From Tenericutes bacterium MZ-XQ (lineage in GTDB: Bacteria > Bacillota_I > Bacilli_A > Acholeplasmatales > Acholeplasmataceae), in assembly GCA_002838205.1 (NCBI GenBank), contig CP017950.1:1060858-1124857 (forward strand): DNA of 64,000 bases, given 5' to 3'. Under the pieces are notes generated by a model that searched no databases, had not been told where the DNA came from, and saw only the letters and a list, made by a program, of their open reading frames with translations. Below are positions 1-64,000 of this stretch, piece by piece; within the stretch, counting starts at the first letter, position 1; each line of letters begins with the position of its first letter. A program made the translations under genes and the position numbers.

Positions 1-597
1 AGCATGGTAGACATGATTGGACAACATTTAATAAATTCCGATGTAACAAATGCCAAAGCAGCATTAAAAGAAACCATTGATGGCAAAACAATAGAAGATA
101 TCATCAAACGCACAAGTGGAATTATCAGCGAAAACGCATATTTAAGAAGATTTTATCGGGTTAGCAAAGATAAAAGTCAAGGGTTTGGCACATATACACA
201 TATGCAAGGAAAACTTGTAACTTTAGTTATACTAAACAAAAATGAAAATGAGATTGCGAATAAACTGGCGATGCAAGTGGCTGCAATGAACGCTGAATAT
301 CTGGATTTAGAGTTCATAGACGATGATACAATAAATTATGAAAGATTTATGTATGAGAAGCAACATGGATCAATAAATGAAGATGATTTCAATCATATGT
401 TAGCACAAAAATCTTTGTTAAGCCAACCATGGATAAAAGATCAAACAATGACTGTCAAGGAATATATTTCAAAACACAATATTGAAATAATTGATTTCTT
501 TAAATTTGAGCTTGGTCAAGGGATAGATAACAAGCTTAACTGTAGACTGGATATCCCGTGTGATGGATCAAAAATCACAGTAACACCAGTTTACTAA
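1..597 (+). CDS. tsf: Elongation factor Ts, C-terminal part (cut by window edge)
   Basis: This is the C-terminal two thirds of EF-Ts, the nucleotide exchange factor that recycles EF-Tu-GDP in translation. The visible part carries the EF-Ts dimerisation-domain pattern: ENAYLRRFYRV, then GTYTHMQGKLVTLV, LAMQVAAMNAEYL, and the tail FFKFELGQGI. A full EF-Ts is about 290 residues and only 198 codons are seen. The frame is open through base 1, so the ATG at 4 is an internal methionine and the true start lies upstream. A hairpin terminator follows at 618. The identity is recognised from family sequence patterns, without a search. Confidence 0.9.
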   Translation, partial: SMVDMIGQHLINSDVTNAKAALKETIDGKTIEDIIKRTSGIISENAYLRRFYRVSKDKSQGFGTYTHMQGKLVTLVILNKNENEIANKLAMQVAAMNAEYLDLEFIDDDTINYERFMYEKQHGSINEDDFNHMLAQKSLLSQPWIKDQTMTVKEYISKHNIEIIDFFKFELGQGIDNKLNCRLDIPCDGSKITVTPVY

Positions 598-617
598 ATA
601 TAAACATATATAAAATT

Positions 618-648
618 AGCCCAGTTCATGATTGAATTGGGCTTTTAC
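618..648 (+). terminator. Terminator after tsf
   Basis: The arms AGCCCAGTTC (618-627) and GAATTGGGCT (634-643) form a 10-bp stem with one G-T pair around a 6-base loop. A short TTTTA run follows. It lies 20 bases after the tsf stop. Confidence 0.8.
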
Positions 649-680
649 TATCTATTAATCCTGTTTAACTATTAAGAATA

Positions 681-1529
681 CTATGATTTTATAATTTTAG
701 GCTGTTCTGTAATCAAAAAATTTGAAGAATGGATGGCATAAGTATTACTATTGTCACCCTCGATTTGCTCAGGATTGGTAAAGTAAAGCTCGCTATTACC
801 CTTTACCTTAACACCTAATAGACTCATAATATTGACATAAATTTTGATTTTTGTAAATTGATTTACTTCATTGAAATGATAAAATTTACTATCCTTAGAC
901 ATGATTAAGTTAATAATCGTGTTATTTCTCTTAGTACGTTCGTTATAAAGTAAAAATGCTCTACTTTCTGATTCATAATCAGGTGGATAAAACTCATAAT
1001 CAACACCATCTCTTTCAAATCTTAGTTTATCAAATGTTATGGTTGATACGATTTTCCCTTCAATGACTCTAAATGGAATACGAATAGTTAAAAATTGATA
1101 GTTTTCTGGAAATTCAAGTACATCTTGTTTATCTAACCCTTTTTCTAGCATATGAAACATTGTGCTTTTTTGTGTTATAAACTTTTCAATATATCTTTCA
1201 GATTCAGGATAGATTAACATACGATCGATAAAATCAATAATCGAGTAATTAGAAGATGCAAATTGCAGTTCTCTAAATAATTCTGCACGTTTGTTTGTAT
1301 CATCATTTATTTTTACAGTTGTTTTGTTATGCATGAGAATAAGTAAGCTAAAAAGCATACTGGATAAGAAGGTTGCAAATGCAATGAAAATCGCAGCTAT
1401 TCTTATACCAATAACATTAAAAAGAACCTCTAGTTGATCACCCATGAATAGCATAATAAAGGTAAGAAAAAGGACGATTGTTCCAGATATGCCAATAACG
1501 ATAAAAATTAGTTTTTGTTCTTTTTTCAT
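681..1529 (-). CDS. Hypothetical two-TM membrane protein
   Basis: I do not recognise the family. The protein is about 282 residues. Two hydrophobic segments lie at the N-terminus (roughly residues 5-30 and 40-70), followed by a soluble domain of about 200 residues rich in charged and aromatic residues. The topology suggests a small membrane anchor with a cytoplasmic or extracytoplasmic domain. The reading frame is open to 1583, but the start at 1529 is chosen because GGAGGTG sits 6 bases upstream of that ATG and no ribosome binding site precedes the longer start. It is convergent with tsf and probably monocistronic. Confidence 0.65.
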   Translation of the reverse strand: MKKEQKLIFIVIGISGTIVLFLTFIMLFMGDQLEVLFNVIGIRIAAIFIAFATFLSSMLFSLLILMHNKTTVKINDDTNKRAELFRELQFASSNYSIIDFIDRMLIYPESERYIEKFITQKSTMFHMLEKGLDKQDVLEFPENYQFLTIRIPFRVIEGKIVSTITFDKLRFERDGVDYEFYPPDYESESRAFLLYNERTKRNNTIINLIMSKDSKFYHFNEVNQFTKIKIYVNIMSLLGVKVKGNSELYFTNPEQIEGDNSNTYAIHSSNFLITEQPKIIKS

Positions 1530-1688
1530 TGCAAACACCTCCAAAAATATAGATATCGTGAGCATATTATAGCACTTATTCATAGAAAGTAAATAGATAC
1601 GATAATATATTCGAAATTTTCATATCATAAGCTTAATGTATTTGATTACTCTTGTCTTGATTACAATAAATCTTACAGCTTGTAACAA

Positions 1689-1728
1689 AAAAAGATGCTA
1701 GCTATTTGCTTAATAACTAACATCTATA
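1689..1728 (-). terminator. Terminator of the tetR gene
   Basis: On the minus strand, AGATGTTAGTTATT is followed by a short loop, then AATAGCTAGCATCT and a run of seven T. It lies about 15 bases after the TetR stop. Confidence 0.8.
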
Positions 1729-1741
1729 AATTGAGATTCAC

Positions 1742-2347
1742 TTATTTAAACATACCATGATTTAAAACTTTCATCACTTCATCGCATATTCTGTCTAAAT
1801 CTTTATCTGTCAAAGTATCTCTAAATAGCACTTGTAACCCAACGAAATTAGAAATCCCCATCAATATATATGATAATGTCTCTAAATCAACATCGTCATT
1901 GACTTCATGACTATCTACAGAACGTTTGAGTTGTCTTTGATAGTCCACGCTAAAGGTCTGATAGTATTCTTTAAAAAGTTTTTGATCTACAAACATAGAT
2001 TCCCATATAATACGATATGCCAAAGGATCCTCCCAAGCAAATTTTAAAAACGCCCGAAGTCCTAATCTTTCTTTTTCATATCTCGTATGCACATCTTTGA
2101 TTGCTTCACTAATCGTTTTGCGAATCAGTTTGCGATATTTTGCTAATATGTAAGAATATAAAGCGAACTTATCATCAAAATAAATATAAAAAGTACCTGT
2201 AGCAATCCCACTTTTTTCAATGATTTCATTGACTGATGTAGCTAAATACCCATTTTTTGAAAAAAGTTTTTTTGCTGTATCTATAATTTGATCAAACGTT
2301 TTTTGACCGTCACTACGCTTTGGAAGTCTATAATTTTGTTGATTCAT
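1742..2347 (-). CDS. TetR-family transcriptional regulator
   Basis: This 201-residue protein has the classic TetR layout. Residues 13-60 form an N-terminal helix-turn-helix (FDQIIDTAKKLFSKNGY, then VNEIIEKSGIATGTFYIYFDDK), and a helical ligand-binding domain follows. It is transcribed away from the acyl-CoA operon that starts at 2651. Many TetR proteins in this position (for example FadR of Bacillus) bind acyl-CoA and repress fatty-acid or acyl-CoA genes. Two palindromes of the form TGAA-N6-TTCA follow the promoters at 2564 and 6022 and are good operator candidates. The ligand is an inference from context. Confidence 0.88.
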   Translation of the reverse strand: MNQQNYRLPKRSDGQKTFDQIIDTAKKLFSKNGYLATSVNEIIEKSGIATGTFYIYFDDKFALYSYILAKYRKLIRKTISEAIKDVHTRYEKERLGLRAFLKFAWEDPLAYRIIWESMFVDQKLFKEYYQTFSVDYQRQLKRSVDSHEVNDDVDLETLSYILMGISNFVGLQVLFRDTLTDKDLDRICDEVMKVLNHGMFK

Positions 2348-2370
2348 ATGATTTTATAAGATGATACTGA

Positions 2371-2378
2371 TATATTCA
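2371..2378. promoter_or_regulatory. Possible half-operator near tetR
   Basis: The bases TATATTCA match one half of the perfect palindrome at 6061. They lie 24 bases upstream of the tetR start and could allow weak autoregulation. The other half is degenerate, so support is thin. Confidence 0.25.
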
Positions 2379-2563
2379 ACAGTAATCTTTACTCCTTCGT
2401 TTCAAGTTTTAAATTGAGCCCATGGTGATTTATAGTATACGACATTTTTTAATCATAAGCATATAGAAAAAGATTATATTCTTGATCTTAACTTAAAATT
2501 TAATCTTCTATACATAGTGTAACGTAAAAAAATAAAAAAAACAATCAAAATTTTTTTATCATC

Positions 2564-2592
2564 TTGACAAATCCTCGTTTTAGATTTATTAT
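2564..2592 (+). promoter_or_regulatory. Promoter of the hydratase-dehydrogenase-ETF operon
   Basis: A perfect -35 box TTGACA (2564-2569), a 17-base spacer and the -10 box TATTAT (2587-2592) form a strong sigma-A type promoter. It lies about 50 bases upstream of the first gene. The 2348-2650 gap otherwise holds AT-rich DNA and the operator at 2603. Confidence 0.85.
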
Positions 2593-2602
2593 AAAGATAA
2601 CA

Positions 2603-2616
2603 TGAACGTTTATTCA
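2603..2616. promoter_or_regulatory. Candidate TetR operator 1
   Basis: TGAACGTTTATTCA is an interrupted palindrome (TGAA-N6-TTCA) that begins 10 bases after the -10 box, at the expected transcription start. A second site with the same half-sites and spacing lies at 6063-6076 in the equivalent position of the thiolase promoter. Bacillus FadR boxes also have TGAA/TTCA outer half-sites. Binding by the adjacent TetR protein is inferred. Confidence 0.6.
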
Positions 2617-2650
2617 TATTAAAAAATACATAAAGAAAGAAGGATGTCAA

Positions 2651-3067
2651 ATGATTGCTAAAACAATCAAGGACATCTGTTTAGGTGAGTCTTCGTCTTT
2701 TAGTAAGACAATCACTGAAGCAGATGTTGTTTTATTTGCTGGTGTCACAGGAGATATGAACCCTGTACACATGAATGATGTCTATGCGAAAGCATCTATG
2801 TTTAAAAATCGCATATGTCACGGAGGATTAGTATCTGCACTATTTTCAACAGTTTTAGGCACATCGTTGCCTGGTGTAGGTACGATCTATTTATCACAAG
2901 AATCTAAATTCATCAAACCTGTTTATCTAAATGACACAATTACTGCAACAGTTGAGGTCATTGAAATTTTAGAAAGTAAAAACCGAGTTGTTCTAAAAAC
3001 AACAGCAACCAATCAAAATGGTGATATTGTTGTTACTGGACAAGCACTCGTTATGCCTCCAAGATGA
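2651..3067 (+). CDS. MaoC-like (R)-specific enoyl-CoA hydratase
   Basis: This 138-residue protein has the single hotdog fold of PhaJ/MaoC hydratases. The signature TGDMNPVHMN holds the catalytic pair, Asp35 and His40, and CHGGLVSALFST follows as in PhaJ. Such enzymes interconvert trans-2-enoyl-CoA and (R)-3-hydroxyacyl-CoA. It is the first gene of an operon and overlaps the acyl-CoA dehydrogenase by four bases (ATGA). With the SDR reductase at 7422 it would connect acetoacetyl-CoA to crotonyl-CoA through the R isomer. Ribosome binding site: AGAAGGATG, just before the ATG. Chain-length preference cannot be read from the sequence. Confidence 0.88.
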   Translation: MIAKTIKDICLGESSSFSKTITEADVVLFAGVTGDMNPVHMNDVYAKASMFKNRICHGGLVSALFSTVLGTSLPGVGTIYLSQESKFIKPVYLNDTITATVEVIEILESKNRVVLKTTATNQNGDIVVTGQALVMPPR

Positions 3068-4188
3068 ACGAACAATTACTTTTTGAACTACTTGATGAAT
3101 TTAGTGAAACTTATGTAAAGCCATATGCGAAAACTGTTGATGAAGAAGAAGTATTTCCTACTCAAACTGTTAAAGAGTTAGGGAAACTTGGTTTGTTAGG
3201 GTTACCTTATCCAAATGTTTATAAAGGTGTTGGTGCGCCTTATAAAGCTTATATTGACACAGTGAGAGTATTATCTAAAGACTGTGCAACAACTGGTGTG
3301 ATTATATCTGCACATACAAGTTTATGTAGCTCTCCAATTTATCAATTTGGAACTGAAGAACAAAAACAAAAGTATCTAACTAAACTTAATGATGGTACAT
3401 ATTTAGGTGCTTTTGGTCTTACTGAATCTGGTGCAGGAACAGATGCGTCCAAACAGCAAACAAAAGCTATAGATCGTGGTGAATACTATGAAATTACTGG
3501 ATCTAAAATATTTATCACGAATGCTGGATATGCAGATATATATGTTATCTTTGCGATGACAAAACCTGAATTGGGTCTAAAAGGTATTTCTGCATTTATT
3601 ATAGAAAAAGATATGGTTGGATTTTCAGTCGGTCCAAAAGAGAAGAAAATGGGGATTAGAGGATCTTCAACTTGTGAACTTATATTCGATAAAGTAAAAG
3701 TGCCAAAAGAAAACCTACTTGGTAAAGAAGGCGAAGGTTTTAAAATCGCGATGAAGACCCTTAATGGTGGTCGTATCGGGATTGCTGCACAAGCTTTGGG
3801 TATAGCTGAAGGCGCTTTTGAACGTGCTGTTGCATATGTTAAAACCAGAAAACAGTTTGGTAAATCGATAGCTGATTTCCAACATACACAGTTTAAAATT
3901 GCTGACATGAAAACAAAAATTGAGGCAGCTAGATGTCTATTAGATAAAGCAGTTTCTGATGTAGAAAACAATCTCGATTATTCTTTTTCAGCAGCCATGG
4001 TAAAACTTTACGCTTCAAGAATTGCTGTAGAAATTGCTGATGATGCTATACAACTGATGGGGGGATATGGCTATATTAGAGATTACGAAGTAGAAAGATA
4101 CTTAAGAGATGCGAAGATCACTGAAATATATGAAGGTACATCAGAAGTTCAACGTATGGTCATCGCAGGAAAGGTGTTGAAATCATGA
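3064..4188 (+). CDS. Short-chain acyl-CoA dehydrogenase (butyryl-CoA type)
   Basis: This 374-residue flavoprotein has the full acyl-CoA dehydrogenase layout. The middle-domain motif AFGLTESGAGTDAS (residues 116-129) is present, and the C-terminal IYEGTSEVQRMVIA carries catalytic Glu357, placed as in short-chain and butyryl-CoA dehydrogenases. The enzyme interconverts acyl-CoA and 2-enoyl-CoA and passes electrons to ETF. The ETF genes follow directly, with a four-base overlap at the stop. The bcd-etfB-etfA order recalls the clostridial butyryl-CoA dehydrogenase/ETF complex. Whether it oxidises acyl-CoA or reduces crotonyl-CoA by bifurcation is not decided by the sequence. Confidence 0.92.
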   Translation: MNEQLLFELLDEFSETYVKPYAKTVDEEEVFPTQTVKELGKLGLLGLPYPNVYKGVGAPYKAYIDTVRVLSKDCATTGVIISAHTSLCSSPIYQFGTEEQKQKYLTKLNDGTYLGAFGLTESGAGTDASKQQTKAIDRGEYYEITGSKIFITNAGYADIYVIFAMTKPELGLKGISAFIIEKDMVGFSVGPKEKKMGIRGSSTCELIFDKVKVPKENLLGKEGEGFKIAMKTLNGGRIGIAAQALGIAEGAFERAVAYVKTRKQFGKSIADFQHTQFKIADMKTKIEAARCLLDKAVSDVENNLDYSFSAAMVKLYASRIAVEIADDAIQLMGGYGYIRDYEVERYLRDAKITEIYEGTSEVQRMVIAGKVLKS

Positions 4189-4973
4189 ATATCGTTGTTT
4201 TAGTAAAACAAGTGCCTGATACAACTGAAATTAAAATCGATAAAGAAACACATACATTGATTAGAACAGGCGTAAAAAACATAATTAACCCTGATGATTT
4301 AGCTGGTGTTGAAGAAGCTTTAAAGCTTAAAGAAATTTATGGAGGTAAGGTAATTACTGTAACAATGGGACCTGAACATGCAAAATCAATGATCAAAGCT
4401 CTATATGCTAGGGGTGTCGATGAGGCTTATCTATTATCAGATCGAAAATTTGCTGGTTCAGATACATGGGCAACATCATATATACTATCGTCATTTTTGA
4501 AATCATTAGACTATGATCTCATTATTGCAGGCTATCAAGCGATTGATGGAGATACGGCGCAAGTTGGACCACAAGTTGCAGAATTTTTAGATATACCTCA
4601 AATCACACACATAAAAGAGATTTTAGATGTTAATCTAGAAAGTATTACTGTTAAAAAGGCTTTTGAAGATGAAGTGCATACACTCATGACAAAACTACCT
4701 TGCTTAATTACAACAGTAAGAACAATGAATCAACCAAGATTAATGAGTGCCTTTAAAATTTGGGAAACCTCAGAAAAACCAATTCAACTGATTACATCTT
4801 CGGATTTAGAGTTAAATCCTGAGTACATCGGATTAAAAGGATCACCAACACGAGTAAAAGCAACTTTTACAAAACCGATAACAAAGAAATCAGAAAAAGA
4901 AGTTTTAGAGCCAACTGTAGCTGCAAAACGCATCTTAAAACTGATTTATCCATACATGGAGGTAACAAAATGA
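4185..4973 (+). CDS. etfB: Electron transfer flavoprotein beta subunit
   Basis: This 262-residue protein begins MNIVVLVKQVPDTTEIKID, the typical EtfB start. It also has INPDDLAGVEEALKLKE, VTMGPEHAKSMIKALYARGVDEAYLLSD and the QAIDGDTAQVGPQVAEFL segment of the family. With EtfA it forms a soluble heterodimer that accepts electrons from the neighbouring acyl-CoA dehydrogenase. It is translationally coupled on both sides by four-base overlaps. A bifurcating ETF needs a second FAD in this subunit, and I cannot settle that by eye. Confidence 0.92.
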   Translation: MNIVVLVKQVPDTTEIKIDKETHTLIRTGVKNIINPDDLAGVEEALKLKEIYGGKVITVTMGPEHAKSMIKALYARGVDEAYLLSDRKFAGSDTWATSYILSSFLKSLDYDLIIAGYQAIDGDTAQVGPQVAEFLDIPQITHIKEILDVNLESITVKKAFEDEVHTLMTKLPCLITTVRTMNQPRLMSAFKIWETSEKPIQLITSSDLELNPEYIGLKGSPTRVKATFTKPITKKSEKEVLEPTVAAKRILKLIYPYMEVTK

Positions 4974-5959
4974 GTACGACAGCAATTTTTATCGAAAAAA
5001 GAAATCAAAGTATCTGTAATGTTGGTCTAGAACTCATTTCTGAATCAAAACGTTTGTTACAAAATAATCATAAAGTTATTGCTTTATATTTAACACATGA
5101 AATCGATGATGAAGAAATTAATGACATATCAAAAGCAGGTGCGGATCAAATCATCATATATCAACATGAACTGTTTAAAAATTATGACACTAACGTGTAT
5201 ACAAAAGCTTTAGAAAGCATTGTGAAAACATATCACTTTGATTGTTTATTATTAGGCTCTACTCTCATCGGTAGAGATCTTGGACCAAGACTGTCTGCAA
5301 GACTTCATACTGGTCTTACTGCAGACGCAACTCTATTAGCATTTGAAACAGAAAATGATGAATTAAGATTATTAGCAACAAGACCTGCACTTGGTGGAAA
5401 CTTGTTTGCAACGATCATATGTCCAAAAACCAAGCCACAAATGGCAACCATTAGACCAGGTGTCTTTCCGGTAGAAACATATGATCATCACCAAACTGAA
5501 CTCATCTATTTCAATCAAAAAATAGATGTTAAACCTTCTGTTCAAATACTTAATGTTGAAAAAACCGAAAAATCTCATACAGACTTAACAAAAGCAAAAT
5601 TAATTGTAGCTGGTGGTAGAGGTGTTCAAAAAAGTTTTTCAACACTTAAAGAGATTGCACAGCTTGTCGGTGGAGAACTAGCAGCATCAAGAGCAATCGT
5701 TGATCAGGCTATTGAACCAAAGGATAGACTTGTTGGTCAGACAGGAACAACTGTTAGACCATCTGTTTATTTAGCTTCTGGGATTAGCGGAGCGATACAA
5801 CATGTAAGTGGTATGGATAAGTCCGAACTCATAATAGCCATTAATACAGATCCCGATGCACTCATTTTTGATATCGCAGATATCTCGATTATTGCAGATG
5901 CAAATCAAGTGCTTCCTATTTTAAAAGCAGAGTTATCAAATCAGCATCAACATCAATAA
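4970..5959 (+). CDS. etfA: Electron transfer flavoprotein alpha subunit
   Basis: This 329-residue EtfA has an N-terminal alpha/beta domain and the C-terminal FAD-binding domain. The latter shows VAGGRGVQ, LVGGELAASRAIVD, GQTGTTVRPSVYLASGISGAIQH and AINTDPDALIFDIAD. It pairs with EtfB to carry electrons from the acyl-CoA dehydrogenase. It is the last gene of the first operon, and a terminator begins at its stop codon. No ferredoxin-type N-terminal extension is seen, so any bifurcation would use the plain EtfAB-Bcd type. Confidence 0.92.
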   Translation: MSTTAIFIEKRNQSICNVGLELISESKRLLQNNHKVIALYLTHEIDDEEINDISKAGADQIIIYQHELFKNYDTNVYTKALESIVKTYHFDCLLLGSTLIGRDLGPRLSARLHTGLTADATLLAFETENDELRLLATRPALGGNLFATIICPKTKPQMATIRPGVFPVETYDHHQTELIYFNQKIDVKPSVQILNVEKTEKSHTDLTKAKLIVAGGRGVQKSFSTLKEIAQLVGGELAASRAIVDQAIEPKDRLVGQTGTTVRPSVYLASGISGAIQHVSGMDKSELIIAINTDPDALIFDIADISIIADANQVLPILKAELSNQHQHQ

Positions 5960-5979
5960 GGCATTTATTGCCTTTTTTT
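5958..5979 (+). terminator. Terminator after etfA
   Basis: AAGGCA and TGCCTT form a 6-bp stem around TTTAT and run into a seven-T tract (5973-5979). The stem begins within the etfA stop codon. Confidence 0.8.
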
Positions 5980-6021
5980 GTAACCGTTTTTATTTTTTAC
6001 GAACAATATATATGTAATTGA

Positions 6022-6050
6022 TTGACAAAAGATATAACCTATGATAATAT
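6022..6050 (+). promoter_or_regulatory. Promoter of the thiolase-Liv operon
   Basis: TTGACA (6022-6027) is followed by a 17-base spacer and TAATAT (6045-6050). It lies 150 bases upstream of the thiolase start and leaves a long leader with an operator, a hairpin and a cre-like site. Confidence 0.75.
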
Positions 6051-6060
6051 GAAATCGTAT

Positions 6061-6078
6061 TATGAATATATATTCATA
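6061..6078. promoter_or_regulatory. Candidate TetR operator 2 (perfect palindrome)
   Basis: TATGAATATATATTCATA is a perfect 18-base palindrome starting 10 bases after the -10 box. Its core TGAA-N6-TTCA matches the site at 2603 in half-sites and spacing. The matched positions at two promoters of the same pathway suggest one shared repressor. Confidence 0.65.
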
Positions 6079-6108
6079 GTAAGAAACTACACAATTTAAA
6101 CAAATAAC

Positions 6109-6148
6109 GACATAACAAAAGCCTTTTTTGCGCTTTTTGTACTATGTC
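6109..6148 (+). promoter_or_regulatory. Leader hairpin upstream of the thiolase gene
   Basis: GACATA at the 5' side pairs with TATGTC at the 3' side, and the inner arms CAAAAGC and GCTTTTTG extend the stem with small bulges. The bases after it (ATATTTTTAGG) are only partly T-rich. It could be an attenuator or an mRNA-stabilising hairpin. Which one cannot be told from the sequence. Confidence 0.4.
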
Positions 6149-6168
6149 ATATATTTTTAGGAAAAAAT

Positions 6169-6182
6169 TGTAAACGCTTTTA
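6169..6182 (+). promoter_or_regulatory. Catabolite-responsive element (cre)-like site
   Basis: TGTAAACGCTTTTA matches 13 of 14 positions of the Firmicute CcpA consensus TGWAANCGNTNWCA. It lies downstream of the promoter, where CcpA would act as a roadblock. No ccpA gene is in the window. Confidence 0.5.
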
Positions 6183-6199
6183 AGAATAGGAGAATTAAA

Positions 6200-7411
6200 A
6201 TGAGAAAAGTTTATGTGGTAGGCGCAAAACGTAGTCCAATCGGTTCATTCATGGGGTCATTATCAGATGTACATCCAGCAGACTTTGGTTCACAAGTGTT
6301 ACGTGCACTACTCGAAGAAACAAAGATTGATCCTTCAAAGATTGATGAAGTATTGGTAGGCAATATATTACCTGCTGGACTTGGTCAAGGTGTAGCTAGA
6401 CAGATTTCAATTAAATCTGGAATTCCTTCAACTGTACCTGCATATGGTGTAAATATGGTATGTGGTAGTGGTATGAAGACTGTTATGAATGCTTATGCAA
6501 ATATTATGTTAGGCTTTCATGATGTTGTTGTTGCTGGTGGAGCTGAATCTATGACAAACACTCCATATTTAGTACCAGGCAAAGTAAGAACTGGTCTTAA
6601 AATGGGGGAACAACCATTAAGAGATCACATGCTTTATGACGCTCTTACTGATGCTTTTGAAGGGTATCATATGGGTATTACAGCAGAAAATATCGTTGAA
6701 AAGTTCGGATTAACAAGAGAAGAACAAGACCAATTTGCTTGGAACTCTCAGTTACGTGCTAGAACGGCTGATGATGCTGGTAAATTTAAAGATGAAATTG
6801 TACCAATTACGATTAAAACAAGAAAAGGTGAAGTTGTCTTTGATAAAGACGAGTACATCAATAGAGGTACTTCATATGAGAAACTCTCACAATTAAGACC
6901 TGCATTTAAAAAAGATGGTTCAGTAACTGCTGGTTCATCATCAGGTATTAATGATGGCGCAAGTTTCTTATTACTTGCAAGTGATGAAGCAGTTAAAAAA
7001 TATAACTTAACTCCATTATTTGAACTTGTAGGCATTGGTCAAGGTGGTGTTGATCCATCTATCATGGGTTTAGGACCTACTCCTGCAATCAAACAAGCAT
7101 TAAAAACTGCTAATTTATCATTTAACGATTTAGAGCTATTGGAACTAAATGAAGCTTTTGCAGCTCAATCGCTAGGAGTGATTAGAGAGTTAACTGAGGC
7201 TTTTGGTGTTTCTAAAGAAGACATTTTAGAAAAAACAAACGTAAATGGTGGTGCAATCGCACTTGGACATCCAGTTGGAGCAAGCGGTAATAGAATTATT
7301 GTTACATTGCTTCATGAAATGTTAAAACAAGAAAATAAAAATGTAGGTCTTGCAAGTTTATGTATCGGTGGCGGTATGGGAACTGCAGTGATCTTTAAAA
7401 AAGTAAAATAA
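6200..7411 (+). CDS. Acetyl-CoA C-acetyltransferase (thiolase)
   Basis: This 403-residue biosynthetic-type thiolase condenses two acetyl-CoA to acetoacetyl-CoA, or the reverse. The nucleophilic cysteine is Cys88 in NMVCGSGMK. The second active-site set is intact: NEAFAAQ, His357 in NGGAIALGHPVGASG, and Cys388 in LCIGGGMG. Ribosome binding site: AGGAGA, 8 bases upstream. It heads the second, TetR/cre-marked operon and is followed after 10 bases by an SDR reductase. The pair gives (R)-3-hydroxybutyryl-CoA if the reductase is of the PhaB/FabG type. Confidence 0.93.
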   Translation: MRKVYVVGAKRSPIGSFMGSLSDVHPADFGSQVLRALLEETKIDPSKIDEVLVGNILPAGLGQGVARQISIKSGIPSTVPAYGVNMVCGSGMKTVMNAYANIMLGFHDVVVAGGAESMTNTPYLVPGKVRTGLKMGEQPLRDHMLYDALTDAFEGYHMGITAENIVEKFGLTREEQDQFAWNSQLRARTADDAGKFKDEIVPITIKTRKGEVVFDKDEYINRGTSYEKLSQLRPAFKKDGSVTAGSSSGINDGASFLLLASDEAVKKYNLTPLFELVGIGQGGVDPSIMGLGPTPAIKQALKTANLSFNDLELLELNEAFAAQSLGVIRELTEAFGVSKEDILEKTNVNGGAIALGHPVGASGNRIIVTLLHEMLKQENKNVGLASLCIGGGMGTAVIFKKVK

Positions 7412-7421
7412 GGAGAATATC

Positions 7422-8144
7422 ATGGGAAGATTAGATGGAAGAGTTGCCGTAGTTACAGGTGGCGCAAAAGGATTGGGTCAAGCAATTTCTGAAACATTTG
7501 CTAAAGAAGGTGCAACTGTTATTGCAGCTGATATAGGTGAAATGACTTATGAAGCGAAAAATGTTCACTTTTATAGATTGAATGTTACAGATGTTGAAGG
7601 TATTCAAGTGTTTTTCAATGAAATCGTTGAAAAATTCGGTAAAATTGATATTTTAGTCAATAATGCTGGTATTACAAAAGATGCAATGACACACAAAATG
7701 ACTGATGATATGTGGGATGCAGTCATCAATGTAAACTTAAAAGGTGTCTTTAACTTAACAAGACTTATTGGACCACACATGACTGAAAATAATTATGGTT
7801 CAATTATCAATATATCATCTGTTGTTGGTTTATATGGAAACATTGGACAAGCAAATTATGCAGCTACTAAAGCAGGTGTTTTAGGATTAACAATGACTTG
7901 GGCAAAAGAATTTGCTAGAAAAGGTCAAAATGTTAGAGTTAATGCGATTGCTCCAGGATATATCATGACAGATATCTTAAAAACAGTTCCTCAAGATTTA
8001 CTTGATAAATTTGCTGCAATGACTATGTTAAAACGTTTAGGTCAACCACAAGAAATTGCAAATGCAGCTTTATTCTTAGCATCAGAAGAAGCATCTTATG
8101 TCACAGGTCAAACACTAAGTGTTAACGGTGGTATGAGATTATAA
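7422..8144 (+). CDS. 3-oxoacyl-CoA/ACP reductase, SDR (FabG/PhaB type)
   Basis: This 240-residue classical short-chain dehydrogenase has the Rossmann motif TGGAKGLG, the NNAG motif, the catalytic Ser in NISSVVG, YAATK with the Tyr-Lys pair, and the C-terminal GQTLSVNGGM typical of FabG. FabG/PhaB enzymes reduce 3-oxoacyl thioesters to the R-hydroxy form. Its place directly after the thiolase suggests acetoacetyl-CoA as substrate. No hbd/crt-type (S)-specific enzymes occur in the operon, and the R-specific MaoC hydratase fits this reductase. It could also serve fatty-acid synthesis, so the CoA assignment is contextual. Confidence 0.9.
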   Translation: MGRLDGRVAVVTGGAKGLGQAISETFAKEGATVIAADIGEMTYEAKNVHFYRLNVTDVEGIQVFFNEIVEKFGKIDILVNNAGITKDAMTHKMTDDMWDAVINVNLKGVFNLTRLIGPHMTENNYGSIINISSVVGLYGNIGQANYAATKAGVLGLTMTWAKEFARKGQNVRVNAIAPGYIMTDILKTVPQDLLDKFAAMTMLKRLGQPQEIANAALFLASEEASYVTGQTLSVNGGMRL

Positions 8145-8180
8145 TTATCACACTTATATAAGAAAGGTTAGGTTCCTACT

Positions 8181-9206
8181 ATGGAAAAAGTACACGTAGG
8201 CATCGTTGGTACTGGGATTTATTTGCCAGAAGGAAGGATGACTGCAAAAGAAGTTTCAGAAAAGACACAAGGTGTTTGGTCTGAAGAAGCAGTTATCGAA
8301 AAACTAGGCATTAGACAAAAAACGATACCACAAGAGATGCCAAAAGATGGTACTCAAGAAATGGGAGCACTTGCCGCACTTGACGCACTTAAAAACACTG
8401 GTGTTAATCCAAAAGATATCGATGTAATCTTAAGTGTTACAGAAGAATGGAAAGAATATCCATTAACAACTTCTGCATTATACATACAAGACAGAATTGG
8501 TGCAACCAATGCTTGGGGTATAGATGTACAAAACCGTTGCTGTACAACCGTTTCTGCAATGAAAATGGCGAAAGACATGCTCGTTGCAGATGATGAAATT
8601 AACATCATCATGGTCGTCGGTGGATACCGTAATGGCGATTTTGTGGACTATACTGATAAAGATATGTCAATGATGTATAACTTAGGTGCTGGTGGAGGCG
8701 CAATCATTTTAAAGAAAAACCACAATAAAAACATATTATTAGGATCACATATGATTGCAGATGGATCTTTATCAAGAACAGCTGGGGTCGAAATTGGGGG
8801 CGTATGCAATCCAATTACCAAAGATAACGTTGAAGAAGCCAAGAAATCATTAAGATTAATGGATCCTAAAAAAATGAAAGAAAGACTTAACGAAGTATCC
8901 ATGCCAAATTGGATTACATGTATCGATGAGTCTTTGAGAAAATCAAATTTAACAAGAAATGATATTGGTTATCTTGATATTTTACATATCAAACGTTCAG
9001 GTCATGAGTTTATGCTCAATGAACTAGGACTTAAAGAGAACCAATCCATTTATTTAGAAGATTATGGTCACATTGGCCAAATCGATCAAATATTATCACT
9101 GCACCTAGCACTTCAAACTGGACAGGTTAAAGATGGCACAGTCGTCTGCATGTTAGCCGCTGGTATTGGATATGTATGGGCAGCGAATATCATAAGATGG
9201 GGGTAA
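8181..9206 (+). CDS. KAS III-like thiolase-fold protein with altered active site
   Basis: This 341-residue protein of the FabH/HMG-CoA synthase superfamily begins GIVGTGIYLPEGRMT. Adjacent cysteines Cys120-Cys121 (NRCCTT) occupy the nucleophile position, and His269 (DILHIKRS) fits the FabH histidine. At the third position, where FabH has Asn (YGNTS), this protein has YGHIGQ with His297. It therefore does not look like a standard housekeeping FabH. It lies between the reductase and the Liv transporter genes. Acyl transfer or decarboxylative condensation of a short acyl-CoA is plausible, but the substrate is unknown. Confidence 0.75.
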   Translation: MEKVHVGIVGTGIYLPEGRMTAKEVSEKTQGVWSEEAVIEKLGIRQKTIPQEMPKDGTQEMGALAALDALKNTGVNPKDIDVILSVTEEWKEYPLTTSALYIQDRIGATNAWGIDVQNRCCTTVSAMKMAKDMLVADDEINIIMVVGGYRNGDFVDYTDKDMSMMYNLGAGGGAIILKKNHNKNILLGSHMIADGSLSRTAGVEIGGVCNPITKDNVEEAKKSLRLMDPKKMKERLNEVSMPNWITCIDESLRKSNLTRNDIGYLDILHIKRSGHEFMLNELGLKENQSIYLEDYGHIGQIDQILSLHLALQTGQVKDGTVVCMLAAGIGYVWAANIIRWG

Positions 9207-9215
9207 CGATCAGTT

Positions 9216-10175
9216 ATGGCAGTTGATATTATAAACAGACTCATATTAGCACTAGCTGATGCAGCACCATTAGCGCTCGTCACATTAGCGATTGTTCTAA
9301 TTTTTAGAACATCATTTACAACAAACTTTGCGCAAGGGATGATTGCAGCTTCGGGAGCCTATATCGTTACCATACTATATAATCGTTATTTGATCTTAGA
9401 ATTCCCAGAAGCAAGCACAGTTTTCTTAACACTGATTGCTTTCTTATCAGGGATTATTGTAGCATTCTTATTTGGTATATTTATTGATACCATACTGATT
9501 AGGAAATCTAAATTCAGTAATGCCTTGACCAAGCAAATGATTACCATGGGTATTGTATTATTCGTTATGGGATTACTGCCTACACTATTCTTTAAGGCAG
9601 AATTAAACATGCCAACGATACCATTCTTGTTTGATGGTACCTTTGTAATAGAAACATCAATGGGTAAAAATATTGTGATTCAAAAGAATTATATTTATGC
9701 AATCACTCTAACAACTGTTGTGATTTCTACAGTATTTGTCATGTTGAAGTATACAAAATGGGGATTAGGTGTGCGCTCAACTGCAGCAAATGAACGTGTT
9801 GCTGGCATGATGGGTGTTAATACAAAATTTATTACAGCAATGAGTTGGGGTATAGCAGGTGCATTAGGTTCACTCGGTGCTATCATTTATGCATCTTACA
9901 ATATTACAATTAATGTTGCGTTTATGACTGAAATGCAAGTCAATGGATTCTTAGCTTCAATTTTAGGCGGGTTTTCAACATTCTTTGGTCCAGTTGTTGG
10001 CGCAATCATCATTCCTGTTTTAAACCAAATCTCATATTATATCATGCCACAATTACAAATAGGTGGAGAAAACTTAGGTGTTTATTATAAGGTTGTTGTT
10101 TATATCATCATCCTCATTATCATCTTAATTAAGCCTATTGGATTGTTCGGCAAGAAGATTGCGAAGAAGGTGTAA
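9216..10175 (+). CDS. livH: ABC transporter permease, LivH type
   Basis: This 319-residue polytopic membrane protein of the branched-chain amino acid (HAAT) permease family begins INRLILALADAAPLALVTLAIVLIFRTS. It carries the cytoplasmic segment GLGVRSTAANERVAGMMGVN and the conserved LGGFSTFFGPVVGAIIIPVLNQ. It forms the membrane channel with the next gene. It starts 9 bases after the KAS III-like stop in the acyl-CoA operon. The transported compound may be a branched amino acid or another small acid or amide, since Liv-type systems are often re-purposed. Confidence 0.88.
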   Translation: MAVDIINRLILALADAAPLALVTLAIVLIFRTSFTTNFAQGMIAASGAYIVTILYNRYLILEFPEASTVFLTLIAFLSGIIVAFLFGIFIDTILIRKSKFSNALTKQMITMGIVLFVMGLLPTLFFKAELNMPTIPFLFDGTFVIETSMGKNIVIQKNYIYAITLTTVVISTVFVMLKYTKWGLGVRSTAANERVAGMMGVNTKFITAMSWGIAGALGSLGAIIYASYNITINVAFMTEMQVNGFLASILGGFSTFFGPVVGAIIIPVLNQISYYIMPQLQIGGENLGVYYKVVVYIIILIIILIKPIGLFGKKIAKKV

Positions 10176-10177
10176 TC

Positions 10178-11269
10178 ATGAAACTAACATACGAAAAGAA
10201 AACACAGAAACATGCATTCATGTCACGTTTTAATACTTACACCAAACATCCATATTTTCCAATTATATTACTTGGTGGTTTATTGGTTTTATTACAAGTC
10301 ATTGGTTCAACAGGACTGATTAGACCTTCAGTTTTAAACTTCTTATCTCCAGTACTAACCAGATATATTGTTGCCCTAGGGTTTATGATTCTATTAGGTT
10401 ATGCAGGTTTAGCATCATTAGGAACTGCAGGATTTATGGGACTTGGCGCTTATTTAATCGGTTATTTATTCCAAACTGCTGGTATTGCATCAGAAATCGC
10501 ATTTATCATTGGATTGATATTATCGCTTATCCTTGGCGCAATCGTTGGATTTATCTCACTTAGAATTGAAGGGATGTATCTTGCAATTGTCACTTTAGGT
10601 TTATCAGAAATATTAAAGAAGTTTTTTGAAAATTCACCATTTACTGGTGGAGCAAATGGGATGAACTTACAAGCAGGTATGGATTTTTTCGGTATTTTTA
10701 GTTCAAACACATTAATTTATAATCCGGTTTATTATGTCATTGTCATTTTCATGGTGATTCTCATGCTTTGGACAATCAATATCATTAAAAGCCCTACAGG
10801 ACGTGCATTCTTATCAATCAAAAATTCGACATCAGCTGCACAAGCTATGGGTATCAGTTTGTTAAAATATCGATTATCAGCTTTCTTACTCGCAACATTG
10901 TTCGCTGTCACAGGTGGGATGCTTAATATGGTTAGATCGCTGACTGCTTACCCAACAAGTTGGGGTATTGATTTATCACTAAACGTATTAGCAGCCGTTG
11001 TTATTGGTGGAACTAAAAACATTTGGGGTGTATTAGTTGGAACATTCATTATCTTTGGTTTAAAAGATTTAGTCCTTGTAAGATTTGCTTTCTTCCAAAC
11101 ATATAAAAATGCACACTTGATGTTCTCTGGAGCACTGATCATCGTAGTGGTAATGTTTTATCCTGGCGGGGTTATCAAATTGTTTACTGATATTAAAAAC
11201 TTAGCAGTTAAATGGTTTAATCAATTAAATACTAGATGGAAGGAGTATCGTTATGGCAAAGACATTTAA
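10178..11269 (+). CDS. livM: ABC transporter permease, LivM type
   Basis: This 363-residue permease has about ten hydrophobic segments. It shows LGYAGLASLGTAGFMGLGAYLIGYL and EGMYLAIVTLGLSEILKKFFENSPFTGGANG, both standard LivM segments, and the cytoplasmic SPTGRAFLSIKNSTSAAQAMGI. It pairs with LivH. Two bases separate it from livH, and its end overlaps the ATPase gene by 17 bases, so the complex is translationally coupled. The N-terminus has a charged stretch of about 25 residues before the first membrane segment. Confidence 0.88.
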   Translation: MKLTYEKKTQKHAFMSRFNTYTKHPYFPIILLGGLLVLLQVIGSTGLIRPSVLNFLSPVLTRYIVALGFMILLGYAGLASLGTAGFMGLGAYLIGYLFQTAGIASEIAFIIGLILSLILGAIVGFISLRIEGMYLAIVTLGLSEILKKFFENSPFTGGANGMNLQAGMDFFGIFSSNTLIYNPVYYVIVIFMVILMLWTINIIKSPTGRAFLSIKNSTSAAQAMGISLLKYRLSAFLLATLFAVTGGMLNMVRSLTAYPTSWGIDLSLNVLAAVVIGGTKNIWGVLVGTFIIFGLKDLVLVRFAFFQTYKNAHLMFSGALIIVVVMFYPGGVIKLFTDIKNLAVKWFNQLNTRWKEYRYGKDI

Positions 11270-12710
11270 AAGTCTAACAAAGACACTCCTTGAAAAACAA
11301 ATAGCAAAATTGGCTTATCAAATTGAATTACTTCAAGCGGATATAGAATTATACAAAGACAAATTAAATAAATCGTATCAAAAGCAACTTGACAAGTATA
11401 AAGAAAACTACCGAAGAGATTTATTAGAAAAAGAAATCGAACAATTGTCTAATGATGATTATGTCAAATATCATACAGAAGATAAGATTGAAAAAATTGA
11501 AAAGTCATATCAACTTAAAAAAAGAGCTGTCATTGCTAAAAAGGTTAGAGATCTTGAAAAACTTAAGAACCAATCTGATGAGATGAAACGTATCGAAACA
11601 GAAGTAGAAAACAGATTAAAAACTTTGGAACAAGAGCTTGAAGAAAAAAAGACAGAAATACTTGCTCCATATAGTGCAAGAAACTACTCTAAAGAGCAAA
11701 TTAAGGCAAATGAGCAGATCTTTAAATCAAGTGAGAAAGAAGCTTTAGATAGCATCAAAGCATTTGAAAACAACTTAAAACAAAAACATGATGAAATGAT
11801 TGCTCAAAGACAGACTTTAATTAATCACAAAATTGAACATAAAGAAAAACAATTGTCAGAAAAACGAGCTCAGTTAAAACCAATTATACAAAAGTTAAAT
11901 GAGAAAAATATCAATGCAGTAGATCAATTCGACGATAAACTATTAGAAGTTGAAAATCTAACCATGAACTTTGGTGGACTCAAAGCAGTCGATAAATTGT
12001 CTTTCGATGTTAAAAAAGGTGAAATCTTCGGTCTTATTGGACCTAATGGTGCAGGTAAAACAACAGTATTTAACTGTATTACTCAGTTTTATAAACCAAC
12101 AGAAGGAAAAATCATCTTTAAAAATAGAGAACATGACATCATTTCACTATTAGACTACAAGGTTCACGATGTCATCAAACAAGGTATTGTAAGAACATTC
12201 CAAAATGTTGAACTTATTTGGGAGTTATCAATCCTAGATAATATGCTTGTTGGTGCTCACAGTTTATACCGTTCAAAATTCTTTAATCATTCTTTTCAAA
12301 CATTAAGTTTTAAGAGAGAAGAAAAGATTTTAAAGATGAGAGCAGAAAAAATATTAAAAGACTTAGATCTATATGTTTATAAAGATTTCTATCCATTAGG
12401 ACTTCCATATGGTATCTTAAAGAAAATAGAACTTGCTAGAACACTAATGACAAACCCTTCACTGATCATCTTAGATGAACCAGCAGCAGGTCTTAACGAT
12501 GCTGAAACAGAAGCCTTAGCTAAAACCATTAAAAAGATTCAAAAAGATTATGACACAACCATTTTCTTAGTCGAACATGATATGGGATTAGTTATGAGTA
12601 TATGTGATACCATCTGTGCAATTAGTTTTGGAAAAAAACTTGCGATTGGTACACCTGAAGATATTCAAAACCATCCAGTGGTTAAAGAAGCATATTTAGG
12701 AGGCGAATGA
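11253..12710 (+). CDS. livG: LivG-type ABC ATPase with long N-terminal coiled coil
   Basis: The C-terminal 260 residues are an ordinary LivG ATPase: Walker A GPNGAGKTT, the LivG insertion after GIVRTFQNVELI, Walker B LIILDEPAAGLN and the H-loop VEHDMG. The first 225 residues are unusual. They are almost purely helical, Lys/Glu/Gln-rich and probably coiled coil, with no match that I recognise. A normal LivG is about 255 residues, so the protein is nearly twice the usual size at 485. AAGGAG just before the ATG at 11253 supports the long form, and no internal start near residue 225 has a better site. The extension is in frame, so this is not a fused ORF artefact. Confidence 0.88.
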   Translation: MAKTFKSLTKTLLEKQIAKLAYQIELLQADIELYKDKLNKSYQKQLDKYKENYRRDLLEKEIEQLSNDDYVKYHTEDKIEKIEKSYQLKKRAVIAKKVRDLEKLKNQSDEMKRIETEVENRLKTLEQELEEKKTEILAPYSARNYSKEQIKANEQIFKSSEKEALDSIKAFENNLKQKHDEMIAQRQTLINHKIEHKEKQLSEKRAQLKPIIQKLNEKNINAVDQFDDKLLEVENLTMNFGGLKAVDKLSFDVKKGEIFGLIGPNGAGKTTVFNCITQFYKPTEGKIIFKNREHDIISLLDYKVHDVIKQGIVRTFQNVELIWELSILDNMLVGAHSLYRSKFFNHSFQTLSFKREEKILKMRAEKILKDLDLYVYKDFYPLGLPYGILKKIELARTLMTNPSLIILDEPAAGLNDAETEALAKTIKKIQKDYDTTIFLVEHDMGLVMSICDTICAISFGKKLAIGTPEDIQNHPVVKEAYLGGE

Positions 12711-12711
12711 T

Positions 12712-13482
12712 ATGGATATATTAAAAATCAAAGATTTAACCATTGATTATGGTATCATTCGAGCTGTTAAAGGTGTGAACTTAAATGTTGAAGAAGGAAA
12801 GATTGTAGCCATCTTAGGAGCTAATGGGGCTGGTAAATCATCTTTAATTAGAAGTTTGTCTGGTGTCACAAAAATCTCATCAGGATCTGTTACATTCAAA
12901 GATGAAGATATCACAAACCTAGATCCTCATAAGATTGCTCAAAAAGGCATTTTACAATCACCTGAAGGACGACTCATCTTATATGGTCTAACTGTTGAAG
13001 AAAACTTAAAAGTTGGTGCTTATGCATTAAAACCTATTATTAAAACAACGATTGATAATGGCATAGAAGTTAAAACGAAGATTACTGTTAAAGAACAAAC
13101 AAACAATCTTTTGAAAGAAGTTTATGGATATTTTCCAATTCTAGAAGAAAGAAAAAAACAACAAGCATCGACTCTATCAGGTGGTGAACAACAAATGTTG
13201 GCCATTGGTAGAGCATTAATGGGAAATCCAAAACTCTTACTTCTTGATGAACCATCTTTAGGATTAGCACCACTTATTGTAAGAGATATTTTTAAAATTA
13301 TTGAGACGATTAAAAAAAGAGGAACAACCATCCTCATCGTTGAACAAAATGCATATCAAACATTAAAAATTGCTGACTATGCATACTTATTAGAACTTGG
13401 AAAAGTTAAGAAAGAAGGAACCGGAGAAGCATTACTAAATGATGATGAACTCATTAATGCTTACTTAGGATCTAAAAAATAG
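12712..13482 (+). CDS. livF: ABC transporter ATPase, LivF type
   Basis: This 256-residue ATPase has Walker A GANGAGKSS, the LivF-specific QSPEGRLILYGLTVEENL, the ABC signature LSGGEQQML, Walker B LLLLDEPSLGLAP and the switch region IVEQNAYQTLKIAD. A 25-residue segment (about residues 104-128) enlarges the region before the signature. It forms the heterodimeric motor with LivG and starts two bases after the livG stop. Confidence 0.92.
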   Translation: MDILKIKDLTIDYGIIRAVKGVNLNVEEGKIVAILGANGAGKSSLIRSLSGVTKISSGSVTFKDEDITNLDPHKIAQKGILQSPEGRLILYGLTVEENLKVGAYALKPIIKTTIDNGIEVKTKITVKEQTNNLLKEVYGYFPILEERKKQQASTLSGGEQQMLAIGRALMGNPKLLLLDEPSLGLAPLIVRDIFKIIETIKKRGTTILIVEQNAYQTLKIADYAYLLELGKVKKEGTGEALLNDDELINAYLGSKK

Positions 13483-13542
13483 TTATAACTGCGAAAAGCA
13501 GAAATATATAATGACGCAAATAAGCGACAAAAGGAGAAAAAA

Positions 13543-15303
13543 ATGAAAAAATTAGTTTTATTATTCGTTGCAGTATTCTCTTTATTCGGTTTAATTGCAT
13601 GTGTTGATGATACAAATACAGACAAAGAATTAGAAAGTATTGTCATTACTGCAGAACCAACAAAGGTAGAGTACAATTTAGGTGAAGAACTTGATTTAGC
13701 TGGATTAGCAGTTAAAGCTGTTTATTCTGATGAAACAGAAGTTGAATTAGCAGTAGCTGACTTAACAGTTAGTGGCTTTGATAACGCAACTGCTTCAGAA
13801 CAAACAATTACAGTTACTTATGAAGGCAAAACAGTTACTTTCACAGTAAATGTTTTTGATCCAAACGCTGAAAGAGTTTTAAGATCAATTAGTGTTAAGA
13901 GTTTACCAACGACACAACAATATGCAATCGGTGAATCATTTGATGATGCTGGTTTAGTGATCGAAGCTTTATATGAAAATGGTGATCGTGAAGAAGTTAC
14001 AGGTTATACATTAACTGGTTTCACATCAGAAGCTGTTAAACTTGATGGCGTAATCACAGTTACTTTCGAAGAAAAAACAGCAACTTTCTCTTATAAAGTT
14101 AGAGAAGTTATTGTTCAAGGTGTAACAGAAACAACAATCAAAGTTGGTAATACGGCAGTTGCTTCTGGAGCATTATCATTTGTTGGTGTTCCATTTAATG
14201 CAGGTATTGAAGCTTATTTCCATAAGATTAACGAAGCTGGTGGTGTTGCAGGTCGTACAATTGAATTTGTGACTTACGATGATGGCTTTGATGCAACAGC
14301 TGGTCTAAACTATACAAAACAATTAGTTGAAGAAGATAACATCTTCGCACTTGTTGGTCACTTTGGTACTCCAACTGTTGGTGCTACATTAGGTTATATC
14401 CAAGAAACTGGTGTTCCTATGGTATATGCTGCAACAGGTATCAATGCATTATATTTTGAAAAAGAAGATGGATTATCAAATCCAGTCATGGCAGTTCAAC
14501 CAATTTATAAGACTGATGGTAGAATGATGACTGCAAGAGCATTAAATGAAGCATTATTTGGTGCTAATGGAGATGCTCAATTAGCTGCTGATGCTAAAGT
14601 TGGTGTATTACATACAACGACTGATGACGGTGTTTCAATTAAAGCTGGTATCGAAGTACAAGCTGCTACAGAAGGTAGAGAAGATGATTTCATTTACAGA
14701 TCATTCTCAGTTGCTGATACTGCTGCACTAGCTGCTGCTGTATTAGATTTACAAACAGAAGGTGTATCTGCTGTAATCGTTGCATCTAACCAAGCTCCTT
14801 TCAAGGCTGCTGTTGGTGCGTTAAATAGTGCTGGATTAGAAGTTCCTGTATTTACATCATATGTTAATGCTGATGCGACTTCAGTAGATCCAACAATTGA
14901 TTACGGATTCCCTATGTATGCTAACGCATGGTTAGACATCGTAGATCCAAATGGTCAAGCTGGTTTCTCTGATGCATACTGGGCATTCGCTACAGATATG
15001 ACTGCTGCTGGACATGCTGATTATGCTGCTAATGCATTTGCAATGGCTGGATATATCGCTGCATCAATCTTTGTTGAAGGTTTAAACCGTGTTGATGATG
15101 GCTTATTAACATGGGAAACTTATATAGATGCTATGGAATCTGCAGAAATCAATGTACCTATGGGTGGCGTTGTTGACTTTACAGAAGGTAAACGTTGGGG
15201 TATTGCTTCAATGGCATTACTACAATTAGATAATTCTGGTGAAGCTCCTCAATGGGCAAAAGTTAGAAATATCGAAACGATTCAAGACATTCAAGCAAAA
15301 TAA
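13543..15303 (+). CDS. livK: Substrate-binding lipoprotein of the Liv transporter with two Ig-like domains
   Basis: This 586-residue lipoprotein has the signal peptide MKKLVLLFVAVFSLFGLIAC, with the lipobox cysteine at residue 20. Two tandem beta-sandwich repeats follow (about 28-105 and 110-185), each with a PT-x-x-Y-x-x-GE start, AVYSDETEVE/EALYENGDREEV, and an ending like TVTYEGKTVTF. They resemble bacterial Ig-like domains. The rest is a type I periplasmic-binding fold (Peripla_BP_6), starting IKVGNTAVASGALSFVG. A normal LivK is about 370 residues, so the two spacer domains are extra and may hold the binding domain away from the wall-less membrane. Confidence 0.88.
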   Translation: MKKLVLLFVAVFSLFGLIACVDDTNTDKELESIVITAEPTKVEYNLGEELDLAGLAVKAVYSDETEVELAVADLTVSGFDNATASEQTITVTYEGKTVTFTVNVFDPNAERVLRSISVKSLPTTQQYAIGESFDDAGLVIEALYENGDREEVTGYTLTGFTSEAVKLDGVITVTFEEKTATFSYKVREVIVQGVTETTIKVGNTAVASGALSFVGVPFNAGIEAYFHKINEAGGVAGRTIEFVTYDDGFDATAGLNYTKQLVEEDNIFALVGHFGTPTVGATLGYIQETGVPMVYAATGINALYFEKEDGLSNPVMAVQPIYKTDGRMMTARALNEALFGANGDAQLAADAKVGVLHTTTDDGVSIKAGIEVQAATEGREDDFIYRSFSVADTAALAAAVLDLQTEGVSAVIVASNQAPFKAAVGALNSAGLEVPVFTSYVNADATSVDPTIDYGFPMYANAWLDIVDPNGQAGFSDAYWAFATDMTAAGHADYAANAFAMAGYIAASIFVEGLNRVDDGLLTWETYIDAMESAEINVPMGGVVDFTEGKRWGIASMALLQLDNSGEAPQWAKVRNIETIQDIQAK

Positions 15304-15320
15304 TCATATAATTTAGTTAT

Positions 15321-15342
15321 GGGGAGGGTATTTACTCTCCCC
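15321..15342 (+). promoter_or_regulatory. Intercistronic hairpin after livK
   Basis: GGGGAG (15321-15326) pairs with CTCCCC (15337-15342). No T-tract follows, so it is more likely an mRNA-stabilising or partial read-through structure than a terminator. Such hairpins commonly raise the amount of binding-protein mRNA over downstream genes. Confidence 0.55.
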
Positions 15343-15372
15343 TCATCTAAATATAAAGAAAGAAGGCATAAG

Positions 15373-16686
15373 ATGAAAACACCTAAAAAAATCACAGTAA
15401 ATGAAGCCATTAAACTTGTTAAAGACAACGATAGTGTTGTTCTTGGTATGGCTGGAGCTGAACCTAAATTATTTATTCAAAAACTTCATGAAGTTGCAGA
15501 TCAAGTTAAAGGGGTCAAAGTGACAAATTGTTTACCATTTGAAAATGGCGAATTTTTTATAAATCCAACTTATAAATCTTCATTTTCAACTGACAGTTGG
15601 TTTTATGGGGCTTCCTTAAGAAAAGTACATGAAAATGGAAATATTAGTTTTATACCTAATCATTTGCATTTAGCTGGTCGTAAACGTTTTGAACATACGA
15701 AACCTAACATTTTTGTTGGAACAGCAACCCCACCTGATAAGCATGGATTCTTATCATTATCTTTATCTAATGTTTATGAACAAGAAGCGATTGAGCTTGC
15801 GGATATCGTTATCTTAGAAGTAAACCCTAATTTCCCAAGAACTTTTGGAGATGTAGAAATCCATGAATCAAAAATTGATTACATTGTAGAGGCAGATTAT
15901 GAAGCTCCAACACTTCCTGATGCCGTTCCAAATGAAAAAGATATTAAAATAGGAAATTTCATCGCTGAAAAAATTAAAGATGGATCTACATTGCAACTAG
16001 GTATTGGTGGTATTCCAAATGCAGTTGCTCATGCTTTATTAGATAAAAAAGATTTAGGTATTCACACTGAAATGTTTACTACAGGTCTTATGCATTTAGT
16101 TAAATCTGGTGCAGCAAATGGATCTAAGAAAAATACGCATAAACATAAACATGTCGCATGTTTCGCTTTAGGGACTAAAGAATTATACGAGTTTATAGAT
16201 GATAATCCAAGTGTTCAAATCTTAAATGGAAATTACGTAAATGATCCTGCAGTAATAGGGTTAAATGATCATCAAGTCTCTATCAATACAACCATTGAAG
16301 TTGATCTAACAGGACAATGTGCATCTGAATCAATTGGACACCGTCAATTTAGTGGTACTGGTGGACAATCAGATACTGCAGTTGGTGCTCAAAACTCAAA
16401 AGGTGGTATGAGCTTTATTACATTATATTCAACTGCAAATGTTAAAAATCCTGAGACTGGCGAAAGAGAAGAAATATCTAAGATTGTACCTTTCTTAAAA
16501 CCAGGTGCTGCAGTGACTTTATCTAGAAATGATGTTGACTATGTTGTAACTGAATATGGTTGTGTGTCTTTAAGAGGTACATCTATACAAGAACGTGTTG
16601 AACTATTGATTAGTATTGCGCATCCTAAGTTTAGAGATGATTTAAGAAAAGAAGCGATTAGACTTCAATACATTCCAGGTAATTGA
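15373..16686 (+). CDS. Acetyl-CoA hydrolase / 4-hydroxybutyrate (butyrate) CoA-transferase family protein
   Basis: This 437-residue class I CoA-transferase of the Cat1/AbfT type has the CoA-site motif GIGGIPNAVA. Glu233 in HTEMFTTG is aligned from memory with the Glu that forms the CoA thioester. GQCASES and TEYGCVSLRGTS follow. Such enzymes exchange CoA between acetate and an acyl-CoA such as butyryl-CoA, which would finish a butyrate pathway. The frame is open from 15319, but AGAAGG 6 bases before the ATG at 15373 decides the start. Substrate choice between acetate, butyrate and 4-hydroxybutyrate is not visible. Confidence 0.85.
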   Translation: MKTPKKITVNEAIKLVKDNDSVVLGMAGAEPKLFIQKLHEVADQVKGVKVTNCLPFENGEFFINPTYKSSFSTDSWFYGASLRKVHENGNISFIPNHLHLAGRKRFEHTKPNIFVGTATPPDKHGFLSLSLSNVYEQEAIELADIVILEVNPNFPRTFGDVEIHESKIDYIVEADYEAPTLPDAVPNEKDIKIGNFIAEKIKDGSTLQLGIGGIPNAVAHALLDKKDLGIHTEMFTTGLMHLVKSGAANGSKKNTHKHKHVACFALGTKELYEFIDDNPSVQILNGNYVNDPAVIGLNDHQVSINTTIEVDLTGQCASESIGHRQFSGTGGQSDTAVGAQNSKGGMSFITLYSTANVKNPETGEREEISKIVPFLKPGAAVTLSRNDVDYVVTEYGCVSLRGTSIQERVELLISIAHPKFRDDLRKEAIRLQYIPGN

Positions 16687-16687
16687 T

Positions 16688-17509
16688 ATGAGCATCTTAA
16701 ATTATAAAGGCCGCAATGTATATTATGAAGTATCAGGTACTGGTAAACCATTTTTAATCTTAAATGGTATCATGATGTCAACAAAAAGTTGGGAACCTTT
16801 CATGGAATCCTTCACTGAAAACAACATGGTTATTCGCTTAGATTTTATTGATCAAGGTCAATCTGATAAATTAGTTTCTAGTATATATACTCAAGATATT
16901 CAAGTTCAAGTGATTGAATCATTATTAAAAGAATTAAAGTTAGAAAAGATTAGTATCGTTGGTATTTCATATGGTGGGGAAGTTGCATTATCATTTGCTG
17001 TAAAACACCCAAATTTAGTCGATAGACTGGTTTTGTTTAACACGACAGCTTACACCTCACCATGGCTTGCAGAAATCGGTTATAAATGGAATTCGATAGG
17101 CAGAACTAGAAATGGTCAAACTTATTATCAAGCAACCATTCCAGCAATTTATTCTCCAAGCTTTTATGAAAGCAGATTAGAGTGGATGAAAAAAAGAGAA
17201 CAAATCTTATTACCAGTTTTCTCTAATCCAGATTTTCTAGATGCAATGGAAAGACTTACCAATAGCGCTGAACATTTTGATGTAAGAGATAAACTCCATG
17301 TCATTGAATCACCAACATTAATTGTTGCTGCTGATGAAGATTATTTAACACCAATTGGTAATCAAAAAGTCTTGCATGAATTGATTAAAGATTCTGAACT
17401 TGTGATCTTACCTGGTGTTGGTCATGCTTCCATGTACGAAAGACCTATGGTGTTTGTTTCACTAGTTTTAGGATTCATAAATGCTAAACAATCTAAGTAT
17501 AATATATAG
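16688..17509 (+). CDS. Alpha/beta hydrolase
   Basis: This 273-residue hydrolase has Ser in GISYGGE, Asp in VAADEDYLTP and His in GVGHASM, so the triad is complete. It starts two bases after the CoA-transferase stop and belongs to the same operon. A role as thioesterase, lactonase or esterase for a short-chain product is possible. Nothing in the sequence fixes the substrate. Confidence 0.82.
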   Translation: MSILNYKGRNVYYEVSGTGKPFLILNGIMMSTKSWEPFMESFTENNMVIRLDFIDQGQSDKLVSSIYTQDIQVQVIESLLKELKLEKISIVGISYGGEVALSFAVKHPNLVDRLVLFNTTAYTSPWLAEIGYKWNSIGRTRNGQTYYQATIPAIYSPSFYESRLEWMKKREQILLPVFSNPDFLDAMERLTNSAEHFDVRDKLHVIESPTLIVAADEDYLTPIGNQKVLHELIKDSELVILPGVGHASMYERPMVFVSLVLGFINAKQSKYNI

Positions 17510-17521
17510 GAGGGTTCTTAA

Positions 17522-18415
17522 ATGGAAAAAAGAAGTATTGTTTTAAAAAATGGTGAAGTCTACCATTATGTTGAACAAGGACAAGGTGATGAAGTATTGT
17601 TACTGATTCATGGAAACTTTTCTTCATCACTTCACTACACACCACTCTTAGAAAGATTACCTAGTAACATCAAAGTGATTGCACCCGATTTAAGAGGTTT
17701 TGGTGATTCAACGTATTATAGACGTATCAGTAGTTTAAATGATTTTGCAGAAGACATTTATATGTTTATGCAAGCAAAAGAGATTGAACAGTTTGATGTT
17801 GTTGGATGGTCACTTGGTGGAGGTGTTGCATTAGAACTTGCGGCTCATCACCCTGAAGTTGTTAAGTCTTTAGTACTAATCAATTCAACAACTCATAAAG
17901 GTTATCCTGTATTCAAAAAAGGTTCTGATGGAAAACCACTTGTTGGAGAAGTCTATCATTCAGCTGATGAAATGGCAAACGATCCTGTTCAAGTCCTACC
18001 CATTCTAAAAGCTCAGAAAGAGAATAACTTTGCTTTTGTAAGTTACATCTTTGATGTGATGATTTACACAGTAAATAAACCATCTGAAGATAACAATAAA
18101 CTTTGGATAAATGAGTCTCTCAAACAAAGAAATTTACCTGATGCAGACTGGGCCTTAGCAAACCTAAATATGTCAGATCAACATAATTTTTACAATGCTG
18201 GTATGAACAATATTTCAAAGGTTAAAGCACCTGTGTTACATACTTGGGGAACTAAGGATATTACTGTACCAGAGTACATGATTAAAGACAATGTAAAGGC
18301 TATGGAAGAACAGTCAAAATATATTGTTTATGAAGATTGCGGACACTCACCACTAGTTGATGTTCCAGACCAATTAACTAAAGATATTTTAGAATTTATA
18401 GGCTATAAAGGATGA
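17522..18415 (+). CDS. Alpha/beta hydrolase, resembling intracellular PHB depolymerases
   Basis: This 297-residue hydrolase has the nucleophile elbow GWSLGGGVALELAA, the acid in GTKDITVPEY and His in CGHSPL. The elbow with three glycines, the preceding LRGFGDSTYY and the following NSTTHKGYPVFKK recall Bacillus intracellular short-chain PHA depolymerase (PhaZ). With a thiolase and an R-specific reductase and hydratase nearby, a hydroxybutyrate ester is an attractive substrate. However, no PHA synthase (phaC) is in the window. Ribosome binding site AGGAGGG lies 7 bases upstream. It is the last gene before a terminator. Confidence 0.78.
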   Translation: MEKRSIVLKNGEVYHYVEQGQGDEVLLLIHGNFSSSLHYTPLLERLPSNIKVIAPDLRGFGDSTYYRRISSLNDFAEDIYMFMQAKEIEQFDVVGWSLGGGVALELAAHHPEVVKSLVLINSTTHKGYPVFKKGSDGKPLVGEVYHSADEMANDPVQVLPILKAQKENNFAFVSYIFDVMIYTVNKPSEDNNKLWINESLKQRNLPDADWALANLNMSDQHNFYNAGMNNISKVKAPVLHTWGTKDITVPEYMIKDNVKAMEEQSKYIVYEDCGHSPLVDVPDQLTKDILEFIGYKG

Positions 18416-18436
18416 GGTAAAACTCATTCTTTTTTT
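18410..18436 (+). terminator. Terminator of the acyl-CoA/Liv operon
   Basis: GGATGAG (18410-18416, including the stop codon) pairs with CTCATTC (18423-18429), followed by seven T. Confidence 0.8.
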
Positions 18437-20347
18437 CTCGTGAAACATTGATAATTAGTTCATAGAAATTTGTTTAAAGAGAACTTGAATATATGATACA
18501 TAATGATCATAGAATAAAGAAGTAAAAGACAAAATATAGATCGTTATAAATGATTTTGGAAGGTTTAAAAATAACGACAGAATTTGATGGACACTTATAA
18601 AAAAATTAATAAAATTTAGAAATTATTTTAGATATACTTATATGTAATATGCAACAAAGAAAATCAGGTGATATTTGATTTATAAAACATTTCCAATGAT
18701 CATATAAGTTGATGTTTTTTTGGCTCATATCATTACAAGAAATTTGAATAAACATCAAATCATAATTGATGTGACTGATCAATTATATGTATCATGTAGT
18801 ATTAATAAAACAGTAGTCGAAGAATCAGTTATAAACAGTAGATTTAGAAAATTGTGGTAATAATCGTGTAATTATTTTGAAGCTGTTTTAGATGTTAAAA
18901 TGACCCACTAAAGGCTACAATAGAACTGAATCAATCAAATGTAGCACATCATATGACAAAGCTTAGAAATTGTTTATTGACTGTGATGCAATATGAAGTG
19001 GTGATATAGCGCCTATTTTTTGGGATTCTTGTACAGGACAAGTTTAAAAAATGATAAGTCTAGATGATTGGTAAAGAAAAAAGTAGGCTATGATATAAAG
19101 AATTCTAGAAAAAAATATTGTCAATTTAATGATAATCCAAAGAAATGCCATAGAGTAATTATCAAAAGAAAAAAGGGAAGTATTTGAGTAATCATATGGG
19201 TGATTAAATAAAAGAATAGGATCTAACGAAAAGTTATGACTAAAAACGTATGTTTAGTATATATAAACATTTTTAAAACAAAATAACTTTTTTAGAAAAT
19301 CTTACTGAAGTGAAAAATTTATACCTGGAGCACAAAATGCAAATCATAATCCAACGATTCAACCGAATGATAAAGTTGTGAAGCTAGTATTAAGCAGGTA
19401 AATGTATGTCTTGAAATCTTTGTGTGTTAATACTTATCAGGGTAAGTATATCTTAGGATCAACATTAGATAAGATTATTCATGAAACTTATTTGCACATA
19501 AAAAATATGAGATTCGTGAAAAACTTATAAAGGTTAATAATGACTGAGAGACATTATGAAAAGTTGCTATCATAAGAATTTACATAGCATATGACATCGT
19601 ACTTGAAATATCAGATGGACAATAATAGAGAAAAACCAGAATGACACATGAACAGTTTCGAATGACCAAACTGAACACATATTGATCTAGATCAGCTCAG
19701 AATGCATATGAATATAAAAGTGTCTTGCCCTGTCAGTGTCAAAATTTATCTACTCTAAAATTAACATGCGTTGAATGCTTATTGTAAAACACCTCTACAT
19801 TTGCTCTAAAGATTTCTAGATACAGTCAACCATAAATAATCACACACGCACCCTAGTAGAAGAAGTAAGAAGTGAAAATTTCTCTTCTCCAAATATACCC
19901 TAAAAATGATCAAAATACGCTATATCGTCATTTAAGAGCTTTAGTCATACAATCATAAAGCCGAAGTAATTAAAGTTACTCAAAATGCACTCTCGAATAT
20001 TTATATCATATTCAATTATAATATATGAGTATATTTAACGGCGGTAGAAGCGTTAAATGACTGTTTTTATCATGGTCATGCACTTATATATAAAGTGATA
20101 AAATACTCTAAAGCATTGTTTTCTATTTTATATTTGTGCGTATAATATATATTATGTAAACCATTAGATATGATTGCAACTGTGCGGATAAGTGAATTAG
20201 TGTGGATAAGTTGTTAACTGCTAACCCTTCTTATTTTGCCCTTGTGATTGTATGTTTTGTTTAAACCCTCGAAATACGAGTAAAATTAGCTAACGATTTG
20301 CTGATACGTTTATATGCATAGTGTGATACAATATAAATGGTGATTAT
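18437..20347. other. 1.9-kb region without an intact gene; probable decayed coding DNA
   Basis: No open frame of useful length occurs on either strand. Short coherent peptides appear in different frames and are cut by stops. Around 19326-19388 one frame reads PGAQNANHNPTIQPNDKVVK and then shifts and stops. Around 18715-18855 a frame reads FLAHIITRNLNKHQIIIDV, then DQLYVSC. Around 19430-19525 a frame reads TYQGKYILGSTLDKIIH. These look like remnants of one or more genes, perhaps surface proteins, but none is identifiable. No repeats or tRNA-like elements were seen. Confidence 0.5.
20183..20209 (-). other. Two DnaA-box-like sites
   Basis: On the minus strand, 20201-20209 reads TTATCCACA, a perfect match to the DnaA box consensus TTATNCACA. 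20183-20191 reads TTATCCGCA, one mismatch. They have the same orientation and are spaced 18 bases start to start. No dnaA gene is in the window, so this is not the usual dnaA-linked origin. DnaA titration or regulation is possible. Confidence 0.4.
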
Positions 20348-21325
20348 ATGAAGAAAAAAACAATAATTGTCATCTTCACAGGTGGCACAATATCAATGGA
20401 ACGCAATGAATTAACCAATAAAAATCAGATCATTAATAATCAAAACGAACTGATAGAAAACATCTCTAATGAGATCAAACATGTAACTCTAAAAACACAT
20501 TTGTTCTCATTAAAACCATCTCCATCAGTGACGCCTTCTGACATGCTTGAGTTAGCTAAGTTAACCAATCGTATGCTAAAAGACCCTGAGAATGATGGTG
20601 TCGTTATCACCCATGGAACTGATACATTAGAGGAAACAGCATATTTCTTAGACCTCTATTTAGGTTCTTCTAAACCAGTGGTTTTTACAGGTTCGATGAG
20701 ATCATTTTCTGAACTAGGTTTTGATGGCCTAAGCAATTTGGTATCTTCAATTCTAGTTGCTGCTCACGATGATTCGAGAGATAAGGGTGTACTAGTATGT
20801 TTGAATGATGAGATCAATACAGCGTCTGAAGTTACTAAGTCACATACTTTATCACTTGATACTTTTAAGTCATTGGAGTTTGGCCCCATTGGAATCGTTG
20901 AGCAAGAAAATGTCATCTATACCAGAAAAGCTCCCGATTTTAGGAAAATCATTAATCCAGAAAATGTAGTTCAAGAGGTTGAAATCATTCAAGCTGCTGC
21001 AGGAACCAGTTCACAAATACTAAACTTCTTAATTGATAATGGAGTTAAGGGTATTGTTCTTGAAGCATTAGGTAGAGGTAATGTTCCTCCAATGATGGTC
21101 CCAGGTATCAAAAGAGCTATTGAGCATAACATACCAGTTGTTCTTACATCTAGATGCCCCAAAGGTCGTGTCCTCGATAACTATGGATACGAAGGTGGAG
21201 GACATCATCTAAGAACGTTAGGAGTCATATTTACTAATAATTTGAATGCACAAAAAGCTAGAATTCGCCTGATGTTAGCGCTCGGTATTACTCATAAAAT
21301 GAATGAAATTGAGAACTATTTTTAG
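20348..21325 (+). CDS. L-asparaginase
   Basis: This 325-residue cytoplasmic type asparaginase hydrolyses asparagine to aspartate and ammonia. The first catalytic threonine is in FTGGTISM and the second motif is VITHGTDTLEETAYFLDL. It also has KPVVFTGSMR and the C-terminal VLTSRCPKGRV. There is no signal peptide, so the protein is probably cytosolic. It follows the decayed region and is the first gene of a two-gene unit with a membrane protein whose start lies 13 bases after its stop. Confidence 0.92.
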   Translation: MKKKTIIVIFTGGTISMERNELTNKNQIINNQNELIENISNEIKHVTLKTHLFSLKPSPSVTPSDMLELAKLTNRMLKDPENDGVVITHGTDTLEETAYFLDLYLGSSKPVVFTGSMRSFSELGFDGLSNLVSSILVAAHDDSRDKGVLVCLNDEINTASEVTKSHTLSLDTFKSLEFGPIGIVEQENVIYTRKAPDFRKIINPENVVQEVEIIQAAAGTSSQILNFLIDNGVKGIVLEALGRGNVPPMMVPGIKRAIEHNIPVVLTSRCPKGRVLDNYGYEGGGHHLRTLGVIFTNNLNAQKARIRLMLALGITHKMNEIENYF

Positions 21326-21338
21326 GGAGTGGTTGTTC

Positions 21339-22013
21339 TTGAAAAGGCTCATACATCATCAAAAATTAATCACAATTTATGCATTATTTGTTCTTTTATT
21401 TGGTCTTTTAGGCATCGGTCTGGAGATAGAAAGAGCACTAGTTTTTGATCATTTTGGTGCATCATTGTTTGTGACTTTTCTATATTTCACATCACAATCA
21501 AACTTACTTTTAACCATCACACTTCTTCTTTTTTTATTTAAAAAACATGACAATAAATTTGTAAATTACTTGGCCTTTATTACTCTCGTAAATATACTTA
21601 TAACAGCAATTGTGTTTCATATATTATTAGTACCTTACATGGATCACATTAATTTTATGCATCATGTTTTACACACGATAAATCCAACATTATATGTCAT
21701 ATTTTACTTCTTATTTTATAATTACAAAATACCAATTAACAAGTTTTGGATAGCACTTATTTATCCTTTAATTTTTATGGGATTAGTCTACATAATCATC
21801 GAGCCTTTCTTCGGCGATTTAATCGAAGTCACTGTTCCAAATTACGAAAGTGCTAGGTATGTTTATCCATTTTTAGACCCCCAAAATTATCCGCGTGAAA
21901 CATTGGGATTGATTGGATTTACTATAGGATTATTGGGTCCTTTAGTTACATTTTTTTCATTTGGATTACTTTACTTAAAACACAAAATTTATCATAAAAT
22001 ACATATAGATTAA
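21339..22013 (+). CDS. Pr6Pr-like six-TM membrane protein
   Basis: This protein of about 224 residues has six hydrophobic segments. The family-like features are FTSQSNLLLTITLLLFLF, FHILLVPY, and HHVLHTINPTLYVIFYFLFYNYK, which match the Pr6Pr membrane family. Its function is unknown. The frame is open from 21303 with an ATG inside the asparaginase gene, but that site has no ribosome binding site. TTG at 21339 is preceded by AGGGAGTGG and is preferred. The ATG at 21303 would give 236 residues. Confidence 0.65.
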   Translation: MKRLIHHQKLITIYALFVLLFGLLGIGLEIERALVFDHFGASLFVTFLYFTSQSNLLLTITLLLFLFKKHDNKFVNYLAFITLVNILITAIVFHILLVPYMDHINFMHHVLHTINPTLYVIFYFLFYNYKIPINKFWIALIYPLIFMGLVYIIIEPFFGDLIEVTVPNYESARYVYPFLDPQNYPRETLGLIGFTIGLLGPLVTFFSFGLLYLKHKIYHKIHID

Positions 22014-22021
22014 GATACAAA

Positions 22022-22053
22022 AAAAGGTCTACGCTTTGTTGCTTAGACCTTTT
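22022..22053. terminator. Bidirectional terminator
   Basis: AAAAGGTCTA (22022-22031) and TAGACCTTTT (22044-22053) form a perfect 10-bp stem with A and T ends. It serves both the + strand membrane protein gene and the minus strand deoB. Confidence 0.9.
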
Positions 22054-22075
22054 GATTTTATCTATTTTATTAGTA

Positions 22076-23257
22076 TTATTTATTACTCAAGTATTTTAAA
22101 AACGACTCACCATTCTTAGGTTTTTCAGTTCCAAAATTGTCGTTGATTGTATACCCAATATCAGCAAATGTTTTAAATATCGGCATTTCTTTTCCTTCTT
22201 TAAAACGTTTAGAATAAGCTAATAAAGGAACGTATTCTCTCGTGTGATCAGTACCATGATGTATAGGGTCATTACCATGATCTGCAGTAAGTAACAAGAG
22301 GTCATCCTCACCAAGTTTTTCCATTAAAAGTGGCAGCTGTTCATCGAATGCTTCGATTGCTTTTCCGTATCCAATTGGGTCTCTTCTATGTCCATAAAGT
22401 GCATCAAAATCAACTAAATTTAAGAAACACAATCCTTCGAAATCTTTATCTGCAACGTCAGTAATTTGTCTCATGCCATCATCATTGCTCTTTGTCTTGC
22501 TGTATTCTGTAATACCAAATCCATCAAAAATGTCATTGATTTTGCCAAGAGCTATCACATCAAATCCTGCTTCACTCAAGAAATTTAAAGCCGTTTTCTC
22601 ATGTGGTCTTAGAGCATAATCATGGCGATTTGGTGTACGTTTAAAGTCATCTTTATTGGTTCCTAAAAATGGTCTTGCGATTACACGTCCAACTTTCCAT
22701 TCAGGTTTCATAGTGATTTCTCTTGCAATTTCACAGATTTTATACTGCTCATCAATCGGAATAATTTCTTCATGCATAGCAATTTGTAACACTGAATCTG
22801 CTGAAGTATAGACGATTAAATCACCAGTTTTCATATGATGCTCACCGAGATCTTTTATGATTTCTGTACCTGAAGCTGAGATATTTCCAACAACTTTTCG
22901 ACCAGTTTTCTCTTCTAGTTCATCTATGAGTTCTTTAGGAAATCCAGTATCAGTAAACGTTTGAAAAGGTTTAGTAATATACATTCCCATCATTTCCCAA
23001 TGTCCTGTCATCGTGTCTTTTCCTAATGATGCTTCCTGCATTTTGGTGTAAAAAGCTTTAGGTTTTTCTACTGATTTTACATTTTTAATATGTGCAATAT
23101 TACCATATCCTAAGGCTTCCATGTTAGGGATTTTAAGATCCATACGCTCAGCAATATGTCCAATTGTGTGTGCCCCTTCATCATTGTAATCCTTTGCATC
23201 TGGAGCTTCTCCAATACCTAGACTGTCTAAAACTATCAAAAATATTCTTTTATACAT
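22076..23257 (-). CDS. deoB: Phosphopentomutase
   Basis: This 393-residue member of the alkaline phosphatase superfamily interconverts ribose/deoxyribose 1- and 5-phosphates in nucleoside salvage. Metal-site motifs are visible: [12 protein letters not shown] near the N-terminus, [13 protein letters not shown] with the phosphorylatable Thr, [15 protein letters not shown], and [10 protein letters not shown]. Its ATG overlaps the stop of the upstream recombinase gene by one base, and a terminator follows. It is the last gene of the hemW-xer-deoB unit. Confidence 0.94.
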
Positions 23258-24156
23258 TATGATTCCTCCTTTGCACGCGGATGTGCTTTTTTATATATTT
23301 CTTTAATTCTTTTTTGACTAATATGGGTGTAGATTTGTGTGGTCGATATGTCCTCATGCCCAAGTAAAGTTTGTAATGTTCGTAAGTCCATACCATTTTC
23401 AAGTAAGTGTGTTGCAAACGAATGTCTTAGTGTATGTGGTGAACATTCAGAATCTATACCTGCATCAGACGCAAGTTTTTTTAAGACTTTAAAGAACCCT
23501 TGTCTTGATAATCTTTGTCCATTTTGGTTCAAAAAAACATAGGTATTTCTCTTGTCATTAACAAGATTCGGTCGTGCATCAGCCATGTATTTTCTAAGTG
23601 CAATATTTGCCATATCAGATATTGGAACCATACGTTCTTTTGATCCTTTTCCATGTACAATGACGTAACTCTGATTCAAATGAATATCCTCAGTTTCGAT
23701 ATCTAATAGTTCACTTACTCTAAGCCCAGACCCATAGATAAGTTCTAATAAAGCTTTATTTCTAAGACCTAAATTTGTATCTTTATCAACCTCTTCAAGT
23801 AAGCTTACAACTTGATCAATAGATAACACTTTGGGCAATGTTTTGTTAGATTTTGGTGTAGAAAAATCTTTTGTTATATCTATATCCACTTCTTTTTCAA
23901 GTGCTAAAAAATGATGGAAACTTTTAATTGCAGTTAGTTTTCTAGCCAAAGTTTTACTAGATACTCTTTTATCCAAACTCTTTAGAAAACCTTCAATGTG
24001 TTTCTTTTGAATTTGAGAAGGTTTCTTAATTTGATGATATTTTTCTAAAAATAAGCGATATTGATCAAGGTCTCTTGCATACGCACTGATCGTGTTTTTT
24101 GAAGATCCTTTTTCTTTTTTTAAATAATATTCATAATCCTTGAGTAAATATTTCAT
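23257..24156 (-). CDS. xerD: Tyrosine recombinase of the XerC/XerD type
   Basis: This 299-residue tyrosine recombinase has an N-terminal SAM-like core-binding domain (about 1-90). The catalytic domain shows the Arg in [41 protein letters not shown] with the nucleophile Tyr, and a conserved Lys in [12 protein letters not shown]. Length and motifs fit XerC/D, which resolves chromosome dimers at dif. C or D cannot be told by eye. It overlaps hemW by four bases. The position next to deoB recalls the xerD-deoB order of Bacillus, which favours XerD. Confidence 0.88.
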
Positions 24157-25244
24157 ATAAACACCATAAATACTTGATTACCTAAAAACAATCCTTGATT
24201 AGTAAGTTTTAAATAACCATTTTCAATTTCGACTAAACCTATATCTATTTTTTCTTGAAGCTTTGGATACAGTTCAAACAGTTTAATATCGTATTTTTTT
24301 TCAATGTCACTTATCTCTACACCTTTGATTTTTCGTAGTCCAAAAATGAGTTCATCTTGAATCATCATGTCTTTAGTTTGAAGAGTTTCCTCTTTTATAT
24401 AGTGATCAATATATTTAGGTAGTGCACGTTCATTGTAAGTTCTTTTTCCTTCAATAAATCCATGTGCTCCAAGACCAACGCCGATATATTCACCAAGTGT
24501 CCAATATATCATATTATGTAATGAATAATGACCATGCTTCGCAAAATTTGATATCTCATAATGTTCAAATCCTTGATTCTTAAGTTCATCCATGACCATT
24601 TTATACATAGTAGCTTCAACATCTTCATCCACTTGTTTGAAATTACCTCTAATGTATTGATGATAAAAATAAGTTTTTTCTTCTAGGATTAATGAGTAAC
24701 AAGAAACGTGTGTGATATCTAATTCGTTAATCATTTTTAAATCGTATCTTAAGTCCTCATATGTTTGTTTAGGGATTGCATAAATTAAATCAATACTGAT
24801 GAAGTTTATACCTATGTGTTTTAAATGATTTACAACTTTAAAAACTTGATCATTTGTATGACCACGATTCAAGTAATGAAGCAGTTCTTGATTAAATGTT
24901 TGTACACCTAAACTTACACGATTAACGCCATATTTTTTGAAGATTTCTCCCTTTTGATACGTATAACTTTCAGGGTTCACTTCAATTGAAAATTCTACTG
25001 GATGAATATCCTTTAAATGACTGAGTAAAAAAACAAGTTGCTCAGGATCAAGCATACTTGGTGTTCCACCACCAATATAAATGGTTTCAATCGTATGAAA
25101 GTGCTTTTCATATTGATGAATTTCTTTAACTAATGCTTTTAAGTATTCATCAATCATTTCTTTATTTTTAGGGACTCTTTTTACGAAATCACAATAATGA
25201 CATATATATTCACAAAAAGGAATATGGATATATAATCCTTTCAC
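24153..25244 (-). CDS. hemW: HemW, radical SAM heme chaperone-like protein
   Basis: This 363-residue radical SAM protein has the cluster motif C11-x3-C15-x2-C18 (FCEYICHYCDF), the ETIYIGGGTPSML motif, VSLGVQTFNQELL, and the C-terminal HemN-like domain with NMIYWTLGEYIGVGLGAHGF. HemW transfers heme in other bacteria and is distinct from the coproporphyrinogen oxidase HemN. The start is GTG at 25244, preceded by AGGAAGCGAG. A TATAAT box 23-30 bases upstream suggests its own promoter after the lepA terminator. Confidence 0.88.
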   Translation of the reverse strand: MKGLYIHIPFCEYICHYCDFVKRVPKNKEMIDEYLKALVKEIHQYEKHFHTIETIYIGGGTPSMLDPEQLVFLLSHLKDIHPVEFSIEVNPESYTYQKGEIFKKYGVNRVSLGVQTFNQELLHYLNRGHTNDQVFKVVNHLKHIGINFISIDLIYAIPKQTYEDLRYDLKMINELDITHVSCYSLILEEKTYFYHQYIRGNFKQVDEDVEATMYKMVMDELKNQGFEHYEISNFAKHGHYSLHNMIYWTLGEYIGVGLGAHGFIEGKRTYNERALPKYIDHYIKEETLQTKDMMIQDELIFGLRKIKGVEISDIEKKYDIKLFELYPKLQEKIDIGLVEIENGYLKLTNQGLFLGNQVFMVFI

Positions 25245-25300
25245 TTAATCACTCGCTTCCTATATATATTATACCTTATATAGCCAGTTATTAAAAATAA

Positions 25301-25325
25301 AAGTGATGAGATTTTACTCATCACT
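25301..25325 (-). terminator. Terminator of lepA
   Basis: AGTGATGAG and CTCATCACT form a perfect 9-bp stem followed, on the minus strand, by TTTTATTTTT. The stem overlaps the last lepA codons. Confidence 0.85.
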
Positions 25326-27137
25326 ATTAGATAAAATGGCCATAAAAGCTTCTTGAGGAACATCTACTCTACCGATAGATTTCATCTTCTTTTTACCTTC
25401 TTTTTGTTTCTGTAAAAGTTTCTTCTTTCTACTGATATCTCCACCATAACATTTAGCAAGTACGTCTTTTCTCATCGCTTTAATGGTAGTTCTTGCGATA
25501 ATTTTATTTCCCAATGATGCTTGAACAGGAATTTCAAACATTTGTCTAGGAATTAAGTCGACCATGCGTTCACAGATGTTTTTACCTCTTTGATATGCAA
25601 AGTCTCTATGCACAATTGTTGATAATGCATCGACAACTTCGCCATTAAGTAAGATATCCATTTTTTGTAGCTTTGATACTTTATATCCTGACATTTCATA
25701 GTCAAATGAAGCATATCCTTTTGTTGATGATTTTAACTTATCAAAGAAATCATAAACGATCTCAGATAATGGTAGTTCATATGTGATTGTGACACGGTTT
25801 GCATCTACATATTTCATATCTCCAAAGATTCCGCGTTTCTTTTGACAAATATCCATAACAGCACCGACATAATCCTTTGGACTCATCACAGTAGCTTTCA
25901 CATAAGGCTCTTCGATATGGTCAACAACTTGTGGAGCTGGTAACATCGATGGATTGTCAATCGTAATCATTGATCCATCTGTTAAATATACTTTATAGAT
26001 AACTGATGGTGCAGTTGCAATCAGTTCAATTCCAAATTCTCTACTGATTCTTTCTTGAATAATCTCCATATGAAGTAATCCTAAGAATCCTGTTCTAAAT
26101 CCAAATCCTAAAGCTTGTGATGTCTCTGGTTCATACAGTAGTGATGCATCGTTTAACTTTAATTTTTCTAGTGCGTCTTTTAAATCATTATATTTATCCG
26201 AGTCAATCGGGTATAACCCACAAAAGACTACAGAGTTCATTTTACGATATCCAGGAAGTGGAACTGAAGCCTTTCTATTCGCATGTGTGACAGTATCACC
26301 AACACGTACAGTATTAATATCTTTAATAGATGCGGTTAAATATCCAACATCACCAGGCCCTAAGATGTCGCGTTTAATAATTTTAGGCGTATGCACACCA
26401 ACTTCAATCACTTCATATTTTGCATTCGAAGCCATAAATTGAATGACATCACCTTTTTTTATAGTTCCATTAACAATTCTTATAGAAGGAATAACACCTT
26501 TATAAGGATCAAATACTGAATCAAATACTAGAGCTTGTAAAGGTGCATTTGCATCACCCTGTGGCGCAGGAATATCCTTCACAATTCTTTCTAATATTTC
26601 ATCAATACCAACACCTTCTTTAGCTGACGCTAAAACGGCATCTTGTGCTGGAATACCTATGATATCTTCAATTTCAGCTATCACCTTTTTTGGTTCTGCA
26701 CTTGGTAAATCTATTTTATTAATAACTGGTACAATTTCTAAGTCATTATCGATTGCTAAATAAACATTAGCAAGTGTTTGAGCTTCAATGCCTTGAGCCG
26801 CATCTACGACTAAAACAGCGCCTTCACAAGCCGCTAAAGATCTTGAAACCTCGTATGTAAAATCAACATGACCAGGAGTATCAATTAAATGCATGATATA
26901 CTCTTCGCCGTCTTTTGCTTTATACAAAACCTCAACAGCATTTAACTTGATTGTGATGCCACGTTCTCTTTCTAGATCCATAGAATCTAGGAGTTGCTCT
27001 TTCATTTCACGATCAGTTACTGTATCTGTTTTTTGCAAAATACGATCGGCAAGTGTAGACTTACCGTGGTCAATATGCGCTATAATAGAAAAGTTTCGGA
27101 TTTTCTTTTGTCTTTCATTTAGTTTGTTATTATCCAT
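25314..27137 (-). CDS. lepA: Elongation factor 4 (LepA)
   Basis: This 607-residue translational GTPase has G1 [10 protein letters not shown]3 DTPGHVDF and G4 [11 protein letters not shown]-like domains II, III and V follow, together with the LepA-specific C-terminal domain ([46 protein letters not shown]). LepA acts on stalled or mistranslocated ribosomes. Ribosome binding site AAGG lies before the ATG. The gene appears to have its own terminator, so it is transcribed independently of hemW. Confidence 0.96.
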
Positions 27138-27271
27138 AATTCACATACCTTTCCGCTTAATTATTGTATCATTTTTAATCGCTTAATAAAAGAGATAAAG
27201 TGTAAAATGATTTAGATTTTTTAAATATTGAACTAGTAAAACGCTTTTACGAAATTTATTTCTAGAAAAGA

Positions 27272-27301
27272 TTGCATATTATTTGTAAATTTTGTTATAA
27301 T
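27272..27301 (+). promoter_or_regulatory. Promoter of the PplA-like lipoprotein
   Basis: TTGCAT (27272-27277), an 18-base spacer and a perfect TATAAT (27296-27301). About 30 bases upstream a near-palindrome, GTAAAACGCTTTTAC, shares AAACGCTTTTA with the cre-like site at 6169 but fits the consensus less well. Confidence 0.75.
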
Positions 27302-27340
27302 AAACATGTAGATAAACAATACATTAGGAGGAAATGAATA

Positions 27341-28210
27341 ATGAAAAAAGTATTTTTACTGCTAATATTAGCAGTAGCTACATTCACGCTTTTTGGATGT
27401 AAATCATCTGAATACAAAGTTGATGGTGAATTCTTAGCTTATGAAGTTGGCATTCACAGAAATGCACCTATGGTTACAATGGTAAGTGTAACAATCGAAG
27501 ACGGTGAAATCGTTGCATTTAATATCGATGCAAGACAAGGTTCAGCAACTCAAACTGAAGGTGCTGACACAGAAGACACTGCAGATGACAAATGGTCATA
27601 CACTTGGAATGAAAAGACTAAGAAAGAATTAGGCGATGACTATGGTATGGTTGAAAGAGGTGGAGCGATTGCTGAATGGTATGAGCAAGCTGCACTTATC
27701 GAAGCTTACATGTTAGAAAATGGTGTTGATTCTATTGAAGTTGATGCTGACACAGTTATTACAAACGTTACTGGTGTTACTATCAAAGATGGTGGTTATA
27801 CAAAACTTGCTGCTGATGCTGTAGCTTTAGCTAAAGAAGGTAAATTCCAAGCTGTTTATTGTTCATCAGATGACTTAGTTATAGCAACTATGATGGTTGA
27901 TGAAAAAGGTGTTGCTTCTGACTTAGTATTAGACGTTCTTCAAGGTAGACCTGATGGTGCTACATTTGCATGGAGAGACCAAACTAAACAAGAACTTGGT
28001 GCTGACTATGGTATGAAAGATGCAAGTGACATCGGTAAAGAATGGTTTGAACAAGCTGACGCTATCGCTGCATATGTATTTGAAAACGGTGCTGACTCAA
28101 TTGAAACTACAGATGGTTATATTTCAAACATCACTGGAGCTTCAGTAAGAGACAGTGGTTATACTCAAGTATTTGAATTATTATTCGGTTTTGCAAACTA
28201 CGAAGTATAA
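27341..28210 (+). CDS. PplA-like lipoprotein with two FMN-binding-type repeats
   Basis: This 289-residue lipoprotein has the signal peptide MKKVFLLLILAVATFTLFGC, with the lipid-modified Cys at 20. Two repeats follow (about 28-165 and 170-288). Each has a DGE/SSD beta start, then W-x-x-x-T-K-x-ELG-x-x-YGM, EW-x-EQA, and a TG-V/A-T/S segment. The layout matches PplA and FMN_bind proteins of flavin-based extracellular electron transfer. In those proteins ApbE attaches FMN to Thr/Ser in D-x-x-S/T-G-A-T/S. Here the two motifs read TNVTGVT and SNITGAS, so the leading Asp is missing in both. Ribosome binding site: TAGGAGG. The product is probably abundant on the cell surface. Confidence 0.75.
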   Translation: MKKVFLLLILAVATFTLFGCKSSEYKVDGEFLAYEVGIHRNAPMVTMVSVTIEDGEIVAFNIDARQGSATQTEGADTEDTADDKWSYTWNEKTKKELGDDYGMVERGGAIAEWYEQAALIEAYMLENGVDSIEVDADTVITNVTGVTIKDGGYTKLAADAVALAKEGKFQAVYCSSDDLVIATMMVDEKGVASDLVLDVLQGRPDGATFAWRDQTKQELGADYGMKDASDIGKEWFEQADAIAAYVFENGADSIETTDGYISNITGASVRDSGYTQVFELLFGFANYEV

Positions 28211-28229
28211 TCTAAATTAAACAAGATCT

Positions 28230-28256
28230 AAAGGATGCCATTTGGTATCCTTTTTT
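28230..28256 (+). terminator. Terminator of the PplA-like gene
   Basis: AAAGGATGCC and GGTATCCTTT form a 10-bp stem with one wobble pair around ATTT, followed by further T. Confidence 0.85.
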
Positions 28257-28267
28257 CTTTATATCAA

Positions 28268-28294
28268 CAAAAAAGAGGTGCTATTGCACCTCTT
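28268..28294 (-). terminator. Terminator of the CNNM operon
   Basis: On the minus strand, AAGAGGTGC pairs with GCACCTCTT around AATA and runs into a T-tract. It includes the stop codon of the last gene. Confidence 0.85.
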
Positions 28295-29546
28295 CAGTTA
28301 GTTCTTTTTCTATGTCTTGTACTTCAATTTTCGCTTCTAAGACACGCTTAGTATCGGCTCCAGTAATTGTGACTAATAAGTTACGATAATTAAATGTATC
28401 GCCTATAAAAGGAATTTTACCCATCTCATCAAGTATCCAACCATTAACGGTTGAAAAATCTAAATCATCAGTAATTCCCATCATCTCAAATAACATATCT
28501 AGTTCAGCATTACCTTTGACACGATAATGATGTTCATCAATTTTAACAATTTGTTCAACAACTTCATCGTGTTCATCCCAAATTTCACCAACAATTTCCT
28601 CTAAAATATCTTCCATACTGACAACACCTAATGTGCCACCAAATTCATCTTTTACAATGGCCATGTGTGCTTTTGTTTCCTGCAGTAATTCTAATAAATT
28701 AGTAACTTTCATGTACTCAGTAACAAATACTGGTGGCTTTATAATCGTATGAAGTGGTTGTTTTTCAATAAGGACTAAATTATAAAAATCTTTATGGTTA
28801 ATGACACCAGTAATGTGATCAATGCCTGTATCATAAACTGGTAATCTTGAATAACCTGAATGCTTAAACGCTAGTCTAATCGTTTCAGGGTCATCTGTTT
28901 CACATACTGCAATAACATCAACTCTAGGTGTTAAGATTTCTTCAACAATTAAATCATCAAAATCAATGACACTCTTGATAAGTTCTCTTTCATTTTGATT
29001 AATACCACCTTCTTGTTCAGCTTCACTCACATAAGTAAGTAATTCCTCTTCAGTAATTGCTGGTTCTTCATCAAATGTAATCAACTTGTTGAGTAATTTT
29101 TGTATACCACCAAAGATGATAGCGAATGGTTTTAAAACAAATATAAAACCCATCAGTATCGGTGTTACAGCAAGTGCGTATTTTTCAGGTATTTTCTTCG
29201 CCAAACTCTTTGGTGCAATTTCTCCAAAAATTAAGACCAACGTTGTCATGACTGCTGTAGACAATGTCACACCAATATCACCCCAGTGTCTTATGAAAAA
29301 GATAGTAGCAATCGATGCAGATAAGATATTTGCGATATTATTACCAATTAAGATCGTAGTAATTAGTTCATCGAAGTTATCCGCATAACGGAGCGTTCTA
29401 GCTGCTCTATTATGGCCATTTTGAATTAAATTTTTTAATTTGATTTTATTAGCTGAAGAAAATGCAGTTTCAGTTGATGAGAAAAATGCGGATAATAAAA
29501 TCAAAAATATAAGTATACCTATTTGTATAAAATCTTGATCAGTCAT
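28281..29546 (-). CDS. CNNM/CorC-family transporter (HlyC type), second of a pair
   Basis: This 421-residue protein has an N-terminal CNNM (DUF21) membrane domain with SAFFSSTETAFSSANKIKLKN and three further hydrophobic segments to about residue 150. A tandem CBS pair follows (MTPRVDVIAV-type LTPRVDVIAV, then VVSMEDILEEIVGEIWDE) and a C-terminal CorC/HlyC domain. The family is linked to Mg2+ or Co2+ efflux. The ATG overlaps the stop of the previous paralogue by one base, so the two are co-translated and may form a heteromer. Confidence 0.88.
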   Translation of the reverse strand: MTDQDFIQIGILIFLILLSAFFSSTETAFSSANKIKLKNLIQNGHNRAARTLRYADNFDELITTILIGNNIANILSASIATIFFIRHWGDIGVTLSTAVMTTLVLIFGEIAPKSLAKKIPEKYALAVTPILMGFIFVLKPFAIIFGGIQKLLNKLITFDEEPAITEEELLTYVSEAEQEGGINQNERELIKSVIDFDDLIVEEILTPRVDVIAVCETDDPETIRLAFKHSGYSRLPVYDTGIDHITGVINHKDFYNLVLIEKQPLHTIIKPPVFVTEYMKVTNLLELLQETKAHMAIVKDEFGGTLGVVSMEDILEEIVGEIWDEHDEVVEQIVKIDEHHYRVKGNAELDMLFEMMGITDDLDFSTVNGWILDEMGKIPFIGDTFNYRNLLVTITGADTKRVLEAKIEVQDIEKELTEEVQ

Positions 29547-30847
29547 TAATCTTCTTCCTCTTCAAGTAAAATCTGTGGTTTAGTAACTTTGACTTTTGTA
29601 ATCACATTTTCATTTGTCTCTAAAACTTCAAATGTAAACTGATTGTATTCAAAGTTAATTTTCTCATCATGTTCAGGAAATCTTCCTAATTGTCCCAAGA
29701 TAAACCCACTGATTGTGTCATAATCCTCTACTGGTAATGAGGCTTTTAATACATCTTCAACATCATCGATGTTTGTTAATCCATCGATTTCATATGTCAT
29801 ATCATCTATTTCTCTGATTTCGTCTTCATCTTCATCATATTCGTCTTGAATATTGCCTACAATCTCCTCGATAAGGTCTTCGATTGTAACAATTCCAGCA
29901 GTTCCACCGTATTCATCTAATACAACAGCTATATGATTTTTTTGTGCTTGCATTTCTCTAAATAACTCATCAGTTTTCTTACTATCTGGAACGAAATAAG
30001 GTTCTCTTAATAATTTTTTTAAAGAAAACTTTTCTTCGGCATTATCTAAAAATTTAAGTAAATCTTTTACATGAAGAGTTCCTATAATATGATCAATATC
30101 ATTTTCATAAACAGGAAAACGTGTAAATCTTTCGCTTTGAACATACTCAATGACTTGTTTTCTCGTTGATTTAATGTTGATTGCTGAGATTTCTGTACGA
30201 TGTGTCATAATTTCTTCAACAGCTGTATCACCAAAATCAAATACATTTTGAATCATTTCTGACTCTTCTTCATCGATATTACCAGATCTAGAACTAAATT
30301 CAACAATTGTTCTAATTTCTTCTTCAGTCATAATTCGCTCACCTTCTTCAGGCTTTAACGCAAAAAATCTACCAAAGATCATCGATGCTGAATGTAACAA
30401 CCAAGTCACAGGTAATAATATATAGTATATAAGTCTTATAAATCCTATCGTTTGATAAGCGATGCTATCTGTATATTTATTTGCAAGTCTTCTTGGAATT
30501 AATCTACCAAAAACAAGTTGTACAAACAATAAGATGAAGATAATTAAAAACATCGCAATCGGTTTTAACCAATCTAATTCGTTAAATAATGACATTACAT
30601 CATTATAAAAAGCATCTAGTGCAATGGCACCATTGATTAAAGTTAATAATGTAATCATCACTTGAATAGATAATAAATATCTCTTTGATTCAGCTGTAAA
30701 CTTTTGAATTTTTATAGCTTTTTTATTATTCTTTAGAACATCTTCATTAACCTTACTATCACTTACGACGACTAAAGCAACTTCAGCTGCGCTAAATATA
30801 GCAGTTAAAACGATGATAAATATAATCGATAATATAGGTACTAACAT
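29546..30847 (-). CDS. CNNM/CorC-family transporter, first of a pair
   Basis: This 433-residue protein has the same domain order as its neighbour: CNNM membrane domain (FSAAEVALVVVSDSKVNEDVL), CBS pair (MTHRTEISAI; VTIEDLIEEIVGNIQDEYDEDED) and CorC-like C-terminus. It lies behind a leader of about 140 bases with its own promoter and a terminator-like hairpin, so expression may be set by attenuation, perhaps by a metal. The family role is divalent cation efflux, but the direction and ion are inferred. Confidence 0.88.
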   Translation of the reverse strand: MLVPILSIIFIIVLTAIFSAAEVALVVVSDSKVNEDVLKNNKKAIKIQKFTAESKRYLLSIQVMITLLTLINGAIALDAFYNDVMSLFNELDWLKPIAMFLIIFILLFVQLVFGRLIPRRLANKYTDSIAYQTIGFIRLIYYILLPVTWLLHSASMIFGRFFALKPEEGERIMTEEEIRTIVEFSSRSGNIDEEESEMIQNVFDFGDTAVEEIMTHRTEISAINIKSTRKQVIEYVQSERFTRFPVYENDIDHIIGTLHVKDLLKFLDNAEEKFSLKKLLREPYFVPDSKKTDELFREMQAQKNHIAVVLDEYGGTAGIVTIEDLIEEIVGNIQDEYDEDEDEIREIDDMTYEIDGLTNIDDVEDVLKASLPVEDYDTISGFILGQLGRFPEHDEKINFEYNQFTFEVLETNENVITKVKVTKPQILLEEEED

Positions 30848-30861
30848 AAGGCTTCACCCTT

Positions 30862-30905
30862 TATACAACAAAAAAAGACACCAAAAAAAGGATTCTGATT
30901 AATGT
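30862..30905 (-). terminator. Terminator-like hairpin in the CNNM leader
   Basis: On the minus strand, AAAGACA and TGTCTTT form a 7-bp stem around a 22-base loop and are followed by a T-run. It lies between the promoter and the first CNNM start, so it could act as a regulated attenuator. Confidence 0.55.
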
Positions 30906-30988
30906 CTTTGTTACTCTCTGATATGGGATCGTCGATCCTACTACTGCAATCTTCCATTTTCTGTCTGATTCCTCCATGAAATCGGTAT
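30906..30988 (-). ncRNA. Structured 5' leader of the CNNM operon (unidentified)
   Basis: The predicted transcript from about 30988 has a purine-rich 5' segment (ATGGAGGAATCAGACAGAAA), a tight hairpin GGATC-GAC-GATCC, then AGAGAGTAAC and the terminator-like hairpin. It does not fit the M-box, NiCo, yybP-ykoY or lysine consensus that I know. A metal-responsive leader is a reasonable guess given the genes it precedes. Confidence 0.35.
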
Positions 30989-30994
30989 GAGAAT

Positions 30995-31023
30995 ATATTA
31001 CTATATTTTAGTAAAAAAGTCAA
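30995..31023 (-). promoter_or_regulatory. Promoter of the CNNM operon
   Basis: On the minus strand, TTGACT (31023-31018), a 17-base spacer and TAATAT (31000-30995). It points into the leader at 30988. Confidence 0.8.
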
Positions 31024-31062
31024 TGATGATATCCTTTCCATGCTCTTTGTTAAGGAATCTAC

Positions 31063-31091
31063 TTGTAGGTTTCATGTAATTATGCTAAAAT
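31063..31091 (+). promoter_or_regulatory. Promoter of the riboswitch-exchanger gene
   Basis: TTGTAG (31063-31068), a 17-base spacer and TAAAAT (31086-31091). It lies immediately upstream of the aptamer. Confidence 0.75.
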
Positions 31092-31096
31092 ACTTT

Positions 31097-31184
31097 TTGA
31101 AGGGGAGTAGTTAACTCTAAATTAGTCGTCAATACGGCAAATCGCCCGGCTAATTTCAAGCATGCCTTGTAACGAGACCTTCAA
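31097..31184 (+). ncRNA. yybP-ykoY (manganese) riboswitch aptamer
   Basis: The closing stem TTGAAGG (31097-31103) pairs with CCTTCAA (31178-31184). Inside are the conserved GGGGAGTAG, CGTCAATACGG and AACGAGACC segments of the yybP-ykoY family, which senses Mn2+. The downstream gene is a cation/sodium exchanger, a standard partner of this class. The 3' arm of the closing stem is shared with a terminator hairpin at 31181, so metal binding should turn expression on. Confidence 0.88.
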
Positions 31185-31218
31185 GACTTTTTTGTCTTGA
31201 TGGTTTTTATTTTTTAAA
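31181..31218 (+). terminator. Riboswitch expression-platform terminator
   Basis: TCAAGAC (31181-31187) and GTCTTGA (31194-31200) form a stem around TTTTTT, followed by a T-rich tract. The 5' arm overlaps bases TCAA of the aptamer's closing stem, so the two structures are mutually exclusive. Confidence 0.75.
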
Positions 31219-31259
31219 AAAATTACATCAAGAACATACATTAAATTAAGGGGTATATT

Positions 31260-32249
31260 ATGCAAATTTTATTAAACATCGTATTTTTAATTGTAGGTTT
31301 TGTTTTCTTGATCAAAGGTGCTGACTTTTTCATTGTCTCATCCAGCTCTATTGCAAGAAAATTTAAAATCTCGCCACTCATTATTGGTTTAACACTTGTC
31401 GCATTTGGTACATCTCTACCTGAACTTGCAGTGAGTTTTGCAGCATCCTTATCAGCAAAATCACAAGGTTTAACTGCAGACATCGCAATGGGTAATATTA
31501 TTGGTTCTAACATGGCTAATCTAACACTTATACTGGGATCTAGTGCTCTGATTATGCCCGTTCTAGTTCACAAATCTATGAGAAAAAGAGAATTTCCATT
31601 CTTAATTGGTATTAGTTTATTAATTGCTTTATTAGGTTATTTCTTCCAAAGTGATTACGCAATCGTTTGGTGGGAAGCACTGATATTATTAGCTGTCTTT
31701 GCTTATTATATGTATTTAATGATTCATTCAGAAAAAGATATCACAGAAGAACATATACCTATGGTTGATGTCAAAAAAGCAGTTATATTACTCTTCGTTG
31801 GTATTGCTGGAGTATCTATAGGTGGATTTCTAGTCACTGAAGGTGCTGAATATATCGCAATAGAGCTTCTCACCCAATCCGGTATGACAATTACAAAAGC
31901 TACAACTTTAGTTGGTTTAAGTGTTGTTGCACTAGGAACTTCACTACCAGAGCTTGTTACTTCTGCAATGGCAGCTAAAAAAGGTGAGGCTGATATTGCT
32001 TTAGGTAATGTGGTTGGATCAAATGTTTTTAATACTTTACTTATTGTAGGTCTTTCGGGATCAATTGTCCCACTTGGACTGAATGGTGATGTGTTAATTG
32101 ATATGATTATTCTCATTGGCGTCACAGGATTTGTTGCATTCTTAGGATACACGAAAAGTAGGCTTTCCAGACTTGATGGTATCATCATGTTACTCATTTA
32201 TGTTTCATATATCACATACATCATCTTAAGAGCTTTATCTATATTCTAA
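31260..32249 (+). CDS. CaCA-family sodium/divalent cation exchanger (YrbG-like)
   Basis: This 329-residue antiporter has two inverted alpha repeats: GLTLVAFGTSLPELAVSF...NIIGSNMANL near the N-terminus and GLSVVALGTSLPELVTSAMA...NVVGSNVFNTLLIVG near the C-terminus. There are ten hydrophobic segments. The family exports Ca2+ or Mn2+ against Na+ or H+. The Mn2+ riboswitch in the leader argues for manganese export. Downstream, its terminator is split by an IS3-family insertion. Confidence 0.9.
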   Translation: MQILLNIVFLIVGFVFLIKGADFFIVSSSSIARKFKISPLIIGLTLVAFGTSLPELAVSFAASLSAKSQGLTADIAMGNIIGSNMANLTLILGSSALIMPVLVHKSMRKREFPFLIGISLLIALLGYFFQSDYAIVWWEALILLAVFAYYMYLMIHSEKDITEEHIPMVDVKKAVILLFVGIAGVSIGGFLVTEGAEYIAIELLTQSGMTITKATTLVGLSVVALGTSLPELVTSAMAAKKGEADIALGNVVGSNVFNTLLIVGLSGSIVPLGLNGDVLIDMIILIGVTGFVAFLGYTKSRLSRLDGIIMLLIYVSYITYIILRALSIF

Positions 32250-32253
32250 AAAT

Positions 32254-32277
32254 AAAATAGCGCAGTGAAACTGTTTG
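32254..32277 (+). terminator. Left arm of a bidirectional terminator split by an IS
   Basis: AAAATAGCGC plus GAAACTGTTTG at 32254-32277 pairs with CAAATAGTTTC plus GCGCTATTTT at 33578-33601, with a three-base internal mismatch. The IS3-family element sits in what was the loop between the two arms. Confidence 0.7.
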
Positions 32278-32294
32278 CTAAATATGGACAGTAA

Positions 32295-33104
32295 TTAAAA
32301 AAGGCTAGGAAGAGTTGACATTCTCAATTGTAGAGGTGTCAACTCTTTTATTATTTTACTTTGTCTATCTTCATTGTAATATGTGATGTAAGAATCGACA
32401 AGTGTTTTCATTTGTTTTATTGTGATTTGATGATGAAGATGCATACATTCACTTTTAAATTGACTGAAGAAAGATTCTATTGGACAATTATCTACGCAGC
32501 TGCCTTTTGCTGATACACTATGTTTTATCCAATGTCTTTTCAACCACCTATGGTAAGTTTGTCCAACAAATGCGGTACCTTGATCAGAATGCAGTATTAA
32601 TCCTTTGCGATAATTTCTGGGTACGGTTCTTGTTGCTTGTTTTAAAGTATCCATGACTAGTTTCAAATCATTTCTTTCGGAAACTTTGTAACTGACAATA
32701 TATTTATCATAGAGATCTTTTATCGCACACAAATAGATGGTTCCTTGTGTTGTGGGCAAATAAGAAACATCTATACTCCACTTTTGATTTGACATTTTTG
32801 TGGTAAAATCTCTTTGAAGGAGATTAGGAATGCGATGATGGTTGACCTTGCTATATCTTTTTCTCTTTCGTCTGATAATAGACTGAATACCATTCAGTTT
32901 CATGTATCGATACACGGTGCTCTTCGTGGTAAAGACGCCGTGTATTTTCTTTAATTTCATTTGAATTGTTTCTATGCCCCATCTTTTATCTTTATGGTAG
33001 AGACTAACAATCTGATGGTTAAGCAATTCATTGAACGCTTTATATTTTGGCCTACCTAAGCGAATCCATTCATAGTAACCGCTTCTTGAACATGACATCC
33101 TCAT
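32295..33104 (-). CDS. IS3-family transposase OrfB (integrase domain)
   Basis: This part has HTH_21 (SLYHKDKRWGIETIQMKLKK) and an rve-type DDE integrase core: WSIDVSYLPTTQ with the first Asp, LILHSDQGTAFVG with the second, and DNCPIESFFSQFKSE with the Glu. The motifs are complete, so it could be active. The ATG-initiated form begins at 33104, but the frame stays open upstream into the end of orfA. A -1 frameshift near 33155-33163 (GAGAAAAAT) would fuse OrfA and OrfB, as in other IS3 members. Confidence 0.88.
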   Translation of the reverse strand: MRMSCSRSGYYEWIRLGRPKYKAFNELLNHQIVSLYHKDKRWGIETIQMKLKKIHGVFTTKSTVYRYMKLNGIQSIIRRKRKRYSKVNHHRIPNLLQRDFTTKMSNQKWSIDVSYLPTTQGTIYLCAIKDLYDKYIVSYKVSERNDLKLVMDTLKQATRTVPRNYRKGLILHSDQGTAFVGQTYHRWLKRHWIKHSVSAKGSCVDNCPIESFFSQFKSECMHLHHQITIKQMKTLVDSYITYYNEDRQSKIIKELTPLQLRMSTLPSLF

Positions 33105-33142
33105 GCAGAGATAGATGATAGAATAACGATCCTTTAATTGGT

Positions 33143-33490
33143 CTATGACTTGGTATTTTTCTCGCGCGTTCTTAGGTAGGCTACCGCTTTTTTTATGTCT
33201 TCACCACTTTTGATATATTTTAACAGTTCTTCTTTACTCATGATGTCCAAGTTAAGCTTCTTAGGTCTACCTTTGTTTGGTATATCTTTTTTCGTACCTT
33301 TTCCTCTACGATCTACACAAGTGCCATGCTTTCGATACTGTTTTACCCATAAATCTAATTGACTATGAACAATATCAAAACTTCTAAGTATTTGACGCTG
33401 TGTTTTCTCTTTGCTTAAATACAGTTCTACAATCTTGTTTTTCTCATCAATTGTATACGATGGATGCTTTCTTGTTTTTCTTTCATTCAT
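33143..33490 (-). CDS. IS3-family OrfA (helix-turn-helix)
   Basis: This 115-residue protein has a helix-turn-helix in the first 60 residues (SYTIDEKNKIVELYLSKEKTQRQILRSFDIVHSQLDLWVKQY) and a basic linker. It would bind the IS ends. It ends REKNTKS in the AAAAAT context proposed for frameshifting. Confidence 0.85.
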   Translation of the reverse strand: MNERKTRKHPSYTIDEKNKIVELYLSKEKTQRQILRSFDIVHSQLDLWVKQYRKHGTCVDRRGKGTKKDIPNKGRPKKLNLDIMSKEELLKYIKSGEDIKKAVAYLRTREKNTKS

Positions 33491-33577
33491 TCTAACGACT
33501 CCTTTATATTCATTCTAACAAAAAAAGCTAGAACACTATACTATGTCCTAGCCTTTTTTTAAGTTGTCCGTTTTAAT

Positions 33578-33601
33578 CAAATAGTTTCGTGGCGCTATTT
33601 T
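33578..33601 (-). terminator. Right arm of the IS-split bidirectional terminator
   Basis: This is the partner arm of 32254-32277. It contains the stop codon of the hydrolase gene at 33595. With the IS inserted, only distant pairing across about 1.3 kb is possible. Confidence 0.65.
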
Positions 33602-34254
33602 TTTGTAAACTCCATGATATAAGGTGCTAACTTCGTGCTATGTACTACAAAACTATCATGGGTTTCATTTTCTAAAATAATAAGTTTTGATTTCTTTAAC
33701 ATTTGATGTAATTTTAATGTGTGTTTAGTCTTTATTACATCTTTTTCACCAACTAATATTAGTGTTTTTAACGTAACCTTTTTAATGTCTTTTTTTCTTA
33801 TCTTTGGTTCTTCTAACATAAGCTTAATATATGGACTCTTGTCTTCTTTATATTCGTTTTTAAGTGCTTTTATAATCTTTTTATTTAACCCTTTCGGATG
33901 ATAATTTGCACCACAAATTATAAGTTTATCTATTAAATTTGGCGCGAAAATTGACAACTTCAAACCAATAATACCACCATCTGAAAATCCTAAAATATGA
34001 GGTTTATTTATCTTTAATTGACGTATAAACTGATAAACATCTTGTGTCATTGCATCATATGAAAAATCGATACTTTTGCCACTTAATCCATGATTCCTAC
34101 TATCTATAGCATAAATTGTAAAGTTGTCTTTAAGTATTTCTATAAGTTCTTCATAAATATGAAAATCTTCTTGATTGCCATGAAGCATGATGAGTGGTTG
34201 ACCTTTACCAAAAATTTCATAATTTATTTCTATTTGATTAGCTTTAACACGCAT
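33595..34254 (-). CDS. Alpha/beta hydrolase (small)
   Basis: This protein of about 219 residues has the oxyanion-region HGNQEDFHIY, the nucleophile elbow GFSDGGIIGL, Asp in VGEKDVIKT and His in ETHDSFV. The triad is complete. Substrate unknown. The ATG at 34254 is preceded by GGGTGAT. An ATG at 34266 would add four residues but lacks a ribosome binding site. Confidence 0.78.
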   Translation of the reverse strand: MRVKANQIEINYEIFGKGQPLIMLHGNQEDFHIYEELIEILKDNFTIYAIDSRNHGLSGKSIDFSYDAMTQDVYQFIRQLKINKPHILGFSDGGIIGLKLSIFAPNLIDKLIICGANYHPKGLNKKIIKALKNEYKEDKSPYIKLMLEEPKIRKKDIKKVTLKTLILVGEKDVIKTKHTLKLHQMLKKSKLIILENETHDSFVVHSTKLAPYIMEFTKK

Positions 34255-34291
34255 AATATCACCCACATCTATTTTAACATAAAAGAAAAGG

Positions 34292-34320
34292 TAATGAGAT
34301 GACTCATTACCATTTTTTTT
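34292..34320. terminator. Terminator of rplY
   Basis: GGTAATGAG and CTCATTACC form a 9-bp stem around a four-base loop. A T-run follows on each strand, so it can work in both directions. Confidence 0.85.
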
Positions 34321-34322
34321 AC

Positions 34323-34937
34323 TTAATTTTCTTCTTCAACTACTTCTTCAGTTTCTACTGCTTCTTCATCAGTTTCAATAGCTTCTTCATCAGTTTCTTC
34401 TTCTAGAACTTGATGAGCTTCCTTAACGATAAAGACAATTTGTTCTGGATCTTCATGAATGGTAACACCCTCAGGAATCACAATATCCTTAACATGAATG
34501 GCTTCATCTTGTTCCATGTCACTAACATCAAACTCAAAGTGTTGTATACCTGATCCTGATTTGTACTCACAATTGATTTCTTGCAATCCTAATTGTACAT
34601 ATAATTTTCGTTTTTCAAGCGTCTCTTTTCCATGAATAACCACAGGAATACTTGCAGAAACAGTTTCGTCTTTAGCGATTCTGTGTAATTCAAAATGAAC
34701 GATATCATCTGGTTTTAAAATGTCAGATTGAATGTTTTTAATATAAACGTTATGTCTTTTTCCATCTAGAGTTACTCTAAATGTCATAGATTTTCCATAT
34801 TCAGCTAAGGCATCTTTAAAGGCCTTTTCTTCAACCTCAATTGATGTAGATTCAATTGATTTGCCATACATAACACCAGGAATCATTCTTTCCTTTCTCA
34901 CTTCACGCAGTGGTCTAGTACGTAAATTTACTTTCAT
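34323..34937 (-). CDS. rplY: Ribosomal protein L25, long (Ctc/TL5) form
   Basis: This 204-residue protein has the N-terminal L25 domain, which binds 5S rRNA (RTRPLREVRKERMIPGVMYG; RVTLDGKRHNVYIKNIQ). A TL5/Ctc C-terminal domain follows (VPVVIHGKETLEKRKLYVQL through VKDIVIPEGVTIHEDPEQIVFIV). The last 30 residues are almost entirely acidic (EETDEEAIETDEEAVETEEVVEEEN). That fits the long Ctc-type proteins, though the acidic tail is heavier than usual. Monocistronic between rnpB-side genes and the IS-split region. Confidence 0.92.
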   Translation of the reverse strand: MKVNLRTRPLREVRKERMIPGVMYGKSIESTSIEVEEKAFKDALAEYGKSMTFRVTLDGKRHNVYIKNIQSDILKPDDIVHFELHRIAKDETVSASIPVVIHGKETLEKRKLYVQLGLQEINCEYKSGSGIQHFEFDVSDMEQDEAIHVKDIVIPEGVTIHEDPEQIVFIVKEAHQVLEEETDEEAIETDEEAVETEEVVEEEN

Positions 34938-34993
34938 AATTTATTTCCTCCTAGTTTTCTTACACTCATTTTACCATAATAAGGCCCTTATGT

Positions 34994-36316
34994 CTATTTT
35001 TTGACGTCCTCGGCAGTTGGTGTTAAAACCTCTACTTCGATTTGATTGATAAATTTATGTTTCATTTTATGTATTTTTAGTTTCAAATTTTCATATGCAA
35101 TAGTCTGATGTTCGTTTTTTATTGGTAAATAACCTAAAACATGAATGAATAACCCACTTAGTGTATGAAATGTTTCATGTTTTTCATCTAGGTTCAAATT
35201 TAAGTATTTATTTAAGTCTAATATTGTTATATCTCCATGAATAATATACTTATTATCTGATATTCTTTTGATATGATCTGGTAATTGATCGTGTTCATCA
35301 TAAATATCACCAACAATTTCTTCTAACATGTCTTCAATAGTCACAATACCCTCGAATCCACCATGTTCATCAACCAACAGGGCAAATTGCTCAGTTGTGT
35401 TTTGCATGCGCTTAAATAAGATATTTACTTTGATATCTTCAGGTACATAATAAGGTTTTCTTAAAACAGTTTTTAAATCAACTTCATCCAAAGGTTTATT
35501 AACTAATTCACCTAATATATCTTTCACATGAATGATGCCCAAAATATGGTCAAAATCTTTTTCATAGATGATAACTCTTGAATATTTAGATTCAATCATT
35601 TTTTTGATTAATGTTTTTTTAGGTAAATTGATATCAAGACCAAATGTTTTTGTCCGTGGAGTTTTAATCATGTGCGCTCTTAAATCATCAAATCTAAAGA
35701 TATTTTCTATCATTTTACGTTCTTGATCTTTATATAATCCCTGAACTTGACCTAATAAAATAAGGTGTCTTATATCGTCTTCAGTAACTTGATCATCTTG
35801 ATCATCTAGTTTTTTTCCAAAAATAAACAAAACAGCTTGAGTCGACTTTGAAAGCAACCATACAAATGGTTTAGTGACTATCATGACAATATAAACAACA
35901 TAGATTGAGAACAAAGAGAACTTATTTGGATTAGATAACGCGAGTTTTTTAGGAACTAACTCTCCTAATACAAGTGTCACATAGGATAACATGAGGGTAA
36001 TGAGGACTACAGCTAGATTTTGACTTACATTTATACCAATGCTTTGTAAAAAAGCTACAAAATTCAATGATAATCTCGCACCAGCAAGAGCACTTGACAT
36101 AAATCCAGCAAGTGTGATTGCGACTTGGATGGTTGATAAGTATTTTGTAGAATCCTCAGTTACTTTTAAAACTAATTTAGCTTTCTTGTTACCTTCATTA
36201 GCCAAACTTTTCATTTTGGACATATTGACTGAAACTAAAGCCATTTCACTAGCCGCAAAAAAACCATTGACTAATATTAAGATAAAAATTAAAACTAAGA
36301 TTACCCCTATGCTCAT
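34994..36316 (-). CDS. CNNM/CorC-family transporter, third paralogue
   Basis: This 440-residue protein has the CNNM domain (NGFFAASEMALVSVNMSKMKSLANEG), hydrophobic segments to about residue 160, the CBS pair (IKTPRTKTFGLD; VTIEDMLEEIVGDIYDEHD) and a CorC-like C-terminal domain. It is the third member of this family in 8 kb, but it stands apart from the paired genes and has no leader of note. The family exports divalent cations in other bacteria. Confidence 0.88.
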   Translation of the reverse strand: MSIGVILVLIFILILVNGFFAASEMALVSVNMSKMKSLANEGNKKAKLVLKVTEDSTKYLSTIQVAITLAGFMSSALAGARLSLNFVAFLQSIGINVSQNLAVVLITLMLSYVTLVLGELVPKKLALSNPNKFSLFSIYVVYIVMIVTKPFVWLLSKSTQAVLFIFGKKLDDQDDQVTEDDIRHLILLGQVQGLYKDQERKMIENIFRFDDLRAHMIKTPRTKTFGLDINLPKKTLIKKMIESKYSRVIIYEKDFDHILGIIHVKDILGELVNKPLDEVDLKTVLRKPYYVPEDIKVNILFKRMQNTTEQFALLVDEHGGFEGIVTIEDMLEEIVGDIYDEHDQLPDHIKRISDNKYIIHGDITILDLNKYLNLNLDEKHETFHTLSGLFIHVLGYLPIKNEHQTIAYENLKLKIHKMKHKFINQIEVEVLTPTAEDVKK

Positions 36317-36366
36317 AAATTCACCGCCTTGATTAGTTTATTTTAACATAATTTCAAGTAAAAAGA

Positions 36367-36386
36367 AAAGGTCCCTAAGGACCTTT
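36367..36386. terminator. Terminator of rnpB
   Basis: AAAGGTCC (36367-36374) and GGACCTTT (36379-36386) form a perfect 8-bp stem. On the minus strand TTCTTTT follows. It lies 4 bases past the rnpB 3' end. Confidence 0.85.
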
Positions 36387-36389
36387 AGA

Positions 36390-36739
36390 TTGTCAATGTG
36401 CATAAGCCATGTTCTGTTCCCTTACGGGTGTGACCATTTATCTCTACTAAGTAGCGCATACTTGCTTTAAGTTCGCTTGTATACGTGCCCCTACCAAATT
36501 TTGGGTTGCTAGCTTGAGGGGTTTACCGCGTTTCATTCACTCATTTCTAAGTGACTCGTCTCTGTGGCACATTAAGTTCTAGGTCATAGCCTAAGCTTTA
36601 GACCATCAAACGCCGTTACATCTATTGATGTACCCTAAGTTATTGTTTCCTTAGGCACAAACACTACATTCATTTCAGAATGTGCTAGCATGGACTTTCC
36701 TAACCTATAAAATAGGCTCGGTCACCTTCCATTGACACT
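36390..36739 (-). ncRNA. rnpB: RNase P RNA, Bacillus (type B) form
   Basis: This RNA is the catalytic subunit of RNase P, which matures tRNA 5' ends. The P1 helix is TGTCAATG (36737-36730 on the minus strand) with CATTGACA (36398-36391). Conserved blocks appear in order: GAAAGTCCATGCTAGCAC, GTAGTGTTTGTGCCTA, GTGCCACAGAGACGA, GAAACGCGGTAAACCCC and ACAGAACATGGCTTA. The length (about 350) and the CCCAAAATTTGGTAGGGG block fit the type B architecture of Firmicutes. Ends are set by the P1 helix to within a few bases. Confidence 0.95.
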
Positions 36740-36742
36740 GTT

Positions 36743-36771
36743 ATTTTATCATAATGTTTTGACTTACTCAA
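36743..36771 (-). promoter_or_regulatory. Promoter of rnpB
   Basis: On the minus strand, TTGAGT (36771-36766), a 17-base spacer and TAAAAT (36748-36743), just upstream of the RNA 5' end. It overlaps the last codon and stop of pnp. Confidence 0.8.
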
Positions 36772-38900
36772 GCAGCCTTTAGTGCGTCTTTTCTAGATAA
36801 ATCGATACGACCTTTATCATCGATACCAATGCATTTAACTAGAATTTGATCACCAACTGAAACTACATCTTCAGTTTTTTCTACTCTTTCTTTAGCAAGT
36901 CTTGAGATGTGTACGAGTCCTTCAGCACCTGGCCAAAGTTCTACGAAACATCCAAACTTCTCAACACGTGTAACTTTACCTTCATAGATTTTTCCAACTT
37001 CTGCTTCACGAACTAAGTTTTGAATATATGCTGCAGCAGCTTCAATCCATTTAGATTCTGTATGCATCAAGAAGACACGTCCATCTTGTTCGATATCAAT
37101 CTTCACTTGATCATGATCTTCAATGATTTGAGTGATGATCTTACCACCTGCACCAATGACATCTCTAATCTTATCAGGATTGATTCTAATCATCTTAACT
37201 TTTGGAGCGTATGCTGATAATTCTCCTCTAGTTTCTGCGATTGTTTGTTCCATATGGTCTAAGATGAACAATCTTGATTGTCTAGCTTGTTCTAAAGCTT
37301 CTTTTAAGATTTCTTTAGTGATACCTAAAATTTTAATATCCATTTGTAAAGCTGTAATACCTTTTCTTGTACCAGCAACTTTAAAGTCCATATCACCTTC
37401 ATGGTCTTCCATACCTTGGATATCACTTAAAATCGTATAGTTTTTACCATCCATAATCAGACCCATTGCAATACCAGCAACTGGAGCTTCAATTGGTACA
37501 CCAGCAGCCATTAAAGCCATTGATCCAGCACAAATTGTTGCTTGTGATGATGAACCGTTAGATTCTAAAATCTCTGATACAACACGGATAGTATAAGGGA
37601 ATTTTTCTTCATCAGGTAATACTTGTAATAATGCTCTTTCACCTAAAGCACCATGGCCAACTTCACGTCTTCCAACAAAACCATAACGTCCTGTTTCACC
37701 AACACTAAATGGTGGGAAGTTGTAATGTAGCATAAAACGTTTTGAATCTTCCAAACCTAGACCATCGATGATTTGGTTTTCACCAAGTGCACCTAAAGTT
37801 ACAACACCTAAAGCTTGTGTTTGCCCTCTTGTAAATAATGCAGAACCATGTGTACGTTTTAGAACATCTACTCTTGAAAATAATGGTCTGATTTCATCAA
37901 CTTTACGTCCATCAGGTCTTACCTTATCTTCAGTAATTAATCTTCTTAACTCTTTAGTTACAATGTTATCAACAACTGTCTTAACTTGTTGAATATAGTT
38001 TTTGTGTGCTTTTTCATCAAATACTTTAACGCCGTCTATTTCATTAAAAAATGATTTTTCACTGAATTTTTCAACAGTTTCTTCCTTGATTTTGTCAATT
38101 GCATGATATCTTTCTAACTTGTCAAAAATTGATACTGCTTTAATCAGTCTATCATATGCAAAATCGTGTACATCTTTTTCAACTTGTTGATCAATTTCGA
38201 AAATTTCAAAATCCATTTTTTCTGGTTTTAATTCAGCAATAATTTTTTCTTGGAAAGCAACTAAAGCTTTAATTGCATTATGTCCAAATAAAATGGCTTC
38301 TAACATTGTATCTTCATCAACTTGTTTAGCTCCAGCTTCAACCATGTTAATGGCATCTTTTGTTCCAGCTACGATAAGTTCAATTTGGCTCTTTTCAAGT
38401 TGTTCTGGTGTTGGATTAATGATGAATTCTCCATCAATCATACCTACAGTTACACCTGCAACTGGACCATTAAATGGAATATTAGATATACCAAGTACAA
38501 GTGATGAACCGAATAGTGAAGCCATTTCAGTTGTAGCTTCTGGGTCACTACTTAATACTGTGTTAATGATTTGAACTTCATTTTTAAATCCTTCAGGAAA
38601 CATTGGTCTAAGTGGTCTATCAATGAGTCTTGATGTTAATGTTTCATGTTCAGAAGGTCTACCTTCTCTTCTTAAAAATCCTCCAGGAATTTTTCCACCA
38701 GCGTATAGTTTTTCTTGATAAATAACCATAAGTGGGAAGAAATCCATCGGTGATGGTTCTGTCTTTGCAGTCACAACACTTAATACTGTAGAGTCTCCAT
38801 AATGGATGAATGCTGCGCCGTTGGCTTGTTTAGCAACTTCTCCAATTTCAACTTTAAGCACTCTACCGCCTAAGGTTGTTTCAAATTCTTTTTTGTTCAT
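36768..38900 (-). CDS. pnp: Polynucleotide phosphorylase
   Basis: This 710-residue enzyme degrades mRNA 3' to 5' using phosphate. It has two RNase PH-like domains (the second with [48 protein letters not shown]), a KH domain ([16 protein letters not shown]) and a C-terminal S1 domain ([34 protein letters not shown]). The usual neighbour rpsO lies 11.5 kb away, beyond the composite element. A likely own promoter (TTATGA, 18-base spacer, TATGAT) lies 60-90 bases upstream, so pnp can still be expressed. Ribosome binding site: AAGGAGAT. Confidence 0.96.
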
Positions 38901-39069
38901 AATATAAAATCTCCTTCATTTTATATGTTTTCTCATATACTTTTTTTATATTTAACCTTATATATCATACCATAAAATCATGATATTTCATAATAATCTA
39001 GATAAAATCCAAAAAAAAACTGAGCTTTGGTGATGATTGTTGTTCATATCTCAGATAATTTGATAACAA

Positions 39070-39124
39070 TCACCATAAATCGGATTTTAAATACTAAATA
39101 TTTATTTGAAAAATAGTGTTATAA
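39070..39124. repeat. 55-bp target duplication, left copy (element A)
   Basis: This sequence is repeated exactly at 41123-41177 on the other side of the IS1634-like element. IS1634 of Mycoplasma is known for unusually long and variable target duplications. The duplicated piece holds most of the IS1595-like transposase promoter region. Confidence 0.9.
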
Positions 39125-39150
39125 CCCGAGTTTTATAGTTTGAAAAGAGT

Positions 39151-39195
39151 AAAAGAGACAATCTCCGCTTGATTAGTGGAAGTTAGTCTCTTTTT
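39151..39195 (-). terminator. Terminator of the IS1634-like transposase gene, copy A
   Basis: On the minus strand AAAAGAGAC pairs with GTCTCTTTT at the outer part of a long, imperfect hairpin just after the stop. The same structure is in copy B at 50152-50196. Confidence 0.55.
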
Positions 39196-39199
39196 TGAT

Positions 39200-40915
39200 T
39201 TAAGTGTTTTGTAGTAAAGTAGTAAATTCTCTTTTAATAGTTTCGGATTTGTAGAACTGCTTAGAGAAATCTACTCCATATTTATATGATAATTCTAGGA
39301 TTTCATGATTCACTTTATTCAAATGTAATATTCCATTTGACATTTGAAGTATTTGTGCGCTATTTAAAGCGTCTTTAAGTTTATTTACTGAATACTTGTT
39401 TCCAGTTTCTAGCTGTAATAAACGATAAAGTGTTAATGAGATGAAACAAGTTAAGAAATGGCCTTTTATGTGCTCGTCTGTCCATACATAAACTGGTCTT
39501 CCTTCCAAGTCGCTTTTAGTGACTCTAAATGAATCTTCAATTACGGATAAATTTCTATACTTATCAATGATATCGAATGGTGTTAACTCTAAATCGTTTG
39601 TTACGATTGCGTAATATCCATCCAATGCGATATCTCTTTTGTACTTTTCTTCATTAAATTCATAATGATTCTTAGCTTTTACTATTTCTCCAGTATCTTT
39701 ATCATATACTGTCTTTTTAAAGTATTTCTTTACACCGAATGAGTTTGATGCGTTAAGTAATGATGGGTCATCAATAAACTTTTCTATCTTTTCATCTAGA
39801 ATGCCACGTTTAGCGTGTTGGTATCTTTCTTCCTTTAAACTCCAAAAACACAATAGATGTTCTGTTAATTCATGTTTGATCTTTTTATTATCTTTATCTA
39901 CTTCACCAGTGTCTACAGTACGGATTCTTTTGACTGTTTTATATTTGAACGTACCAGCTTGGTTTTCTATATATCCTTCAGGATCTAATATGATATCTGC
40001 CATTTTGCTTCCACGCATTCGTATCTTTTGGGAAATAATATACTTATCTTTCTTTTGATCAATATAACTAAGGTTTTTTCCACTGTTGTTACCTTTGTCT
40101 CCGACAATGGTAATTTTACCTAAGTTGTATTGTTTTTTTATTTTCGTTAAGATTGGTTGCATTGTACTTAAATCATTTGTACATCCTGGAAACAACTCAT
40201 AGGTTATTGGGATTCCATCTCTATCTATAAATAACCCCATTTGTACTATTCCTGTTTTTTTATTTTCTTTGGATACTCCTTTTTGTCTTAAACCTATCAT
40301 CTCTTCACTTTCAAAGTAATAGTTAGTCACATCATAGAATACTAATGTACAATCACGTCCGTATTCCTTACTGATTCCTTGATGCATGCAATATGTTAAA
40401 TCATCTTTAATTAATGCTAAATAATCAAGTGATTTATAGATGTCTTCCATCTTGAAATCACTTAAATCAAAGAAGTAATTCCCTTTATTCTCATATGTTT
40501 TCTTCTTACTTCCTGGATTAAGACATCTAGAAAACACAAGTAACTTCAATATGTCATCTAAGTCGTATTTTACTCTTGTAGTTTCTTGGTATGCCTTCAT
40601 AAACTTCGATATCCCTATCTTGTTGTAAATTCTCTCTAAGAATACATATCCGTAGTTCAGCAACGAGTTTGATTGTTCTTTGGAGAAATCAATTGTCATT
40701 TCTTGAAAAAGTTGTTCTTCTTTCTCTAAACTCAGTTTCTTCGCTTCTAATCTTAGTTCTTCTAAAATGTTTGGGTTGTCTTTTTCTAACTCTTCTAAAA
40801 TACCGTAACTCTTTATTGTTCGGTGCTTTGGTTTACCGTTTTGATCACGGTAACTCTCAACCAAATATAGAGAATGTGTATTATTTGTTTTTATCTTTAC
40901 CTTTTTTATAAACAT
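39200..40915 (-). CDS. IS1634-family transposase, copy A
   Basis: This DDE transposase of about 571 residues has acidic residues in FYDVTNYYFES and TIVGDKGNNSG, and a Glu in VIEDSFRVTKSDLEGRPVYVW with the family Y-x-W-x-x-x-H pattern. It starts at the ATG at 40915, with AGGAG 10 bases upstream. The frame is open to a TTG at 40924. The protein is identical to copy B, which points to a recent duplication. Confidence 0.92.
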   Translation of the reverse strand: MFIKKVKIKTNNTHSLYLVESYRDQNGKPKHRTIKSYGILEELEKDNPNILEELRLEAKKLSLEKEEQLFQEMTIDFSKEQSNSLLNYGYVFLERIYNKIGISKFMKAYQETTRVKYDLDDILKLLVFSRCLNPGSKKKTYENKGNYFFDLSDFKMEDIYKSLDYLALIKDDLTYCMHQGISKEYGRDCTLVFYDVTNYYFESEEMIGLRQKGVSKENKKTGIVQMGLFIDRDGIPITYELFPGCTNDLSTMQPILTKIKKQYNLGKITIVGDKGNNSGKNLSYIDQKKDKYIISQKIRMRGSKMADIILDPEGYIENQAGTFKYKTVKRIRTVDTGEVDKDNKKIKHELTEHLLCFWSLKEERYQHAKRGILDEKIEKFIDDPSLLNASNSFGVKKYFKKTVYDKDTGEIVKAKNHYEFNEEKYKRDIALDGYYAIVTNDLELTPFDIIDKYRNLSVIEDSFRVTKSDLEGRPVYVWTDEHIKGHFLTCFISLTLYRLLQLETGNKYSVNKLKDALNSAQILQMSNGILHLNKVNHEILELSYKYGVDFSKQFYKSETIKREFTTLLQNT

Positions 40916-41122
40916 AAGAATCAACTCCTATATTCATCATATCATAAATTACTACGATTTACTACAATTATTTTGACTATTTGCTTTTTTATAGTTTGTT
41001 TTATACTTAAAAGCACCTAAATCACTATTTATAGCCATTTAGGTGCTGTTGTATTTGTAGTAAACTTGTTGTATTAATGTTGTTTAGTGCTAGGTTTGTG
41101 AAACTAAACTATAAAACTCGGG

Positions 41123-41177
41123 TCACCATAAATCGGATTTTAAATACTAAATATTTATTTGAAAAATAGTGTTATAA
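41123..41177. repeat. 55-bp target duplication, right copy (element A)
   Basis: This is identical to 39070-39124. It ends with the TTATAA of an extended -10 box (TGTTATAAT, completed by the next base) and thus restores the promoter region of the interrupted IS1595-like element. Confidence 0.9.
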
Positions 41178-41183
41178 TATATA

Positions 41184-41290
41184 CGCCAAACAATTACAAT
41201 AAAAGGAACTATAAAAGCGAGTATTTTATCCTTGAATTGTTTGGCGACGTTCCTTGGGATGAAATACTCGCTTTTGAAGTCTAAGGAACG
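41184..41290 (+). promoter_or_regulatory. Interleaved inverted repeats in the IS1595-like transposase leader, copy A
   Basis: Arm a, CGCCAAACAATT (41184-41195), pairs with AATTGTTTGGCG (41235-41246). Arm b, AAAAGCGAGTATTT (41213-41226), pairs with AAATACTCGCTTTT (41262-41275) and can extend to about 20 bp. The order a-b-a'-b' is interlocked, so both can form only as a pseudoknot. CGTTCCTT (41248-41255) in the b loop is complementary to AAGGAACG (41283-41290), which holds the ribosome binding site AAGGA. The leader may control transposase translation. Confidence 0.75.
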
Positions 41291-41295
41291 TGCAT

Positions 41296-42204
41296 ATGTC
41301 AAAATTGAATAAAGTTTGTCCACTTTGTGGAACAATAGATTCTTCTATTAAACATGGTAAAGATACTAAATGTAGACAAAGGTTTTTATGTAAATCATGT
41401 AATAAATCTTATATCAAAGATTCAAGTAGTCTAAAACATTTAAAATCAAGTGATTATATTTTTAAAAAGTTTTTAGGATTAATGATCGATGATACTACTA
41501 TTGAAGTAATAGCAAGAAACCTCAATATAAATACTAAAACTGTTAACTATTGGAAATTTATAGTATTTAAATCACTAGAGAACCACCAAAATGATATTAA
41601 ACTTAATGGTACTATATTAATAGATGAAACCTTTATTCCAATACGAAATAAAAAATATAAGATATTAAAAAACCTTAACAAAGAGATCCGAGGTATATCC
41701 TATAATCAATTATGTATAATAACAATGATTAATCTATTTGGTAAATCAGTAGCTAAGGTAGTGTCAAGGGCTATGGCTATGCCAGAGCACTACATAAATT
41801 TATTTACCCACAACATAGGGTATGTAGATAAATTTATATATGATGGTAATAAAAGAGGTTTTCAATTTATGAAAGGGTTCAATGTTGAATACATCGATGG
41901 AAAAAGAGATATAACAAATGAGCATTCAACGGATTTAGTTGATCAGTATCACTCAATATTGAAAAGACATATATTTAAACATAATGGTTTTAACATAAAA
42001 AATACGCAACATTATTTAAACTTCTTTGTATATAGACAAAATTACTTGGCATCTCATAATGTTAAAGATATGAGAAGCAAAAACAAAGTTAAAAATAAAA
42101 TGATAGATGATTTGTTCAAAATCATTAAAAACACAAATAAGAAAATCACTTATCTAGATTACATGAAAGACCTGGGAATTGAAGATATATTATTAGCAAT
42201 TTAG
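41296..42204 (+). CDS. IS1595-like transposase, copy A
   Basis: This transposase of about 302 residues has an N-terminal zinc ribbon (CPLCG, then C-x8-C-x2-C in CRQRFLCKSC), a helix-turn-helix (TTIEVIARNLNINTKTVNYWK), and a DDE-type core with Asp and Glu in LIDETFIP, Asp in KFIYDGNKRG, and NEHSTDLVDQYHSILKRHI. The family name is chosen from the zinc ribbon, the DET motif and the 8-bp target duplication. It could be IS1- or ISXO2-related. AAGGA at 41283 with 8-base spacing supports the ATG at 41296. A GTG at 41290 would add two residues. Confidence 0.82.
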   Translation: MSKLNKVCPLCGTIDSSIKHGKDTKCRQRFLCKSCNKSYIKDSSSLKHLKSSDYIFKKFLGLMIDDTTIEVIARNLNINTKTVNYWKFIVFKSLENHQNDIKLNGTILIDETFIPIRNKKYKILKNLNKEIRGISYNQLCIITMINLFGKSVAKVVSRAMAMPEHYINLFTHNIGYVDKFIYDGNKRGFQFMKGFNVEYIDGKRDITNEHSTDLVDQYHSILKRHIFKHNGFNIKNTQHYLNFFVYRQNYLASHNVKDMRSKNKVKNKMIDDLFKIIKNTNKKITYLDYMKDLGIEDILLAI

Positions 42205-42234
42205 AATAAACAACAATCATCACCAAAGCTCAGT

Positions 42235-42276
42235 AAAAAAAATTATCGACTAAATGATTAATTAGTCGATAATTTT
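42235..42276 (-). terminator. Terminator of adhE, with IS insertion in its T-tract
   Basis: AAAATTATCGACTAA and TTAGTCGATAATTTT form a 15-bp stem (42262-42276 and 42239-42253). The T-tract on the minus strand (42242-42235) is exactly the 8-base flank of element A. Confidence 0.85.
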
Positions 42277-42290
42277 AGTATTTTAATTTA

Positions 42291-44879
42291 TTATTTAAAT
42301 ATTTTACCGTAATATGCGTTTTCTAATATAACCTTCATATCTGCAACTAAAGGTAGTTTAGGATTTGCTGTTGAACATTGGTCTTCATATGCCATATATG
42401 CCATCGTTTCGCTATTTAGTAAGTAATCTTTTTCATCTGTACCTTGTTCCTTAAAGGACATTTGAATACCGATAGATTTACCTAGTTCATAACAAGCTTT
42501 AGCAAACATTACAACCCCTTCTTCTTTAGTTTTAGGGTTTAAACCAATAGCACGTGCTAATTCCATATACTTTTGATCTGCTACATAATACTTATATTTT
42601 GGCCAAGTAGATAGTTTTGCAGGTACCACACCGTTATATAAAATAACGTGTGGTAATAAGATTGCATTGATACGTCCATGAGGGATATGATATCTACCGC
42701 CAACCTTATGTGCCATAGAGTGTGAAATACCTAAGAATGCATTACCAAATGCCATACCTGCCATTGTAGATGCATTATGCATTTTTTCTCTTGCTTCAAA
42801 GTCATTACCATTGTCAAATGCACGCTTTAAATACTCAAAAACCATTTTTACTGATTGAATTGCAAGTGCATCTGTATAGTCATTAGCTAGTATAGAAACA
42901 TAAGCTTCAACTGCATGCGTTAATACGTCCATACCTGTGTCTGCTGTAACACCTTTAGGTTGTGTAAGTGTTAGTGCAGGATCAACAATTGCAACCGTAG
43001 GTGTTAAGGAGTAATCAGCCAGTGGATACTTCTTACTTTCTTTATTATCTGTGATTACAGCAAACGGTGTCACCTCACTACCTGTACCAGAGGTTGTTGG
43101 AATACATACGAGTTTAGATTTTCTCCCTGAATCTGGATATCTAAATGCACGTTTACGAATATCCATAAATTTTTGTTTTAAGTCGTTAAAGTCTACTTCA
43201 GGATTTTCATAGAATACCCACATAGCTTTAGCAGCATCCATCGGAGAACCACCACCAATTGCTACAATTGTATCTGGTTGGAAGGACTTCATTAATTCAT
43301 AACCTTTGATAACTGTTTCAATAGATGGGTCTGCTTCTACATCCGTAAATAGTTGGTAAACCACATGATTTCGTCTTAAACTTAATTGATCTGTTACTTT
43401 TTTAACATAACCTAAATCAACCATCACACGGTCCGTTACAATAACAACCTTACTCACATCACGCATTTGTCTTAAATACTCAATAGAGTCTCTTTCAAAA
43501 TAGATTTTAGATGGTACTTTAAACCATTGCATATTATTTTTCCTTTCACCAATGCGTTTAATGTTTAGTAAATGGATTGCACTCACATTATCTGATACAG
43601 AATTTTTACCATATGAACCACAACCTAAAGTTAGGGATGGTATAAAGCGGTTATATACATTACCTATACCACCAAATGTTGCAGGTGAGTTCACAATAAT
43701 ACGAATTGCTTTTAACGCTAATCCAAATGCCTTTTTAATTGAATCTACATTAGTATGTACGACTGCAGAGTGTCCTAAACCATCTAGTTCAACCATTGCT
43801 TTAGATAAATTAATACCTTCATTTGAATCTTTTACCTTAAGTAGTGCTAAGACAGGTGATAGTTTTTCTCTAGTTAATGGCTCTTCTTTACCAACACTCT
43901 TACATTCAACTAATAAAATATTTGTATTTGCCGGTACACTAAATCCTGCGCGTTCTGCAATGTGACTTGCAGATTTACCTACTACATATGGATTTAATTT
44001 CACACCGTCAGGAAACATGAATTTTTCTAACATTTGTTTTTGTTCTTGATTACATAAAAAAGTATGTAGTTTTTTAAATTCAGCAACTGCATCATTATAA
44101 ATTTCTTTATCCATAATGACTGCTTGTTCAGATGCACAAACCATACCATTATCAAAAGCTTTAGACATAACAATATCATTAATTGCTTGTTTTAAGTCGG
44201 CTGTTTTTTCAATATATGCAGGCACATTTCCAGCCCCAACACCAAGAGCTGGTTTACCACATGAATAAGCTACCTTAACCATTGCATTACCACCAGTTGC
44301 TAAAATAGTTGCAACCCCATCATGGTTCATTAATTGATTCGTGTTTTCTAAGCTAGGATTTTCTACCCAACCAATACAATGCTTTGGTGCACCTGCTTTA
44401 ATTGCCGCATCTCTTATAATACGTGCAGCCTCTAAACTACAGTTTTGTGCATTCGGATGGAATGCAAAAACAATAGGGTTTCTAGTTTTAAGTGCGATTA
44501 ATGCCTTAAAAATAGTGGTTGAGGTTGGGTTTGTTACAGGTGTAACCGCACATATAACCCCTACAGGATCAGCAATTTCTGTAATCCCTGTTACTTTATT
44601 CTCAGAGATGATACCGACTGTTTTTAAATGCCTCATATGATTAATTACATACTCAACTGCAAACAAGTTCTTTGTTGCTTTATCTTCAAAAACACCTCGT
44701 CCGGTTTCTTCTACTGCCATCTTTGCTAGTATACCGTGTGCATCAATTGCAGCCACAGATACTTTAGCAACGATCTCATCAATTTTCTCTTGTGTAAAGT
44801 CTAAATAATCTACTAATGCTTGGTTTGCATGCGCGACTAAAAGATTCACCTCGTTAGAGATTAGCTTGTCTTTTTCCAT
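42291..44879 (-). CDS. adhE: Bifunctional aldehyde/alcohol dehydrogenase
   Basis: This 862-residue fusion protein converts acetyl-CoA to acetaldehyde and then to ethanol, using two NADH, and forms spirosomes in other bacteria. The N-terminal half is a CoA-acylating aldehyde dehydrogenase with Cys248 in DNGMVCASEQAVI. The C-terminal half is an iron alcohol dehydrogenase with GGGSPMDAAKAMWV and GMAFGNAFLGISHSMAHKVGG with metal ligands. Length and domain order are standard. A cre-like site lies 85 bases upstream of the start. Ribosome binding site: AAGGAGA. It lies inside the putative composite transposon. Confidence 0.96.
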   Translation of the reverse strand: MEKDKLISNEVNLLVAHANQALVDYLDFTQEKIDEIVAKVSVAAIDAHGILAKMAVEETGRGVFEDKATKNLFAVEYVINHMRHLKTVGIISENKVTGITEIADPVGVICAVTPVTNPTSTTIFKALIALKTRNPIVFAFHPNAQNCSLEAARIIRDAAIKAGAPKHCIGWVENPSLENTNQLMNHDGVATILATGGNAMVKVAYSCGKPALGVGAGNVPAYIEKTADLKQAINDIVMSKAFDNGMVCASEQAVIMDKEIYNDAVAEFKKLHTFLCNQEQKQMLEKFMFPDGVKLNPYVVGKSASHIAERAGFSVPANTNILLVECKSVGKEEPLTREKLSPVLALLKVKDSNEGINLSKAMVELDGLGHSAVVHTNVDSIKKAFGLALKAIRIIVNSPATFGGIGNVYNRFIPSLTLGCGSYGKNSVSDNVSAIHLLNIKRIGERKNNMQWFKVPSKIYFERDSIEYLRQMRDVSKVVIVTDRVMVDLGYVKKVTDQLSLRRNHVVYQLFTDVEADPSIETVIKGYELMKSFQPDTIVAIGGGSPMDAAKAMWVFYENPEVDFNDLKQKFMDIRKRAFRYPDSGRKSKLVCIPTTSGTGSEVTPFAVITDNKESKKYPLADYSLTPTVAIVDPALTLTQPKGVTADTGMDVLTHAVEAYVSILANDYTDALAIQSVKMVFEYLKRAFDNGNDFEAREKMHNASTMAGMAFGNAFLGISHSMAHKVGGRYHIPHGRINAILLPHVILYNGVVPAKLSTWPKYKYYVADQKYMELARAIGLNPKTKEEGVVMFAKACYELGKSIGIQMSFKEQGTDEKDYLLNSETMAYMAYEDQCSTANPKLPLVADMKVILENAYYGKIFK

Positions 44880-44922
44880 ATTAAATTTCTCCTTATATTA
44901 CTTGAATTGTTTGTTCACCTTC

Positions 44923-44950
44923 ATTTTACATTATTTTTTTTTAAATTCAA
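44923..44950 (-). promoter_or_regulatory. Putative promoter of adhE
   Basis: On the minus strand, TTGAAT (44950-44945), a 16-base spacer and TAAAAT (44928-44923). It is 44 bases from the start. The cre-like site lies just upstream of the -35 box. Confidence 0.5.
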
Positions 44951-44963
44951 AATGAAACTATAA

Positions 44964-44977
44964 TGAACACGTTTTCA
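44964..44977. promoter_or_regulatory. cre-like site upstream of adhE
   Basis: TGAACACGTTTTCA matches 13 of 14 positions of TGWAANCGNTNWCA, on both strands. With the site at 6169 it suggests that fermentation genes here answer to catabolite control. Confidence 0.55.
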
Positions 44978-44991
44978 TAATTTTACACAAC

Positions 44992-45022
44992 AAAAAACCG
45001 GTGAATTTTCACCATTCACCGG
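44992..45022 (-). terminator. Terminator of the peptidase-GGDEF unit
   Basis: CCGGTGAAT (44998-45006) and ATTCACCGG (45014-45022) form a perfect 9-bp stem. On the minus strand six T follow. Confidence 0.9.
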
Positions 45023-45032
45023 CTATCTTTAC

Positions 45033-45461
45033 CTATTTCTTATCACTTTTTTTTACAACTTTTTTAAGAAACTCTCTGCATATCCTTAACGGTCTTGTAA
45101 ATAACATAAACCTTAAGTATATCTGATAGAATAAACCTTTTAATTGTTTCGTTTTACCATGTTTATAATACTCAAGTAGCTTACCTTTAATTTGTGCTGG
45201 ATAAACTTTTTCTAAATAAGCTTGATTATCTCCACATACAAGAAAGTAGTCTGCTTTCACCTTTAAAATCCGATGCAATATCATATCCTTATTTTGACGC
45301 ATAAAGAGTACACAGTCATGTTTTTTATAATCATTTGATTTTTCAATATAGACCGTTGTATTTTTTTGATTTAAAAGTGGCCACATTGAAACACCTCGTA
45401 CCTTTGATACAACAAACCCTTTAACTTCTAGTTGATTTATAACTGTGTTATCAAAGTTCAC
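45033..45461 (-). CDS. S24/S26-type serine peptidase-like protein
   Basis: This 142-residue protein has the signal-peptidase motif VRGVSMWPLL with Ser25, then DCVLFMRQ, His63 in ILHRI and CGDNQ with Asp78. A Ser with a HRI histidine resembles archaeal or SipW-type S26 peptidases. There is no N-terminal membrane segment, and the C-terminal 40 residues are basic. It may cleave a specific small substrate, or it may no longer be a peptidase. It overlaps the upstream GGDEF gene by four bases. Confidence 0.65.
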   Translation of the reverse strand: MNFDNTVINQLEVKGFVVSKVRGVSMWPLLNQKNTTVYIEKSNDYKKHDCVLFMRQNKDMILHRILKVKADYFLVCGDNQAYLEKVYPAQIKGKLLEYYKHGKTKQLKGLFYQIYLRFMLFTRPLRICREFLKKVVKKSDKK

Positions 45462-46589
45462 GAAATATTGCCTCTGTTTTTCTTTTTATTTTTCTTATTG
45501 GATAATAATCTCTTATCTACTAAATGAATAAACTCATCACTACTTATTGTCATATCAGGCATATAAGTAAAATAGCCATAACTCATTGTAACATTAAAAC
45601 GATCATCTACTTTGTTCAGTTCATCTAACCCAATTTTTATATCCCTAGCTATTTGTTCAATATCTGCAGGTTCATATTTGGTTGTAATAATTAAGAATTC
45701 ATCACCACCATAACGTGCTAAAAACTCGTTTTTACCAATACAGCTATCTAATAGTTTTGCAGTTAACTTAATAACTTCATCACCAACTAAGTGTCCATGT
45801 GTATCATTAATAATTTTAAAATCATCTAAATCTAATAAAATTGCTGTAAATGCTTTACCTTGTCTTGCTTGTTCTATTTTATATTCTAAATAAAAATCTA
45901 ATTGTCTACGATTAAATATGCCTGTTAAATGATCATTACGTACGCGACTGTTTTGAACAAAGACAAAGAGTATAACAATCGATACAGTCACTGAACTTGG
46001 TATATAGGCAATACCACTTAATAATATTTGGGCAAACAATCCAGTTGCAGGAATTAAACTAAATATCAGATAGGCAACCATATGTGAAGCCTCAATACGT
46101 TTACGTTTATAGATTAATAAGCATACTGCAGAAATAAAAATCAAACCGTTGACGATGTGTGTATACATGAAGAATGGTCCTCTCGTATACATATGCATCT
46201 ATTTCATAATACCAACCAGTAAACTGTGTAATAATTAAAAATATAATGTTTATAGCAGATATTGCTATAAAGTATTTATATAATTTTTTGGTGCGTTCAG
46301 TATCGGAGTATATCTTGAAATGTAAATATAAAAACCATAAGGATGGAATCAAGTGTGAAATACCATGTGTAACAATATTACCAACTTCTGTAAATATACG
46401 ATATATTGGTAACCCGAATCCTTGAAATCTAGATAAAAAATCAAACACCAAGAGTAAAAGCGTGACCTGTGCTAAGTATCTAAACAATTGATCACTCATT
46501 AATGAATATTTAACTTGTCGGCTATAATTATATATTGTTATCAACAATATAAATGAATAGAAAAATAATGCAATATTTACATCGTTCAT
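45458..46589 (-). pseudogene. Membrane-bound GGDEF protein (diguanylate cyclase type), frameshifted
   Basis: Two overlapping open frames (46107-46589 and 45458-46198) seem to be one gene. The first encodes about four membrane segments. The second continues with three more, then a GGDEF domain: DHLTGIFNRRQLDFYL, LLDLDDFKIINDTHGHLVGDEV and RYGGDEFLII. The intact fusion would be a seven-TM diguanylate cyclase of about 370 residues. The break is near 46190, where one extra base would explain the shift. The inhibitory I-site RxxD is replaced by GKNE. It could also be two proteins or a sequence error. Confidence 0.6.
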
Positions 46590-46680
46590 AGACTGTTCTC
46601 CCTAATCTATGTTACCTATAATAAAATATATATGCTATTTTAGCATAGCGTATGCTAAATACATAAGTTTAACGTAAATT

Positions 46681-46950
46681 TTACTTTAAAAATACGTCGT
46701 TATAAATTGCATCTCTTTGAAATAGTTTTAAAATATATGGACAAACAGGATCTATTTTTTTACCCTCACGACGAGCAACATCAACAACTGCATCCACTAA
46801 CTTTTGTGCAATCCCTTGTCCTCTAAGTACAGGATCAACAAACGTATGTGTTGCTGCAATATAATCCTTTACATACTGATAAGTGATTTCTGCAATCATT
46901 TGTCCATCTTCATTTTCCATATAAAAACGTCCGGGTTCATGTTTAAACAT
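46681..46950 (-). CDS. GNAT-family acetyltransferase, short YjdJ-like form
   Basis: This 89-residue protein has the Gcn5-related core: AEITYQYVKDYIAATHTFVDPVLRGQGIAQKLVDAVVDVARREGKKI, with the acetyl-CoA motif RGQGIA. The length is normal for the small YjdJ/YidJ type. CPYILKLFQRDAIYNDVF is the family tail. The substrate is unknown. Ribosome binding site: AGGAGGT. About 160 bp separate it from element B. Confidence 0.85.
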   Translation of the reverse strand: MFKHEPGRFYMENEDGQMIAEITYQYVKDYIAATHTFVDPVLRGQGIAQKLVDAVVDVARREGKKIDPVCPYILKLFQRDAIYNDVFLK

Positions 46951-47142
46951 TTGCCATACCTCCTAATATAAAATATTATACCGTAAAATTTGTAAAACTT
47001 AAACTTTTGCATTTTACCTCAGATAAAAACTTTCTCCCTTGAGTCTTTATAGCCTTAACAATTAAATTTGGTATATATATTATACTAAAAATATGCATTT
47101 TTTCAAATTTTTACTGAGCTTTGGTGATGATTGTTGTTTATT

Positions 47143-48051
47143 CTAAATTGCTAATAATATATCTTCAATTCCCAGGTCTTTCATGTAATCTAGATAAGTG
47201 ATTTTCTTATTTGTGTTTTTAATGATTTTGAACAAATCATCTATCATTTTATTTTTAACTTTGTTTTTGCTTCTCATATCTTTAACATTATGAGATGCCA
47301 AGTAATTTTGTCTATATACAAAGAAGTTTAAATAATGTTGCGTATTTTTTATGTTAAAACCATTATGTTTAAATATATGTCTTTTCAATATTGAGTGATA
47401 CTGATCAACTAAATCCGTTGAATGCTCATTTGTTATATCTCTTTTTCCATCGATGTATTCAACATTGAACCCTTTCATAAATTGAAAACCTCTTTTATTA
47501 CCATCATATATAAATTTATCTACATACCCTATGTTGTGGGTAAATAAATTTATGTAGTGCTCTGGCATAGCCATAGCCCTTGACACTACCTTAGCTACTG
47601 ATTTACCAAATAGATTAATCATTGTTATTATACATAATTGATTATAGGATATACCTCGGATCTCTTTGTTAAGGTTTTTTAATATCTTATATTTTTTATT
47701 TCGTATTGGAATAAAGGTTTCATCTATTAATATAGTACCATTAAGTTTAATATCATTTTGGTGGTTCTCTAGTGATTTAAATACTATAAATTTCCAATAG
47801 TTAACAGTTTTAGTATTTATATTGAGGTTTCTTGCTATTACTTCAATAGTAGTATCATCGATCATTAATCCTAAAAACTTTTTAAAAATATAATCACTTG
47901 ATTTTAAATGTTTTAGACTACTTGAATCTTTGATATAAGATTTATTACATGATTTACATAAAAACCTTTGTCTACATTTAGTATCTTTACCATGTTTAAT
48001 AGAAGAATCTATTGTTCCACAAAGTGGACAAACTTTATTCAATTTTGACAT
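47143..48051 (-). CDS. IS1595-like transposase, copy B
   Basis: The protein is identical to that of copy A (zinc ribbon, helix-turn-helix, DDE core) and its leader is at 48057-48163. Identity over the whole length indicates recent duplication or gene conversion. Confidence 0.85.
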   Translation of the reverse strand: MSKLNKVCPLCGTIDSSIKHGKDTKCRQRFLCKSCNKSYIKDSSSLKHLKSSDYIFKKFLGLMIDDTTIEVIARNLNINTKTVNYWKFIVFKSLENHQNDIKLNGTILIDETFIPIRNKKYKILKNLNKEIRGISYNQLCIITMINLFGKSVAKVVSRAMAMPEHYINLFTHNIGYVDKFIYDGNKRGFQFMKGFNVEYIDGKRDITNEHSTDLVDQYHSILKRHIFKHNGFNIKNTQHYLNFFVYRQNYLASHNVKDMRSKNKVKNKMIDDLFKIIKNTNKKITYLDYMKDLGIEDILLAI

Positions 48052-48056
48052 ATGCA

Positions 48057-48163
48057 CGTTCCTTAGACTTCAAAAGCGAGTATTTCATCCCAAGGAACGT
48101 CGCCAAACAATTCAAGGATAAAATACTCGCTTTTATAGTTCCTTTTATTGTAATTGTTTGGCG
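48057..48163 (-). promoter_or_regulatory. Interleaved inverted repeats in the IS1595-like transposase leader, copy B
   Basis: This is the mirror of 41184-41290, with the same interlocked arms and the same element complementary to the ribosome binding site. Confidence 0.75.
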
Positions 48164-48169
48164 TATATA

Positions 48170-48224
48170 TTATAACACTATTTTTCAAATAAATATTTAG
48201 TATTTAAAATCCGATTTATGGTGA
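48170..48224. repeat. 55-bp target duplication, left copy (element B)
   Basis: This matches 41123-41177 in reverse orientation and repeats at 50223-50277. Confidence 0.9.
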
Positions 48225-50222
48225 CCCGAGTTTTATAGTTTAGTTTCACAAACCTAGCACTAAACAACATTAATACAACAAGTTTACTACAAATACAACA
48301 GCACCTAAATGGCTATAAATAGTGATTTAGGTGCTTTTAAGTATAAAACAAACTATAAAAAAGCAAATAGTCAAAATAATTGTAGTAAATCGTAGTAATT
48401 TATGATATGATGAATATAGGAGTTGATTCTTATGTTTATAAAAAAGGTAAAGATAAAAACAAATAATACACATTCTCTATATTTGGTTGAGAGTTACCGT
48501 GATCAAAACGGTAAACCAAAGCACCGAACAATAAAGAGTTACGGTATTTTAGAAGAGTTAGAAAAAGACAACCCAAACATTTTAGAAGAACTAAGATTAG
48601 AAGCGAAGAAACTGAGTTTAGAGAAAGAAGAACAACTTTTTCAAGAAATGACAATTGATTTCTCCAAAGAACAATCAAACTCGTTGCTGAACTACGGATA
48701 TGTATTCTTAGAGAGAATTTACAACAAGATAGGGATATCGAAGTTTATGAAGGCATACCAAGAAACTACAAGAGTAAAATACGACTTAGATGACATATTG
48801 AAGTTACTTGTGTTTTCTAGATGTCTTAATCCAGGAAGTAAGAAGAAAACATATGAGAATAAAGGGAATTACTTCTTTGATTTAAGTGATTTCAAGATGG
48901 AAGACATCTATAAATCACTTGATTATTTAGCATTAATTAAAGATGATTTAACATATTGCATGCATCAAGGAATCAGTAAGGAATACGGACGTGATTGTAC
49001 ATTAGTATTCTATGATGTGACTAACTATTACTTTGAAAGTGAAGAGATGATAGGTTTAAGACAAAAAGGAGTATCCAAAGAAAATAAAAAAACAGGAATA
49101 GTACAAATGGGGTTATTTATAGATAGAGATGGAATCCCAATAACCTATGAGTTGTTTCCAGGATGTACAAATGATTTAAGTACAATGCAACCAATCTTAA
49201 CGAAAATAAAAAAACAATACAACTTAGGTAAAATTACCATTGTCGGAGACAAAGGTAACAACAGTGGAAAAAACCTTAGTTATATTGATCAAAAGAAAGA
49301 TAAGTATATTATTTCCCAAAAGATACGAATGCGTGGAAGCAAAATGGCAGATATCATATTAGATCCTGAAGGATATATAGAAAACCAAGCTGGTACGTTC
49401 AAATATAAAACAGTCAAAAGAATCCGTACTGTAGACACTGGTGAAGTAGATAAAGATAATAAAAAGATCAAACATGAATTAACAGAACATCTATTGTGTT
49501 TTTGGAGTTTAAAGGAAGAAAGATACCAACACGCTAAACGTGGCATTCTAGATGAAAAGATAGAAAAGTTTATTGATGACCCATCATTACTTAACGCATC
49601 AAACTCATTCGGTGTAAAGAAATACTTTAAAAAGACAGTATATGATAAAGATACTGGAGAAATAGTAAAAGCTAAGAATCATTATGAATTTAATGAAGAA
49701 AAGTACAAAAGAGATATCGCATTGGATGGATATTACGCAATCGTAACAAACGATTTAGAGTTAACACCATTCGATATCATTGATAAGTATAGAAATTTAT
49801 CCGTAATTGAAGATTCATTTAGAGTCACTAAAAGCGACTTGGAAGGAAGACCAGTTTATGTATGGACAGACGAGCACATAAAAGGCCATTTCTTAACTTG
49901 TTTCATCTCATTAACACTTTATCGTTTATTACAGCTAGAAACTGGAAACAAGTATTCAGTAAATAAACTTAAAGACGCTTTAAATAGCGCACAAATACTT
50001 CAAATGTCAAATGGAATATTACATTTGAATAAAGTGAATCATGAAATCCTAGAATTATCATATAAATATGGAGTAGATTTCTCTAAGCAGTTCTACAAAT
50101 CCGAAACTATTAAAAGAGAATTTACTACTTTACTACAAAACACTTAAATCAAAAAAGAGACTAACTTCCACTAATCAAGCGGAGATTGTCTCTTTTACTC
50201 TTTTCAAACTATAAAACTCGGG
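48225..50222 (+). mobile_element. IS1634-like insertion sequence (1998 bp), copy B
   Basis: It has the same ends (CCCGAGTTTTATAGTTT) and is inserted at the same position of the IS1595-like element as in copy A. The nested structure was therefore formed once and then duplicated. Confidence 0.92.
48432..50147 (+). CDS. IS1634-family transposase, copy B
   Basis: The protein is identical to copy A. The ATG at 48432 has AGGAG upstream. The frame is open from a TTG at 48423. The terminator hairpin lies at 50152-50196. Confidence 0.92.
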   Translation: MFIKKVKIKTNNTHSLYLVESYRDQNGKPKHRTIKSYGILEELEKDNPNILEELRLEAKKLSLEKEEQLFQEMTIDFSKEQSNSLLNYGYVFLERIYNKIGISKFMKAYQETTRVKYDLDDILKLLVFSRCLNPGSKKKTYENKGNYFFDLSDFKMEDIYKSLDYLALIKDDLTYCMHQGISKEYGRDCTLVFYDVTNYYFESEEMIGLRQKGVSKENKKTGIVQMGLFIDRDGIPITYELFPGCTNDLSTMQPILTKIKKQYNLGKITIVGDKGNNSGKNLSYIDQKKDKYIISQKIRMRGSKMADIILDPEGYIENQAGTFKYKTVKRIRTVDTGEVDKDNKKIKHELTEHLLCFWSLKEERYQHAKRGILDEKIEKFIDDPSLLNASNSFGVKKYFKKTVYDKDTGEIVKAKNHYEFNEEKYKRDIALDGYYAIVTNDLELTPFDIIDKYRNLSVIEDSFRVTKSDLEGRPVYVWTDEHIKGHFLTCFISLTLYRLLQLETGNKYSVNKLKDALNSAQILQMSNGILHLNKVNHEILELSYKYGVDFSKQFYKSETIKREFTTLLQNT

Positions 50223-50277
50223 TTATAACACTATTTTTCAAATAAATATTTAGTATTTAAAATCCGATTTATGGTGA
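50223..50277. repeat. 55-bp target duplication, right copy (element B)
   Basis: Identical in reverse orientation to 39070-39124, and the partner of 48170-48224. Confidence 0.9.
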
Positions 50278-50327
50278 TTGTTATCAAATTATCTGAGATA
50301 TGAACAACAATCATCACCAAAGCTCAG

Positions 50328-50352
50328 AAAAAAAAAGATTGCTTACGCAACC
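50328..50352 (-). terminator. Terminator of rpsO, touching element B
   Basis: On the minus strand GGTTGC and GCAATC form a stem around GTAA, followed by nine T. The last T is the base next to the IS end. Confidence 0.8.
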
Positions 50353-50355
50353 CTT

Positions 50356-50625
50356 TTATCGACGTAATCCTAATTTTTGGATTAATGCTGTATAACGATC
50401 TACATCTTTATGACGTAAATAGTTTAATAAGCGACGTCTTTTACCAATCATCATGTATAACCCACGACGAGAGTGGAAATCATGAATATGTTGTTGTAAA
50501 TGTTCATTGAGAGAGTTGATTTCAGCAGATAATACAGCGATTTGTACTTCTGGTGAACCAGTATCTCCGTCTTTAGTTGCATAATTCTTAATGATTTCTG
50601 TTTTTTGCGCCTTTGTTAATGCCAT
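50356..50625 (-). CDS. rpsO: Ribosomal protein S15
   Basis: This 89-residue protein is a standard S15: [55 protein letters not shown]. It binds the 16S central domain and starts assembly of the 30S platform. Ribosome binding site: AAGGAGG. In many Firmicutes rpsO is directly followed by pnp, but here the composite element lies between them. Its leader (50626-50695) has a small hairpin and may be autoregulatory. Confidence 0.97.
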
Positions 50626-50695
50626 TATTGTTTCCTCCTTCGAATAACTAAAGTACAGGTCGGCTGTCCTTATACCTTGTTACCGCCTTTTTTAT
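50626..50695 (-). promoter_or_regulatory. rpsO leader with hairpin (possible S15 autoregulation)
   Basis: The leader holds GGACAGCCGACCTGTAC, a small hairpin with ACAG and CTGT arms. S15 represses its own mRNA in several bacteria through unrelated leader structures. It contains an 11-base match to a conserved 16S 3' segment (GTAACAAGGTA), which may be chance. Confidence 0.35.
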
Positions 50696-50729
50696 TGTAA
50701 CATTTTTTTTATAAAATGCAACATTATTG

Positions 50730-51053
50730 TTAAATTTTAACGAATTGATCGACATTTAGAACAAACACGGTTGCTCCACCGACTTCAACTTCAATAGGTA
50801 GTGAAGAAAATGAACCAAATTCATTCACAATTGTGTTTGGTACTAGTTTTGATCGTTTCTTCGAATGAGCTTCGATAACTTCAAGTGCTTGTGGCACTTT
50901 TTCATCATTCACACCAATCATAAAGGTAACATTACCTGCACGTAAGAAACCGCCAGTTGTAGATAATCTTGTTGAAAAGAACTTTTCTTTAACTAATGCT
51001 TTTTGTACTTTATTCGCATCGTCATTAGATACAATCGCAATGATCATTTTCAT
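50730..51053 (-). CDS. darA: DarA/PstA-like cyclic-di-AMP receptor (PII-like)
   Basis: This protein of about 107 residues has the PII-like fold of Bacillus DarA: MIIAIVSNDDANKVQKALV, STTGGFLRAGNVTFMIGVNDEKV and PIEVEVGGATVFVLNVDQF. DarA binds c-di-AMP, and its output target is unknown. The start at 51053 has GGGGTG upstream. The frame is open to 51071, but that ATG contains the ribosome binding site in its own codons. It lies between ribF and rpsO. Confidence 0.88.
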   Translation of the reverse strand: MKMIIAIVSNDDANKVQKALVKEKFFSTRLSTTGGFLRAGNVTFMIGVNDEKVPQALEVIEAHSKKRSKLVPNTIVNEFGSFSSLPIEVEVGGATVFVLNVDQFVKI

Positions 51054-51093
51054 AACAACACCCCTTTTCATATATATCTATTATAGCATAATT

Positions 51094-51987
51094 TTAATAA
51101 TTTGATAGTGCTCTAACTGTTTCTTCATCTTTTTTAAGTTGGTTAATAAGGGCTTTTTTAGATGCGAATTTATATTCTGGTCTTAAAAAGTGCATAAAGG
51201 TTACAGTGATTTGCTCATGATAAATATCTTGATCAAAATCCAATATGTATATTTCTAATCTTTTTTCAGCTGAATAGTTTAATGTTGGATTATTTCCGAT
51301 ATTTGCCATTGCATGATGCCAAGTGTCTTTGACAAATACTTTTACATAATATACACCATTTCTAGGCATATAATAGTTTCCAAAATCGATATTTGCAGTA
51401 GGAAATCCAATGACTCGACCGATTTTATGGCCATGAACTACAGTTCCTGTAATTTCATAGTGTCTATTTAATAGTTTTCTTGCCGATGCGATATCCCCTT
51501 GTAATAAAAAGTCTTTAACATAGGTTGTAGAAACACGCGTATGATTATAGACGAGATCATCAAGAATATCTACGACAAAAAATTTTCTCAAATCATCAAT
51601 CGTTCCTAATCCTCGATATGCGAATCTAGCATCACGTCCGATGACAAGTCTTTGTACTCTCAAACGCTTTAAAAAATCAATAAATTCAGGTACAGATAAC
51701 TTGGAAAACTCTTCATTAAATTTAATAATAAATGTGTAATCTAATGGAAATTTAGATAAAAGTTTTATTTTATCTCTTTTTTGCGTCAACGTGTTAAACG
51801 GTTTTCTTCTTAAGATTTCAGATGGATGTGGGTCAAATGTGATGACCGCATGTTTGGTGTCTTTATATCTTAAAACACGGTTAATGAGCTGTTGATGTCC
51901 TAAATGTAGTCCATCAAAGTTTCCCATGGTCACCGTCAAATCGTCTTCATTTTCAATTTTATCGTAAGTGTCATTAATAATTATCAT
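51094..51987 (-). CDS. ribF: Bifunctional riboflavin kinase/FAD synthetase
   Basis: This 297-residue enzyme makes FMN and FAD. The N-terminal adenylyltransferase half has TMGNFDGLHLGHQQLI and VIGRDARFAYRG. The C-terminal kinase half has GFPTANIDFGNYYMPRNGVYYV and EKRLEIYILDFDQDIY. The order truB-ribF-rpsO is the Bacillus order. FMN/FAD from this enzyme would serve the acyl-CoA dehydrogenase and ETF in this window. Confidence 0.94.
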   Translation of the reverse strand: MIIINDTYDKIENEDDLTVTMGNFDGLHLGHQQLINRVLRYKDTKHAVITFDPHPSEILRRKPFNTLTQKRDKIKLLSKFPLDYTFIIKFNEEFSKLSVPEFIDFLKRLRVQRLVIGRDARFAYRGLGTIDDLRKFFVVDILDDLVYNHTRVSTTYVKDFLLQGDIASARKLLNRHYEITGTVVHGHKIGRVIGFPTANIDFGNYYMPRNGVYYVKVFVKDTWHHAMANIGNNPTLNYSAEKRLEIYILDFDQDIYHEQITVTFMHFLRPEYKFASKKALINQLKKDEETVRALSNY

Positions 51988-51996
51988 GTTATACCT

Positions 51997-52845
51997 CTAA
52001 AATATTAAACCTGGTTTATATGTATGTTCTTTAATTCTTTGATAGAAAGCGATCATATGCCCTTGTTCATCATAAACAATAAAATCTTTGTCAATGGTTG
52101 TTTGTCTTTCATCTAAATAAACGCCATTTCTAACAAGCTTTATCATATAGTCATTTAAAACAACTCTTGGATGATGGATGAAGTATGCTTCTAAGGTTAT
52201 CATATCACTTTCTATAATATCGTGAAGTGGTTTTGCTTGTTCGATACGATAAGGTCCAATTTTTGTTCTTCTAAGCTCTTTAAGTGCTCCGTATGTATGT
52301 AAACTATCAGCCAAATCAACTGCTATACTTCTTATATAAGTACCTTTAGAAACGTCAATACTAAAATCTACTGTATGATCAACTAAGGATGAAGTCAATT
52401 TAAAATCATAAATCTCAACAGGTCTTTTATCCCTTTCGATTTCTTTTCCAGCTCTTGCAAGTTCGTATAGCTTTTGTCCATCAACTTTGATTGCTGAATA
52501 CATCGGTGGTAATTGTTCATATGCTTTGATCATGTTTTTTACAGCATTTTCTAAAGCTTCATCAGCTATTTGCGTCTCTTTTTCTTCAATCAATTTACCT
52601 GTTACATCATAAGTATCATAGTGTTTGTTAAAAACAAGTGTTCCATCATATGATTTATTCATATTTAAAAACATGTCTGACAGCTTTGTAGCTTTACCAA
52701 CACAAATGATTAAAAGACCACTTGCAAAGGGATCAAGTGTGCCAGTATGGCCTATTTTTTTAAAATGAAACTTGCGTTTAAGATATAAAACGACATCGTG
52801 AGATGTCATATCCTTGGGTTTATCTACAAGTAAGAATCCGTCCAT
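51997..52845 (-). CDS. truB: tRNA pseudouridine-55 synthase
   Basis: This 282-residue enzyme modifies U55 in the T-loop of tRNAs. Catalytic Asp38 is in GHTGTLDPFASGLL, and the family motifs YDGTLVFNKHYDTYD, PPMYSAIKVDGQKLYELAR and SKGTYIRSIAVDL are present. It is followed after 9 bases by ribF. The upstream flank holds a tnpB gene. Confidence 0.95.
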   Translation of the reverse strand: MDGFLLVDKPKDMTSHDVVLYLKRKFHFKKIGHTGTLDPFASGLLIICVGKATKLSDMFLNMNKSYDGTLVFNKHYDTYDVTGKLIEEKETQIADEALENAVKNMIKAYEQLPPMYSAIKVDGQKLYELARAGKEIERDKRPVEIYDFKLTSSLVDHTVDFSIDVSKGTYIRSIAVDLADSLHTYGALKELRRTKIGPYRIEQAKPLHDIIESDMITLEAYFIHHPRVVLNDYMIKLVRNGVYLDERQTTIDKDFIVYDEQGHMIAFYQRIKEHTYKPGLIF

Positions 52846-52922
52846 GTTATCACCATATCTATTATACTAAATTTTCACCAAGAACAAAAGTAATTTAAAA
52901 ATTACTCCTTTAAAACGACACC

Positions 52923-54191
52923 TTACCCAAATAGGTAAGTCCGTTTAGGCGTGTTCCAACCTCTAAACCCTGTCCCTAAGGCATCAGGCTTACATTTTCT
53001 AATCATATTTAATGAGGCATTTAAATCTGCATTGATTAAAATGCCTTTTTTACTTTCATAAAGTCCTCTTTTGATTCTTCTACCAGAATGCTCCTTTTGA
53101 TGAAATGCATCTTGATCAATAAAAGATGCCACTGATGTGTATGACTCATTAATGACTTGATATGAAATATCATTTGCTTCTGCTAAAGTTATGATTCTAT
53201 CTCTTAATCGTGCGATTGGGATTGATTTAAACCACTGATTATTTTTCTTACTTGTTTTCGTATCCTTAAATCCTTCATTATATCCAATGATGATTTCTTT
53301 TACATGTTCTTTTTTAGCATGTTCAATGATTAACTTAGCTGCTTTATATATCCCATAAGACATTTGATGGTTTCTTTTTTCTAACACGGCAATCATTCTT
53401 TTTGTAAGTACATGTTGGTTTTCTCTTAAAGAAGCTAGCTTTGATATACGTTTCCAATATCTTTGATTCATACTTTTTAATCTTAACCCGTCGACTAATA
53501 GATGATTCCCACTGGTTACTGCACACATGGCTAAGTTATTATATCCAAAGTCAATCCCCATCACTTCTTTTTTAGTGTTATGCTCATTGGTTACATCATC
53601 ATCTTCATAAACATGTATCACTTCAATGTACTTGCCATCATATTTTTCTTTGATGGTGATTTCTTTAATTCGTTTGTTTGATATACATTTAGGTGTGTCT
53701 ATCTTTAATGATAATGTTTCAATTTCCAATAATGATAATGCATGTTTGGATAACTGTTTGGATATATCTTCAAAGTCTTTAGATATCTTTTTAATAAAAT
53801 GTCCTCTAGGTAGTATATACTCATGATCATTTGGTTTATAGACCATTCGGTCAACCAGTGAGAAAAAGCCATCTTTTTTTAAGTATCTAGGTAGTTTTAC
53901 TTTCTTGTTTTTCTTTGATTTGACGGATCCAAAAAAAGCTTTCATGGCTTCATCAACTTTTTTTATAACTGACTGTCCCAACGATGTTGATAAGGTTCTA
54001 TAATGGACACTATCTTTTAATAATTTATAATTATCAACATAGCTTAAATATGTTCCATATTCAAAATAATGTTGTCTAACATGATATAAGGCTTGATTGT
54101 ATAAATGCTTGGCTTCATGCATTAGAAAAAGTAAGAATTTTTTCTCATTTTGACTTAAATATAACTTCGTTTTTATGGCTTTGTAGCGCAT
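52923..54191 (-). CDS. tnpB: TnpB-like protein, zinc-finger-less form (solitary)
   Basis: This 422-residue TnpB-like protein has an N-terminal helical and WED-like part and a RuvC-like domain with Asp214 (MGIDFGYNN) and Asp389 (NADLNASLNM). The middle acidic position is less clear: IIIGYNEGFK with Glu306 stands where active TnpBs usually have E-x-L. The zinc ribbon found between RuvC parts in most TnpBs is absent, replaced by YTSVASFIDQ and SGRRIKRGLYESKKG. No tnpA is nearby. A guide RNA, if present, would be expected at the 3' end near 52850-52925. The ribosome binding site is a run of nine G (54198-54206 on the minus strand). Confidence 0.85.
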   Translation of the reverse strand: MRYKAIKTKLYLSQNEKKFLLFLMHEAKHLYNQALYHVRQHYFEYGTYLSYVDNYKLLKDSVHYRTLSTSLGQSVIKKVDEAMKAFFGSVKSKKNKKVKLPRYLKKDGFFSLVDRMVYKPNDHEYILPRGHFIKKISKDFEDISKQLSKHALSLLEIETLSLKIDTPKCISNKRIKEITIKEKYDGKYIEVIHVYEDDDVTNEHNTKKEVMGIDFGYNNLAMCAVTSGNHLLVDGLRLKSMNQRYWKRISKLASLRENQHVLTKRMIAVLEKRNHQMSYGIYKAAKLIIEHAKKEHVKEIIIGYNEGFKDTKTSKKNNQWFKSIPIARLRDRIITLAEANDISYQVINESYTSVASFIDQDAFHQKEHSGRRIKRGLYESKKGILINADLNASLNMIRKCKPDALGTGFRGWNTPKRTYLFG

Positions 54192-54265
54192 GTAAGTCCC
54201 CCCCCTTTCATCAAATGTTTACTATATATCTATTTTACCATTTTTATAAATATGATAAAAGGTTG

Positions 54266-54280
54266 AAATAGAATTTCCTA
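54266..54280. repeat. 15-bp direct repeat, left flank of the IS91-like element
   Basis: AAATAGAATTTCCTA occurs here and at 56078-56092. The two copies bracket the IS91-like unit. Confidence 0.65.
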
Positions 54281-54362
54281 GTTAATGAACAAAAGTGAAT
54301 AAATTCACTCAGGGCGATAAAATCGCCTTTTCTTTTTTTATCTTTCTTTTTATAATAGAATC

Positions 54363-55670
54363 ATGGACCCTATCTTACTCAAATATAAGTTTAGAGATCT
54401 CTTAGCCTTCGCTGCGATGCAGGGTAAGGATGTCTATGAAAATGAACTGAATAAACTTTCAAATTTGAAAGCCTATCGAAAGCCAAAACTAACCATTCAA
54501 TCCATCTTTCAAACATACTGGCCCATATTTAAACCTTTGTTTATCGATAGACTAAGACCTGCCATCATTTCTAATGTTGAAAAAATGATTGACTGTAAAA
54601 ATTTATCTAAAGGACATCTTTTTTTCGAGTGTCCTTCTTGTGATAACTTTCATCTCCAAGGTTTATCTTGTCATTCTAGATTTTGTGTTTCTTGTAACCA
54701 GAACTATCGTGAGAAAAGAACGATTGCTGTTCAATCAAAACTTTTAGATGTCCCTCACCGTCACTTCGTCTTTTCTATCGCTAGAGAACTTAGAGATTAC
54801 TTTAGAATTTATCGGGGGCTTTTTGATGTCTTTTTCTCATCTGTTAATGAAGCGCTTCAAGCACTTGTCTTTTCATCAAAGATTGCAGTTAAAGAAGATC
54901 GTAGACTTGGTCTCATTGCTTTTCTTCATACCTTTGGGCGTGATCTTAAGTTTAATCCTCATATTCACGTTTTGGTTGCTGAAAGAACGCTCGATCTCAA
55001 TCAAAACTTGCGAAAGTTTTCTTACTTTCATTTTGAAAAACTTAGACTTTACTTCCAACTTGCTTTACTTAGAAATATCTCAAATTACTTAAAGGTCCAC
55101 GCGAGTAAGGACATCTATAACCGCTTCAATCGTTTGAGATCTTCTCTCATCTCAAAATATAAGAAAGGCTTTTATGCACATGGTCCAAAACTTAAAGATT
55201 ATGGTTTTCTGAATGCTGCGAAAAAAGTTTCTGATTATATCACACGTTATGCTTCACGTCCTGCAATTTCTGAAGAACGTATTTTGAATCTCGATACTTC
55301 TACCCATATGATCACTTGGACCTATGATCCTCATGAAGATGATGATAAATCAGAAGATGATCCTTCATTTCTTGGTAGACAAACCATCACTGAACATGTC
55401 TTTAGGTTTATTGCCAAACTCATCGTTCACATTCCAGATGAGCACTTTCACACCATTCGCTATTTTGGTTTCTATGCAAATAAATCAAAGAAATCGGTCG
55501 CTACTTTCAAAAAACTACTTTCAAATGCTTCTATTAAACTCAAACGTTCTCGCTCAAATTGGATACATATGCTAAAATCAATTTATAAGTATCATCCCAT
55601 CTTATGTTCATGTGGCCACATCATGAAACTTAATCTAGATTATTCTTTACTAAGAGACCCCGGAGGTTAA
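54363..55670 (+). CDS. IS91-family HUH transposase
   Basis: This 435-residue rolling-circle transposase has an N-terminal zinc-binding part (Cys90, Cys93, Cys103, Cys108, Cys111). The HUH motif is FNPHIHVLV with His200 and His202, and the catalytic tyrosine pair Tyr292 and Tyr296 is in YITRY. The order fits IS91, which nicks at one end and replicates through. The C-terminus has CSCGHIMKL, another zinc-like pair. The gene appears intact. Confidence 0.9.
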   Translation: MDPILLKYKFRDLLAFAAMQGKDVYENELNKLSNLKAYRKPKLTIQSIFQTYWPIFKPLFIDRLRPAIISNVEKMIDCKNLSKGHLFFECPSCDNFHLQGLSCHSRFCVSCNQNYREKRTIAVQSKLLDVPHRHFVFSIARELRDYFRIYRGLFDVFFSSVNEALQALVFSSKIAVKEDRRLGLIAFLHTFGRDLKFNPHIHVLVAERTLDLNQNLRKFSYFHFEKLRLYFQLALLRNISNYLKVHASKDIYNRFNRLRSSLISKYKKGFYAHGPKLKDYGFLNAAKKVSDYITRYASRPAISEERILNLDTSTHMITWTYDPHEDDDKSEDDPSFLGRQTITEHVFRFIAKLIVHIPDEHFHTIRYFGFYANKSKKSVATFKKLLSNASIKLKRSRSNWIHMLKSIYKYHPILCSCGHIMKLNLDYSLLRDPGG

Positions 55671-55674
55671 ACCT

Positions 55675-56007
55675 ATGCCAAAATATTTTAATACCATCAA
55701 ATTGAAAATTTCTGATGAAGAGAAAAAACTTCGCTTAGAAGACTATCGCTATGCCCTTCAAAACGGCTTTTACTTTGGACCACCTGTTGATATCCACGAT
55801 TTTATGAATAAAGATATCTTTGATGAATTCGTTCGTTTTAAATGTCTTGTTTGTGGCACTGAACATGTTGAGGAATATGATATCTTACTAGAAATTTGGG
55901 ATGAATCTATTTCTGATTATCCTAAAATATACTGTGAAAACTGTGGGAAAGAATCTTCTGTACCACTTGATGTTTATCATAAACAAACCTTAAAGGTTTT
56001 TAGATAA
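55675..56007 (+). CDS. Small zinc-ribbon protein in the IS91-like element
   Basis: This 110-residue protein is not recognised. It has two CxxC pairs (CLVCG and CENCG) about 34 residues apart, which would make a zinc ribbon, and an acidic middle. It starts four bases after the transposase stop, with GGAGG overlapping that stop region, so it is coupled to the transposase gene. It may be an accessory factor of the element. Confidence 0.65.
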   Translation: MPKYFNTIKLKISDEEKKLRLEDYRYALQNGFYFGPPVDIHDFMNKDIFDEFVRFKCLVCGTEHVEEYDILLEIWDESISDYPKIYCENCGKESSVPLDVYHKQTLKVFR

Positions 56008-56027
56008 TTGTTTTGACTTATATCTTA

Positions 56028-56055
56028 CTCACCCACATAACTGTGGGGTTTTTGT
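56028..56055 (+). terminator. Hairpin at the right end of the IS91-like element
   Basis: CCCACA, a TAAC loop and TGTGGGG, then TTTTTG. It may end the transposase transcript or be part of the element's origin end. Confidence 0.6.
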
Positions 56056-56077
56056 CTATTTTGATTTTTAGATTTGA

Positions 56078-56092
56078 AAATAGAATTTCCTA
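56078..56092. repeat. 15-bp direct repeat, right flank of the IS91-like element
   Basis: AAATAGAATTTCCTA, identical to 54266-54280. It lies 11 bases from the trxA terminator stem. Confidence 0.65.
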
Positions 56093-56095
56093 TTA

Positions 56096-56120
56096 AGTAA
56101 AAAAAGCACAAAAGTGCTTT
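56096..56120 (-). terminator. Terminator of trxA
   Basis: On the minus strand, AAAGCAC (56120-56114) and GTGCTTT (56109-56103) pair around TTTT and run into a T-tract. Confidence 0.8.
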
Positions 56121-56122
56121 AA

Positions 56123-56431
56123 TTATTTGTATTGATTTAGCCAAGCAGCTACTCTTTCTTTTGGTTGGTAACCACTTTGACGATCAACTTCTTCACCGTC
56201 TTTGTAAAGTACTACTGTTGGTACTGAACGAATGCCTGCTTCAATAGCTTGTGATCTAAATAAATCGATGTCCACTCTGTAGAATTTTGAATCGCTCATT
56301 TCTTCACTTAAACTTTCTAATACAGGTTTTAACATCTTACATGGTCCACACCATGTTGCGTAGTATTGTACAACAATTAGACCTTGTTGACCTACGACTT
56401 GTTCATAAGGTTGTCCTTGATATTCAGTCAT
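56123..56431 (-). CDS. trxA: Thioredoxin
   Basis: This protein of about 102 residues has the active site TWCGPC with Cys28 and Cys31, then KPVLESLSEE and the cis-Pro segment VPTVVLYKDGEE. It is a cytoplasmic dithiol reductant and can recycle the MsrA encoded at 62983. The frame is open to 56509, but GAGGAAAAT upstream of the ATG at 56431 decides the start and gives the normal thioredoxin length. Confidence 0.95.
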   Translation of the reverse strand: MTEYQGQPYEQVVGQQGLIVVQYYATWCGPCKMLKPVLESLSEEMSDSKFYRVDIDLFRSQAIEAGIRSVPTVVLYKDGEEVDRQSGYQPKERVAAWLNQYK

Positions 56432-56508
56432 TAAATTTTCCTCATTTCTTAATAATTTTATTATATTTTTATTATATATGATTTTTATAATATTGCAAGA
56501 CAAAAGCA

Positions 56509-58830
56509 CTATTTTAGTGTGACAATAGTTACTCCATTTAGTCCTTCACCTTCTCCACCATAACGGTGTTCTTTGATATAAGGACTAGATTTAATATAAC
56601 TGTGTACAGCCTTTCGAACTGCACCAGTTCCAAACCCATGAATGATACGAAGTGTCGTCAGACCAGACATGAGTGCACCGTCAATTGCATCATCTAAAGC
56701 TGCACTCACTTCTTCATATCTAAATCCTCTTAAATCGACTTCAAGTTTACCTTCTTTTTGTGGCTTAATTTCTTCTGATTTTTGTTTTTGCACAAGTTTC
56801 GGTTTATCACTTGGTTTTGGCTTGTCCTTTTTTAAGTCAGATTTATCAAATGATAATTCAAACTTGCCAAATTTTACGATATAAGTGTCTTCCTTGATGT
56901 CAATAATCGTTCCGTATTGTTGATAAGATGTAATAAACACCTCATCACCAACGTTTAGTGATTCATCGAAATACAGTGATTTATCTCCTCCAATTCTTTG
57001 ATTTAATCTGTTTTTCAAATCAGCGAGTTCTGGTTTAGAAAGTGATTGTTTTTTCTGTAGTTCAGAAATCAAATCAATAGCTTCTTCTCTAAGTTTTAGC
57101 CATTTTGATTCTTCTTTATGTTTTACTTTTTCAATCATTTCATCTTGACGTTTTAAAAGATCATTTTTGATGTCTTGATAATGTTGTTTTTCTTCTTTAA
57201 CTTTAGATAGTTCAGTGTTTAACAATTCTTTTTCTTTTTGGATATCTAGCATTTCATCGTTTAATTTTTCCATCGTTTTTGCTAGATCTGTTTGTCTACC
57301 CTCATATAGTTTAAGTGCATTTTCAATGATACTTTCTGGTAAACCTAATCTTCTAGCAATTAAAAATGCATGCGATGATCCTGTTGTGCCCATTTGTAGG
57401 AAATATAACGGTTTTAAAGATTGCTTATCAAATGCTACACTTGCAGTTGTCATATGTGGTTGCTCATATGCATAACTTTTAAGCTCTGAGTAATGGGTTG
57501 TGACCATCATGCGACCATCATAGTCTTTAAATGCCTCTAAAATTGAGATTGCAAGCGCAACCCCTTCATTAGGATCAGTACCACTACCAATCTCATCTAA
57601 AAGTACTAAAGTATTGTCTTTCATGTTTTTAATCATATCGATTATCTTTGTTAAGTGTGATGAGAATGTAGATAAGGATTGAGATATGGATTGCTCATCT
57701 CCAATATCAGCAAAAACTTGATCAAATAGTGCAATACTACTTGCTTCATTTAATGGTGTTAACATCCCCATTTGTGTCATTAATGTCAATAAGCCTAATG
57801 TTTTTAAGGCAACTGTCTTACCACCAGTATTAGGACCTGTAATTAATAATGTTTTCAAATGCTTATCAAGAGATAACCCTATTGGAACTGCCGCTTTTTG
57901 ATCTAAAAGCGGATGCTTAGCATGAATGAGTTGAATAAATCCTTCTTTATTGATGTTTGGTTTGTGAGCATCAATATCAAGTGCATAGATCGCTTTTGCA
58001 TGAATTAAATCCAACTTAACAAATACATCTAAATTTTGTTTTAAGGTTAGATAAGATAATTGAATTTCATGACTCATTTCATCAATAATCATGTCAATTT
58101 CTTTTTGTTCACTGACTTTTAAACTTTCAATTTGTGCAGTGATAGATCTTGTCATCTCTGGTTCGATGTAAATGGTTTGCTTAGAAGCTGACATATCATG
58201 AATGATACCTTTAACCTTATTCTTAAAAGCTTCTTTAACGCCTATACAAAAACGTTCATTCCTCATCACGATGACTTGATCATTTAAATACTTCGAATAA
58301 TCGACAAGTATTTTTTGTAACTTGTCTTGAAGTTGTTTTTCAAATCTTGAGATGTCTTTTCTGATACTTGCAAGTTTTGGTGTCGCATCATCTAAAATAA
58401 CACCATCCTCATCAAGCTTTGATTCAATATAGTTTAGCAAGCTTTTATGACTGGATAAGTCATCAAAAAGAGGAACCAAACTTGTTGATTTTAAATTTAT
58501 TTGTTGTCTTTGTCTTAAATAAAGTAAAATATCTCTTTCCATCACTAAAAATAAACGAACATAAAGTAAGTCTTGGATACTGTATCGTCTTTTTATTTCT
58601 GCATAATGAAGGAGTTGATAGATATCAAAATCATCTAAAAAAGGAATACGTCCAAATCTAGCGATAAGTTCTAACATATCATCGACTTCTAAAAGCATGT
58701 GATCAACTTCATTTATATCTGTTGAAGGTTCTTGTGTATTTAATTTTTGTTTTGCAGAGTCAGATTTTAAATATTTCGAAATGATTTCGATGATTTGATC
58801 TAACTCTAAGGTTTTTGTCATAAATCGCAT
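56509..58830 (-). CDS. mutS2: MutS2 (Smr-domain ATPase)
   Basis: This protein of about 773 residues has the MutS core and ATPase (Walker A TGPNTGGKT, Walker B VLLDEIGSGTDPNEG, SSHAFLIARRLGLP). A long coiled coil (residues 500-620) and the C-terminal Smr endonuclease domain (EVDLRGFRYEE, RIIHGFGTGAVRKAV) follow. MutS2 acts in recombination control or ribosome rescue rather than mismatch repair. GGGTG 6 bases before the ATG at 58830 sets the start; the frame continues to 58899. Divergent from rnhC. Confidence 0.93.
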   Translation of the reverse strand: MRFMTKTLELDQIIEIISKYLKSDSAKQKLNTQEPSTDINEVDHMLLEVDDMLELIARFGRIPFLDDFDIYQLLHYAEIKRRYSIQDLLYVRLFLVMERDILLYLRQRQQINLKSTSLVPLFDDLSSHKSLLNYIESKLDEDGVILDDATPKLASIRKDISRFEKQLQDKLQKILVDYSKYLNDQVIVMRNERFCIGVKEAFKNKVKGIIHDMSASKQTIYIEPEMTRSITAQIESLKVSEQKEIDMIIDEMSHEIQLSYLTLKQNLDVFVKLDLIHAKAIYALDIDAHKPNINKEGFIQLIHAKHPLLDQKAAVPIGLSLDKHLKTLLITGPNTGGKTVALKTLGLLTLMTQMGMLTPLNEASSIALFDQVFADIGDEQSISQSLSTFSSHLTKIIDMIKNMKDNTLVLLDEIGSGTDPNEGVALAISILEAFKDYDGRMMVTTHYSELKSYAYEQPHMTTASVAFDKQSLKPLYFLQMGTTGSSHAFLIARRLGLPESIIENALKLYEGRQTDLAKTMEKLNDEMLDIQKEKELLNTELSKVKEEKQHYQDIKNDLLKRQDEMIEKVKHKEESKWLKLREEAIDLISELQKKQSLSKPELADLKNRLNQRIGGDKSLYFDESLNVGDEVFITSYQQYGTIIDIKEDTYIVKFGKFELSFDKSDLKKDKPKPSDKPKLVQKQKSEEIKPQKEGKLEVDLRGFRYEEVSAALDDAIDGALMSGLTTLRIIHGFGTGAVRKAVHSYIKSSPYIKEHRYGGEGEGLNGVTIVTLK

Positions 58831-58860
58831 ATAAAACACCCTTTTTCTGTAAAATTGTGG

Positions 58861-58866
58861 TATAAT
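58861..58866 (+). promoter_or_regulatory. Extended -10 promoter of rnhC
   Basis: TG-G-TATAAT (58858-58866) is an extended -10 box with no good -35. It is 25 bases upstream of the rnhC start. Confidence 0.6.
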
Positions 58867-58890
58867 AATAGTTGAGCGTAGAGGTGAACT

Positions 58891-59748
58891 ATGAAACATT
58901 ACACAATGTCTGTAACTGATAAAGAACTAGAAAAATTAAATAAAGTTTATCAATATCATCAAATAGAAGATAAAAATCCTTATCTTCTTTTTCATGCAAA
59001 GCATAATGATATCGATATTCTAGCATATAAGACAGGTAAAGTCTTATTACAAGGTCATGAAGTCACTCATGAGTTAGTGGCAATCAAAACCCATTTAAAC
59101 AAAGAAGACTATGCAGCAATCGGTTCTGACGAAGTTGGAACTGGTGATGTTTTTGGTCCGATTGTTGTTTGTTCTGTATTTGTAAACAAATCTGAAATAC
59201 CATTTTTAGAAGAGCTTGGCGTCAAAGACTCTAAGAACATGACAGATCAAAAAATCATTGAGATTGCACCGAAACTAGCTAAAAAACTCATTCACTCATT
59301 ACTTATTCTACCACCATCTAAGTATAATAAGCTAGTCAGTGAGGGATATAATTTAAATAAAATGAAAGCACTTCTTCATAATCAAGGTATTGTTAAGACA
59401 TCTTCTAAGTTAAAAGAAAGTGTTCCTGTAATCTTAGATCAGTTTTGTACACCACAATTATATTTCAATTATTTAAAAGATGAAACGTTAGTTTATCGTG
59501 ATATTGATTTTCACACTAAGGCAGAATCTGTGCATTTAAGTGTTGCTGCTGCTTCAATTATTGCACGCTATGCATTTTTGGTTAAAATGAAACAATACAG
59601 CCAAAAAATAGGTATGAACTTACCTAAAGGTGCAGGTAAAGAAGTTGATGAAGCGATTCAAAAACTTTATGAGAAAAAAGGCACAAAAGGACTTAATTTG
59701 ATTGCCAAGATGAATTTCAAGAATGTGGCCAAACAAGATTTATCCTAA
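58891..59748 (+). CDS. rnhC: Ribonuclease HIII
   Basis: This 285-residue enzyme removes RNA from RNA-DNA hybrids. An N-terminal TBP-like substrate-binding domain (about 1-70) precedes the RNase HII/III core with GSDEVGTGDVFGP (Asp80, Glu81). GVKDSKNMT, VILDQFC and the basic GAGKEVDEAIQKL segment follow. Length and the extra N-terminal domain separate it from RnhB. GAGGTG upstream of the ATG. Its end overlaps the convergent rluD-type gene by 9 bases. Confidence 0.93.
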   Translation: MKHYTMSVTDKELEKLNKVYQYHQIEDKNPYLLFHAKHNDIDILAYKTGKVLLQGHEVTHELVAIKTHLNKEDYAAIGSDEVGTGDVFGPIVVCSVFVNKSEIPFLEELGVKDSKNMTDQKIIEIAPKLAKKLIHSLLILPPSKYNKLVSEGYNLNKMKALLHNQGIVKTSSKLKESVPVILDQFCTPQLYFNYLKDETLVYRDIDFHTKAESVHLSVAAASIIARYAFLVKMKQYSQKIGMNLPKGAGKEVDEAIQKLYEKKGTKGLNLIAKMNFKNVAKQDLS

Positions 59749-60642
59749 TTGATCTAAAAAATCTTTAAAATAATCGGGCATATCGGCTGTAAAAGTCATA
59801 TGCTCTTTTTTTATTGGATGCATGAAACTCAATTGGGTTGCATGCAAAAATTGTCCTTGATTTCCAATCGTTTGTTTTGGACCATATAGTGGGTCTCCCA
59901 CAATTGGATGATTAATATAAGCCATATGAACTCTAATCTGGTGTGTTCTTCCCGTTTCAAGTTCACAAGATAATAATGTATAATCCCCATATCTTTTTAA
60001 TACTTTGAAATGTGTTATTGAACGCTTACCATCATCAACAATCGCCATTTTAAGTCGATTTTTTGGATGTCTAGCTATTGGTGCATCTATAGTTCCTTCG
60101 TTTTCTTTAAAATCATGGTAGACAAGTGCGATATAAGTGCGTTTAATCTGATGATATTTGAGTTGTTCGCTCAGCAATTGATGTGCTTGATCATTTTTTG
60201 CAACCACCAATAAACCACTTGTATCTTTATCAATTCTATGCACTATGCCTGGTCTGATCACACCATTAATTGAACTTAAATGATCAACTTGGTGCATAAG
60301 ACCATGAACTAATGTAGGTTCATGATAACTAGAAGCTGGATGCACAACTAATCCTACTGGTTTATTTATGACTAGTAAATCATCATCTTCATAAACAATA
60401 TCTAAATCTAAATCAACTGGTTTTATATCCAAAGTTACTGGTTCAACCTCAAAAATGGTGATGACATCACCTGTTTTAAGTAAATAACCTGTTTTCACTT
60501 TTTGATTGTTGACTAGAATATGTTGATCTTTAATGAGATTTTGTACATAACTTCTACTTTTATTGATAAACTCATTTTCTGATAAATATATATCTAATCT
60601 TTCTTTTTCGTGTTCAAATGTAACTTTAATTGTTTTTTCCAT
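59740..60642 (-). CDS. rluD: RluD-family 23S rRNA pseudouridine synthase
   Basis: This protein of about 300 residues has an N-terminal S4 domain (ERLDIYLSENEFINKSRSYVQNLIKDQHILVNNQKVK) and the catalytic HRIDKDTSGLLVVAKN. GRTHQIRVHMAYINHPIVGDPLYG follows. Which uridines it modifies is not visible; RluD and its paralogue YlyB share this architecture. The ATG at 60642 is taken; a GTG at 60651 would add three residues. It overlaps lspA by 17 bases, and the lspA-rluD order is that of Bacillus. Confidence 0.9.
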   Translation of the reverse strand: MEKTIKVTFEHEKERLDIYLSENEFINKSRSYVQNLIKDQHILVNNQKVKTGYLLKTGDVITIFEVEPVTLDIKPVDLDLDIVYEDDDLLVINKPVGLVVHPASSYHEPTLVHGLMHQVDHLSSINGVIRPGIVHRIDKDTSGLLVVAKNDQAHQLLSEQLKYHQIKRTYIALVYHDFKENEGTIDAPIARHPKNRLKMAIVDDGKRSITHFKVLKRYGDYTLLSCELETGRTHQIRVHMAYINHPIVGDPLYGPKQTIGNQGQFLHATQLSFMHPIKKEHMTFTADMPDYFKDFLDQLG

Positions 60643-61159
60643 CGGCTTCACTTTCCGTCTTTTTATGTCGTTTAGGCTCTAAAAAGAAAATATCTATAGC
60701 AAACAAGACAATGGCTGCAGATAAGAAATTATCTGCTAAATTATTTGTAAAATTGCTTAGTCCAATGTCATTTAAAAAATCCAAAAAAGGATAATGTAGA
60801 AAATCAATCACAAATCCGTAAATTGCTCGATCTATCGCATTACCTAGAGTGCCACTAATGAATAAGGCAATAGAAATTGTATATACTTTCTTGTCTTTGT
60901 AATCACTGTCTTTAAATAAATAACCAAAAACAACTAATGCAGCTACAGTAACCAGAAAAAACACTAGCTCTCTATACTGAAAATCACTAAGCATCCCTAA
61001 AGATGCGCCAGTATTTTCATAATAGCTTAGTTCTAGCACATGGGGAATGACTACATCGTTAATGCCTTCAAATGTTGGCGCTATAAGTCTATATGCAAGT
61101 TGTTTTGTTACTTGATCTAATAAAAGTGTAACAATAATAATGATAAATCCTATAAGCAT
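60626..61159 (-). CDS. lspA: Lipoprotein signal peptidase
   Basis: This 177-residue protein has four membrane segments and is the enzyme that cuts prolipoproteins before the lipidated Cys, as needed for the lipoproteins in this window (13543, 27341). Catalytic Asp residues are in GTLGNAIDRAIYGFVIDFLHY and in NLADNFLSAA. NTGASLG is the first conserved motif. The C-terminus is basic (EPKRHKKTESEADGKNN). Confidence 0.95.
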   Translation of the reverse strand: MLIGFIIIIVTLLLDQVTKQLAYRLIAPTFEGINDVVIPHVLELSYYENTGASLGMLSDFQYRELVFFLVTVAALVVFGYLFKDSDYKDKKVYTISIALFISGTLGNAIDRAIYGFVIDFLHYPFLDFLNDIGLSNFTNNLADNFLSAAIVLFAIDIFFLEPKRHKKTESEADGKNN

Positions 61160-61172
61160 AATACTCTCCTTC

Positions 61173-61559
61173 TTAAAACACTGTTGATAAAACTACTATA
61201 CCTATAATAAGTAAGATAATCGCTACAAAAGTAGATTCTACATATTGTGGTATCTTTGTATTAATATCCTTAATCTCTTCATGATAGTTTTTAATGAGCA
61301 CATAATAAAAATGATAATATAAAAACGCCCATATAAGAACAAAACATAATAAAATAAGTGATAAAATAAATGTAAGTTTAGTATATATAAACATATTGAT
61401 GACGAAGACACTTGGTAAAATCACAATCAAAAACGAAATAAGAAGAGCACCCAATACGGATTTAACGGATGTCTTCATCGATGTTTTTGAATCGATTCTT
61501 TTTACTAAGTTTCTATATCTATGGAAAAACTTATATATTTGATCAATTATATTTCTCAT
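61173..61559 (-). CDS. Hypothetical membrane protein
   Basis: This 128-residue protein is not recognised. It has three hydrophobic segments (about 36-56, 60-83 and 108-126) with a basic N-terminus and a hydrophilic linker between the second and third. It is coupled to the ylbL-like gene by a 17-base overlap and lies 13 bases before lspA, so it may act with membrane proteolysis. Confidence 0.7.
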   Translation of the reverse strand: MRNIIDQIYKFFHRYRNLVKRIDSKTSMKTSVKSVLGALLISFLIVILPSVFVINMFIYTKLTFILSLILLCFVLIWAFLYYHFYYVLIKNYHEEIKDINTKIPQYVESTFVAIILLIIGIVVLSTVF

Positions 61560-62529
61560 AAAGCCATAAAGCCGCCTCTTCGATAGTTTCTACTGGTACT
61601 AGTTCATACGATATATCAATGTGTTTTATCTCATCGTAATGTGATTTAGGAATGAAAAATACATCAACATCGTTGTATTCCGCTGTATATATTTTTTGTG
61701 TAATCCCACCAATTCTACCAATCGTTCCACTCGTATTTATCGTTCCAGTTCCTGCAATGATCACATCCGGAATGTTTATATTTAGTAAACTTACATAAAT
61801 ACTCAGTGTTTGAAGCATACCCCCACTAGGCCCTCCTACCGTGCTGTTAAGCCCTGGAAGTTCATATGCAGGGTAAGCATCGTATATCACATATTTGGTA
61901 TAAAACAAGAAAGAAACTTCACCTAAAACTTGTTCATAAACAAGTGTATAAGTTGTCCCATCTTCTTTTTTAATTAAATAAGTCACGTTGATATGATCTG
62001 ATAACTCGAAAAACGACTGCGGATCATAATCTTGATAAGATTCTCCATTGATTTCGATGATTACATCACCAATATCTACGTTTTCTAATCGCTTCGGAAA
62101 ATCATAAATGTATAATCCTTCGAATCCATAATTCATTACAATCGTCGGATCCTTCTCTTTTGCCATTTCATATGCTTTGATTAATGCAATTTGATATGAA
62201 ACACTTTTTGATAACTGCCCCTGCCGATACTCATCTATGATTGTGTTTTCTTGTTCTCTAATCGTTGGTCTTCTTAAAACGACGCTTTCATCGTTTTTAA
62301 GCAACATATACTGGAATGCTGTAATCGGATTATAAGAATATACATAGACACTATAGAATTGATCTGGCATCTCGTGTCCTTCAATCTCAAAAGAAGATTC
62401 TAAAGCTGTAAGTCCACCTGGAGCAGTTACAGTGTAATTCGTAGGTACAACGCCTACAAAAAAGACATATAAATATGCAAATGATAAAATGATTAGTATT
62501 TTTTTATTACTTTTAATGAAGGTTAACAT
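61543..62529 (-). CDS. YlbL-like PDZ and Lon-type (S16) membrane protease
   Basis: This 328-residue protein has one N-terminal membrane segment ([24 protein letters not shown]). A PDZ-like segment ([26 protein letters not shown]) and a Lon-type protease domain follow. The catalytic Ser is in [12 protein letters not shown] and Lys in IGGITQKI. The family (YlbL of Bacillus) degrades membrane-associated proteins. It overlaps both its neighbours by 17 bases. Confidence 0.85.
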
Positions 62530-62986
62530 AAGTTAACTCACCAACTTTTATTTTTCGATATGAAACATTTGCAGCCTTTAACATTTTTACAGCTGCTTGA
62601 TGTTCCTTTGTATGTTCGTATTTATCACTTTCAAACACAATCTCTTTGATACCGGATTGTATGATCAACTTTGTGCATTCATTGCAAGGAAAAAGTGTCA
62701 CATAAATGGACGACCCTTTAAGTGATTGTGTCGCATTCAAAATCGCATTGGCTTCAGCATGAACAACATATGGATATTTAGTATCTAAGTACTCACCCAT
62801 ATTTCCCCAAGGAAACTCATCATCTTTTGCGCCTGAAGGCATACCATTATAGCCAATGCCGACAATTCTTAAATCACTATTAACAATACATGCTCCTACT
62901 TGAGTTGATGGATCTTTACTTCTAAGTGCTGATAATTTCGCAACTCCCATGAAATATTGATCCCAAGTGATAAAATCTTTTCTCAT
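62513..62986 (-). CDS. comEB: dCMP deaminase, ComEB type
   Basis: This 157-residue zinc deaminase has HAEANAIL and PCNECTKLI, both zinc-binding and catalytic motifs. It converts dCMP to dUMP for thymidylate synthesis. Despite the name, the ComEB family is enzymatic. It overlaps msrA by four bases and ylbL by 17. Confidence 0.9.
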
Positions 62987-63483
62987 GATTTTCTCTCTTC
63001 CTTTTTGGCTAAACCTAAATTAACATGGCAATAACCAAATGGATTTTTCTTCAAATATTTTTGATGATTTTCTTCTGCAAGTTCATAGTCTTTATTTTCT
63101 TTTATTTTGACTTGAACTTTATCATAATCATTTTTAAAATATGATTTCATATAATCGATGACACGTTCTTTCTCACTCATGTCTTCTAAATAAATACCAC
63201 TACGATATTGATATCCAATATCATTGCCTTGTTTATTGATGCTAAATGGATTTACAATTCTAAAAAAATGTTCTAATACACCTTCAAGTGTTAAAACTTG
63301 CTCATCGTAGACGACTCTACATGCTTCTGCATGTGTACAAGTACCATCACAAACTTCTCTGTATGTTGGATGTGTTCTATTACCATCAACGTATCCAACA
63401 GAGGTCTCTAAAACCCCTTTTAATTGGTCAAAATAGGCTTCAACACCCCAAAAACATCCACCAGCTAAAACAATACTCTTCAT
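62983..63483 (-). CDS. msrA: Peptide-methionine (S)-S-oxide reductase
   Basis: This protein of about 166 residues reduces methionine-S-sulfoxide. It has [11 protein letters not shown] with the catalytic Cys near the N-terminus, [25 protein letters not shown] and [14 protein letters not shown]. The GTG at 63495 lacks a site, while GGTGA before the ATG at 63483 fits. The ATG lies just after the aspS stop, so the two genes are coupled. Confidence 0.93.
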
Positions 63484-63484
63484 A

Positions 63485-64000
63485 TTATTCACCAACTTTC
63501 AAATGTAACTCTTTTAATTGAACTTGATCAACATCACTTGGTGCTTGCATCATTTGATCTTTTGCACTTTGCGTTTTAGGAAATGCAATGACATCTTTAA
63601 TATTTGTTGTATGTGTCATTAACATAACGATTCTATCTAAACCTAGCGCTAACCCACCATGAGGTGGCGTACCATATTTTAAAGCATCTACAAAGAATCC
63701 AAAACGATGTTTTACATCTTCATCAGTTAATCCTAGTGTTTTAAACATTAATTTTTGGACTTCTTGATCATAGATTCTTAATGATCCCCCACCAATTTCA
63801 TAACCATTTAAAACGATGTCATAGGCTTTAGCATATGCTTCTTTTGGATTATCTTTTAAGACTTTTGGATCACTCGGTTGAGTAAATGGATGATGTTTAG
63901 CATAAAAACGACCTTCTTCTGCATCATATTCTAAAAGTGGCCAATCTGTAATCCATACAAATTGATAATGATTTGGGTCTGCAAGTCCAAACATACTTGC
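63485..64000 (-). CDS. aspS: Aspartyl-tRNA synthetase, C-terminal part (cut by window edge)
   Basis: The visible 171 codons are the end of a class II synthetase of the bacterial AspRS type: FVWITDWPLLEYDAEEGRFYAKHHPFTQP, YDIVLNGYEIGGGSLRIYD, and motif 3 in HGGLALGLDRIVMLM. The frame is open through base 64000, so the start and the anticodon-binding part lie outside the window. It is the first visible gene of the aspS-msrA-comEB-ylbL-lspA-rluD cluster. Confidence 0.93.
   Translation of the reverse strand, partial: ASMFGLADPNHYQFVWITDWPLLEYDAEEGRFYAKHHPFTQPSDPKVLKDNPKEAYAKAYDIVLNGYEIGGGSLRIYDQEVQKLMFKTLGLTDEDVKHRFGFFVDALKYGTPPHGGLALGLDRIVMLMTHTTNIKDVIAFPKTQSAKDQMMQAPSDVDQVQLKELHLKVGE

Follow-up and report, generated by a model that had tools for sequence, protein, structure and literature searches.

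A conserved interlocked fold in the leaders of IS1595-like transposase genes, a candidate pseudoknot switch

We analysed a 64,000-nucleotide stretch of DNA from Tenericutes bacterium MZ-XQ, referred to below as the window. Directly 5' of an IS1595-like transposase gene, at positions 41184-41290, it contains interlocked inverted repeats in the order a-b-a'-b' together with a segment, c', complementary to the Shine-Dalgarno (SD) sequence. Judging from the comparison of related sequences, a conserved RNA structure is almost certainly present in this transposase leader. The base-pair statistics showed that selection acts on both helices at the RNA level, on the transposase-sense strand, and helix a begins at the predicted +1. 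We infer that the helices limit each other and set access to the ribosome site, and the same holds for simultaneous or partial folding and for the direction of switching. The leader thus has the appearance of an RNA switch, hitherto uncatalogued, by which the amount of transposase is set, and we think it somewhat probable that it is a cis-acting H-type pseudoknot switch on the transposase mRNA of one IS1595-like branch.

Layout of the leader and of the element that carries it

The features of the window that are relevant to this analysis are as follows.

39020-42233, plus strand: IS1595-like element with terminal repeats CTGAGCTTTGGTGATGATTGTTG..., interrupted by an IS1634-family element
39125-41122, minus strand: nested IS1634-family element (transposase 39200-40924; NCBIfam IS1634, E 1.3e-101)
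41170-41178, plus strand: extended -10 box TGTTATAAT of the transposase promoter, ending 6 nt before the arm a core
41184-41195, plus strand: arm a CGCCAAACAATT, perfect 12 bp with a'; its distal part covaries between subfamilies
41185, plus strand: predicted transcription start, first base (G) of the conserved GCCAAAC, placed from the -10 spacing
41203-41209, plus strand: c1, AAGGAAC, an SD copy complementary to c'
41208-41231, plus strand: arm b, 24 positions against b' (21 Watson-Crick, 2 G-U, 1 mismatch)
41235-41246, plus strand: arm a' AATTGTTTGGCG, 12/12 complementary to arm a
41247-41255, plus strand: c' ACGTTCCTT, pairing with the SD over 9 nt and with c1 over 7 nt
41257-41280, plus strand: arm b', partner of arm b
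41283-41289, plus strand: SD sequence AAGGAAC (c2), assigned from sequence, 6 nt before the ATG at 41296
41296-42204, plus strand: IS1595-like DDE transposase, probable ATG start (GTG at 41290 possible)
48049-48163, minus strand: second, identical copy of the leader

The original prediction had described interleaved perfect repeats of 12 and 14 bp, and both are present: a-a' pairs throughout, and the perfect core of b spans 41213-41226 / 41263-41276. The extension of b to a hairpin of about 20 bp was confirmed over the 24 positions listed above. Its two further structural elements were also found, namely the loop segment complementary to the ribosome-binding site (41248-41255, CGTTCCTT, against the SD at 41283-41290, AAGGAACG) and the short upstream SD copy. 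Three crossing pairings are therefore possible in the window leader (a-a', b-b', and c1-c'), with c'-SD as an alternative. Such an arrangement had been called unlikely by chance, and the shuffles bear this out. The interlock score of the leader was 72.5. Its dinucleotide shuffles (300) scored 46 at most, and the best scores in four shuffles of the whole 64-kb window were 44-50. The leader was the top interlock of the window, in which nothing was comparable except the second copy of the same element. The fold of the single strand had a z-score of -4.5, and none of 200 shuffles was equally stable.

In 24 of the 27 interlocked leaders collected (see below), a TATAAT-like hexamer lies upstream of the GCC of arm a at a distance of exactly 6 nt, and in the other three the distance is 5 or 7 nt; hexamers with at least 5/6 matches at the 6-nt spacing are expected in about 4% of shuffles. 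On account of this fixed spacing, the mRNA is expected to begin with arm a, which is a prediction and not a mapped start. Since the structure would begin at the +1 of the element's own promoter, it would also be present in every transcript of its own.

The likely start codon of the transposase is the ATG at 41296, in preference to the GTG at 41290. The protein matched Pfam DDE_Tnp_IS1595 (E 1.9e-5; 25.1 bits, below the curated cut-off of 27) and, as its best NCBIfam match, IS1595 (E 3.4e-16; 59.8 bits, below the equivalog cut-off of 75). Its N-terminal zinc ribbon, with CPLCG..CKSC present, reached 25.6 bits against the IS1/IS1595 zinc domain (cut-off 28, E 1.4e-5). On these matches it is classed as a divergent relative of the IS1595 family. 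Transposases of the window subfamily (41296-42204 in the window) carry VDQYHS, as compared to INxxHS in other IS1595 transposases, and D may replace N as a catalytic-site residue in them. Terminal inverted repeats (TIRs) are clear. The family criterion for IS1595 combines TIRs with an 8-bp target duplication, and the target duplications seemed to be 8 bp in the L008 group and 9 bp, within A/T tracts, in the window subfamily. Apparent 9-bp duplications or A/T runs were noted at 39011-39019 and 42234-42242, as well as at L003-L007, L016, L018, L019, L021, and L036-L038. The window subfamily inserts into A/T runs of at least 7 nt (7-9 nt at the loci just named), several of which form the U-tract of an intrinsic terminator. 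Elements at such sites may be entered by transcripts of neighbouring genes, which suits, and does not prove, a role in read-through.

The nested IS1634-family element is flanked by 55-bp direct repeats (39070-39124 / 41123-41177), which sequence comparison identifies as its target duplication: the uninterrupted element in Tenericutes bacterium MO-XQ (L015/L043, plasmid record CP017949.1) has the same flanking sequence, no insert, and a single 55-bp copy. Because the duplication covered the promoter region, the transposase leader kept its -10 box. The second leader copy belongs to an inverted duplication (39020-42239 / 47108-50327) that is 100% identical over 3220 bp. Conservation between the copies consequently shows nothing, and the earlier argument that the arrangement is kept in both of them is void. 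No matching duplication flanks the copy at 47108-50327, which may therefore have arisen otherwise than by simple transposition.

Relatives and covariation

We collected 27 distinct interlocked leaders, 14 from the window subfamily (S1) and 13 that are more divergent. The S1 leaders, which are distinct sequences from the window's own genome and its relatives, precede transposases that are mostly 48-57% identical, and a covariance model built from them gave strong matches only at such loci, at IS1595-like genes or their remnants. The divergent leaders are those of L008-L014 (seven copies within the window's own genome), L136, L157, L140, L118/L135, L142, L146, L084, L161, L029/L156, L031, and L141. 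A GC-rich leader with complete a, b, and promoter was also found at L119 (reverse strand from 1501); no recognisable transposase adjoins it, and the neighbouring ORF of 97 aa had no Pfam match. L033/L064 (genome G078) is a natural variant with an inversion of the segment that separates the two b arms (the loop of helix b), by which a-a' is destroyed and b is kept; the adjoining transposase match is short (residues 11-75).

The leader was not found in ISSag10, ISCco2, ISCaje5, or the further plasmid-borne IS1595 elements examined, and it was absent from all 33 IS1595-like relatives on viral contigs, on which the pattern matches were coding sequence or simple hairpins. Covariance-model matches at L065, L066, L085, and L087 were rejected as simple hairpins, and those to a loosened core pattern as mostly chance. 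L158, L160, and L162 were left out, as they have palindromes near the start codon and no +1-aligned arm a.

One topology is thus shared by about ten subfamilies with differing arm sequences, whose transposases are often only about 20-57% identical to that of the window. The core of a, GCCAAA...TTTGGCGA, is near-constant, and L029 and L031 have GCTAAA/TTTAGC, corresponding to a compensated change from GCCAAAC/GTTTGGC to GCTAAAC/GTTTAGC. The distal part of arm a and the entire arm b differ between subfamilies and still pair. This is the outcome of the test that the original prediction had proposed, relatives that keep the pairing while the bases vary, and it supports the reading as a pseudoknot or RNA switch.

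To determine the level at which selection acts, stems were set by Watson-Crick seeds and the remaining pairs were scored alike, with G-U and A-C equally allowed. Selection on DNA leaves G-U and A-C at about the same frequency, whereas selection on an antisense RNA gives the reverse ratio. Over the leaders, 988 paired positions comprised 914 Watson-Crick, 55 G-U, 1 A-C, and 18 other pairs; counted as distinct events, G-U outnumbered A-C by 34 to 1 (p 2e-9). This large excess of G-U argues for selection on the RNA of the transposase-sense strand. Within S1, 97.8% of the cells of the named structure were paired, and the covariation score exceeded all 500 shuffles and all slid controls. Five pairs had changed on both sides in S1, a number as high in 4 of 500 shuffles; relatedness inflates such within-S1 covariation counts, and the comparison across subfamilies is independent of them.

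The pairings that involve the SD have a narrower distribution. Own c'-SD pairs beat swapped ones in 4,999 of 5,000 permutations, and own c1-c' pairs did so with 1 of 5,000 permutations as good, relatedness being uncontrolled in both. The proposed SD complementarity in the loop holds for the window subfamily (13/13 members with a complete 3' part) and for L084, and is not universal. As for the competing upstream copy, c1 does covary with c' (AACTAAGGAA/TTCCTTAGTT vs AATCAAGGAA/TTCCTTGATT), in the window subfamily only.

Geometry, the proposed switch, and rival explanations

From their sequences, an H-type pseudoknot layout with a as the first and b as the second helix is predicted for the 27 leaders. 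Linker L2 is mostly 0-8 nt and L3 is 9-23 nt long. The lengths of L1 and of b are 1 nt and 20 bp at locus L084, 3 nt and 16 bp at L119, 5 nt and 21 bp at L146, and 6 nt and 19 bp at L142. By established RNA geometry, a linker of 1-6 nt is unable to span a helix of 16-21 bp, so that a and complete b should be mutually exclusive at these four loci. As both helices are conserved despite this exclusion, they are most simply read as the parts of a switch. In prefix folding of the window leader under a nested model, a-a' was present at 61 nt and was replaced by b-b' from 91 nt.

Predicted pairing of the SD within the leader was seen in the window subfamily, L084, L118, L142, and L161. At the last three loci the SD lies inside b', and none of 60 shuffled leaders was as closed for L118 and L142, as compared to 4 of 60 for L161. 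In S1 and L084 the SD lies outside b, and its complement, c', runs alongside helix a as part of L3; the c'-SD duplex energies in S1 are about -7 to -17 kcal/mol, and the L084 pair is AATCCTCA / TGAGGATT in a subfamily unrelated to that of the window. The nested fold of the window leader has a mostly unpaired SD, since closure by c' needs a pseudoknot, which the folding program cannot score. The L008 group, L141, L029, L031, and L146 have a second SD, closer to the ATG and outside b', for which no closure was measurable.

In the proposed switch, helix a, which uses the first nucleotides of the transcript, would compete with the much longer helix b. Once a has formed, b would be partly unzipped, opening at its end far from a', and c' would be stretched along helix a, leaving the SD free. 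With a open, b would close fully and hide the SD, which lies inside b' in L118, L142, and L161 and would be covered by c' in the b loop in the window family and L084. In addition, c1 could act as a decoy SD that competes for c'. As a would form first during transcription and b later, translation could be limited to a brief period after synthesis and to RNAs whose 5' end is intact; an early SD-open phase during transcription is plausible from the folding model. Our confidence in this mechanism is no more than moderate because the second SDs in the L008 group, L141, L029, L031, and L146 stay unclosed. In these groups, either the leader would act on attenuation or stability instead, or the two SDs would work together. 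A further-reaching claim, which we regard as rather doubtful, is that these leaders form a new transposon RNA class, whose ribosome site would open only upon pairing of the extreme 5' terminus with the loop of a long hairpin. Translation would then be reserved for fresh transcripts that start at the element's own promoter and have kept their 5' end, and RNAs that result from read-through, decay, or refolding would be silent.

Several other roles were weighed against this switch. Helix b and the U-rich stretch behind it in most subfamilies could be a terminator, with the earlier-forming helix a as the anti-terminator. In many leaders a run of TTT to TTTTTT does follow the long b hairpin, and a precedes b in time. 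However, the four T of the window subfamily are paired within b and followed by G, the U-run of L118 and L142 lies between SD and ATG, the U-runs of L141 and L008 are poor, and a terminator scan, which allows loops of 3-8 nt only, found none; such an attenuator is therefore unlikely. Slightly less probable is a 5'-end stability element, in which the paired terminus and the pseudoknot would block decay of the RNase J / RppH type of a rare transposase mRNA. Arm a lies at the exact predicted +1 in nearly all leaders and GCCAAA...TTTGGCGA is almost invariant, as such an element would have it, but the covarying c'-SD pairing and the SD within b' would be left unexplained.

The conserved core of a and the GCGA after a', next to freely varying distal arms, would suit a ligand or protein sensor (riboswitch-like, or the transposase on its own mRNA) with YGGCGAY and GCCAAA as recognition core. 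We consider this improbable, since only transposase leaders were found to carry the structure, with no second gene class among the matches, and core conservation may stem from the transcription start and the pseudoknot geometry. The transposase-binding DNA site that the original prediction offered as an alternative, here near the promoter and leading to autorepression, is highly improbable. In some elements a' (TTGTTTGGCG) resembles the terminal repeat CTGACGTTTGGTG, but the 34 G-U against 1 A-C point to selection on RNA, and terminal repeats vary (CTTTGG, GATGTGG, GAGTGG) whereas arm a is constant (GCCAAACAAT); for the latter reason, we also rejected arm a as a terminal-repeat copy. An HDV-type ribozyme, considered for its a-b-a'-b' order, was rejected because P3/P4 are missing and arm a lies at the promoter +1, and an upstream ORF in the leader because it has stops in several relatives and is not conserved.

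Comparison with known systems

In Rfam 15, the window leader had only sub-threshold matches and none at the gathering threshold, and a search of 15 other loci gave no match on any leader. Rfam sau-19 (RF02386) scored 28.7 bits on the minus strand over a long hairpin (gathering score 80); homology was rejected, as the match is sub-threshold and on the opposite strand and the two other weak matches are unrelated plain hairpins. No paper on an IS1595 leader pseudoknot was found in the literature searched, which covered few subscription journals.

The preQ1 riboswitches are H-type pseudoknot leaders that control SD access. The window leader shares the H-type topology and, by our reading, would share the SD control, but helices in leaders of its type are far longer (10-28 bp), they reside on transposons, and no ligand is known. 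In IS200, access to the SD is blocked by a structure in the 5'-UTR of the transposase mRNA, by which transposase levels are held down; there, however, a simple stem-loop acts with an antisense RNA and Hfq, and the HUH transposase is unrelated. In IS10 and IS50, the translation start of read-through RNA is sequestered in a hairpin, from which the elements' own transcripts escape by starting inside it, whereas the window element's own transcripts would carry the whole structure.

The transposase of ISPpu9 has a long 5'-UTR whose structure likely covers the ribosome site, and weakening this structure raises translation (PMC8450116). A 5'-UTR structure that restricts transposase translation is thus a likeness to the reading proposed here (PMC8450116). 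ISPpu9 differs in its regulation by two small RNAs and in being an unrelated element of Pseudomonas putida, and its abstract describes no interlocked pseudoknot (PMC8450116). With our leaders, covariation in a regulatory pseudoknot of unusually long helices can be studied on a natural set of sequences, and it becomes testable whether the origin or age of an mRNA can be read by a topologically constrained 5'-end fold. Structured leaders that restrain transposases have hitherto been known element by element, whereas here a topology is shared across subfamilies.
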